From Paracoccaceae bacterium (GTDB taxonomy: Bacteria > Pseudomonadota > Alphaproteobacteria > Rhodobacterales > Rhodobacteraceae), in contig JAJFIC010000047.1 of the NCBI GenBank assembly GCA_021775315.1, positions 1 through 39,716 on the forward strand: 39,716 bases of DNA, given 5' to 3'. The position numbers were made by a program, and so were the translations under genes. Shown here one piece after another: positions 1 through 39,716 of the stretch (the stretch's first letter is position 1; every line of letters begins with the position of its first letter). The notes under the pieces are model-generated. The model saw nothing but the letters and a program-made list of their open reading frames with translations, had not been told where the DNA came from and made no database searches.

Positions 1-96
1 ATGGTTTCGGCCACGCCGCTGACACGGTCGAGTTATCACGCTGGTGATGATTTTGCCCGCTTGCGCGCGGCGCGTCTGAAAACCTTAGGTCGCTAG
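1..96 (+). CDS. 3' end of an unidentified gene (partial)
   Basis: The frame is open from the first base to a TAG at 94-96 and encodes about 31 residues, ending in a basic tail ([12 protein letters not shown]). The ATG at base 1 is probably internal, because the window edge cuts the gene. The stop shares the palindrome CTAG with the stop of the convergent minus-strand gene, so the two genes end on the same four bases. I do not recognise the family from this fragment. The tight end-to-end fit with a credible neighbour is the main reason to believe it. Confidence 0.45.
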
Positions 97-269
97 CGTA
101 GCACGCGCCCCCGGCGTTCCGGTGTCAGCCATTCCGGCCAACCCCAGAAATATTCAATGCCGTAAAGGCCAAGGCAGATAGCGGCGACAATCGCAATCAG
201 CGCCAGCCGTTTGGCGCTTGGCGGGTTGCGCGCCCAATTGCTTGCCCGTAGGAGCCAGATAAACCTCAT
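93..269 (-). CDS. Small single-pass membrane protein, 58 aa, unknown function
   Basis: This short frame starts at ATG 269 and ends at TAG 93. It encodes a basic N-terminus ([15 protein letters not shown]), one hydrophobic helix at about residues 22-40, and a Trp-rich tail ([10 protein letters not shown]) with a basic end. From memory, near-identical small proteins occur widely in Rhodobacteraceae without an assigned function. The layout suggests one inner-membrane segment. There is no clear Shine-Dalgarno. A TATACC six bases before the ATG could be a -10 element, which would make the message leaderless, but the matching -35 is poor. Confidence 0.75.
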
Positions 270-366
270 ATTTCAGGTATAGGGTTTGCATCGCGCGGGC
301 GTAACCCCGTTTGTGTTGCGTTTGGCGTGGCCGTCGCCTTTTGAGTATTTTTGGAACAATGATGCA

Positions 367-1251
367 CTAAGGCGTGTTCAGAGCCTTGATGTAGGCCGCA
401 ATTGCTGCCCGGTCCTTGTCGGACAATTGCGCGGTGTTTTCAATCACTTCGACCATGGCACCGCCTGCCGTGTCAAAATCCGGTGTGAAGCCGGATTTCA
501 AGTATTCGGCGATGTCATCCGCGCTCCACTTAAGGCCCGCCAGCGGTGGTATGCGGCCTTTGCCGTCCGGGTTCGGCGCGCCGGTCAGCCAAGCGTTGTG
601 CTGCGGATTGCCCAGCATGCCACGCGGCGTATGACATTCGGCGCAATGACCCAAGCCTTCGACAAGGTTGCGACCTTGTTTGGCGGTTTCTGACAGGTTT
701 GGGTCATCAATCACCCAATCAGAGTTCAGGAAAAGGAGTTTCCACAAGCCAAGTGTGCGGCGAATGTTGAAGGGAAACGGGATTTCGTGGGGTGTGTTTG
801 GCTGGGATGTTGCTGGCAAGCTGTCAAGAAAGCCTTTGAGATCAATAAGATCAGACATGCTTGCCCGCGCATAGGACGTATAGGGAAAGGCTGGGTAGTA
901 GTGTTGCCCATCCGGGGCGGTGCCGTATCGCATGGCGTTGATCAGGTCGGTATTTGACCAGCCACCAATGCCGTTTTGCGTGTCTGGTGAGATATTGGGC
1001 GCAAAGAATGTGCCAAACGGCGAGGCAAAGCTTTTGCCCCCCGACAGGATCAGACGCGCCGGACCCTCAGCCCCCGGTGCGCTGTGACAAGAGGCGCAGC
1101 CGCCAAGGCTAAAGATCCGTGCGCCACGCACAGCATCGCCGCGAATTTGGTCAAAATCCGCCGGATTGGCGCGTTCAGGTTGGGTCAGCCAGCAAGAAGC
1201 CAGCAAGCCGACGCCAGCCAGAACCGCCAGGAATAAAACTGTTTTGCGCAT
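367..1251 (-). CDS. Diheme cytochrome c, probable lipoprotein
   Basis: A 294-residue secreted electron carrier. The N-terminus is a lipoprotein signal with lipobox L-A-S-C, so Cys20 would be lipidated and the protein held on the periplasmic face of a membrane. Two haem c sites are visible: C-A-S-C-H at residues 52-56 and C-A-E-C-H at 203-207, one in each of two cytochrome c domains. The architecture resembles cytochrome subunits of membrane alcohol or sugar dehydrogenases, but no dehydrogenase is adjacent. I chose the ATG at 1251, which follows the upstream c556 gene by 19 bases and begins the signal peptide. The frame extends further upstream without a signal. The redox partner is unknown. 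Confidence 0.88.
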   Translation of the reverse strand: MRKTVLFLAVLAGVGLLASCWLTQPERANPADFDQIRGDAVRGARIFSLGGCASCHSAPGAEGPARLILSGGKSFASPFGTFFAPNISPDTQNGIGGWSNTDLINAMRYGTAPDGQHYYPAFPYTSYARASMSDLIDLKGFLDSLPATSQPNTPHEIPFPFNIRRTLGLWKLLFLNSDWVIDDPNLSETAKQGRNLVEGLGHCAECHTPRGMLGNPQHNAWLTGAPNPDGKGRIPPLAGLKWSADDIAEYLKSGFTPDFDTAGGAMVEVIENTAQLSDKDRAAIAAYIKALNTP

Positions 1252-1270
1252 GTTGCGTGCCGAAATGCTC

Positions 1271-1738
1271 CTAGTTTTTCGGTGCGCGATACACCTTGTG
1301 ACAGGCCCCACAGGCACCACCAAGACCACCGATTGCCCCGCGCAGCGCGTCTAACCCTTCGCCCGACGCTGCCTCCATTGCCACCGTCGCGCCCCGAAGG
1401 TCAGAGAATTTCGCGCCAAAATCGGCAAAATTATTCCAAATCTCAGATTTGGCCCGGGTGTTGTCGGCAGACATTTCGTCAGAGTCCGCGACCCACATCG
1501 ACCGGCCATCTATGGCGGTCAAGCTGACCAGATTGCCGGCAGCGGCGCGGGCGGCATCCGCGTCATAGGCAATCGCGCCTTTTGCCATGCCGCCAAGCTG
1601 GCCCAGATTATAGCCAAACAGCGCCATTTGCGCCTGTCGTGCCTTGACTGCTTGGGAAACCGCATCCTGTGCGAAAACTGTGGTGGCGCTGAGGCCAAGG
1701 GTCAGAGCCAGTAAAGTGGCGATTTTTGCGGGTTTCAT
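1271..1738 (-). CDS. Cytochrome c' / c556 family protein
   Basis: A periplasmic monohaem cytochrome of 155 residues. Residues 1-23 form a Sec signal peptide ending V-F-A before Q-D. The mature part is predicted to be a four-helix bundle with the haem motif C-G-A-C-H at residues 143-147 close to the C-terminus, which is the hallmark of the cytochrome c'/c556 family (electron transfer or NO/O2 binding). The ATG at 1738 is preceded by a strong AGGAGA. The gene lies 19 bases upstream of the diheme cytochrome c and probably shares its message, so the two may pass electrons to one another. That pairing is inferred from position only. Confidence 0.9.
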   Translation of the reverse strand: MKPAKIATLLALTLGLSATTVFAQDAVSQAVKARQAQMALFGYNLGQLGGMAKGAIAYDADAARAAAGNLVSLTAIDGRSMWVADSDEMSADNTRAKSEIWNNFADFGAKFSDLRGATVAMEAASGEGLDALRGAIGGLGGACGACHKVYRAPKN

Positions 1739-1817
1739 TCGTAATCTCCTGTAAGGCGAATAAGGTACGTCACAGGTAATTATGCACAGAGCAGCCATTC
1801 AGAAGAATCACAAAGAG

Positions 1818-1847
1818 GTGATCGGCCTCAGACCGCCGGTCGATCAC
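1818..1847 (-). terminator. Hairpin at the end of hpt, possible terminator
   Basis: GTGATCGGCC and GGTCGATCAC pair over 10 bp (one G-U) around a 10-base loop, and the stem contains the TGA stop of hpt at 1844-1846. Read on the minus strand, the hairpin is followed by CTCTTTGTGATTCTT, which is U-rich but not a clean U tract. It is therefore a weak intrinsic terminator or an RNA 3'-end stabiliser. Confidence 0.35.
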
Positions 1848-2395
1848 GCGTCTTCCGGATCCGTGAAACGCACCGCACCAATGTGATCGAGGTTGCGGTT
1901 TCTTTGGGCGTAATCAATACCATAGCCGACGACAAACTTGTCAGGAATTTCAAAACCTACCCAAGTTGCGCTGACCGCCACTTCGCGTCGCGAGGGTTTA
2001 TCAAGCAGGGCGCAGACCTCCATTCGTTTGGGTTTGCGCGATTGCAGAAGGTTCAGCACGTGGTGCAGCGTGTGGCCGGTGTCGACGATATCTTCTACCA
2101 CCAGAATATCCCGGCCTTCGATCTCGCCGCGCAAATCCTTGAGAATACGCACCTCGCGCGAGGATTCCATGCCATCGCCATAAGACGAGGTTTCCAGAAA
2201 ATCGACCTCAACCGGCAGGTCAAGTTCGCGCACAAGATCGGAAATAAAGATGAAAGAGCCCCGCAAAAGACCGATCACAACCAACTTGTCCGTGCCCTCA
2301 AAATGCTCCTGAATTTCCCGCGCCAGCGTTTCAACCCGCGCCGCGATCGACTTGGCCGAGATCATTTCATCGATCACATAGTTGGAATGGTCCAT
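1844..2395 (-). CDS. hpt: Hypoxanthine phosphoribosyltransferase
   Basis: A 183-residue purine salvage enzyme that joins hypoxanthine or guanine to PRPP in the cytoplasm. The PRPP-binding loop is clear: the run [14 protein letters not shown], with the paired acidic residues E-D and the D-T-G-H-T turn. The upstream L-L-R-G-S motif of the same fold is also present, followed by a flexible loop containing S-S-Y-G-D-G. Length matches the family. The ATG at 2395 has AAGGGGGC a few bases before it. The gene is divergent from the START-domain gene at 2487 across 91 bases and stands alone as a unit. Confidence 0.93.
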
Positions 2396-2486
2396 TTTGC
2401 CCCCTTGAATTTCGCGCCAGAATAGGAAATGACGCCCACGCCCGATAATCTTTATACCGTGCCTGAACTGAAAGGCCACCGCCCAG

Positions 2487-2948
2487 ATGCCCACCCATGC
2501 TGAAAAACGCGTCGTCCCCTATTCGGCGGATCAGATGTATGCTTTGGTGGCGGATGTGGCGGCGTATCCCGAGTTTTTGCCGTGGTGTGCGGCGGCACGC
2601 ATTCGCAAGCGGGTGCCGACAGAAACCGGCGAGGTGATTGACGCTGATCTGGTGATTTCATTCAAGCTGTTTCGGGAAAGGTTCGGCTCGCGCGTGACGC
2701 TGTTTCCCAGCGAAAACAAGATTGACGTTGAATATCTGAACGGCCCGTTTCGCTATCTGAACAACCATTGGCAGTTCACGCCGGTTGAGGGTGGCGGCTG
2801 CGAAGTCGATTTCTTTGTCGATTTTGAGTTCAAATCCGCCATTCTGCAAGCGGTGATCGGGGTGGTTTTTACCGAAGCGATGCACCGCATCGTGCGCGCG
2901 TTTGATAGCCGCGCGCACGCTTTGTACGGTCAGGAATTGAACTCGTAG
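2487..2948 (+). CDS. Coenzyme Q-binding COQ10/RatA-like START-domain protein
   Basis: A 153-residue single-domain protein of the SRPBCC/START fold. The N-terminal run around [15 protein letters not shown] and Y-P-E-F-L-P-W-C is the signature of the COQ10/RatA group. In mitochondria and alphaproteobacteria its members bind ubiquinone or assist its use. The alternative family name 'RatA toxin' comes from enterobacteria and is probably wrong for this organism. The ATG at 2487 has a weak AAAGG about 12 bases upstream. The 3' end overlaps the end of the convergent ammonium transporter gene by 19 bases. Confidence 0.88.
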
Positions 2949-4108
2949 GCTCTCTCACCGTGGCTGGCCAGATCCAGCCCGGTATATTCATCCTCGTCGT
3001 TAACCCGGATCGGTGTGACCAGCGCCACTGCGCGCACGATGACATAGGTGACGACAAGGGTGAACACGCCGACGATGGCCAATGCGCCAAATTGTGCGCC
3101 AAAATTGCCAGCACCAAAAACCGCGATCATGATCGTGCCGAAAATGCCGCCGATACCATGCACTGCAAACACATCAAGCGTGTCGTCGATCTTGAGCTTG
3201 TTTTTGATCACCCCGCAAGCCTCTTGACACAGAACACCGGCCACGCCGCCGATAATCAATGCCTCGACCGGGCCAACATAACCCGATGCTGGCGTGATAG
3301 AGGCAAGCCCGGCAATCGTGCCGGTAACCAGACCGATCAGCGAGGATTTGCCGTATTTGATCCGCTCCCACGCGGCCCAGCTTAGCGATGCGGCCGCGGC
3401 TGAAATATGCGTCACGGTCAGGGCCATCGCGGCCCCGCCATCAGCGGCCAGTTGCGAGCCACCATTAAAGCCAAACCAGCCGACCCACAGCATCGCGGCC
3501 CCGATCATCACAAAACCCGGATTATGCGGCGGTTTTGATTTGTCTTTGCGTGGTCCCAGAACAACGGCAACCACAAGCGCGGCAAGCCCGGCGGTTTCAT
3601 GCACAACGATGCCGCCTGCGAAATCCTTGACACCGGTCGCGCCGAAAATGCCGCCATCGGCCAACATGCCACCGCCCCAGACCCAATGGGCCACCGGGGC
3701 ATAGCAAATCAGCATCCAAAGGGCGGAAAATACCATGACAAAGCCAAAGCCCACACGCTCAACATAAGCGCCGACGATCAACGCCGGGGTGATGATGGCA
3801 AATGTCATCTGAAAGGCGAAAAACAGGACTTCGGGAATTGTGCCGTGCAGGCTGTCGGCATCGACACCGTTCAGGAAAGCTTTGCCCAATCCGCCCCAAT
3901 AGGCACCGTCGCCGCCAAAAGCGATGGAGTATCCGGCGACCAGCCAAAGCACGCTCATCAACGCGGCGATTGCGAAACATTGCATGAAAACCGACAACAC
4001 ATTGCGCGCCCGTACCAGCCCGCCGTAAAACAGGGCGAGCCCCGGCAAGGTCATGAATAACACCAAGGCCGTGGCCGTAATGATAAAGGCTGTGTCTGCA
4101 CCGTTCAT
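2930..4108 (-). CDS. amt: Ammonium transporter
   Basis: A 392-residue Amt/MEP/Rh channel with about 11 membrane helices. The twin pore histidines are visible in V-V-H-E-T-A-G and V-H-G-I-G-G, and the N-terminal signature L-F-Y-G-G-L-V-R-A-R-N-V-L is typical. It brings ammonium into the cell under nitrogen limitation. In most bacteria the gene follows glnK, but no PII gene lies next to it here. The ATG at 4108 is preceded by GCGGGAC. Nitrogen-regulator genes lie 2.4 kb away, so control by NtrC is a reasonable guess. I found no classic NtrC site in the 190 bases upstream. Those bases hold an inverted repeat TCCCGCT/AGCGGGA at 4115-4121 and 4145-4151 (approximate). Confidence 0.95.
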   Translation of the reverse strand: MNGADTAFIITATALVLFMTLPGLALFYGGLVRARNVLSVFMQCFAIAALMSVLWLVAGYSIAFGGDGAYWGGLGKAFLNGVDADSLHGTIPEVLFFAFQMTFAIITPALIVGAYVERVGFGFVMVFSALWMLICYAPVAHWVWGGGMLADGGIFGATGVKDFAGGIVVHETAGLAALVVAVVLGPRKDKSKPPHNPGFVMIGAAMLWVGWFGFNGGSQLAADGGAAMALTVTHISAAAASLSWAAWERIKYGKSSLIGLVTGTIAGLASITPASGYVGPVEALIIGGVAGVLCQEACGVIKNKLKIDDTLDVFAVHGIGGIFGTIMIAVFGAGNFGAQFGALAIVGVFTLVVTYVIVRAVALVTPIRVNDEDEYTGLDLASHGERAYEFNS

Positions 4109-4298
4109 AAGAAGTCCCGCTATTTGTCCCGTTTCGTGGCTTAAAAGCGGGAAGGCGGTGATTATGAAAGGGGCGGGGCCCGAATGTCGGAGCTTTAAAT
4201 TGGTTTTGCCGCGTGATTGATCAAATCTGGCGTGATTTGCCTAAATTAGTGGCGGCATGTGAATTCGTATTGCGCCATTGTTTTGGGCAGGGCGTTTA

Positions 4299-4802
4299 TC
4301 ATGTCGTGCGTAAAGCGTGCAAAATAAGATCAAGCGCATGGCGCACGGAACGCTGACGAACCACCGCGCGGCCAACGGCACCAAACTCCACAGTCTGGGA
4401 AAAATCCGCCGCATCTTTTTGCGAAACACCGAAACAAACCCGGCCTTCAGGTTTGAACTCAGACCCGCCCGGCCCGGCGATACCGGTGATCGAAAGTCCC
4501 AGATCAGCGCCCGCGTTTTGCAGCGCCCCTTGTGCCATTTCACGCGCGACTTGTTGGGAAACCGCACCAAAATCGTGCAAACTTTGCGTGCTGACCCCCA
4601 ACATTTGCTGCTTGGCCTGATTTGAATAGGTGACAAAGCCACGGTCAAAGACATCGGACGCGCCTGCAATCTCGGTCAATGCCGCTGCCAGCAGGCCGCC
4701 GGTGCAGCTTTCAGCCGTGGTGATTTTCCAGCCACGGGCGCGCGCCAGATCAAGGATTTCGATTGTAAGCGTGGCAATATCAGTCGAATTATGCATGGGC
4801 AT
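4299..4802 (-). CDS. pncC: Nicotinamide-nucleotide amidohydrolase (CinA C-terminal type)
   Basis: A 167-residue stand-alone CinA C-terminal domain. This family hydrolyses nicotinamide mononucleotide to nicotinic acid mononucleotide and ammonia in NAD recycling. Family motifs are T-T-A-E-S-C-T-G-G near residue 30, G-F-V-T-Y-S-N, and S-I-T-G-I-A-G-P-G-G. Two ATGs, at 4802 and 4796, are possible. Both lie inside the end of pgpA, so translation is probably coupled to it. The N-terminal molybdopterin-binding-like domain of full-length CinA is absent, as is common in alphaproteobacteria. The order ispDF-pgpA-pncC suggests one message. Confidence 0.9.
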   Translation of the reverse strand: MPMHNSTDIATLTIEILDLARARGWKITTAESCTGGLLAAALTEIAGASDVFDRGFVTYSNQAKQQMLGVSTQSLHDFGAVSQQVAREMAQGALQNAGADLGLSITGIAGPGGSEFKPEGRVCFGVSQKDAADFSQTVEFGAVGRAVVRQRSVRHALDLILHALRTT

Positions 4803-5271
4803 AAACCGCCAAAAGGGCCACGCAAATGGCCGCCATGATCCCGGCCAACACGTCGTCCAACATCACACCAAACGCGGTTTCCTTGTTGTCCGCCCAGCTG
4901 ATCGGCCAGGGCTTCCAGATGTCAAACAGGCGAAAAAACACAAAACCCGCGATCCAGCCGGGATAGGGCCAGATGGCGGGATCGACCCCGGCATGCCACA
5001 AACCAAAAGACAGCGGCCAAAGCGCGATCCATTGGCCAACGACCTCATCTATCACCACTTCGCCGGGATCATGGTCGTCTTGGCCGGATGTGTGGACGCT
5101 GGTGGCCCACCAGCCGATGACAAACACCAGCACCGTGACGGCGGCAAAGATCGGAAAGCCGGTAAATCGGTGGAGCAGATAGGCCAACGGTAACGCCGCG
5201 AGTGAGCCGAATGTGCCGGGCGCCTTGGGAGCGCGTCCGACATAGAAAAACGTGGCAATCAGCGCGCTCAT
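4789..5271 (-). CDS. pgpA: Phosphatidylglycerophosphatase A
   Basis: A 160-residue inner-membrane enzyme that removes the phosphate from phosphatidylglycerol phosphate to give phosphatidylglycerol. Visible family features are G-T-F-G-S-L-A-A-L-P near residue 20, the acidic motif D-E-V-V-G-Q-W near residue 75, and D-N-K-E-T-A-F-G-V-M-L-D-D-V-L-A-G near the C-terminus, with hydrophobic helices between. The start overlaps the ispDF stop by 4 bases and the end overlaps pncC, so the three genes are translationally coupled. Confidence 0.92.
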   Translation of the reverse strand: MSALIATFFYVGRAPKAPGTFGSLAALPLAYLLHRFTGFPIFAAVTVLVFVIGWWATSVHTSGQDDHDPGEVVIDEVVGQWIALWPLSFGLWHAGVDPAIWPYPGWIAGFVFFRLFDIWKPWPISWADNKETAFGVMLDDVLAGIMAAICVALLAVYAHA

Positions 5272-6410
5272 GACTTCACCAAAGTGGCCGTGGCGCTGGC
5301 CGCGATACCTTCGCCGCGCCCGGTAAAGCCAAGCTGTTCTGACGTTGTTGCCTTGATCGACACTCGCTCAATGTCGATTTCCATGATCCGCGCCATATTT
5401 TCGCGCATCTGTCTGGCATGCGGGCCAATCTTGGGGTGTTCGCAAATAATCGTGCAATCCGCGTGGGTTATGGTGAATCCCTTATCCCTTGCAAGCGTGA
5501 CCGCATGGCGCAAGAACACCTCGGACGCGGCACCTTTCCAGCGCGGATCACTTGGTGGGAACCATTGGCCTATGTCGCCTTCGGCCAGCGCGCCGTAAAT
5601 GGCATCGGTCACCGCATGCATGGCCACATCGGCGTCAGAATGTCCCTTAAGCGCGAATTCATGGCCAATCTCGATGCCACACAGCGTGACATGATCGCCC
5701 GCCTCAAACGCATGAACGTCAAAGCCATTGCCCGTGCGAATATCCATATGCCCTCGTAAAATTCGATCTGCCCGGGCGAAATCGCCGGGCGTGGTGATTT
5801 TCAGATTGTCCTCGTCGCCGGGTACAATTGCAACGGTCATTCCAGCCGCACGCGCCACTGCAACATCATCGGCAGCGGGTCCTTGATAGGTTTGATGTGC
5901 CGCCAAAATCTTTGCAAAATGAAACCCTTGCGGTGTTTGCGCCCGGAAAAGATCATCGCGCGGCTTGATGTCCGCAACCAGACCATCCGTCCCTTGCCAC
6001 AGCGCATCAGACAGCGCCAAACCGGGTGCTGCACCCTGATGATCGTCAAGGGCCGCAATAACGTTGCTAATCGTCTGCGCGGAAACACAGGGGCGCGCAA
6101 CGTCATGGATCAGGACCTTTGCTGGCGACAAAGCCGCCGCCGCCTGCAATCCAAACAGAACCGAAGCGGCGCGATCTGCCCCGCCTTTGGTCACAATAAT
6201 GTCGCTGTAACCTGCCGCCAGAGCCAGATCGTGGGGATGCAGAACCAGAACGATTGCGTCAATGTCGGCATGATCCTGAAAGGCCTGCAAACTCCACGCC
6301 ACTGCATTGCGACCCGTCAGATCACGCCATTGTTTGGCAATACTGCCGCCCGCCCGAACGCCGCGCCCTGCCGCCACGATCACGGCAATTGTCTGACTGG
6401 GTTTGGTCAC
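5268..6410 (-). CDS. ispDF: Bifunctional IspD/IspF isoprenoid enzyme
   Basis: A fusion of two steps of the non-mevalonate (MEP) pathway. Residues 1 to about 225 are the cytidylyltransferase IspD (V-I-V-A-A-G-R-G nucleotide loop, K-Q-W-R-D-L, and V-L-I-H-D-V-A-R-P). Residues from about 226 are IspF, with the zinc-site run F-D-V-H-A-F, the S-D-A-D-V segment, and the C-terminal G-R-G-E-G-I-A-A-S-A. Such fusions are common in alphaproteobacteria. I chose the GTG at 6410, which has AAAGGCG about 9 bases upstream and places IspD's N-terminus correctly (380 residues). The longer frame to 6473 adds 21 residues that look non-coding. It is first in the pgpA-pncC unit and divergent from dusB. Confidence 0.93.
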   Translation of the reverse strand: MTKPSQTIAVIVAAGRGVRAGGSIAKQWRDLTGRNAVAWSLQAFQDHADIDAIVLVLHPHDLALAAGYSDIIVTKGGADRAASVLFGLQAAAALSPAKVLIHDVARPCVSAQTISNVIAALDDHQGAAPGLALSDALWQGTDGLVADIKPRDDLFRAQTPQGFHFAKILAAHQTYQGPAADDVAVARAAGMTVAIVPGDEDNLKITTPGDFARADRILRGHMDIRTGNGFDVHAFEAGDHVTLCGIEIGHEFALKGHSDADVAMHAVTDAIYGALAEGDIGQWFPPSDPRWKGAASEVFLRHAVTLARDKGFTITHADCTIICEHPKIGPHARQMRENMARIMEIDIERVSIKATTSEQLGFTGRGEGIAASATATLVKS

Positions 6411-6487
6411 GAAGTTTACGCCTTTTGTTGACTTGCTTGCCGCATATCTAGGCCTGATAACGGCGGGGCGCAACGCAAAGCCGCATT

Positions 6488-6507
6488 GTGTTTTCCTGCG
6501 AAAACGC
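6488..6507. promoter_or_regulatory. Dyad in the ispDF-dusB divergent region
   Basis: GTGTTTTC and GAAAACGC pair over 8 bp (one G-T) around CTGC. The dyad lies 17-spaced between a weak -35-like TTGTGT (6487-6492) and a -10-like TAGGAC, in front of dusB. It could be an operator for dusB-ntrBC or only a chance hairpin. The hexamers match the consensus poorly. Confidence 0.25.
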
Positions 6508-6542
6508 TTAGGACACGGGCAAACCGCACAAGGATTAAGCAG

Positions 6543-7553
6543 ATGACCATCAAATTGGCGGATGTGACGCTTGATCCGCCTGTTTTTCTTGCACCTCTGG
6601 CGGGGATCACCGATTTGCCTTTCAGGAACTTGGTTTCTGAATTTGGGGCAGGGCTGGTGGTGTCGGAAATGGTTGCGAGTCAGGAAATGGTTCAGGCAAG
6701 GCCATCAGCCAAGCCACAATCGCGTATGCGGGCGGAACTCGGTTTAAAATCCGCCAATACAGCCGTGCAAATCGCAGGTCGCGAGGCCTATTGGATGTCA
6801 GAATGTGCGCGTATCTGTGCTGATGGTGGCGCGAGTATTATCGACATCAACTTGGGTTGCCCGGCGAAAAAGGTCACCAGCGGCTATTCCGGTTCTGCCT
6901 TGATGAAAGATCTGGATCACGCGTTAAGTCTGATCGAGGCTGTGGTTGCCGCCGTCGATGTTCCGGTGACCCTGAAAACCCGCCTCGGCTGGGACCACGC
7001 AACGCTGAATGCTGCAGAGCTTGGCAAACGGGCCGAAGATGCAGGCGTGCAAATGCTGACAATCCATGGCCGCACTCGGTGCCAGTTTTACAAAGGGCAG
7101 GCCGATTGGGATGGTATTGGCGCAATTGTCGACGCGGTGAACATTCCTGTCATCGCCAATGGCGATATCATCGACGTCACAACTGCGCGTCAGGCCCTGA
7201 AAGCGTCTGGTGCTACGGGTGTGATGGTTGGCCGTGGGGCGCAGGGCGCGCCGTGGCGACTGGCCCAGATCGCGGCTGAACTGGACGGCCGCCCGGCGCC
7301 TTATATTCCCACAGGGGCCGTGCTGGCCGATCTGATTGAGCGGCATCATCAGGCGATGCTGGCCTTTTACGGGGCTGAATTGGGCCTAAAGGCCGCGCGC
7401 AAGCATTTGGGGTGGTATATGGACGGGCTGGCCTTGAGCGTATCCGTGCCGAAACCCCAACGTCGCGCCGTATTGACCGCGACCGAGCCTGCGCAAATCT
7501 ATCAAATCATCCGTCAATTGTGCAGCAGCGATCCGATCGAGGCTGCGGCATGA
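6543..7553 (+). CDS. dusB: tRNA-dihydrouridine synthase (NifR3)
   Basis: A 336-residue flavoenzyme that reduces specific uridines in tRNA. The TIM-barrel shows P-L-A-G-I-T-D-L-P-F-R near the N-terminus, the active-site stretch N-L-G-C-P-A-K-K-V near residue 100, and the phosphate-binding G-V-M-V-G-R-G-A near residue 225. I chose the ATG at 6543, preceded by AAGGA 8 bases upstream. The frame runs further back but without a start signal. In Rhodobacter this gene is nifR3, the first gene of nifR3-ntrB-ntrC. Its TGA overlaps the ntrB ATG (ATGA), which implies coupled translation. Confidence 0.95.
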   Translation: MTIKLADVTLDPPVFLAPLAGITDLPFRNLVSEFGAGLVVSEMVASQEMVQARPSAKPQSRMRAELGLKSANTAVQIAGREAYWMSECARICADGGASIIDINLGCPAKKVTSGYSGSALMKDLDHALSLIEAVVAAVDVPVTLKTRLGWDHATLNAAELGKRAEDAGVQMLTIHGRTRCQFYKGQADWDGIGAIVDAVNIPVIANGDIIDVTTARQALKASGATGVMVGRGAQGAPWRLAQIAAELDGRPAPYIPTGAVLADLIERHHQAMLAFYGAELGLKAARKHLGWYMDGLALSVSVPKPQRRAVLTATEPAQIYQIIRQLCSSDPIEAAA

Positions 7554-8638
7554 GCAAAACACCACCAGACGCCACATGGCTGGCCCTGCCGATACCGGGT
7601 TTTCTAGTCGGGCCGCAGAACCGTATTCAAAGCATCAATCCAGCCGCCGAGGTGTTCCTTAATCTGGCGCAGAAATCCCTGACGGGTCGTGATCTTGCCC
7701 AATGCCTGAAGGTGGATGGTGACCTAAACGTCAATCTTGATCGGGCGCGCGCCGGACAATCTGTGCTGTTTCACCACGATGTCAGCATCTCTCGTGGTAA
7801 CGGTGAACTGGCGCTGTGTGACATGCAAATCGCCCCGCTTGGGGATACGCCGGAAACCATGATGGTGCTGCTGCATCCGCGCCAGATCAAAGGCCGCCTT
7901 GGCCGCGCCTTGCAAGGCAATTCTGCCGCCAAAACCGCCATTGGGCTGGCCGATATGCTGGCGCATGAGATCAAGAACCCGTTGGCTGGCATTTCAGGCG
8001 CGGCGCAATTGCTGTCGATGAGCCTTGGCAAAGAAGATCAGGAAATGACTGACCTGATCCTACAGGAAACCCGGCGCGTTGTTGATTTGTTAAAGCAAGT
8101 CGAACAATTTGGCGATCTGCGTCCGCCGAACCTTAAGCCCTTGAATATCCACGATCTGTTGGAACGCGCCCGGATGTCTGCAGCCCTTGGCGCCGCGGCA
8201 AATATGACGTTTCTTGACCAATACGACCCCTCATTGCCACTAACGTCAGGCGACTCGGATCAATTGTTGCAGGTCTTTGCCAACCTGTTTGCTAACGCGG
8301 CTGAGGCGGCGGGAAAATCCGGTGGCACCATCACGATCCGCACGTATTACGAGCTTGGCCTGCGTTTGCGTTCGGAAAACGGCGGGCGTGCCGTGCCGTT
8401 GCAAATTGAAATCATTGATGACGGGCCGGGTATTGCCGAGGCAATGTTGGAATTCGTGTTTGACCCGTTCATTTCAAGCCGCGAAAACGGCACGGGATTA
8501 GGGCTGGCACTTGTGTCCAAAATCATCGCCGATCACCAAGGCGCCATCGTGGTCACCTCGCGCCCCGCACGTACGGTGTTTCGCATTTCCTTACCCGTCG
8601 CTTTGACCCCCAATGAACCCAACCCAAGGACAAGCTGA
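7550..8638 (+). CDS. ntrB: Nitrogen-regulation sensor histidine kinase NtrB
   Basis: A 362-residue soluble kinase that phosphorylates or dephosphorylates NtrC in response to PII proteins. An N-terminal PAS domain (about 10-120, G-F-L-V-G...N-P-A-A-E) is followed by the phosphoacceptor segment [12 protein letters not shown] with His139, and an ATPase domain showing N-A-A-E-A, D-D-G-P-G-I and G-T-G-L-G-L-A-L. There are no membrane segments. The start ATG overlaps the dusB stop, and the stop overlaps the first base of ntrC, so the operon is tight. The family assignment is firm. Confidence 0.95.
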
Positions 8639-9999
8639 TGGATGGCACCGTTTTAATTGCCGATGACGACCGCACGATCCGCACGGTTCTGACGCAGGCC
8701 TTTACCCGCGCGGGCTGCAAGGTCCACGCCACCTCGTCCCTTGTCACGCTGATGCGTTGGGTGGATGAAGGGCGCGGTGATCTGGTGATTTCTGACGTTG
8801 TTATGCCTGATGGCAACGGGCTTGAGACATTGCCAAAAATCAGCAAGGCGCGGCCCGATCTGCCGGTGATCGTCATTTCAGCGCAAAACACCATCATGAC
8901 GGCGATCCAAGCGACCGAGGCTGAGGCGTATGACTATCTGCCCAAACCGTTTGATTTGCCGGATCTGATGAAACGCTCGGCCCGCGCGTTAGAACGCAAA
9001 AGCCAAAAACGCAAAGACACCGCCCGCAGTTCGGACAAAGACGACTTGCCATTGGTTGGCCGCACGTCGTCAATGCAGGAACTTTACCGGGTGGTGGCCC
9101 GTGTGCTGAACACCGATTTGCCGGTGATGATTGCAGGGGAAAGCGGCACTGGAAAATCCCTGATTGCCCAGGCGATACATGATTATTCCGACCGGCGTAC
9201 ATTGCCGTATGTGATTGCAAACGCGGCTGCGCTTGAAAATCTGGACGCGGTGCATGATCTGCTGGCGCGCGCCAAGGCAGGGTCGATCCTGTTTGATGAA
9301 GTTGGCGACCTGTCCATGCAAGCCCAGTCGCGGTTGGTGCGAAATCTGGATAGCTTGGGTGAAAACGCGCCGCGCCTGATGTCGACAACGCAACAGGATC
9401 TGGCCAAGGCCGTTGAAAGCGGCGAATTTCGCAGCGATCTTTTCTATCGCCTAAGCGCTGTGTCGCTTGATGTGCCGCCTCTGCGCGCCCGGATTGACGA
9501 TATTCCATTGCTGGCGGATTATTTCCTAACAAAACTTGATCGCGACAGCGGCCAGGCTAAAACCCTTGGTGCCGAAGCGCTGGATCAGATGCGAAAATAT
9601 GGCTGGCCCGGTAATGTGCGCCAACTGGAAAACAGTGTGCGTCGGCTGGCCGTGACCTGTCCCGAAGACGTCATCGGGGCCGCCGATGTGGTTCAGGCCC
9701 TCGGGCCAGCCAGTGAATCCGCCCAAATTCGCGGCAATATCGGCAACGAGCGTTTGTCCGATTCGGTCGGGGCGCATCTGCGGCGATATTTCGATTTGCA
9801 TGGCGATGTTTTGCCGCCTGCCGGGCTTTATGGCCGGATTCTCAGGGAAATGGAGCTGCCTTTGCTGGAAATTGCGCTTGATGCATCCGGTGGCAATCAG
9901 GCGAAATGTGCTGATCTGTTGGGAATTAATCGAAATACACTCAGAAAAAAGATAACAGAGCTGGATATTCGCGTGACTCGGCGGCGCAAATTGATGTAA
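8638..9999 (+). CDS. ntrC: Nitrogen response regulator NtrC without the GAFTGA loop
   Basis: A 453-residue transcription factor activated by NtrB. It has a receiver domain (Asp53 in I-S-D-V-V-M-P-D; conserved Lys in L-P-K-P), an AAA+ domain with Walker A G-E-S-G-T-G-K-S at 167-174 and Walker B L-F-D-E at 218-221, and a Fis-type helix-turn-helix at about 417-441. The G-A-F-T-G-A loop that contacts sigma54 is absent: Walker A and B are only about 46 residues apart, and the usual E-L-F-G-H...G-A-F-T-G-A segment is missing. This agrees with R. capsulatus NtrC, known to work with the housekeeping RNA polymerase. The 132 bases to ntrY leave room for a separate promoter. Confidence 0.95.
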
Positions 10000-10131
10000 G
10001 AATACCACAGTGTGTGTGATATAAAGCGAGTATGCTGTGAGGTTTACGCCAGAATGTGACCTTTTTTCCGTCTTTTGTGCGTGGCTGAGCCATTCCTGCA
10101 TCACCACTGCGCCAATCTGCCGGACCTGCCA

Positions 10132-12387
10132 ATGAAAGCGCTAAGTCTTAACACGACTTGGGAGTCGCTGAACCGATTGCGCAAGCAGCGTCGGGTGCGC
10201 AACCTTGGCACGCTTAGCCTTGTTATTCTTGGCCCGGTTCTGGCCTTTATGACGTTTGCCGCACTCAGTCTGTTTGAACAGGGTGCCGCCTCACGCTCGT
10301 TGCGGTTTATCCTGTTGGCCGATTTCGTTTACGTCCTGATGGTTGCGGCCTTGGTGTTGCAGCGCGTGGCGCGGATGATTGCGGACCGTCGGGCGCAATC
10401 GGCAGGCTCAAGGTTGCACTTGCGCCTTACCGGCGTGTTCACCATCATTGCTTTGCTGCCGACGATTTTGGTGGCGGTGTTTGCCACGGCGACGCTGAAT
10501 TTCGGGCTTGAGGGCTGGTTTTCGGACCGGGTCCGCCAAGTTGTCGGCTCGTCGTTAGAAGCAGCACAGGCTTATGAGCAGGAACACCAGACCGCGCTGA
10601 CCCGAGATTCTGAAATTCTGGCGGCATTTCTTAATCGTAACAAGCGCTTGACCCCGCTGCTTACCGAAGGCGACTTGCGCCAGTTGCTAACGCAGGGTCA
10701 GCAGCAAATCCAACGTGGCCTGCGTGAAGCCTTTGTTATTGATGGCACGTCCGGGTTGATCGCGCGCGGTGAACGCAGCTATCTGTTTGATTTTGAACCA
10801 CCTTTAGCCTCGGAACTTGACCGCGCTGCGGGTGGCGAAACCATCGTTATTCGCGACTGGAACAATAATGAGTTTCGCGCCCTAACAAAACTGACGGCGT
10901 TTTCAGACCGGTACTTGTACATTTCGCGCAATGTGGATGGCGCCATTCTTAGCCTGCTGGACGAAACCAAAGAAACAATTGCGCTTTATCAACAGCTTGA
11001 AAGTGAACGCGGCCGGTTGCTGTTTGAATTTGGCCTGATCTATCTGGGCTTTGCCGTCATCGTCATTCTGGCGGCGATCTGGCTGGGCCTTTGGTTTGCT
11101 GAACGCCTGTCGCGCCCGGTGGGTCGGTTGGCGGGTGCTGTGCAGCGGGTTGGTGCCGGTGATTTTGACGTGCGTGTGCTGGAAGAAGAGGGCGATGACG
11201 AGATTGCCATGCTCAGCCGGGTTTTCAACCAGATGACCAAACAGCTCAAGGCGCAACGCGATTCTCTGGTCGACACCAATCGGCTGTCTGAGCGTCGTCG
11301 CAGGCTGTTTGATAGCGTTCTGACAGGCGTGACAACCGGTGTGATTGGCCTGAATTCCAAAGGCGAAATTGACATCATGAACGCGGCTGCGGCGCGTCTG
11401 CTGGGGCTGAACATTGAAAAGGACTCAGGCAGCGCGCTAAAGGATGTGGTGCCAGAGTTTTCATATCTTTTCAATGAGTTGACAGAAAGCAGCGGGCAAG
11501 TTGCGCAAGAAGAAGTGCAACTTACCCGCGCCGGAACCGGTGAAAACCTGCTGGTCCGCATTGCCAGTCGGTCAAACGACAACAACCGTCTGGAAGGCTT
11601 TGTTGTCACTTTTGACGACGTGACAGACCTGGTGTCAGCGCAACGCATGGCGGCCTGGGGTGATGTTGCCAGACGGATTGCCCATGAGATCAAAAACCCG
11701 CTGACGCCGATCCAGTTGTCGGCTGAACGGTTGATGCGAAAATTCTCGAAGGTGCCGGGCATTGATGTTGAGACGCTGCAACAATACACCGATGTGATCG
11801 TGCGCCAGACCACCGATTTGCGCCGTATTGTCGACGAGTTTTCCAAATTCGCCCGGATGCCGGAACCTGAACGTCGGCAGGCTGATCTGCTGAAACTGAT
11901 CCGCGATGCAGTGGTGTTGCAGGAAAATGCTTTGGAACGGGTTAAACTGTCGCTGATTTGTGATCACGACATGATCTGGGGCCATATTGACGCCACGATG
12001 ATTTCGCAAGCTCTGATAAACCTTATTAAGAACGCCGGTGAAGCCATTGAAACCTTTGAAAAATCCAAGCCTGAAAACTTCAAGCCGGAAATCCGGGTTT
12101 TGGTTGAACAGCAAGGACCAAATACCGAAATCCGGGTGATTGATAATGGCGCCGGCCTGCCGGAAAACCGGGCGCGTCTGTTTGAACCCTATGTGACCAA
12201 CCGCGAAAAAGGCACGGGTCTGGGCCTGTCGATCGTCAAGAAAATCATTGAAGAACATGGCGGCACCCTTGAATTGATGGACGCCGAAGTTTTCGAGGGC
12301 GGCGACCACGCGGGGGCAATGGCACGGGTTGTCCTGCCAATGACGGCTTTGGAAAAACCTAAAGTATTAAGAAAGAACGTGGCCTGA
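10132..12387 (+). CDS. ntrY: Membrane sensor histidine kinase NtrY
   Basis: A 751-residue kinase partner of NtrX. Predicted layout: three membrane helices within residues 25-120, a periplasmic loop to about 295, a fourth helix at about 296-320, a HAMP linker, a PAS domain, then the phosphoacceptor motif [11 protein letters not shown] with His518. The ATPase domain shows N-L-I-K-N-A-G-E-A, D-N-G-A-G-L and G-T-G-L-G-L-S-I. NtrYX in alphaproteobacteria responds to nitrogen and redox state. I chose the ATG at 10132, which gives the family's N-terminus. An in-frame TTG at 10075 would add 19 residues without support. The SD sequence is weak. Confidence 0.94.
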   Translation: MKALSLNTTWESLNRLRKQRRVRNLGTLSLVILGPVLAFMTFAALSLFEQGAASRSLRFILLADFVYVLMVAALVLQRVARMIADRRAQSAGSRLHLRLTGVFTIIALLPTILVAVFATATLNFGLEGWFSDRVRQVVGSSLEAAQAYEQEHQTALTRDSEILAAFLNRNKRLTPLLTEGDLRQLLTQGQQQIQRGLREAFVIDGTSGLIARGERSYLFDFEPPLASELDRAAGGETIVIRDWNNNEFRALTKLTAFSDRYLYISRNVDGAILSLLDETKETIALYQQLESERGRLLFEFGLIYLGFAVIVILAAIWLGLWFAERLSRPVGRLAGAVQRVGAGDFDVRVLEEEGDDEIAMLSRVFNQMTKQLKAQRDSLVDTNRLSERRRRLFDSVLTGVTTGVIGLNSKGEIDIMNAAAARLLGLNIEKDSGSALKDVVPEFSYLFNELTESSGQVAQEEVQLTRAGTGENLLVRIASRSNDNNRLEGFVVTFDDVTDLVSAQRMAAWGDVARRIAHEIKNPLTPIQLSAERLMRKFSKVPGIDVETLQQYTDVIVRQTTDLRRIVDEFSKFARMPEPERRQADLLKLIRDAVVLQENALERVKLSLICDHDMIWGHIDATMISQALINLIKNAGEAIETFEKSKPENFKPEIRVLVEQQGPNTEIRVIDNGAGLPENRARLFEPYVTNREKGTGLGLSIVKKIIEEHGGTLELMDAEVFEGGDHAGAMARVVLPMTALEKPKVLRKNVA

Positions 12388-12414
12388 TGGCCGGAAATAA
12401 GAAAGCGTAATGTA

Positions 12415-13821
12415 ATGGGCGATATTCTAGTAATTGATGACGAACGCGACATCCGCGAGCTGATCTCGGATATTCTTGTGGACGAGGGGTATACAACCCG
12501 GCTTGCGGGCGACAGTGATGCCTGTATGCGCGAGATCAACAATGATCCGCCGGACCTGATGATCCTTGATATCTGGCTCAAAGACAGTCGGATGGACGGC
12601 ATCGACATCCTCAAGGCGACCCGACGGGACAATCCGGATATCCCGGTGGTGATCATTTCAGGCCACGGCAATATCGAAATCGCCGTCGCAGCGGTGAAAC
12701 AGGGTGCGTATGATTTCATCGAAAAGCCGTTCAATATTGACCAGTTGATGGTGGTGATTTCCCGCGCGATGGAGGCGTCACGCCTGCGCCGCGAAAATGC
12801 CAATCTAAAGGTAACCGACGCGACCTCGTCCGTCATGTTTGGTTCAAGTTCGTCCTTTAAGACGCTGAAATCACAGCTTGATAAAGTGACCCGCACCAAT
12901 GGCCGGATCATGCTGACAGGCCCCGCTGGCAGCGGAAAAGAAGTTGCCGCGCGCTACATCCACGCCAATTCCGACCGGGCAGCCGATCCGTTTGTGACGG
13001 TCAATTCTGCCTCGATCGAACCCGAACGCATGGAAGAGGTGCTGTTTGGTCGCGAGACACTGGAACGCGGTCACGAGCCGGGTCTGCTGGAACAAGCCCA
13101 TGGCGGCATTCTGTTTTTCGACGAGATTGCCGATATGCCCCTTGGCACCCAGTCAAAAATCCTGCGCGTGCTGGTGGATCAGCAGTTTCAAAGGGTTGGC
13201 GGGGCAGATAAAGTCCGGGTCGATCTTCGGGTTATTTCCAGCACAAACAAAGACTTGCAACAAGAAATTGAAGAAGGCCGGTTTCGCGAAGAACTGTATC
13301 ACCGCCTGAACGTTGTGCCGATTTCTGTGCCGTCGCTTGAAACCCGCCGCGAAGATATACCGGAGCTTGCCCTGCATTTCATTGCCGACTTTAACAAATC
13401 GCAAGGCTTGCCGCTGCGTGCATTATCTGATGAATCCGTGGCTTTGTTGCAAACGATGCGCTGGCCCGGAAACGTGCGGCAGTTGAAAAATGTGATTGAA
13501 CGGATCCTGATCCTTGGCCCGGAAAACGGCGCCGTTGAGGCGGCTGAATTGCCCAGCAACGAAGGCAGCAGCAGCGATGATGGTGGCATTGGTCTGTCCA
13601 GCAATCTGGCGACACTGCCGCTGCGCGAGGCGCGGGAATTGTTTGAACGCGAATACCTGATGACCCAGATCAATCGTTTTGGCGGCAATATTTCCAGAAC
13701 CGCCAATTTTGTTGGCATGGAACGCTCGGCCCTGCATCGCAAGCTTAAATCCCTCAATGTTGTGACCTCCAGCAAATCAGGGGCGCGGGTTGCGGAAATT
13801 GACGAAGGCGATGAAATCTGA
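12415..13821 (+). CDS. ntrX: Response regulator NtrX, also without GAFTGA
   Basis: A 468-residue partner of NtrY. Receiver domain with Asp52 (M-I-L-D-I-W) and I-E-K-P-F, AAA+ domain with Walker A G-P-A-G-S-G-K-E at 169-176 and Walker B L-F-F-D-E at 233-237, and a C-terminal helix-turn-helix (about 425-450). Where classical activators have G-A-F-T-G-A, this one has F-G-R-E-T-L-E-R-G-H-E-P-G, so it should not act as a normal sigma54 activator. That is typical of alphaproteobacterial NtrX, which can bind DNA as an activator or repressor. The gene follows ntrY by 27 bases. Confidence 0.94.
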   Translation: MGDILVIDDERDIRELISDILVDEGYTTRLAGDSDACMREINNDPPDLMILDIWLKDSRMDGIDILKATRRDNPDIPVVIISGHGNIEIAVAAVKQGAYDFIEKPFNIDQLMVVISRAMEASRLRRENANLKVTDATSSVMFGSSSSFKTLKSQLDKVTRTNGRIMLTGPAGSGKEVAARYIHANSDRAADPFVTVNSASIEPERMEEVLFGRETLERGHEPGLLEQAHGGILFFDEIADMPLGTQSKILRVLVDQQFQRVGGADKVRVDLRVISSTNKDLQQEIEEGRFREELYHRLNVVPISVPSLETRREDIPELALHFIADFNKSQGLPLRALSDESVALLQTMRWPGNVRQLKNVIERILILGPENGAVEAAELPSNEGSSSDDGGIGLSSNLATLPLREARELFEREYLMTQINRFGGNISRTANFVGMERSALHRKLKSLNVVTSSKSGARVAEIDEGDEI

Positions 13822-13879
13822 TCTTGAATTGACGCGGGGGGCGGTATTTGCAATTGATGCCACCGTCTAGGAGGACCAC

Positions 13880-15256
13880 ATGAAGGTCATCATTTGTGGC
13901 GCGGGTCAGGTTGGCTGGCAAATCGCCCGTCATCTTGCCAGTGAGAAAAACGACGTAACCGTGGTGGATAACAACGCCGAACTGGTGCGTCGGGCGACGG
14001 AATCGCTGGATGTGTCCGGCATCACCGGGTTTGCCAGTTATCCCGACATTCTGGATCGGGCAGGCGCGCGCGATGCTGACATGATCATCGCCGCGACGTT
14101 TTCTGACGAGGTTAACATGGTCACTTGTCAGGTGGCCCATTCGGTATTTTCGGTTCCACGCAAGATCGCGCGCCTTCGGTCGCAATCTTATCTTGATGCG
14201 ATTTATTCTGATCTTTACCGGCGTGATCACATGCCAATTGACGTGGTGATTTCACCCGAACGCGAGGTGGCCGAGGCCGCGATTCAGCGCCTTCAGGCAC
14301 CTGCCACGTTTGACACGGAATTATTTCTGGACGGTAAGGCCCAATTGATCGGTGTCACGCTGGAAGATGCCTGCGCCGTGCTTGACACGCCATTGCGCCA
14401 ATTGACCGAACTGTTTTCTACCTTGCGGGCCATTGTTGTGGCAATTCGGCGTAAGGGAACCTTGTTTGCGCCGGAACCCGGCGATCAGTTGTTTGCCGGT
14501 GATCAGGTTTATATTTTCACCCATACCGAAGATCTGGGCCGCACATTGGAAATCTTTGGCAAGTCCGCCAAGAAACGCGAGCGGGTGATTATCATCGGGG
14601 GCGGCAATGTCGGCTTGGCCGTGGCCAAAAGTCTGGAAGAACGCAGTGATCGCATCCGCGCCAAAGTGATCGAACGCGATCGCGACACGGCCGAAGCGGC
14701 CGCAGATGTTCTGGAACGCACGATTGTGCTGCATGGTGATGGTCTGGATCTTGAACTGCTGGCCGAGGCGAATATCGACAAGGCGGATGCGGTTCTGGCG
14801 GTTACGGATGACGACAAGACCAACCTTTTGGCCTCGGCCCGGGCCAAGGCGGCGGGCTGTCCGATGGCGATTGCGTTGGTTAATGATCCCACACTTAGCT
14901 CATTGATGGCACCGCTGAACATTGACGCTTTCGTTAATCCACGCGCCACCACGGTGTCGTCGATCCTGCGCCATATCCGGCATGGCAGGGTGCGCACCGT
15001 CTATTCCATCGGCGACGCTGAGGCCGAGGTGATCGAGGCTCAGGTCATGGCCCCATCGCCAATTGCCAACCATCGCATCCGCGACATTGCCTTTCCCGAA
15101 GGCGTTCTGGTGGGGGCGGTCAAAAAGGGCAATTCCGTCATCCGACCCACCGCATCAACCAAAATTGAAGAGGGCGACGTGATCGCGCTTTTCTGCATGG
15201 CGCAGGATGTGCCCGAGGTCGAGCGCCTGCTTCAGGTCGGCATCGACTTTTTCTGA
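13880..15256 (+). CDS. trkA: Trk potassium uptake regulatory subunit TrkA
   Basis: A 458-residue cytoplasmic gating subunit of the Trk potassium importer. Two RCK units are visible, each with a Rossmann nucleotide-binding loop: G-A-G-Q-V-G at residues 7-12 and G-G-G-N-V-G near residue 240. Each is followed by a TrkA-C domain. It binds NAD(H) or ATP and controls TrkH. The ATG at 13880 has a perfect AGGAGG seven bases upstream. trkH starts three bases after its stop. Linkage to ntrYX is a known alphaproteobacterial arrangement. Confidence 0.96.
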   Translation: MKVIICGAGQVGWQIARHLASEKNDVTVVDNNAELVRRATESLDVSGITGFASYPDILDRAGARDADMIIAATFSDEVNMVTCQVAHSVFSVPRKIARLRSQSYLDAIYSDLYRRDHMPIDVVISPEREVAEAAIQRLQAPATFDTELFLDGKAQLIGVTLEDACAVLDTPLRQLTELFSTLRAIVVAIRRKGTLFAPEPGDQLFAGDQVYIFTHTEDLGRTLEIFGKSAKKRERVIIIGGGNVGLAVAKSLEERSDRIRAKVIERDRDTAEAAADVLERTIVLHGDGLDLELLAEANIDKADAVLAVTDDDKTNLLASARAKAAGCPMAIALVNDPTLSSLMAPLNIDAFVNPRATTVSSILRHIRHGRVRTVYSIGDAEAEVIEAQVMAPSPIANHRIRDIAFPEGVLVGAVKKGNSVIRPTASTKIEEGDVIALFCMAQDVPEVERLLQVGIDFF

Positions 15257-15259
15257 GCC

Positions 15260-16768
15260 ATGTTAACCTGGTTCTTCAAACTTCCGTTTCTGGTCATCCT
15301 GATGGGCATGTCCGGCGTTGCTATGCTGTTGCCTATGGGGCACGCGTTTCGGATCAGCGATTTTTTGACGGCGCGGGTGTTTTTTCAAACTGGTTTGATG
15401 ATCGTGCTGCTCACCGTCCTGATCGGGGTTGCCACGGTCAATTATGCGCCGCGCAATTCCGCCCGCAGTCATCTGATTGCCCTGCTTGGTGCCTATATTT
15501 TTCTGCCCGTGGTGCTGGCCTATCCGCTGAGCTTGCTGATCCCGACCTCAAGCTATTTCGCCCTTTATTTTGAGATGTTGTCCTCGCTGACAACCACTGG
15601 GGCCACGGTTTTTGAAAACCCGGCCAGCGTCAGCGAACCTGTGCATCTGTGGCGCGCCTTTGTCGGCTGGCTTGGCGGTTTTCTGATGCTGGTCAGCGCG
15701 GTTGCGATCCTTGCGCCGCTAAACCTTGGCGGGTTTGAGGTGTATGGCGACGGGCCAAGCGGGACACGCACGCAAGGCCAGGCCCAGATCAAAGCAGCTG
15801 ACGCCACAGAACGCCTGATCAAATTCACCCTGCGCTTTGGCCCGATCTATCTTGGGGCGACACTGGTTCTGGCCCTTGCGCTGTTGATCAGTGGCGAGCG
15901 GGCGTTTGTGGCGCTGGTTCATGCCATGTCGACCCTGTCAACCAGCGGTATTACCAGCGGTGACAGCCTTGACTCAGGGTTTCGCAGCGAATTGCTGATC
16001 TTTGTGTTTCTAATCTTTGCAGTATCGCGCCTGACGTTTACTTTCGAGGGCAGTTTCCCCTCGATAAAAGCAATCTTCAAAGACCATGAATTTCGTCTGG
16101 CGATGGCGCTTGTTGCCATTCTGCCGGTTTTTCTGTTTCTGCGCCATTGGTTGGGCGCTTTTGAAGTCAACGAACAGGAAAACGCCACGGCGGCTTTTCA
16201 GGCGCTTTGGGGGGCGGTGTTTACCACGCTTTCTTTTCTGACCACCGCCGGATTTGAAAGCGAAAGCTGGCACGCTGCGCGCGATTGGTCGGGGCTGCAC
16301 ACATCCGGGATTATTCTGGTGGGTCTGGCGGTTATGGGCGGCGGTGTCGCCACGACCGCTGGCGGGATCAAGCTGCTGCGGGTTTATGCGCTTTACAAAC
16401 ATGGCGTTCGCGAGATGCAAAAACTGACTTTTCCGTCCTCGGTTGGCGGCTCTGGCAAGGCAGCGCGCCATATCCGCCGCGAAGGCGCTTATGTGGCGTG
16501 GCTTTTTTTTATGTTGTTTACCATCTCAATCGCGTTGACATTTCTGGCCCTAAGCCTGACCGGGTTAAGCTTTGCCTCAAGCCTTGCATTTGCTGTATCT
16601 GCCCTGTCGACAACCGGGCCTTTGGCGGGTGCTGTGCTGGAAAACGGCGTGGCTTACAGCGATCTTGGCGGTGCCGCACGATCTATTCTGGCGGGTGCCA
16701 TGGTTCTTGGACGGCTTGAAACTTTGGCGATCATTGCGCTATTGAACCCTGATTTCTGGCGTCCATAA
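15260..16768 (+). CDS. trkH: Trk potassium uptake channel subunit TrkH
   Basis: A 502-residue polytopic protein that forms the potassium pathway. Four selectivity-filter-like segments are visible: S-L-T-T-T-G-A-T near residue 113, S-T-L-S-T-S-G-I-T near 220, S-F-L-T-T-A-G-F-E near 325, and L-S-T-T-G-P-L near 450. About ten or more hydrophobic helices surround them. It starts three bases after trkA, has no strong SD of its own, and is probably translated by coupling. The 135 bases to hfq contain no obvious terminator. Confidence 0.94.
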   Translation: MLTWFFKLPFLVILMGMSGVAMLLPMGHAFRISDFLTARVFFQTGLMIVLLTVLIGVATVNYAPRNSARSHLIALLGAYIFLPVVLAYPLSLLIPTSSYFALYFEMLSSLTTTGATVFENPASVSEPVHLWRAFVGWLGGFLMLVSAVAILAPLNLGGFEVYGDGPSGTRTQGQAQIKAADATERLIKFTLRFGPIYLGATLVLALALLISGERAFVALVHAMSTLSTSGITSGDSLDSGFRSELLIFVFLIFAVSRLTFTFEGSFPSIKAIFKDHEFRLAMALVAILPVFLFLRHWLGAFEVNEQENATAAFQALWGAVFTTLSFLTTAGFESESWHAARDWSGLHTSGIILVGLAVMGGGVATTAGGIKLLRVYALYKHGVREMQKLTFPSSVGGSGKAARHIRREGAYVAWLFFMLFTISIALTFLALSLTGLSFASSLAFAVSALSTTGPLAGAVLENGVAYSDLGGAARSILAGAMVLGRLETLAIIALLNPDFWRP

Positions 16769-16820
16769 CAAAAAGTGACTGAAAAACCACGATATTTTCT
16801 GTTTTCGACTGGAAATTACA

Positions 16821-16843
16821 CATATTCGCCGCCATATTCGCCG
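16821..16843. repeat. Tandem repeat upstream of hfq
   Basis: CATATTCGCCG occurs twice, at 16821-16831 and 16833-16843, with a 12-base period, 61-83 bases before the hfq start. Two copies on nearly one helical turn would suit cooperative protein binding. No matching regulator is recognised. Confidence 0.5.
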
Positions 16844-16903
16844 GGTAACGACAACAATTGCTCCCGACAACCGGGGCGTGAACAAAACTGAAGGCTGAAA
16901 AAA

Positions 16904-17143
16904 ATGGCTGCCGATAAACAAAATTTGCAAGATGCATTTCTGAACAATGTCCGAAAATCAAAAATCTCAGTGACAATTTTCCTGATCAACGGGGTCAAGT
17001 TGCAGGGTGTTATTACCTGGTTTGACTCGTTTTGTGTGTTGTTGCGCCGGGACGGGCAATCGCAGCTGGTTTATAAAAGCGCGATCTCAACCATCATGCC
17101 ATCCCAACCGGTCAGCCTATACGAAGGCGATGACGGCACTTGA
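16904..17143 (+). CDS. hfq: RNA chaperone Hfq
   Basis: A 79-residue Sm-like protein that forms a hexameric ring and pairs small RNAs with messages. The Sm1 core ([10 protein letters not shown]...[13 protein letters not shown]) and Sm2 motif (V-Y-K-S-A-I-S-T-I at about 59-67) are intact, with a short acidic tail as in other Rhodobacteraceae. Gln9 and the surrounding N-terminal surface residues are kept. AAGG lies about 10 bases before the ATG. hflX follows 28 bases later. In Rhodobacter the equivalent gene is nrfA, needed for nif expression. Confidence 0.97.
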
Positions 17144-17171
17144 TAGGCGCGCTTTTTCTGGCTGAGGCGCT

Positions 17172-18431
17172 GTGGTGACAAACTGCCTCGTCCTGCATCC
17201 TGATATTTACAGTCGCGACACAAGACGCAGCGCTGAAAATGCGCTGGCTGAGGCCGTGTCGCTGGCCCATGCGCTAAATCTGAACGTCGTTGACACAGAT
17301 GTTGTCCGGCTGCCCAAAGCCCATGCCGGATTGCTGTTTGGCAAAGGCAAAATCGCCGAGATTGAAAGCCGTATCCAAGAGGCGGAAATCGACCTTGTGC
17401 TGATTGACGGGCCGGTCACGCCGATCCAGCAACGCAATCTGGAAAAGCGCTGGAACGTTAAAATTCTGGACCGCACCGGCCTGATCCTTGAGATTTTCGG
17501 TGATCGCGCCGCCACTCGTGAAGGGGTGTTGCAGGTCGATTTGGCAGCACTTGCCTATCAACGCTCGCGGCTGGTGCGCAGCTGGACCCATCTTGAACGC
17601 CAGCGTGGTGGCTTGTCGTTTGTCGGCGGTGCCGGTGAAACCCAGATCGAGTCTGACCGCCGCGCCATTGACGACGCAATCGTGCGGCTTAAGCGGCAAT
17701 TGTCAAAAGTCGCCAAAACCCGTGGGTTGCACCGGGCGGCGCGTGCAAAGGTGCCTTTTCCGATCGTGGCATTGGTCGGCTATACCAATGCCGGGAAATC
17801 GACGATTTTCAACCGCATGACCGGGGCGTCGGTGTTGGCCAAGGACATGTTGTTTGCAACGCTTGATCCCACCATGCGCGCCGTCACCTTGCCGTCGGGG
17901 CGCAATGTTATCCTGTCTGACACGGTTGGTTTCATCTCGGATCTGCCGACACAGCTAGTGGCGGCGTTTCGCGCCACACTGGAAGAGGTGCTTGATGCCG
18001 ATCTGATCCTGCATGTGCGTGACATTACGCATCCCGAAACCCGCGAGCAGGCCGAGGACGTGCGTGATATTCTGGAGGCCCTTGGCATCAAGGACAGCCA
18101 GCGCGAGGATATGATCGAGATTTGGAACAAGATCGACACGGCCGAGCCTAAGGATCGCGCCGCGTTGCTGGTCGCCGCAGATCGCGACGACATGATTGCC
18201 GCCACCTCGGCCATTAGCGGCGAAGGTATGGACCGGCTTTACGGGATTATTGACACTGCCCTTACCGAACCGAACCGCACAGAAACGCTGCATCTGGCCT
18301 TTGCTGACGGGCGCAAACGGGCGTGGCTGTTTGACCAGAATGTCGTGGATAACGAGGCCCAGACCGAGACCGGTTTTGATCTGACGGTCACTTGGACCGA
18401 AAAACAGGCGCGACGCTTTCAGCTATTGTAG
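17172..18431 (+). CDS. hflX: Ribosome-associated GTPase HflX
   Basis: A 419-residue GTPase that binds the large ribosomal subunit and rescues stalled ribosomes under stress. The N-terminal HflX domain includes G-K-G-K-I-A-E-I and the conserved G-A-G-E-T-Q-I-E-S-D-R-R stretch. The G domain starts near residue 198 with G-Y-T-N-A-G-K-S-T (about 203-211), then D-T-V-G-F-I and N-K-I-D. Start is GTG; both 17172 and the adjacent GTG at 17175 are possible, with GAGGC just upstream. It forms the usual pair with hfq. Confidence 0.95.
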   Translation: MVTNCLVLHPDIYSRDTRRSAENALAEAVSLAHALNLNVVDTDVVRLPKAHAGLLFGKGKIAEIESRIQEAEIDLVLIDGPVTPIQQRNLEKRWNVKILDRTGLILEIFGDRAATREGVLQVDLAALAYQRSRLVRSWTHLERQRGGLSFVGGAGETQIESDRRAIDDAIVRLKRQLSKVAKTRGLHRAARAKVPFPIVALVGYTNAGKSTIFNRMTGASVLAKDMLFATLDPTMRAVTLPSGRNVILSDTVGFISDLPTQLVAAFRATLEEVLDADLILHVRDITHPETREQAEDVRDILEALGIKDSQREDMIEIWNKIDTAEPKDRAALLVAADRDDMIAATSAISGEGMDRLYGIIDTALTEPNRTETLHLAFADGRKRAWLFDQNVVDNEAQTETGFDLTVTWTEKQARRFQLL

Positions 18432-18456
18432 GCAACGGCGATGGCCTTGTTCCCGA

Positions 18457-20934
18457 TCACTTATGTTTTGGCAACAGATACGACACGCCAACCGCGGCTG
18501 CACGGGCCAGTGCCGGATCAAGTGACATCGGGATGTAATCACCACGCCGCCAAAGCTGTGCCAGATCGTCGTAATGGCGCGACATGAAATGCCCGCTTTG
18601 ACCCGTTGATATGATGAACAGTGACGCATTTGGATCGGCAAAATCATAAACGCCGCGATATCCAGCCCCATGCACGTTCAGGTATGGATTATCGCCAACA
18701 CCGCTGGTTTTGCCGCGCATCAATGTATTATCCCCGCCCGAGGTTGATTGCCGGATATTCACGAACCACGACAATAACGGAATGTCGCCCAACGTTTCAT
18801 GATCATGGGTGGCTTGATGGGCATCGCCCCAACGCCAGCTTTCGATCCGGTTGCCATAGGTTTTTGATAAAGACAGCAATGCGGTATCAAGGGCGACGCG
18901 CGCAATCTCGGTGCAGGTTTCAACCGGGGTCGATTGCACCACGTCACACCATTGCGCCGCACCATTCAGATCACGAAACACACGTTCCAGAAACACCGGG
19001 TCGGCATGGGTGAATTCCTGTGTCAGCGCCCCAAGCTCGTCCTGCACCAGCCGTTTTTGCAAGCTGCGCATCCAAGCCGCGAAAATCAGCGGCTCGGGCA
19101 TATGCTCGTTCATCTCGCCATTCCATTCCGCCAGCAGGGCCAGTGCCGATTGCCGCATCGTGGCGGGCGTATCGCCGATCGCTGCATCCGCGCCAAACCA
19201 CAGATCGCGCGCAATCAATGGCAGCAGGGCGCGGGCAGAAAACGACACCTGATCCAGTTGTGCCTCGACAAAACTGGCGCGGGTGTGGACCTCGCGATTG
19301 CCCATCAGCTTTTGCAGTCGTTCAATCCGCTGGGTGTCGCCCCAGGAATACGAGACGTGGTTCGGGAAAGGGCGATCAACTGATTTGTTGTTGGTGTTCG
19401 CCACGATGCCGCTGAACGGGTCGATGATGCGCGGATTGTTTTCGTAGGGCAGGAACCCCAGCCACCGGTTTTCCGCCAGCCATCCCGGTGTTGGCAACCG
19501 ACCGCGACTTTGATGCCGGGCCTGCCGGTTTGGCATTTTACCGATCATCTGAAACGCGATAGATGCCTGATCGACCAGAACCAGATTTTGCGAAGGTGCC
19601 GTGTATAACCGTCCAACCTCGACCGCCTCTTGTACCGTGCTGGCCTGCATCAAACGCAGGGCCGCCGTCATTGATTGATCCACCGGATCAAGCGCTGTCC
19701 AGTTCAGCGACGTCACATGCCCTGTCGGGGTGATCGAGGCCAGATCATAGCGTGAACCGGGAATGATAGGGCCGTTTTCCGACCAGCGCAGAACCCGTGT
19801 GACCGGATCGCTGTCCTTTATTTTGATCGTGGTCTGCCTTGTCTTGAACGGCTTATACCCTTCAGGCGTCAGGTATTGTTCGGGGTTTTCCGGGTTCAGC
19901 TTTTCAATATGCACATCCTGATCGTCCAGATAAGATGAGGTGACCCCCCAACCCAACCGATCAGACCGCCCGGCCAGCACCACGGGCATGCCCGGAATGG
20001 TGCCACCGATCACGTCACCTGCGGCCAGTTGCAGGCGCGCCAGCATCCACATCGACGGGGCTGAAAACCCAAGATGCGGGTCATTTGCCAGCAAACTGCC
20101 CTGTGCCGCTGATCGCGACGGTGCCGCCGCCCAAGCGTTTGATGCCCCGGCAAAGGCAAATTCGGGCACTGGGTCCAGCGGGTCACGCGGGGTTTGCGGG
20201 CGCAAATCCGCCGCAAGGTGCATCAGTCCCGGCATCAGCGCGCCATATTCCGGCAACGCCGCCGAACCGGGGCCGGGGGCGTCTGGCAAAACGTCCAACA
20301 AACGCTCTTGTGCGTCGCCCAATGCGAGCGAGGTTCGGGCGCGCAACACCTCAGCCGACAAATGCCCGCTGAGCTTGAGCGACATAAGCCGCAGGATCGC
20401 CAGAGAATCCGCTGGACGCCAAGACTGAATTTGCGGGCTGAACAAGAAAAATTCCGGCGCGCCGCGGCCCAAAGCCTCGACCCGGACGGTTTCAATCCAT
20501 GCATTTACCCCGGCGGCGTAGGCTTCAAGTGCGGCCCTTTCTGCGGCACCCTGATACTGAAACGACGCTTCGGCCAGACCGTATAGATCAAGCCTTCGCA
20601 GAAAATCGTCAATCTCAAGCGTGCGGATGCCAAACAATTCGCTTAGCCGTCCCTGCGCCGTGCGCCGGAACATGGTCATCTGCCACAGGCGGTCCTGCGC
20701 GTGGACAAAGCCCAGCCCAAAATAGGTGTCGTGGTCATATTGGGCAAAAATATGCGGCACGTTATGGGTGTCGCGCACAATCTCGACCGTATCAAACGGG
20801 CCTTCGACCTCAAAATCACGGCTGTAATCCGGCAATGAGCGTGACGCCAGGTAATATGTCAACACGATTGCCGCCACGCTTAGCACCGCGAGCGTCAGGA
20901 AAAGGCGCATAAGCCAGCGGAATGTAACAGCCAT
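18457..20934 (-). CDS. Penicillin acylase family (S45) Ntn hydrolase
   Basis: An 825-residue self-processing amidase. An N-terminal hydrophobic segment (about 8-28) exports or anchors it. The alpha-chain shows R-D-x-x-N-V-P-H-I-F-A and G-x-G-F-V-H-A-Q-D-R-L-W-Q. The cleavage site and new N-terminal nucleophile are in F-A-G-A-S-N-A-W-A, making Ser265 the catalytic residue, followed by L-L-A-N-D-P-H-L. Relatives cleave penicillins, N-acyl-homoserine lactones or other amides, so the substrate here cannot be named. The gene is convergent with hflX (25-base gap) and divergent from the dehydrogenase at 21011. No clear SD is seen at the ATG. Confidence 0.92.
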   Translation of the reverse strand: MAVTFRWLMRLFLTLAVLSVAAIVLTYYLASRSLPDYSRDFEVEGPFDTVEIVRDTHNVPHIFAQYDHDTYFGLGFVHAQDRLWQMTMFRRTAQGRLSELFGIRTLEIDDFLRRLDLYGLAEASFQYQGAAERAALEAYAAGVNAWIETVRVEALGRGAPEFFLFSPQIQSWRPADSLAILRLMSLKLSGHLSAEVLRARTSLALGDAQERLLDVLPDAPGPGSAALPEYGALMPGLMHLAADLRPQTPRDPLDPVPEFAFAGASNAWAAAPSRSAAQGSLLANDPHLGFSAPSMWMLARLQLAAGDVIGGTIPGMPVVLAGRSDRLGWGVTSSYLDDQDVHIEKLNPENPEQYLTPEGYKPFKTRQTTIKIKDSDPVTRVLRWSENGPIIPGSRYDLASITPTGHVTSLNWTALDPVDQSMTAALRLMQASTVQEAVEVGRLYTAPSQNLVLVDQASIAFQMIGKMPNRQARHQSRGRLPTPGWLAENRWLGFLPYENNPRIIDPFSGIVANTNNKSVDRPFPNHVSYSWGDTQRIERLQKLMGNREVHTRASFVEAQLDQVSFSARALLPLIARDLWFGADAAIGDTPATMRQSALALLAEWNGEMNEHMPEPLIFAAWMRSLQKRLVQDELGALTQEFTHADPVFLERVFRDLNGAAQWCDVVQSTPVETCTEIARVALDTALLSLSKTYGNRIESWRWGDAHQATHDHETLGDIPLLSWFVNIRQSTSGGDNTLMRGKTSGVGDNPYLNVHGAGYRGVYDFADPNASLFIISTGQSGHFMSRHYDDLAQLWRRGDYIPMSLDPALARAAAVGVSYLLPKHK

Positions 20935-21010
20935 GGTGAGTGATCCAATATTGACCCCGGCGTTTTAGCAGGCCATGAAACGTAAAACAAACGGTTAACA
21001 GGAGTGGATC

Positions 21011-21874
21011 ATGGCAAAAACAGCATTTATCGGACTTGGCGTAATGGGGTTTCCAATGGCGGGTCATCTGGCTGCTGCTGGCCATGACGTCACCGTTTAT
21101 AACCGCAACGCCGCCAAATCGGCGGACTGGGTCAAACGACATGGCGGGCAGGCGGCATCAACCCCGCGCGCAGCCGCTGATGGGGCCGAGTTTGTTTTCA
21201 GTTGCGTCGGCAATGACGACGATTTGCGCGCGGTAATATTAGGCGAAGACGGCGCGTTTGCCGGAATGGCGCGCGACGCGGTATTTGTCGATCACACCAC
21301 GGTTTCCGCCGATGTGACCCGTGAATTATCGGCAATCGCCACGAAAGCCGGCTTTGCCTTTGTCGATGCACCTGTGTCTGGCGGGCAGGCAGGGGCCGAA
21401 AACGGTGCCCTTGGGGTGATGTGTGGTGGCGAACAGGCCGCGTATGATCGCGCCGCCCCGGTGATTGATGCATACGCCAAGGCCTGCGCTTTGCTGGGTG
21501 CATCCGGGGCCGGGCAATTGACCAAAATGGTCAACCAGATATGCATCGCGGGTTTGTTGCAGGGCCTGAGCGAGGGGCTGCATTTCGCCCAGAAGGCCGG
21601 GCTTGATGGCCGCGCCGTGATCGACGTCATTGCCCATGGGGCTGCGGGATCGTGGCAGATGTCCAACCGTTATGAAACCATGCTGGATGACAAATTCGAC
21701 CACGGTTTTGCGGTTGACTGGATGCGCAAAGATTTGGGGATTTGTCTGGACGAGGCGGACAATAACGGCGCCAGCCTGCCGGTTACCGCCATTGTCGATC
21801 AGTTTTACAAAGATGTGCAAAAGCTTGGCGGGGCGCGTTGGGACACGTCTAGCCTGATCAGGCGACTGGGGTAA
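21011..21874 (+). CDS. Beta-hydroxyacid dehydrogenase (3-hydroxyisobutyrate dehydrogenase family)
   Basis: A 287-residue NAD(P)-dependent oxidoreductase. The dinucleotide loop G-L-G-V-M-G is at residues 8-13, the substrate motif D-A-P-V-S-G-G at 119-125, and the catalytic Lys172 with Asn175 in T-K-M-V-N-Q. Members oxidise 3-hydroxyisobutyrate, tartronate semialdehyde or related compounds. Asn31 with a following Arg (Y-N-R-N) after the second strand suggests NADP preference. No valine-degradation genes are adjacent, so the substrate is open. AGGAG stands about 6 bases before the ATG. Confidence 0.9.
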   Translation: MAKTAFIGLGVMGFPMAGHLAAAGHDVTVYNRNAAKSADWVKRHGGQAASTPRAAADGAEFVFSCVGNDDDLRAVILGEDGAFAGMARDAVFVDHTTVSADVTRELSAIATKAGFAFVDAPVSGGQAGAENGALGVMCGGEQAAYDRAAPVIDAYAKACALLGASGAGQLTKMVNQICIAGLLQGLSEGLHFAQKAGLDGRAVIDVIAHGAAGSWQMSNRYETMLDDKFDHGFAVDWMRKDLGICLDEADNNGASLPVTAIVDQFYKDVQKLGGARWDTSSLIRRLG

Positions 21875-21929
21875 TCGCGCACAGCATTTGGGCCAACCCT
21901 TTATCCGCGGTTGGCCGCAATGTTATCCG

Positions 21930-22481
21930 TCAGCGAATGACCCGCGAATATTTGGTGCCTTCCAAGGTCGCGCCAACGATCAGACCCGCCCGGCCATAAA
22001 TCGCCGCGACAACTGGCGAGCGCAGTTCGGTTGTGTCCACGCTTAGATTGTCGCCCTGGTTCTTGAACACATATTCTGCATCCGCACCCAATTGCCAGCC
22101 TGATGAAGACCGGAAATCCGACAGGGCATCCTGATTCATGAAAAACAGCGTGTGGGCATATTGTTGCAGACCGAGCTGAAAACCATAGCTGCCTTGCGCG
22201 ATGGAGTAATACTCAACCGGCGCGCCGCCAATCAACAAAGCCCCTTCGCCATAGGCGCCACCCCAGCCGAAACCGGCCTTGGTGATCGTCGGCATGACCA
22301 GCATGCCAGCCGCCCGATCCGCCAGATCGCGGGTGCCGGGGATTTCATCAAACATCTGTTGCATGGCCAATTCGACGCGGTAATCTATCTTTGCGCCTCT
22401 GGTGTTTCCGATGCCGTTGCCACAAGCGGCCACGCTTGACACGGTGCCTGCCAAAAAGGCGCGGCGGGTCCATATAGTCAT
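21930..22481 (-). CDS. SYLF-domain (Ysc84-like) lipoprotein with Tat-type signal
   Basis: A 183-residue predicted periplasmic lipid-binding protein. The N-terminus carries a twin-arginine motif (T-R-R-A-F-L-A at 5-11) and a lipobox V-A-A-C with Cys20, so it is probably a Tat-exported lipoprotein. The remainder matches the SYLF/Ysc84 actin-binding-like domain, a phosphoinositide/lipid-binding fold whose bacterial role is unknown (R-A-A-G-M-L-V-M-P-T-I-T-K-A-G-F-G-W-G and A-x-Y-G-R-A-G-L-I-V-G). I chose the ATG at 22481, preceded by GAGGAAA. A start six codons earlier lacks this signal. Confidence 0.88.
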   Translation of the reverse strand: MTIWTRRAFLAGTVSSVAACGNGIGNTRGAKIDYRVELAMQQMFDEIPGTRDLADRAAGMLVMPTITKAGFGWGGAYGEGALLIGGAPVEYYSIAQGSYGFQLGLQQYAHTLFFMNQDALSDFRSSSGWQLGADAEYVFKNQGDNLSVDTTELRSPVVAAIYGRAGLIVGATLEGTKYSRVIR

Positions 22482-22593
22482 GGGATTTTCCTCAATCACT
22501 GCTCTATCTCGGTCTTTGGTGCCGGATCACCTCAAGGTATAGATGATTCACCGGGATATGTCACGCTGAACGCAATGGCTCGGCGGGTGTTTG

Positions 22594-22632
22594 CCAGTTT
22601 GCGCTTTTGAATGCATTTTGCTTCAAAACTGG
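22594..22632. promoter_or_regulatory. Hairpin dyad upstream of the alcohol dehydrogenase
   Basis: TTTTGAA (22605-22611) pairs with TTCAAAA (22622-22628), extended by GCA/TGC around a TTT loop and by outer CCAG/CTGG. It lies in the divergent region between the SYLF gene and the dehydrogenase, 58 bases before the latter's ATG. It could be an operator. No U tract follows on either strand. Confidence 0.35.
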
Positions 22633-22689
22633 CGAGGGTTGGGGCAAGGTAAAGACAGGTTTGGCGCGGTATGACGGAGTGTTAGGACA

Positions 22690-23814
22690 ATGTTGAATTT
22701 CAAAGCGGCGGTGTTGAAAACCACGACCCAAGAACGGCCCTTTTCGTCAAGCGCACCGCTTGAAATTCTTGAGGTCACGGCCCAAGCGCCGCAAACGGGC
22801 GAGGTGTTGGTCGAGATCAAGGCCGCCAGCCTGTGTCGGTCGGATCTTTCCGTCGTAACCGGCGTGCGCGCCTGGCCGATGCCGATCGTTCCGGGGCACG
22901 AGGCGGCGGGGATCATCGCCGAGATTGGCCCGGGGGTCAGTGATCTGGCCGTTGGGGATCAGGTGGTTCTGGTTTATCAGCCAACATGCGGGACATGCCC
23001 GTGCTGCATGGCAGGAGAGGTGCATTTATGTGAACCGGGGCTGGCGGCAAATCGCGCTGGTGCCCTGTTGTCAGGTGGGCCGCGACTGTCTGTTGATGGC
23101 GGTGTTTTGCATCATCACATGGGTCTGTCGGCTTTTGCCGAAATGGCCGTGGTGTCGCAACATTCCGTGGTCAAGGTTCCCAAAGACCTGCCCGCAGAAA
23201 TCGCCGCACTGTTTGGCTGTGCTGTGATGTGCGGGGCCGGCACCGTTCTGAACACAAGCGCGCTGAAACAGGGCGAAACCATTGCTATCATCGGTGTTGG
23301 CGGAGTCGGGGCCAGTGCTATCTTAGGCGCAAAGTTGGCGGGGGCGTCCCGGATCATTGCGGTTGATATCGACGACCAAAAACGTGATCAGGCCTTTGGC
23401 CTTGGGGCTACGGATTTCCTGACAGGGGGGCCTGAGGCGGCAGATCAACTGCTTGAGATGATCAAAGGTGGCGTTGATTGCGCGGTTGAGGCGACGGGTC
23501 TGTTGTCTGGTTTTGAAACCGCGTTTGGCGCGGTCAGGCGGGGCGGGCGCGTTAGCACCGTCGGCTTGGTCAGCCCGACAACGCCGTTTTCGCTGGATAT
23601 CGCCGCCCTTGTCACCAGCGCCAAAACCTTGCGCGGCTCATATATGGGCAGTTGCAATCCTATGACGGACATTCCCAAACTGGTTGAAGCGTACCGCCGT
23701 GGCGATTTCCCGGTTGATCAGTTGATCACCCACCGCTTGGCCCTGTCAGACGTCAATATCGCGCTTGAACGTATGGCCGCCAGCAAGGCCTTGCGCCAGA
23801 TTATGACGCCCTAG
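22690..23814 (+). CDS. Zinc-dependent alcohol dehydrogenase (MDR family)
   Basis: A 374-residue medium-chain dehydrogenase. The catalytic zinc ligands are Cys49 (S-L-C-R-S-D) and His70-Glu71 (G-H-E). Four structural zinc cysteines are at 100, 103, 106 and 114 (C-G-T-C-P-C-C...C). The NAD-binding loop is G-V-G-G-V-G-A-S near residue 195. The pattern is class-III/S-(hydroxymethyl)glutathione-like and aryl-alcohol-like, so the substrate is uncertain. AGGA precedes the ATG. Its TAG stop lies inside the first stem of the palindromic element that fills the gap to hemB. Confidence 0.9.
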   Translation: MLNFKAAVLKTTTQERPFSSSAPLEILEVTAQAPQTGEVLVEIKAASLCRSDLSVVTGVRAWPMPIVPGHEAAGIIAEIGPGVSDLAVGDQVVLVYQPTCGTCPCCMAGEVHLCEPGLAANRAGALLSGGPRLSVDGGVLHHHMGLSAFAEMAVVSQHSVVKVPKDLPAEIAALFGCAVMCGAGTVLNTSALKQGETIAIIGVGGVGASAILGAKLAGASRIIAVDIDDQKRDQAFGLGATDFLTGGPEAADQLLEMIKGGVDCAVEATGLLSGFETAFGAVRRGGRVSTVGLVSPTTPFSLDIAALVTSAKTLRGSYMGSCNPMTDIPKLVEAYRRGDFPVDQLITHRLALSDVNIALERMAASKALRQIMTP

Positions 23815-23912
23815 AGCCGCGTCCGTTTTATCAGATTCAATTGCGCGGCTCTATCTATTTGTTTTGGCGCGCAATCTATTCCGAAAACCGGTTCTTACTT
23901 TTCGGATTGCGC
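23812..23912. repeat. Double-hairpin intergenic element between adh and hemB
   Basis: Stem 1: TAGAGCCGCG (23812-23821) with CGCGGCTCTA (23844-23853), a perfect 10 bp and a 22-base loop. Stem 2: GCGCAA + TCCGAAAA (23869-23874, 23880-23887) with TTTTCGGA + TTGCGC (23899-23912), 14 bp with one 5-base bulge and an 11-base loop. The second half resembles the CCGGTT-centred palindromic repeats scattered between genes in many alphaproteobacteria (recalled, not searched). The position between convergent genes fits a two-way transcript end. Confidence 0.65.
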
Positions 23913-23921
23913 TTTAGCCGG

Positions 23922-24920
23922 CTATTCCTGCAAAAGCCGCGCCACCTCGGGTGCGAAATAGGTCAAAACTCCGGCACAGCCCGCACGTTTAAAGGCCAGC
24001 AGGCTTTCCATCATCGCCTTTTCAAGGTCGATCCATCCGTTTTGACCGGCGGCCGAGATCATCGCGTATTCGCCCGACACCTGATAGGCAAATGTCGGCA
24101 CGCCAAATTCCGCGCTGACCCGCTGGCAGACATCAAGATACGGCATGCCGGGCTTGACCATCACCATGTCAGCGCCTTCGCGGATATCGCGCGCCACTTC
24201 GCGCAAGGCCTCGTCGCTGTTGCCGCTGTCCATCTGATAGGTTTTCTTGTCGCCGATCAACGCCCCGGTTGCCCCGACGGCATCGCGAAACGGGCCATAA
24301 AAGGCCGAGGCGTATTTTGCCGAATAGGCCATAATCAACGTATCGGGAAAATCATTTTGTTCCAGCGCTTGACGAATATACCCGATACGCCCGTCCATCA
24401 TATCGCTGGGGCCAAGAATATCTGCGCCTGCATCAGCCTGCACCAGCGCTTGGCGTTCCAGTGCCACCAGCGTTTCGTCGTTCAGAATGATACCGTCGCG
24501 CACAATGCCGTCATGCCCATCGGCATTGTAGGGATCTAGTGCGACATCCAGCATGATCGACACATCGGGCACCGCGGCCTTGATCGCCCGTGTGGCCCGG
24601 TTCACCAGATTGTCGGGGTTCCATGCCTCTTGGCAGTCCGAGGTTTTCAGCGCGTCGTCGGTGTAGGGAAACAGCGCAATCGCCGGAATGTCCAGATTGG
24701 CGGCATCTTCAACGGCGCGCACCGCGTTATCAACGCTTAGCCTTTCAACGCCGGGCATCGAGGCCACAGGTTCGCGCATATTCTCACCGTCACGCACGAA
24801 AATCGGCCAGATCAGATCATTTGCGCTGAGGGATTGTTCGCGCACCAGATCGCGGATCGCCGGATTGCGGCGCAAACGGCGCGAACGCGCCATCGGAAAG
24901 GGGGCAATAGTGGGTCGCAT
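23922..24920 (-). CDS. hemB: Delta-aminolevulinic acid dehydratase (porphobilinogen synthase)
   Basis: A 332-residue enzyme that joins two 5-aminolevulinate molecules to porphobilinogen for haem and possibly bacteriochlorophyll synthesis. The two active-site lysines are Lys202 (Y-S-A-K-Y-A-S) and Lys256 (M-V-K-P-G). The metal-site segment reads D-V-A-L-D-P-Y-N-A-D-G-H-D-G, with Asp where zinc enzymes have Cys, so it is the Mg-dependent, zinc-independent form usual in alphaproteobacteria. AAGGAAG precedes the ATG at 24920. The gene stands alone, divergent from the membrane protein at 25072. Confidence 0.97.
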   Translation of the reverse strand: MRPTIAPFPMARSRRLRRNPAIRDLVREQSLSANDLIWPIFVRDGENMREPVASMPGVERLSVDNAVRAVEDAANLDIPAIALFPYTDDALKTSDCQEAWNPDNLVNRATRAIKAAVPDVSIMLDVALDPYNADGHDGIVRDGIILNDETLVALERQALVQADAGADILGPSDMMDGRIGYIRQALEQNDFPDTLIMAYSAKYASAFYGPFRDAVGATGALIGDKKTYQMDSGNSDEALREVARDIREGADMVMVKPGMPYLDVCQRVSAEFGVPTFAYQVSGEYAMISAAGQNGWIDLEKAMMESLLAFKRAGCAGVLTYFAPEVARLLQE

Positions 24921-25071
24921 TGGGGCTTCCTTTGTCGATAATGCATCAAATTACGCGCCGCGTCGCGCAATAGCAAAAGTTTAGCGGATTTGCTATGGAA
25001 ATTCCTGCATCAATCGCTAGTGTGCGGCGAATTGCCGAAAAACAAAAGGCCCAGCTCAAAAGGGATAAACC

Positions 25072-25608
25072 TTGGATTGGTACGCAGGCGTAATTGAAGT
25101 GATCGATATGCGGTCCTTTACCTCTATCTGGTATTGGATCATCATTGCTGTTGTCTGGTCCTCAACCGCGCATTGGACAATGGGCGTGCCGTTTGACGCG
25201 GTGACGCGGGCGCGCAAGGCCGACACTGACGACAGCGGCGGTGCAGCGCAGGAAGACCTTGAAACCATCGTCCGGGTCAATTGCAATCGTATCGTTCATA
25301 TCATGGATGTGTCTGGCGCATGGATCGTGGCATTTGCCTTTTTTATGCTGACCATTCTGGCGCTTTTGGGATTTTGGTATAAAATCGAGATCGCACAGGC
25401 AATTTTTCTGATTGCGGGTCCGATGACGTTGGTGGCCCTGATTTCCGTGCGCAATGCGCGGCTGATCCGGGCGCGCGGCACCTTTGGTCAGGCGTTGCGC
25501 GCACATCTGGCGCGGCAGCGGTTTTTCAATCAGGTGATCGGCATGGTGTCGATTTTTATCACGGCCTTCTGGGGCATGTGGCACAATTTAAGCGCGACCG
25601 TTCTTTAG
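25072..25608 (+). CDS. Conserved membrane protein (annotated elsewhere as 'component of SufBCD complex')
   Basis: A 178-residue protein with about four membrane helices (near 16-33, 79-97, 102-122 and 152-170), a soluble segment rich in charged residues at 40-72, and an Asp/Trp-containing N-terminus (M-D-W-Y-A-G-V-I-E-V-I-D-M). Homologues in Rhodobacteraceae are often labelled 'component of SufBCD complex', but no suf genes are near and nothing here resembles an Fe-S assembly protein, so I treat the function as unknown. The start is TTG at 25072 with AAGGGA seven bases upstream. An ATG at 25108 would remove the conserved N-terminus. Confidence 0.8.
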   Translation: MDWYAGVIEVIDMRSFTSIWYWIIIAVVWSSTAHWTMGVPFDAVTRARKADTDDSGGAAQEDLETIVRVNCNRIVHIMDVSGAWIVAFAFFMLTILALLGFWYKIEIAQAIFLIAGPMTLVALISVRNARLIRARGTFGQALRAHLARQRFFNQVIGMVSIFITAFWGMWHNLSATVL

Positions 25609-25662
25609 ACCTGCCAGCGCTGGCTTGCAGCCCGCATTCAAATTGGTATAGCTGACCGCCTT

Positions 25663-28600
25663 ATGTCAAAAACCCCTGCCCATAAAAAGATAATCGTCGG
25701 AGGCGCGCCCGAAGGTTTTGATGGCCGTCTGCTGGCGCAATTGGTGCGCGAACGGGCAGGACCGGTCGTGCACATCGCACGTGATGATAAACGGCTGGAA
25801 GAAACCCGCAAAGCGGTTGAGTTTTTTGCACCTGATCTGCCTGTTTTCGTGTTTCCCGCCTGGGATTGCCTGCCTTACGACCGGGTTTCACCCAACCATG
25901 ACGTATCTGCCGCGCGCATGGCGACACTGGCGGCCCTTGCGCAGGGGTTTGACCGCCCGTTTTTGTTGCTGACCACGATCAACGCCGCCACGCAACGGGT
26001 TCCGGCGCGCTCAGTTTTGCAAACCTCAAGCTTCACAGCAACCGTCGGCAAACAGATCGACGAGGCGGCATTGCGCGAATTTCTGGTGCGCATGGGCTTC
26101 AATCAGGCCCCAACCGTGATGGAGCCCGGGGATTACGCCATTCGCGGCGGTCTGATTGATCTGTTTCCGCCGGGTGAAAGCGGCCCGGTGCGGCTTGATC
26201 TGTTTGGCGACGTGCTGGATGCCGCACGCCGGTTTGATCCGGAAAGCCAGCGCACGATTGAAAAGCTTGATCGGATCGAGCTGGCACCGGTATCAGAAAT
26301 CATACTGGACGAGGCCGCGATCCAGCGGTTCCGCCAGAATTACCGCCATGAATTTGGCGCGGCAGGCACCGATGATCCGCTTTATGAAGCGGTAAGTGCA
26401 GGGCGCAAACATCAGGGTATTGAGCATTGGGCGCCGTTCTTTCATGAAAGCATGGAAAGCCTGTTTGACTATTTGCCGGGTGCTGTTGTCTGTCTTGACG
26501 ATCAGACAACGCCTTACCGTCTGGAACGTTGGGACGGCATTGCGGATCAGTACGATGCCCGCAAGGAGGCGCTGAACGCCAAAGCCCGGCTTGATACGGT
26601 TTACAAACCTTGCCCGCCTGAATTGTTGTATCTTGACGATGCCGCGTTTGAGGCAACCCTTGCCAATTTTGAAGTTCGCCAGTTTGCGGCCCTTCCGCAA
26701 GGTTTTGGGCCGGGTGTGATTGATGCCGGTGGCCGGATCGGGCGGAATTTCGCTCCGGAACGCCAGGTCGAAGATGTCAGACTGTTTGGCGCGTTGGCCG
26801 ATCACATTGCCGCCCGCAAGGCCGAGGATCAGGTGATCCTTGCCTCGTATTCCGAAGGCGCGCGCGAACGCCTGTCGCATCTGCTGCGCGATGAGGATGT
26901 TGACGAAGGCAAAGGCGAAGGCACCCCGATTGCCCATTGGGGCGACGTGCCGGACGGCAAAGGTGGGCTGTTTTTGGCGGTCTGGGCATTGGAACATGGG
27001 TTCTCTGCACCCGGCCTGACTGTGATTTCCGAACAGGACGTGCTGGGTGATCGCCTGATCCGCGCGCCAAAACGCAAGCGCCGGGCCGAAAATTTCCTGA
27101 CCGAGGCAACGTCTATTTCCCCCGGTGATCTGATCGTACACGTGGATCATGGCGTCGGGCGGTATAACGGGCTGGAAACCATCACCGCCGCCGGTGCGCC
27201 GCATGAATGTATTGCGCTGGAATATGCCGGTGGTGATCGTCTGTTCCTGCCGGTTGAAAATATCGAACTGCTGTCGCGCTATGGCCACGAAGAAGGCATG
27301 CTTGACCGGTTGGGCGGCGGCGCGTGGCAGGCCAAGAAATCCAAGCTCAAAGAACGCATCCGCGAAATGGCGGATCGCCTGATCCGGGTGGCCGCTGAAC
27401 GCGCGCTGCGCACAGCGCCTTTGCTAACGGTGCCGGAACATGACCTTGACCGGTTTTGCGCGCGTTTTCCCTACACCGAAACCGATGATCAGTTGCACGC
27501 TATAACCGATGTTCTGGATGACATAAGTGCCGGTCGCCCGATGGATCGCCTGATTTGTGGCGATGTGGGTTTCGGCAAAACCGAAGTTGCCCTGCGCGCT
27601 GCCTTTGTCGCCGCGATGAGCGGCAAACAAGTGGCGGTGATCGCCCCGACCACGCTGCTGGCGCGTCAGCATTTCAAATCGTTTGAGGAACGTTTTCGCG
27701 GCCTGCCGATCACGGTGCGCACGCTGTCGCGCTTTGTGTCCACCAAGGACGCGGCAGAAACGCGCGAAGGGTTGGAAAAAGGCTCGGTCGATATTGTGGT
27801 TGGAACCCATGCGGTACTGGCCAAAGGCATGAAATTCCACGACCTTGGCATGATTGTGATTGATGAAGAGCAGAAATTTGGCGTCACCCACAAGGAACGC
27901 CTGAAACAATTGCGCAGCGATGTGCATGTGCTGACCCTGACCGCAACGCCGATCCCGCGCACCCTGCAATTGTCGCTGTCAGGCGTGCGTGATTTGTCGA
28001 TCATCGGCACGCCGCCGGTCGACCGTTTGGCCATCCGCACCTATGTCAGCGAGTTTGACACGGTTACAATCCGCGAGGCCTTGCTGCGTGAACATTACCG
28101 GGGTGGCCATTCATTTTACGTGGTGCCACGCATTTCCGATCTGGCCCAGATCAAAGAATTCCTGACCGATCATGTACCCGAAGTCAGCTTTGTCGTCGCC
28201 CATGGCCAGATGGCGGCAGGGCAGCTTGATGACCGGATGAATGCGTTTTATGACGGCAAATATGACGTGCTGCTGGCGACCACGATCGTCGAAAGTGGCC
28301 TCGACATTCCGACCGCCAACACCATGATTATTCACCGCGCTGACATGTTTGGCCTCGCGCAACTCTACCAGATCCGGGGCAGGGTTGGGCGCTCAAAAAC
28401 CCGCGCCTATGCCTATCTGACCACCAAGCCGCGCCAAAAGCTGACGAAAACCGCCCAAAAACGTCTGCGGGTGTTGGGCTCGCTTGACAGTTTGGGGGCT
28501 GGTTTCACGCTGGCGTCGCAAGATCTGGATATTCGCGGTGCGGGTAATATTCTGGGCGACGAACAATCGGGGCAGGTGCGCGAGGTCGGTTACGAGCTTT

Positions 28601-29139
28601 ACCAATCCATGCTGGAAGAAGCCATCGCTAAGATGAAGGCGGGCGAGATGGAAGGCCTGTCAGAGGCGGACGACAGCTGGGCCCCACAGATCAACCTTGG
28701 TGTGCCGGTGCTGATACCCGAGGCCTTTGTGCCCGATCTTGACGTACGGCTGGGCCTGTATCGGCGCCTGTCCGGTCTGCATGAAAAGGTCGAACTTGAA
28801 GGCTTTGCCGCGGAATTGATCGACCGGTTCGGCAAGCTACCGCGCGAGGTCAATATGCTGCTTAACATCGTGCGGATCAAATCCATGTGCAAACGGGCAG
28901 GCATCGCCCGTCTTGATGGCGGGCCAAAAGGTGCCACCATCCAGTTTCACAACGACAAATTCGCCGATCCCGGCGGGCTGGTAAAATTCATCGAGGATCA
29001 GCGCGGCCTTGCCAAAGTGCGCGACAACAAGATCGTCGTGCGGCGCGATTGGTCCAAGGCCAGTGACAAAGTCAAAGGGGCCTATGGAATTGCCCGTGAT
29101 CTGGCCAGTCTGGCTGCGGCATCGCGTCCCAAATCCTGA
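25663..29139 (+). CDS. mfd: Transcription-repair coupling factor Mfd
   Basis: A 1158-residue DNA translocase that removes RNA polymerase stalled at lesions and recruits UvrA. In order: UvrB-like N-terminal domains (residues 1 to about 350), the CarD-like polymerase-interaction domain beginning near 485 (S-P-G-D-L-I-V-H-V-D-H-G-V-G-R-Y), RecG-like helicase lobes with Walker A G-D-V-G-F-G-K-T at about 633-640 and D-E-E-Q at about 734-737, the A-T-P-I-P-R-T motif, and a C-terminal D7 domain from about 1000. Length is normal for the family. The gap to the previous gene (54 bases) holds a 12-base palindrome GCCAGCGCTGGC at 25613-25624. Confidence 0.98.
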   Translation: MSKTPAHKKIIVGGAPEGFDGRLLAQLVRERAGPVVHIARDDKRLEETRKAVEFFAPDLPVFVFPAWDCLPYDRVSPNHDVSAARMATLAALAQGFDRPFLLLTTINAATQRVPARSVLQTSSFTATVGKQIDEAALREFLVRMGFNQAPTVMEPGDYAIRGGLIDLFPPGESGPVRLDLFGDVLDAARRFDPESQRTIEKLDRIELAPVSEIILDEAAIQRFRQNYRHEFGAAGTDDPLYEAVSAGRKHQGIEHWAPFFHESMESLFDYLPGAVVCLDDQTTPYRLERWDGIADQYDARKEALNAKARLDTVYKPCPPELLYLDDAAFEATLANFEVRQFAALPQGFGPGVIDAGGRIGRNFAPERQVEDVRLFGALADHIAARKAEDQVILASYSEGARERLSHLLRDEDVDEGKGEGTPIAHWGDVPDGKGGLFLAVWALEHGFSAPGLTVISEQDVLGDRLIRAPKRKRRAENFLTEATSISPGDLIVHVDHGVGRYNGLETITAAGAPHECIALEYAGGDRLFLPVENIELLSRYGHEEGMLDRLGGGAWQAKKSKLKERIREMADRLIRVAAERALRTAPLLTVPEHDLDRFCARFPYTETDDQLHAITDVLDDISAGRPMDRLICGDVGFGKTEVALRAAFVAAMSGKQVAVIAPTTLLARQHFKSFEERFRGLPITVRTLSRFVSTKDAAETREGLEKGSVDIVVGTHAVLAKGMKFHDLGMIVIDEEQKFGVTHKERLKQLRSDVHVLTLTATPIPRTLQLSLSGVRDLSIIGTPPVDRLAIRTYVSEFDTVTIREALLREHYRGGHSFYVVPRISDLAQIKEFLTDHVPEVSFVVAHGQMAAGQLDDRMNAFYDGKYDVLLATTIVESGLDIPTANTMIIHRADMFGLAQLYQIRGRVGRSKTRAYAYLTTKPRQKLTKTAQKRLRVLGSLDSLGAGFTLASQDLDIRGAGNILGDEQSGQVREVGYELYQSMLEEAIAKMKAGEMEGLSEADDSWAPQINLGVPVLIPEAFVPDLDVRLGLYRRLSGLHEKVELEGFAAELIDRFGKLPREVNMLLNIVRIKSMCKRAGIARLDGGPKGATIQFHNDKFADPGGLVKFIEDQRGLAKVRDNKIVVRRDWSKASDKVKGAYGIARDLASLAAASRPKS

Positions 29140-29206
29140 CTTGTTATATTAGTGTTTACGAATATATGGAGTGAACAATCCGACCAGTGCCTTGGAAAGG
29201 GACCCC

Positions 29207-30151
29207 ATGCAACAGATCCTCCTCGTCGTTTCCGCAATTGCCCTTGGCCTGATATTTGGGGCCACGACCGGTGGTTTGGTGTTTTCCTCGCTGGTTTGTG
29301 TGGTGGCAGGGGTGTTTTTGGTCACGCCGTCGCTGTTTAAGTTTCAGCTTTCTGATCTGGCGTTGATTGGCAAGAATATGCCCAGCATCTGGCGAAACTT
29401 GTGGATCAATTACCTGCTGCTGACCTCCGCAGCCCTGATCATCGGTTATGCCAGCCAGGACATCGGCATTGCAGGCGCGTTGCTGCTGCTGGCCTTGTTG
29501 CCGGGTGGTGGCATGGTGATGATGTGGATCCGTACCAGTGGCGCCAATGTCAAACTCGGCTTTATAATCTTTATGCTCAATCTGGCACTTTTGCTGCCGA
29601 TCACCTTGATTTTCGGGGCTTTTTTCGATTTTGCCCAAGGCTGGTTTCCGGCCCCGGATCTTGGCAACGCCACAGGTGTTGCCGGTGGGCGGCAGATCAT
29701 GCCCTTTGCGCCGTTCATGATCCTGATCGTTATTCCCTTCGTGCTCAGCCGGATTGTACGCGCGGTGTTTCCCGGCGTGATCGACTTTACCGCCAAACAT
29801 CAGCAGCTGATTTCAAAGGCGACAATGTTTGGCATCGTGTTCTATTTGTTCAGCCTGTCGACATCGCAATTGCTGTTTGCGGTGTCCTTAAGCGACCTGA
29901 TCACCGCCATCATCGCAACCGGGGCGTTTTACGGCGTCGCCTTTCTGGCAGCCCGCTATCTGACCGATAGCACGGCCGAAGGACGCGCGGTTTATTGGCA
30001 TGTGGCAACGCGCTATATCACGCTGGCATTGATTTTGGCAGTGTTCAGCATCGACACTTATGGCGCCAGTTTTATCCTGCCGGTGATGATCGCCTATTTC
30101 ATTCAGATCGGCGCGGCAGGCGCGCTTAGCCGTCGAATGCAGGCGCGCTGA
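29207..30151 (+). CDS. ACR3/BASS-like membrane carrier
   Basis: A 314-residue protein with about ten hydrophobic helices. The fold pattern fits the bile acid:sodium symporter / arsenite permease ACR3 superfamily. In ACR3 the fourth helix carries a Cys needed for arsenite transport. The matching stretch here reads L-P-G-G-G-M-V-M-M-W, without Cys, and no ars genes are nearby, so an arsenite role is doubtful. I chose the ATG at 29207 with AAAGGGA five bases upstream. A GTG at 29171 in the same frame would add 12 residues. The 3' end overlaps the convergent efflux gene by 26 bases. Confidence 0.75.
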   Translation: MQQILLVVSAIALGLIFGATTGGLVFSSLVCVVAGVFLVTPSLFKFQLSDLALIGKNMPSIWRNLWINYLLLTSAALIIGYASQDIGIAGALLLLALLPGGGMVMMWIRTSGANVKLGFIIFMLNLALLLPITLIFGAFFDFAQGWFPAPDLGNATGVAGGRQIMPFAPFMILIVIPFVLSRIVRAVFPGVIDFTAKHQQLISKATMFGIVFYLFSLSTSQLLFAVSLSDLITAIIATGAFYGVAFLAARYLTDSTAEGRAVYWHVATRYITLALILAVFSIDTYGASFILPVMIAYFIQIGAAGALSRRMQAR

Positions 30152-31349
30152 CTTTTTGTTTGGGGTCGGTCAGCATCAAGCCAAACGAGGCGAGCGAACA
30201 TAACAGCGTGCCGATCACTAGCGGCATAGCGGTGCCGTCAAAGGCCAGCCCGATTGGAATGGCAATTGCCACGCCCAAAAACGTTGACGCCGCCCCGATG
30301 ATGGCCGCAGCCATGCCCGCGATATGGCCCATCGGTTCCATTGACAACGAGTTGAGATTGCCAAATGTCAGCCCTGGCACAAAGAACGAAATTACTGACC
30401 AGATCAGAAATATCGGGAACAGGCTGGCATTTGACAGATCGCCAAACCCCAGCAAAATCGCGAATAATGTTGTGATCACAAGCATGATGCCCATAGACGT
30501 AATGGCAATGGCGCGCATGCCAAACCGCACCACAAGCCCAGCATTCAGAAAACCGGATGCGCCGGATAATACCGCGATTCCAGCGAAGTACAGTGGAAAG
30601 TTAACGCCTGCACCAAAGGTATCGACGAACACTTGCTGGGCTGAACTAAGATAGCCAAACAATGCCCCATAGCCAAAAGCCAAAACCACGGTATAGGTGA
30701 CGACCACACGCGACGAGCAAACCTCGACCAAGGCAGCAGCATAAGGTTTCAACGCGATTGCGCGGCGTTTTTCGGGCGGATGGGTTTCCGGTTGGCGCAG
30801 ATGCAGCCAAAGTGCGCCGATCATCGCAAACACGATGAAAGCCCCGAAAATGCTGCGCCAGCCAAAGGCGTTCGCCAACGTCTGGCCGATCAGCGGCGCG
30901 ACCGCTGGTACCAGCACGAACAACACCATCGCCAGTGACATCACCCGCGCCATAGGGCGGCCTTGGTACAGATCGCGGATCATCGCAATGGTCACGGTGC
31001 GCGGCGCTGATACACCCACGCCTTGAATAAACCGGGCAATCAACAGCATCTCAAGCGTCTGGGCATAAATCGCCATGACACAAGCCGCCATATAAACCAG
31101 CAAGCCGCCCAGAATGACCGGCTTGCGCCCCACCGAATCTGACAATGGCCCGGTGAATAACTGGCCAAGCCCGGTACCCATGACGAAAACCGTGATGACA
31201 AGCTGGGCGCGGTTTATATCGCTCAGGCCCAGATCCCGACCGATTTCCGGAAAGGCTGGCAACATTGCATCCGAGCCAAAGGCGATCATCGCGAACATGA
31301 TCGCCACCAACAAGATGAACTCAAAAAAGGGCAGGGGTGTTTTGTTCAC
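30126..31349 (-). CDS. Bcr/CflA-type MFS drug efflux transporter
   Basis: A 407-residue proton-driven exporter with 12 predicted helices. Helix 1 carries the family's acidic site (F-G-S-D-A-M-L-P-A-F-P-E-I), and the loop between helices 2 and 3 shows the MFS motif G-P-L-S-D-S-V-G-R-K-P near residue 66. I chose the GTG at 31349, which overlaps the stop of the DsbA-like gene (GTGA). The 23-residue upstream extension is basic and has no homologous character. It is the last gene of a coupled three-gene operon, so it may export a product or substrate of the CoA ligase pathway. Confidence 0.9.
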   Translation of the reverse strand: MNKTPLPFFEFILLVAIMFAMIAFGSDAMLPAFPEIGRDLGLSDINRAQLVITVFVMGTGLGQLFTGPLSDSVGRKPVILGGLLVYMAACVMAIYAQTLEMLLIARFIQGVGVSAPRTVTIAMIRDLYQGRPMARVMSLAMVLFVLVPAVAPLIGQTLANAFGWRSIFGAFIVFAMIGALWLHLRQPETHPPEKRRAIALKPYAAALVEVCSSRVVVTYTVVLAFGYGALFGYLSSAQQVFVDTFGAGVNFPLYFAGIAVLSGASGFLNAGLVVRFGMRAIAITSMGIMLVITTLFAILLGFGDLSNASLFPIFLIWSVISFFVPGLTFGNLNSLSMEPMGHIAGMAAAIIGAASTFLGVAIAIPIGLAFDGTAMPLVIGTLLCSLASFGLMLTDPKQKVSAPAFDG

Positions 31350-32011
31350 GCGGGGGTTGGTCCGTTTTGTTCGTCTTGTGCAGCCTTCGCAGCAATCTCG
31401 TTTATCACGTTGTCCCACATCTCGGGCGGTTGTGCGCCCTGAACCACATAATGGTCATCAACGATAAAGCATGGCACACCGCGCACACCTTTTTCACGCG
31501 CATATTTATCGCGACCGCGAATGCCGTCTTTATCAACATCCTGCGCCAGAAGCTTGGCAATCATGTCCGGATCAATGCCAACCGATTTGGCGACATCAAT
31601 CAAAACCCCGTGGTCGGATATATCCCGGCCATTTTGGAAATAGGCCCTGAACAATTCGGTGACCAGTTCAGTTTGCACACCTTCCAGACCGGCCCAATGG
31701 ATCAGGCGATGGGCGTCTATGGTGTTTGGGGTGCGCTCAATCGCTTCAAAATTGACTTCGACCCCGGACTCGGTCGCGGCTTTTGCAATTTGGCCATAAA
31801 CATCAATCGCGCCAGACTTGCCGCCAAATTTATGCTCAAGATATTCGCGTCGCCCCATACCCTCTGGCGGCATATCCGGGTTTAGCTGGAACGGATGCCA
31901 TTCGATCTGAAACTCATGGTCGGGGTGTTTTTCCAAAGCCCGATCAAGCCGGGCTTTGCCGATAAAGCACCACGGGCAGATCGGGTCAGAGATAATATCA
32001 AGCTTGATCAC
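31346..32011 (-). CDS. DsbA-family oxidoreductase, FrnE-like
   Basis: A 221-residue cytoplasmic thioredoxin-fold protein without a signal peptide. The active site C-P-W-C is at residues 12-15 (S-D-P-I-C-P-W-C), with a long helical insertion and the cis-Pro segment G-V-R-G-V-P-C-F near residue 180. The FrnE group includes 2-hydroxychromene-2-carboxylate isomerase relatives and disulfide oxidoreductases linked to oxidative stress. It sits between the CoA ligase and the efflux pump, overlapping each by 4 bases, which ties it to that operon's unknown chemistry. Confidence 0.88.
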   Translation of the reverse strand: MIKLDIISDPICPWCFIGKARLDRALEKHPDHEFQIEWHPFQLNPDMPPEGMGRREYLEHKFGGKSGAIDVYGQIAKAATESGVEVNFEAIERTPNTIDAHRLIHWAGLEGVQTELVTELFRAYFQNGRDISDHGVLIDVAKSVGIDPDMIAKLLAQDVDKDGIRGRDKYAREKGVRGVPCFIVDDHYVVQGAQPPEMWDNVINEIAAKAAQDEQNGPTPA

Positions 32012-33537
32012 GGTAACCTCTTGAATTGAGCGCGCAAATCACCGCGCCTGAGTTTATTGTTGACGCCCTTGGGCAATTCATCCATAGCCACAAAAACCCG
32101 CGGGCATTTATAACGCGCCAATCGATCGCCGCACCAGTCGGCAAGCACCTTATCGGGCAATTCTACGACCGAATGATAGAAGGCCGCAATCACGAATACG
32201 TCAGGCTTGATCTCGACCATGGCGGCGGCGGATTCGGTGATCTGGGGATGGGCGGTTAGCGCAGTTTCCACTTCGATTGGCGACACGCGATAACCGCCTG
32301 CATTCATCATGTCGTCGTCGCGCCCCAGATAGGTAATCGCGCCACCTTGGCCCATTTGCACCATGTCACCGGTCAGAAACCATTCACCGTGAAATTTCGC
32401 CCGGGTTTCATCAGGTGCATTCAGATAGCCCAGCATCAGCCCCGGATCGCGATTTGAAACCGCCAGAATACCCGGCTTGCCCATTGGCACGATGGCATTG
32501 CTGACCTCGTCAAGAACCGCGATACGGCGGCCCTTTTGCGCAAACCCCGACACGCCGTCACGCGCCGGACTGAATGGGCTGGCAGAGACAAAGGTTGAAA
32601 CCTCGCTCATGCCCAAGGCCTCAAAAACAGGGCGACCGGTGGCTTGCGTCCAGGCCTGTTTCTGACTGGCTGGCAGCTTTTCCCCGGCAGACAATCCATG
32701 ACGCAGATCGGGCAGGGTAAGATCGCTGCCTGACTTTAACAATTGGCGGTAAACCCCCGGTGCGGCTGCAAAAATGCTGGCCTTGTGGTCGAGCAACAAA
32801 AGCGCAAGATCAGGGCGCGCCGTGTCATGCCGTGGAATAAGGGCCGTCGCACCAATCGCCCAAGGGTCCATCAACCCGGTGCCAAGCGTGTAAGTCCAGT
32901 TAAACGCCCCGGCATGCAATAGGCGATCACTGGATTTGAGGCCATACCAGCCGTCCCACATCATCCGTCGCGCCCAGATGGCGCGATGCGCATGCACCAC
33001 CCCGCGTGGCCGCCCTGAGGTACCAGAGGTATAAATGATATAGGCCGGGCGATCAGCGTCGCCCATTTGGTACGGACCCGGCGCATGCTGGCGCAGGGCC
33101 TTGATGTCGTCAGGACCCAAGGCCGGGCAGGCAAGGTCAGGCGGCTTAGCGGCGTCGGTGTCATAAACGACAAGGGCGGGTTTCAGATCGTCGATCAGGG
33201 ATTGAATTTCGCCGGGCGTCAATTGGGTCGAGGTTGGTACCGGCACAAACCCCGCAGCAATCGCCGCCAGAAACAGGATCGGAAAATTGACGTTGTTGCC
33301 AAGGCGCAGCAATACCCGACTGCCGGGTTTCAGACCCAGCGCTTGCAATCCGCCAGCGGTTGCCAGAATTGTCGCCTCAAGCGCTTGGTACCGCCAAACC
33401 TCAACCTTGTCGGGCGACAGGATCTCAAGCGCGGGTTTGTCGCCATTGGCTCCGGCCTGCGCCATTACATACGCCGCCATGTTAAACGGCTGCGGGCAGG
33501 GGGGCATCGGGCCTTGGTCAAAAAGAGACAGCGACAT
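32008..33537 (-). CDS. AMP-forming acyl/aryl-CoA synthetase
   Basis: A 509-residue adenylate-forming ligase of the benzoate-CoA-ligase-like group. The phosphate loop is Y-T-S-G-T-S-G-R-P-R-G-V at residues 169-180, with Arg in both places where Lys is usual. Further motifs are L-S-A-G-E-K-L, G-M-S-E-V, W-F-L-T-G-D-M, Y-L-G-R-D-D-D-M-M-N-A-G-G-Y-R-V, and the C-terminal L-P-K-G-V-N-N-K-L-R-R with the acylation Lys about residue 495. The acid substrate cannot be read from sequence; aromatic acids are likely. It is the first gene of the operon and divergent from the XRE-cupin regulator. Confidence 0.9.
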   Translation of the reverse strand: MSLSLFDQGPMPPCPQPFNMAAYVMAQAGANGDKPALEILSPDKVEVWRYQALEATILATAGGLQALGLKPGSRVLLRLGNNVNFPILFLAAIAAGFVPVPTSTQLTPGEIQSLIDDLKPALVVYDTDAAKPPDLACPALGPDDIKALRQHAPGPYQMGDADRPAYIIYTSGTSGRPRGVVHAHRAIWARRMMWDGWYGLKSSDRLLHAGAFNWTYTLGTGLMDPWAIGATALIPRHDTARPDLALLLLDHKASIFAAAPGVYRQLLKSGSDLTLPDLRHGLSAGEKLPASQKQAWTQATGRPVFEALGMSEVSTFVSASPFSPARDGVSGFAQKGRRIAVLDEVSNAIVPMGKPGILAVSNRDPGLMLGYLNAPDETRAKFHGEWFLTGDMVQMGQGGAITYLGRDDDMMNAGGYRVSPIEVETALTAHPQITESAAAMVEIKPDVFVIAAFYHSVVELPDKVLADWCGDRLARYKCPRVFVAMDELPKGVNNKLRRGDLRAQFKRLP

Positions 33538-33567
33538 ATACCGGCTTTAGCGTTTTGGCCAAGCCGC

Positions 33568-33616
33568 TGCCAGAGGCTATTGTGGTCTTACGGCGGTTCA
33601 CTTGGCTTGCCAGAGG
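33568..33616. repeat. Direct repeat TGCCAGAGG, 40-base period
   Basis: TGCCAGAGG occurs at 33568-33576 and 33608-33616 in the 121 bases between the CoA ligase and the regulator. A 40-base spacing is close to four helical turns. The second copy overlaps the -35 element of the regulator promoter and the edge of the palindrome. It could be a pair of binding sites. Confidence 0.45.
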
Positions 33617-33635
33617 GTCCGTGTGACCCTATTTA
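33607..33635 (+). promoter_or_regulatory. Predicted promoter of the XRE-cupin regulator
   Basis: The -35 is TTGCCA (33607-33612, five of six consensus positions), the spacer is exactly 17 bases, and the -10 is TATTTA (33630-33635, weaker). Transcription would begin near 33642, leaving a short leader with GAGGAAAAC before the ATG at 33659. This supports that ATG over the one at 33638. Confidence 0.5.
33614..33630. promoter_or_regulatory. Palindromic operator AGGGTC-N5-GACCCT
   Basis: A perfect 6+6 palindrome with a CGTGT centre fills the spacer between the predicted -35 and -10 elements. A bound protein would block or reshape this promoter. The nearest candidate is the product of the gene itself, and the divergent CoA ligase operon begins 77 bases away. 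Confidence 0.55.
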
Positions 33636-33658
33636 GGATGGATAAGATCGAGGAAAAC

Positions 33659-34282
33659 ATGAGCAAATCCAGCGAACCCAGCCTGATCCGCATGGCCCGC
33701 GCCGACGGGCGTGACGCTATGATAACGCCCCTGGTGCTTGGCGCGCGGGTGCGTGAATTGCGAAAAGCCCGCAACTGGACCTTAGAGCAAGCGGCGCAAC
33801 AGGCCGGGCTTGCCCGCTCGACCCTGTCAAAGATCGAAAACGATCAGATGTCGCCGACTTTTGATGCGGTCAAAAAGCTGGCCGATGGGCTTGGGATCTC
33901 CATTCCGCAGCTGTTCACGGCACCGCGCGGCGATCAGGTCATGGGGCGGATGGCGGTGACCAAATCAGGGCAGGGCAAGGCCCATCTGACGGCGACCTAT
34001 GAGCATGAATTGCTGGCCCCCAATCTGACCCGCAAACAAATGCTGCCTTACCGCGCCCGGATCAGAGCGCGGGATGTGGCAGAGTTCAATGGCTGGGTGC
34101 GCCATGACGGCGAAGAGTTTTTGTACGTTCTGTCCGGCGTTATCGAACTTTACAGCGAATTTTATGAACCAGTGGAAATGCGGCGCGGTGACAGTGCCTA
34201 TTATGACGCAGCAATGGGTCATAATGTGATTTCAACCAGTCAGGAAGACGCGGTTATTCTTTGGGTAACTTCGCTGGGGTGA
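33659..34282 (+). CDS. XRE-family transcriptional regulator with cupin sensor domain
   Basis: A 207-residue DNA-binding protein. A Cro/C1-type helix-turn-helix is at about residues 20-75 (L-E-Q-A-A-Q-Q-A-G-L-A-R-S-T-L-S-K-I-E). A cupin barrel follows at about 115-205 (H-D-G-E-E-F-L-Y-V-L-S-G, then G-D-S-A-Y-Y-D-A-A-M-G-H), which would sense a small ligand. This type commonly controls adjacent catabolic or polyamine genes. I chose the ATG at 33659 because GAGGAAAAC precedes it and the predicted promoter lies just upstream. The earlier ATG at 33638 would begin inside or at the transcription start. It is divergent from the CoA ligase operon. Confidence 0.9.
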   Translation: MSKSSEPSLIRMARADGRDAMITPLVLGARVRELRKARNWTLEQAAQQAGLARSTLSKIENDQMSPTFDAVKKLADGLGISIPQLFTAPRGDQVMGRMAVTKSGQGKAHLTATYEHELLAPNLTRKQMLPYRARIRARDVAEFNGWVRHDGEEFLYVLSGVIELYSEFYEPVEMRRGDSAYYDAAMGHNVISTSQEDAVILWVTSLG

Positions 34283-34379
34283 GCCAAAGTAAGTTCACGG
34301 CCGAAATACTGGATGAAATGATCCGGATAGTGGCCTGATTATAAGGTGTTATACCCACAGTTTAATGCATTTGCAGGAC

Positions 34380-34408
34380 AAAAAAAACGCCCTCACAAGG
34401 AGGGCGTT
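34380..34408 (-). terminator. Intrinsic terminator, minus strand
   Basis: AACGCCCTC (34386-34394) pairs perfectly with GAGGGCGTT (34400-34408) over 9 bp around a five-base loop. On the minus strand it runs into eight T residues (34387 down to 34380). On the plus strand no T run follows, so it acts for minus-strand transcription. No minus-strand gene lies just upstream of it other than the candidate small RNA. Confidence 0.85.
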
Positions 34409-34455
34409 AAGTTATTGAGGCAGGTTTCATACAGGCAAGAAACCTATCGAGCAGT
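34380..34455 (-). ncRNA. Candidate small regulatory RNA, about 76 nt
   Basis: Minus-strand transcription from the promoter at 34462-34490 would start near 34455 and stop at an intrinsic terminator with an eight-U tail at 34380. Inside are two hairpins: AGGTTTC/GAAACCT with a 10-base loop (34422-34445), and the terminator stem (34386-34408), which carries CCCUCCUU, complementary to a Shine-Dalgarno sequence. No coding frame of note lies inside. Long U tails favour Hfq binding, and anti-SD runs are used by some alphaproteobacterial small RNAs such as the CcsR group in Rhodobacter. I cannot match it to a known family. Confidence 0.6.
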
Positions 34456-34461
34456 GATGTC

Positions 34462-34490
34462 GTTATACGAAATACCCGCCTGTCCGCCAA
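34462..34490 (-). promoter_or_regulatory. Predicted promoter of the candidate small RNA
   Basis: Read on the minus strand: -35 TTGGCG (34490-34485, four of six), a 17-base spacer, and -10 TATAAC (34467-34462, five of six). It is the best promoter match I found in the window and points straight at the terminator 54 bases beyond. Confidence 0.6.
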
Positions 34491-34498
34491 GTTAAAAT

Positions 34499-34527
34499 TT
34501 GAAAATTTTGTGGCAGGTCAGTAGGCT
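34499..34527 (+). promoter_or_regulatory. Possible promoter of the binding-protein gene
   Basis: TTGAAA (34499-34504), a 17-base spacer and TAGGCT (34522-34527) face the gene at 34569. The -35 is good and the -10 is weak. It would be back to back with the small-RNA promoter, only nine bases away. Confidence 0.35.
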
Positions 34528-34568
34528 GGGCGTCTGAACTCACCTTTAGGGACCTTTTTGTTGCTCAG

Positions 34569-36377
34569 ATGACACGCTTGACCCCCACCACACTCCGACA
34601 TCTTCTGGTTGTTCTTGTGATCACAGCCTTTCCTGCAACGGCTATAGGCCAACCACAGCATGGCATAGCTATGTATGGGGACCCTGTCTTACCACCTGAT
34701 TTTGTGTCCTTACCCTACGCCAACCCCGCCGCACCCAAGGGTGGGCGAATCGCTTTTGGGGAAAACGGCGGCTTTGACAGCTTCAATCCCTATATCCGCA
34801 AAGGACGTGCTCCTTGGGGGGTCCGCGTGCATGTTTACGAGACCCTAATGGGGCGAAATTGGGACGAGCCATTTTCGCTTTACGGGCTTTTAGCCGAATC
34901 GATAGAGACCGGGGCGAATCGCGAATGGGTTGAATTCACCTTGCGGCCTGAGGCGCGGTTTTCAGACGGCGCGCCAGTGACAGTCGCGGACGTGATCTGG
35001 TCGTTTGAAACGCTGGCCAAGCAAGGCGTGCCGCGTTACGCCAATTCTTGGAGCAAAGTCGCGAAATCTGAACAAACCGGGCCGCGTTCTGTGCGGTTCA
35101 CATTCAGCCAGATTGACCGCGAATTGCCGCTGATTATCGGCCTGCGCCCAGTGCTGCAAAAATCCAGTTGGGAAGACCGGGAATTTTCTGACAGCAGTCT
35201 TGATCTGCCGATTGGCAGCGGCCCTTACGTAGTGGGTGAGTATGAGGCCAACCGCTTTGTTACCTTCCGCCGCAACCCCGACTATTGGGGCAACAAGCTG
35301 GGCTATAACCAAGGCCTGCACAATCTTAACCAGATCAAATACGAATATTTCCGCGACGCGTCCGTGACGTTTGAGGCCTTTGTGGCCGGCGAAACCTCGG
35401 TCTATCGCGAACTCAACGCCCAGAAATGGGAGGATCAGTTTAACTTTCCCGCCATTGCGAAGGGCGAGGTCGTCAAATCCGTCATCCCGCATGGTCGCCC
35501 GTCAGGTATGCGGGGTTTCGTTTTCAACACGCGCCGCGCGATCTTTGCCGATTGGCGGGTGCGTGATGCTTTGATCCACGCCTTTAACTTTGAATTCATC
35601 AATCATGTGGTTAACAAGGGCCGTGCGCCCCGGGCAGCCAGTTATTTCTCAAACTCTGAACTTGGCATGCGGCCCGGACCCGCCGAGGGGCAGGTAAAGG
35701 CCTTTCTGGCCCCCTTTGCCGACAGCCTGCCACCGGGTGCGCTTGATGGATACGCTTTGCCGCAATCAAACGGTAAGGAACGCAATCGCGCGAACCTGAA
35801 ACTTGCGGCTAAGCAATTGGCGGCGGCGGGCTGGAAGGTCGGCACCGACGGCGTTTTACGCGATGACAAGGGCGAGGTGTTTACCTTTGAAATCATGCTG
35901 CGATCCAGCGCAAACGAGGCGATTGCCAATCTGTTCAGTGATGCGCTCAAACGCTTGGGGATTTCGGTGACCTTGACGATTATCGACTCGGCTCAACACA
36001 AATCACGCCGCGATTCCTATGATTTTGATATGATGTTCAATGTCTGGAGCCTGTCGCTGTCGCCCGGAAATGAACAGCGGCTTTATTTCGGCTCGGCCGG
36101 GGTGGAAAATATCGGCACGCGCAATTTTATGGGGGTGAATTCCCCGGCGGCAGACGCGATGATCGAACGCATTCTGACCTCGGACAGCCGTGATGATTTC
36201 GTTGCTGCGACCCGCGCGCTTGATCGGGTTTTGACCTCGGGGCGCTATGTGATCCCGGTTTGGTACAACAATGTCAGTCGGTTGGCCCATCGGGCTGAGC
36301 TGAAGTTTCCGCAAAACCTGCCGGTCTATGGCGATTGGCTGGGCTTTTTGCCTGAAGTGTGGTGGTGGCAGGAGTAA
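34569..36377 (+). CDS. YejA-like periplasmic solute-binding protein (family 5)
   Basis: A 602-residue ABC-transporter binding protein. A Sec signal peptide (about 1-27, ending near A-T-A-I-G) precedes a family 5 domain of the oligopeptide/microcin C type: G-L-L-A-E-S-I-E, R-F-S-D-G-A-P-V-T-V-A-D-V-I-W-S-F, and G-S-G-P-Y-V-V. The W-x-x-K-L-G-Y-N segment is typical of YejA. In other bacteria yejA is followed by yejB, yejE and yejF. None are here, so the permease must be elsewhere. The nearest SD-like AGGGA is 17 bases or more from the ATG, so initiation may be weak or controlled. Confidence 0.9.
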   Translation: MTRLTPTTLRHLLVVLVITAFPATAIGQPQHGIAMYGDPVLPPDFVSLPYANPAAPKGGRIAFGENGGFDSFNPYIRKGRAPWGVRVHVYETLMGRNWDEPFSLYGLLAESIETGANREWVEFTLRPEARFSDGAPVTVADVIWSFETLAKQGVPRYANSWSKVAKSEQTGPRSVRFTFSQIDRELPLIIGLRPVLQKSSWEDREFSDSSLDLPIGSGPYVVGEYEANRFVTFRRNPDYWGNKLGYNQGLHNLNQIKYEYFRDASVTFEAFVAGETSVYRELNAQKWEDQFNFPAIAKGEVVKSVIPHGRPSGMRGFVFNTRRAIFADWRVRDALIHAFNFEFINHVVNKGRAPRAASYFSNSELGMRPGPAEGQVKAFLAPFADSLPPGALDGYALPQSNGKERNRANLKLAAKQLAAAGWKVGTDGVLRDDKGEVFTFEIMLRSSANEAIANLFSDALKRLGISVTLTIIDSAQHKSRRDSYDFDMMFNVWSLSLSPGNEQRLYFGSAGVENIGTRNFMGVNSPAADAMIERILTSDSRDDFVAATRALDRVLTSGRYVIPVWYNNVSRLAHRAELKFPQNLPVYGDWLGFLPEVWWWQE

Positions 36378-36391
36378 ACGGGTTCTACGGA

Positions 36392-37006
36392 TCAAAAAAC
36401 CGAGGTGACAAGCCCAAAAGCGATCACCAACATGACCCCGCCGACCAAAACATCCAGCACCTGCCAGGCCCGCGCTGTTTGCATCAACGGCGACAAAAAC
36501 CGCGCGCCATAGCCAAGCGAGAAAAAGAAAACAAAGGACGAGGCGGCTGCGGCCAAGCCAAAAACCAACCGATCACCCGCTGCCTGATATTGCGACGACA
36601 CCGCACCAATCAGACCCAATGTGTCAAGATAGACATGCGGGTTGAGCCAGGTCAGCGCCAGCCCCATCAACAGCGTTGACCAAAGACTGGTAACGCGGTC
36701 GCCGGTTTGCGGGGTGTCATATATTCCCCTATTAGCGGCGCGAAACCGGGTGATGGCGTAGACAATCAAAAACGCAGCACCCGCCAAGGCCATAACATCC
36801 GGAAACCGCGGGCTAAGCTTCACCAACCAGCCAAAACCGGCCACACCAAGCGCGATTAGTATCGCGTCAGACGCCGCACATAACAGACAAAGCGCAAACA
36901 CGTTCTGGCGCAGCAAACCTTGCCGCAACACAAAAGCGTTTTGCGCACCAATCGCCAGAATAAGGGAAAAGCCGGTGAAAAAACCGGTCAACGCGACGGA
37001 AATCAT
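36392..37006 (-). CDS. LysE/ArgO-family amino acid exporter
   Basis: A 204-residue membrane exporter with about five or six helices. The N-terminal family signature G-A-Q-N-A-F-V-L-R-Q-G-L is at about residues 20-31, and T-W-L-N-P-H-V-Y-L-D-T occurs near residue 118. Relatives export lysine or arginine. The usual LysG/ArgP regulator is not adjacent. It starts seven bases after the DUF502 gene, without its own SD, so it is probably co-translated. It is convergent with the binding-protein gene across 14 bases. Confidence 0.92.
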   Translation of the reverse strand: MISVALTGFFTGFSLILAIGAQNAFVLRQGLLRQNVFALCLLCAASDAILIALGVAGFGWLVKLSPRFPDVMALAGAAFLIVYAITRFRAANRGIYDTPQTGDRVTSLWSTLLMGLALTWLNPHVYLDTLGLIGAVSSQYQAAGDRLVFGLAAAASSFVFFFSLGYGARFLSPLMQTARAWQVLDVLVGGVMLVIAFGLVTSVF

Positions 37007-37013
37007 TCAGAGG

Positions 37014-37733
37014 TCACTTATCCGGGTCAACCTTGTCCGCTTCATCCGCCAACGCAGGTGCAGAACGGCCGGGGGGGTTGATCAATCCAGCCGAGATCAC
37101 CAGCTTGGCGGCCATTTCAACGTCCATGTCCAGAATGATCACGTCCCTTTTGGGCACGAACAGTAAGAAGCCAGAGGTCGGGTTGGGCGTTGTCGGTAAA
37201 AACACACTCACAAACGGCTCATCCCCCGGCAGTTTATCCAGCACTTCGCCTTTGGTGTCGGTTGAAACAAACGCAACCGCCCAAATGCCTTTGCGCGGAT
37301 ATTCCACCAGACAAGCCTGCTCAAACGATGAACTGGACTGGCTGAGCACGGTTTCGATGATTTGCTTAAGCGCATTATAAACCGACCGCACAATCGGCAT
37401 CCGGTCGACAATGCGTTCCGCCCATTGCAAAACCGCGCGCCCCAGAAACCCTTTTGCCAGTGAACCGACAAAAACCGTGAAGATCAGAAAAACGATGACG
37501 CCGTAACCTTTGACATCAATGCCAAGATAAGGCTGCGGCTGATAGCGCGCTGGCACCAGCGGCAGCACGAAACTGTCGATCAGTCCGACAAACCACCACA
37601 TCAGGTAGGCCGTAAAAAACACCGGCGCGACCACGATCATCCCGGTCAGGAAATTGGCCCGCAAATTGGACAAGAAACTGGCGCGGCGAACCTCGCGTCG
37701 TTGTTTGCGTTCATGTTTGCGGTTCGGGGTCAT
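37014..37733 (-). CDS. DUF502 membrane protein
   Basis: A 239-residue protein of the DUF502 family. A basic N-terminus (M-T-P-N-R-K-H-E-R-K-Q-R-R-E-V-R-R) precedes two membrane helices at about 30-52 and 78-98. A soluble domain follows, with P-I-V-R-S-V-Y-N-A-L-K-Q-I and T-P-N-P-T-S-G-F-L-L-F-V-P as family landmarks. The function is not established. GAGAAAG lies just before the ATG, and a possible promoter lies upstream. The C-terminal tail is acidic. Coupling to lysE suggests a joint message but not a joint function. Confidence 0.88.
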   Translation of the reverse strand: MTPNRKHERKQRREVRRASFLSNLRANFLTGMIVVAPVFFTAYLMWWFVGLIDSFVLPLVPARYQPQPYLGIDVKGYGVIVFLIFTVFVGSLAKGFLGRAVLQWAERIVDRMPIVRSVYNALKQIIETVLSQSSSSFEQACLVEYPRKGIWAVAFVSTDTKGEVLDKLPGDEPFVSVFLPTTPNPTSGFLLFVPKRDVIILDMDVEMAAKLVISAGLINPPGRSAPALADEADKVDPDK

Positions 37734-37761
37734 GCGCTTTCTCGATGGAACAATCAGGTAT

Positions 37762-37789
37762 ATTTAAGTTGGCTTTGGCCCAAACACAA
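37762..37789 (-). promoter_or_regulatory. Possible promoter of DUF502-lysE
   Basis: On the minus strand, TTGTGT (37789-37784), a 16-base spacer and TTAAAT (37767-37762) would start transcription near 37755, about 20 bases before the ATG at 37733. Both hexamers are imperfect. The 84-base gap after psuG is otherwise empty. Confidence 0.35.
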
Positions 37790-37817
37790 TGGGGCAGACG
37801 GGCGGATCAACAGAATG

Positions 37818-38741
37818 TCAGGTGTGTTTGTCCTGCTCAAGCAGGGCGCGGGCTATGTCGCTGGCAAGCCGCGCGTTGTTCAGAACCAGTGAAATATTCG
37901 CTGTCAGGGACCGGCCTTCGGTCAGTTCAAATATCCGGCCTAACAGGAACGGCGTAACGTGTTTTTGTCCGATATTTTCAGCCGCAGCCTCGCGCAGCGC
38001 GCGTTCGATCATCGGCCCGATCTCAGCCAAAGGGATTTCATCCTGCTGGCTGATCGGATTGGCAATCAACTGGCCACCGGGCAGGCTTAACAAGCCGCGC
38101 ATCCGGTGCGCCGACGCAATTTCAGTGGCATTTTCAAGCCGCAAAGGCGATTGCAAACCTGATGAGCGCGCCCAAAAGCCCGGAAAATCGGCTTGTCCCA
38201 GCGTGATCACCGGCACGCCCAATGTTTCCAGCACTTCCAGCGTTTTGGGGATGTCCAGAATGGCCTTAGCCCCGGCGCAGACCACGCTGACCGGGGTTTG
38301 GGCCAGTTCATTCAGGTCAGCGGAAATATCAAAGCTTTGATCGGCACCACGATGCACACCACCAATGCCGCCGGTTGCGAATACTTCTATCCCCGCAAGA
38401 TCGGCAATGATCATGGTCGCCGCAACCGTAGTTGCCCCGGTTGCCCTTGTCGCAAGACATACCGCCAGATCGGCCCGGCTGAGCTTTTGGACGTCGCGTG
38501 CGCGGGCCAAACTTTCCAGCGCCGCAAGTTCCAGCCCGACATGGATGTGACCGTCAAGCACCGCAATTGTTGCAGGCACGGCACCCACATTTCGCACCTC
38601 GGCCTCGACCAATCGCGCGGTTTCCAGATTTTGCGGATAGGGCATGCCATGGGTGATGATCGTGCTTTCAAGCGCAACCACGGCCCGCCCGTCAGCCAGT
38701 GCCTCAGCAACCTCGCCTGAACAACTAAGAGGCAATTTCAT
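37818..38741 (-). CDS. psuG: Pseudouridine-5'-phosphate glycosidase
   Basis: A 307-residue enzyme that splits the C-C bond of pseudouridine 5'-phosphate to uracil and ribose 5-phosphate. The N-terminal V-A-L-E-S-T-I-I-T-H-G-M-P-Y-P-Q-N is diagnostic, with catalytic Glu25. The Schiff-base lysine is most likely Lys159 (C-A-G-A-K-A-I-L-D), by comparison with Lys166 of the E. coli enzyme. Other landmarks are F-A-T-G-G-I-G-G-V-H-R-G and A-N-P-I. The ATG overlaps the psuK stop by 4 bases, so the two are coupled. Together they degrade pseudouridine from RNA turnover. Confidence 0.96.
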   Translation of the reverse strand: MKLPLSCSGEVAEALADGRAVVALESTIITHGMPYPQNLETARLVEAEVRNVGAVPATIAVLDGHIHVGLELAALESLARARDVQKLSRADLAVCLATRATGATTVAATMIIADLAGIEVFATGGIGGVHRGADQSFDISADLNELAQTPVSVVCAGAKAILDIPKTLEVLETLGVPVITLGQADFPGFWARSSGLQSPLRLENATEIASAHRMRGLLSLPGGQLIANPISQQDEIPLAEIGPMIERALREAAAENIGQKHVTPFLLGRIFELTEGRSLTANISLVLNNARLASDIARALLEQDKHT

Positions 38742-39631
38742 AACGGTTTCTCACTTGATATATAACTCGCCGCCATCTCAAGGGCAGAATTCAGCGCCGC
38801 CGCCGGTGCCTCGCCCTTCAGATCAGCCGCCATATGGGCCGCCATGAAAACATCCCCAGCCCCGGTGATGCGGCTTACCATAACATTTGGCGGCATCTGG
38901 CTGATCACACCTGATTTGTCTGCCATCGTCGCCGGATGCGGCCCATTGGTGACCAGCACCCGCGCCAACCCGCGATCAAGTAGGGCGCGCGCCGCCTGAT
39001 CGGAACGCTCAAACTGGTCATGGGTCAACAGGTTCGCCTCTTGCAGGTTCACATAAAGGGTCGCGTTGTTTTGCCCCAAAAACGCCTGCAAACGTTCGGC
39101 CTTGCCGGGCGAGGCCGGGGCCACGCGCAAATCAGCCGCGCGAAACATTTCACCTTGGGCAATTTCGATCAACATCTCTGCAGTCAGATTGCCGTCTAGC
39201 GCCACCATGCCTGTCCAGGGGTTTTGCTGGTCTGCAAGGCGACCATCCTCAAGTGGTTGCAGAATTTTCCGCCCGGCCGCTTCCAGCGAATGCGCATCTG
39301 CAATCGCTGCGATCAAGCCATTCGCACCTTCAACCGCCATATACCGATCCGTCGGCAGATCGTCAGACAGATAGGTGAATTCAGTTAACAACCCCTTATT
39401 GCGGGCCAGTTTCAGCAACTCGCCCCCCTCATCATCACGCCCAATGGCCGACAACAGGGCCGTACGAATACCAAACCCGTTCAAAGCCATAGCAATATTC
39501 ATCGCAACACCACCGGGCAGGCGGCTGATGCGGCCCGGCACATCTGAGCCTTGCTTCATATGGGACGCACTGCGCCCGATAATGTCCCAAAGCACGGACC
39601 CGATGCATAAAACCTGTGGCAATTCTTTCAT
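38738..39631 (-). CDS. psuK: PfkB-family pseudouridine kinase
   Basis: A 297-residue sugar/nucleoside kinase that should phosphorylate pseudouridine at the 5' position for PsuG. The N-terminal G-S-V-L-W-D-I-I-G-R and G-G-V-A-M-N-I-A-M-A-L-N-G-F-G are substrate-binding landmarks. The C-terminal R-I-T-G-A-G-D-V-F-M-A-A holds the catalytic Asp and anion hole. Substrate is inferred from the coupled psuG gene. I chose the ATG at 39631, where the family N-terminus begins. The frame continues to a TTG at 39703 with low-quality sequence. No clear SD is visible. Confidence 0.9.
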   Translation of the reverse strand: MKELPQVLCIGSVLWDIIGRSASHMKQGSDVPGRISRLPGGVAMNIAMALNGFGIRTALLSAIGRDDEGGELLKLARNKGLLTEFTYLSDDLPTDRYMAVEGANGLIAAIADAHSLEAAGRKILQPLEDGRLADQQNPWTGMVALDGNLTAEMLIEIAQGEMFRAADLRVAPASPGKAERLQAFLGQNNATLYVNLQEANLLTHDQFERSDQAARALLDRGLARVLVTNGPHPATMADKSGVISQMPPNVMVSRITGAGDVFMAAHMAADLKGEAPAAALNSALEMAASYISSEKPL

Positions 39632-39716
39632 GCGTCTATATGGCCGAGCATCGCACCGCCTTGCAATAGGCCCGCCCGGCTTCTTCTTTTCAAAAATATC
39701 CAAAAAGCCCGCTCGA

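Follow-up and report, generated by a model that had tools for sequence, protein, structure and literature searches.

In R. sphaeroides, the leader of mraZ, which heads the division (dcw) gene cluster, is reported to yield the small RNA (sRNA) UpsM (RSs0682), 206 nt in length, from which RNase E produces a 130-nt 3' piece (PMC5089854, PMC6238624) with its 5' end at 694,720 (PMC6238624). Both the long mraZ leader and UpsM are described as characteristic of Rhodobacteraceae (PMC5089854). StsR (RSs0827), a small orphan sRNA of the same species with its own promoter and terminator and wide conservation in the family, has been reported to base-pair with UpsM as well as with the dcw leader and to stimulate cleavage by RNase E; it is the only sRNA partner of UpsM named in the literature found. 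SorY (RSs1543), also an orphan sRNA with its own promoter and terminator, has its transcription start site at 1,632,642 (PMC6238624), and the Rhodobacter stress sRNAs CcsR1-4 (RSs0680a-d) are reported to be processed from the 3' UTR of a precursor mRNA (PMC8307010). The Rfam family RF00519 (suhB/mmgR, alpha-r8) combines a hairpin with a terminator at a length similar to that of the RNA described here.

The window, by which we mean the whole stretch of 39,716 nt analysed, carries on its minus strand (34490-34380) what is, judged from its sequence, a genuine independent sRNA gene. The RNA resembles StsR as a small orphan sRNA with its own promoter and terminator and wide conservation in the family but differs from it in gene, sequence and place in the genome; upstream of StsR stands CCCATGTTA, whereas the new gene is preceded by CTTGG-17-TATAA. 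It is predicted to pair with the UpsM/dcw leader at a site other than that predicted for StsR, which would pair with the 5' end of UpsM, while the new sRNA would pair further in. UpsM, a leader-derived RNA, is its proposed partner or target and not a homologue.

Gene structure and neighbourhood

Direct reading of the minus strand shows TTGGCG (34490-34485) and TATAAC (34467-34462) separated by 17 nt; behind them, two hairpins and a T run are contained within 76 nt (Table 1). The promoter, the 7-bp internal hairpin (AGGTTTC/GAAACCT with a 10-nt loop) and the 9-bp terminator with eight U residues that the preliminary description had proposed are all present, two of the eight Ts belonging to the terminator stem. 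Our promoter-scan list does not include this promoter because the scan rule requires T as the final base of the -10 element; it rises above chance because it is conserved in relatives. Among the 59 relatives with the promoter in view, CTTG was found in 57 and CTTGG in 51. The -10 element, whose conservation had been named as a check on the gene, is kept as TATAA in 42, and the spacer is 17 nt in 38 of the 41 relatives in which both boxes were recognised. A conserved ACUGCUCG stands at the putative 5' end of the sRNA. The A+T-rich element at 34492-34505, found as CAAACTTTT in 38 of the 59 relatives, is better conserved than the promoter spacer and possibly represents an activator or UP-like site.

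RpoH-type -35 elements begin with CTTG, and the -35 region of two distant relatives (loci L063 and L064) reads CTTGAAA. Control of the sRNA promoter by RpoH is possible; the common TATAA -10 element would suit the main sigma factor as well.

For the predicted 76-nt RNA the folding energy is -23.7 kcal/mol (z -4.64), a value reached by 0 of 200 shuffles. A scan of positions 25000-39716 gave 23 terminator-like matches, about as many as in shuffles (mean 19.5, sd 4.2); the terminator of the sRNA, with six G-C among its nine pairs, has the most G-C pairs of the 23. The Rfam search that had been suggested gave 0 matches to Rfam 15 families at the gathering threshold in the window, and no tRNA was found in it.

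In 58 of 60 loci, the gene lying divergently next to the sRNA encodes the same solute-binding protein. The two exceptions are a locus cut by a contig end (L060) and one with no match in its 2,001 bases (L035). The convergent HTH/cupin regulator gene was mostly not detected at the sRNA locus of relatives (tblastn match in 7 of 60 loci). The window also holds hfq, as had been stated, and an hflX-type gene comes next.

Table 1. Positions of the sRNA gene, its parts and selected genes in the window
Feature	Position	Strand	Remarks
-35 element TTGGCG	34485..34490	-	Mostly CTTGGA/CTTGGC in relatives
-10 element TATAAC, 17-nt spacer	34462..34467	-	From sequence and relatives
A+T-rich element just 5' of -35	34492..34505	-	TTTTCAAATTTTAA in the window; CAAACTTTT in many relatives
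Predicted small RNA gene, about 76 nt	34380..34455	-	5' end placed from promoter and conservation
Hairpin 1, AGGTTTC-loop-GAAACCT	34422..34445	-	Arms 34445-34439 and 34428-34422
Hairpin-1 loop TTGCCTGTAT, 10 nt	34429-34438	-
17-nt antisense element GCCTGTATGAAACCTGC	34420..34436	-	Perfect complement of the own-genome mraZ/dcw leader, L002:1501-1517, on another contig
Seed GCCTGTAT	34429-34436	-	Within the antisense element
Rho-independent terminator stem-loop	34386..34408	-	CCUCCUU in arm and loop, unconserved
Terminator T run, eight Ts	34380..34387	-	Two Ts inside the stem; direct reading
Extracellular solute-binding protein family 5 gene	34569..36377	+	Divergent from the sRNA; Pfam SBP_bac_5, E 6e-67
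HTH (Cro/C1 type) and cupin regulator gene	33602..34282	+	Convergent with the sRNA
hfq	16904-17143		Pfam Hfq, E 3e-32

Conservation and identity of the RNA

The sRNA gene was found at E <= 1e-5 in 384 of 394 family genomes and in 345 of the 347 of good quality. In a sample of 101 genomes, a DNA search matched it in 60 of 61 family members, the sole miss (genome G042) being 74% complete; the 40 genomes of other families gave four weak partial matches (E 0.02-0.07) and none in the rest. We then used a covariance model built from 25 sRNA sequences (R1), against which the window sRNA, itself part of the model, scored 102.7 bits. All 61 genomes of an order sample matched, and all 61 are family members. 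In a class sample of 190 genomes searched under strict filters, three matched, all from the family, and the 20 genomes listed among the misses belong to other families. The family is presumably Rhodobacteraceae, judging from the named Cereibacter-type genomes and G060. Of the Roseobacter-wide trans-acting RNA that the preliminary description had considered, the wide conservation is borne out and the trans action is probable, but the range is that of the family, beyond Roseobacter alone.

The first 40 nt of the sRNA (ACTGCTCGATAGGTTTCTTGCCTGTATGAAACCTGCCTCA) are nearly invariant in the 59 relatives taken at full length, a set that leaves aside the incomplete sRNA cut in G004, and 32 of the 39 invariant columns in the 25-sequence alignment fall within them. 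Six of the seven pairs of hairpin 1 never vary in the 25 distinct sequences, and since the stem hardly varies, it gives no covariation evidence for or against the hairpin. The terminator stem shows compensating changes, with four of nine pairs altered on both sides. The covariation that had been proposed as a check is therefore seen in the terminator, and hairpin 1 is too invariant to show any.

The same comparison bears on the reading of the terminator loop as an anti-Shine-Dalgarno element, in which CCUCCU would sequester ribosome-binding sites as in RNAs of the CcsR or mmgR type. CcsR sRNAs carry a CCUCCU loop motif, and CCCUCCUU is present in the window sRNA and its close relatives. However, the run CCCTCCTT of the window terminator was found in only 9 of 59 relatives and CCTCC in 11 of 59, and other relatives keep the terminator stem with different letters (CCCGCC, CCAGCC or CCGGCC). 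The near-invariant part is the 5' 40 nt instead. With CCTCC in just 11 of 59 terminators the idea is unsupported, and as a conserved function it is contradicted; we regard it as very improbable, while a side activity of this kind at the level of the genus is possible. In addition, the new sRNA has its own promoter, unlike the CcsR RNAs.

Identity with StsR would account for the shared proposed partner, the similar size (StsR is given as 72 nt, PMC8307010) and the family-wide occurrence. However, the published Northern probe for StsR (PMC11354728) falls on a different gene in three named genomes of the Cereibacter type, which carry the sRNA at separate loci. G060, which we take to be R. sphaeroides 2.4.1 because its mraZ stands at 694907, a sequence with a terminator lies where SorY is reported to start and the StsR gene is located at 858 kb, carries StsR at C4:858023-858151 and the sRNA at C4:1443996-1444116. 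Since the printed probe marks a different gene and locus, StsR can be ruled out, and the chance of identity is close to nil. The StsR gene identified with this probe has matches in 61 of 64 genomes searched at E <= 1, many below 1e-5; in the window's own genome it lies at L160 (G000:C84:18556-18632) and keeps CACTGTCCCTCGTTCCGCAC.

SorY was rejected as well: a different sequence stands at the SorY start site in G060, where the sRNA lies at 1,444 kb. RF00519 was ruled out on its score (24.4 bits against a gathering cut-off of 41, with better matches elsewhere in the window's genome, the best at 31.8 bits), on the absence of the sRNA place in G060 among its matches and on the missing single-stranded UUUcCUCCCU of the model. 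The 31.8-bit match (L161; G000:C102:116407-116484), a sub-threshold mmgR match, may be the alpha-r8 gene of the window's genome.

Six core 13-mers of the sRNA, in DNA and RNA letters, had no match in the literature text searched, and the name prefixes RSs13 and RSs14 led to no Rhodobacter paper there. The sRNA may already be catalogued without a function among the 79 known and predicted sRNAs counted in R. sphaeroides (PMC8625941). The intergenic sRNAs of 78-85 nt reported from P. denitrificans (PMC5107571) and the trans sRNAs of Ruegeria pomeroyi (PMC4809877) could also include it; among the matches listed, no coordinates of those published sRNAs coincided with the sRNA loci.

Complementarity to the mraZ leader

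Apart from the gene itself, the strongest match to the sRNA in the same genome covers 17 of 17 bases (BLAST E 0.12) and lies on the opposite strand, upstream of a gene whose protein we recognise as MraZ. Within the nearly invariant 5' 40 nt, complementarity to the mraZ (dcw, UpsM) leader resides in the loop and the 3' arm. An mraZ match was present in 63 genomes, and we took the leader from 62 of them. The loop complement ATACAGGC was found in 55 of the 62, once in each, and the longer complements TTCATACAGGC and TTTCATACAGGC in 47 and 40, respectively. The seven leaders without ATACAGGC comprise two cut by a contig end (G026 and, to judge from locus length, apparently G004), three with a deletion (G036, G039 and G059) and two without a site (G017 and G038). 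G031 has no mraZ match. The C. johrii assembly G103, which stands outside the 62, has two mraZ leaders with the same site (L072 and L075, on contigs C155 and C247), perhaps through assembly duplication.

For the pairing test, 52 leaders were compared with the sRNA of the same genome, that is, the 55 minus G042, where no sRNA was found, and G101 and G102, whose sRNAs (L068 and L070) were left out. The longest perfect complement had a median of 17 nt (range 9-18) in these leaders, which were preselected for the 8-mer; base-shuffled leaders averaged 6.9 and never exceeded 13. Next, the exact 13-mer TTTCATACAGGCA was searched for in 41 genomes. The 25 family genomes accounted for 39 of its 40 matches, at the sRNA gene (23), at the mraZ leader (14) and elsewhere (2); the remaining match came from the 16 other genomes. 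The reversed pattern gave 0 matches in the 41 genomes. Further exact-seed matches in G012 and G074 fall within long open frames, and inspection of a stretch in G050 revealed no exact seed. The leader site also appears accessible, with a mean unpaired probability of 0.69 for the seed compared with 0.40 elsewhere in the same 55 leaders, where 13% of the other windows reach or exceed the seed median.

Duplex energies were less discriminating. When 3,958 windows of the given contig served as controls, a single site, covered by two overlapping windows, reached -34.6 compared with -33.9 for the leader site, and 36 of the 52 leader sites are weaker than this best control, so raw duplex energy does not single the leader site out. 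Full-length duplex energy is weak evidence, as only 13 of the 52 leaders did better than every one of 100 shuffles (mean z -1.9).

The three leaders with a damaged seed (G036, G039 and G059, each missing one or two seed bases) all carry GAGGCAGG before the seed, which allows a longer pairing. This sequence was found in 0 of the 55 intact-seed leaders, and the shorter AGGCAGG in 3 of them. The three genomes are not grouped together on a FastTree tree of the partial protein of the neighbouring gene, and their duplex energies are -36.8 to -38.1 compared with a mean of -33.3 for the 52. Although this observation was made post hoc, it is the best evidence that pairing itself, beyond sequence, would be kept. 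Two-sided change of sRNA and target cannot be expected to appear, since the sRNA is too invariant. There are also genomes in which one side stands by itself: G017 retains the sRNA and its leader lacks the site, and G042 has the leader site and no sRNA was found in this 74% complete genome. In G038 the sRNA loop has drifted and the leader has no clear site; this diverged leader gives -19.0 with its own sRNA compared with -22.5 with the window sRNA.

The position of the site was examined in G060. The site occupies 694,689-694,706 and ends 14 nt ahead of the RNase E cut given in the literature. Counting from the 130-nt piece, it corresponds to about nt 46-63, in the 5' part of UpsM, with an uncertainty of some 8 nt because the leader is reported as 268 nt and the visible GTG lies 260 nt from that start. 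The own promoter, the intrinsic terminator, the intergenic place, the conservation and the retained complementarity to a putative target RNA from another locus are among the properties expected of a trans-acting base-pairing sRNA.

Possible mode of action

The gene, its family-wide conservation, the complementarity with its position and the extended complement at damaged seeds can be read in the genomes, and we infer that the RNA would be transcribed, use Hfq and form the duplex. It appears likely that it is a trans-acting antisense sRNA that pairs with the mraZ leader and thereby alters folding of the UpsM/dcw leader, RNase E processing and division-gene expression. The hairpin-1 loop (UUGCCUGUAU) and the adjoining 3' arm would base-pair with the long mraZ 5' leader, in a segment also released as UpsM. 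Pairing would begin between the loop and an open leader stretch of 8-9 nt (AUACAGGCA) and then spread into the 3' arm of the sRNA, to a maximum of 18 bp. The duplex would alter the UpsM 5' domain just ahead of the RNase E site, and the changed folding and processing would in turn change expression of the division genes, with cleavage either promoted or blocked. The sRNA would act alongside StsR, which is itself predicted to pair at another site. Forty near-invariant nucleotides for a pairing of 18 bp at most imply further targets or protein contacts.

The same pairing would also underlie the reverse relation, in which UpsM is the regulator: the abundant UpsM, or the dcw leader, would sponge the sRNA during fast growth, and other targets would be hit when UpsM falls. 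About 60% of the Hfq-bound sRNA of R. sphaeroides is reported to be UpsM, with a drop in its level in stationary phase (PMC8307010, PMC5089854), and leaders that keep mainly the seed region opposite an sRNA near-invariant over 40 nt are the pattern expected of a multi-target hub. Candidate targets for the released sRNA are a gene start next to the gene for a terminase, seen in four related genomes, and a motB-like start, seen in a single genome, but these are lineage-specific and come from pairing predictions; we hold this relation to be possible, at less than an even chance. That the RNA is mainly a regulator of several mRNAs, with the UpsM pairing of minor weight, would likewise suit the 40 near-invariant nucleotides. 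In G011, G029, G034 and G056, one clade on the neighbour-protein tree, the 5' arm and loop complement (19-22 of 26) the gene start directly upstream of the terminase large subunit gene, with duplexes of -36 to -44 kcal/mol. Terminase matches were found in 58 genomes, and the leaders of 42 were examined; the other 38 reach at most 18 of 26 (G006 and G010), and given this narrow gap the case for the terminase site rests on its place and the seed. However, only the mraZ leader site was seen to recur family-wide, and no other recurrent place emerged when the exact 13-mer was sought in 25 family genomes; for other seeds of the sRNA, the genome-wide coverage was that of one BLAST. We consider a mainly multi-target role unlikely. 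Since the antisense mechanism, the sponge and the multi-target role are compatible with one another, their probabilities overlap.

The complementary start lies at about 412-440 in L157 and about 429-456 in L158, and in the same gene in L163 and L164 (G029, G011, G034, G056). Pfam and PHROGs name only the second gene of the pair, the terminase; we take the two to be, probably, g1 and g2 of the gene transfer agent. G041 has a MotB-type gene (Pfam MotB_plug) whose start is closely preceded by 20 nt perfectly complementary to the sRNA, at L159:451-470 (G041:C17:169550-169569).

A broader and rather improbable proposal is that the RNA is a family-wide hub set by mutual pairing with UpsM, sponged when division transcription is high and freed for lineage-specific targets when it is low. 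If this were true, its targets would include the first gene of the gene transfer agent in one clade and motB in one genome, and division would be tied to gene transfer and motility. Returning to the antisense mechanism and the sponge, the sRNA is most likely either a second antisense regulator of UpsM/dcw or a partner that UpsM/dcw sponges, and probably a so far undescribed switch of cell division. Among the sRNAs of exponentially growing R. sphaeroides, UpsM is reported to be the most abundant. A second sRNA directed at it, near-invariant and with its antisense element close to the cut site, would mean an extra layer of control on the division cluster throughout the family.
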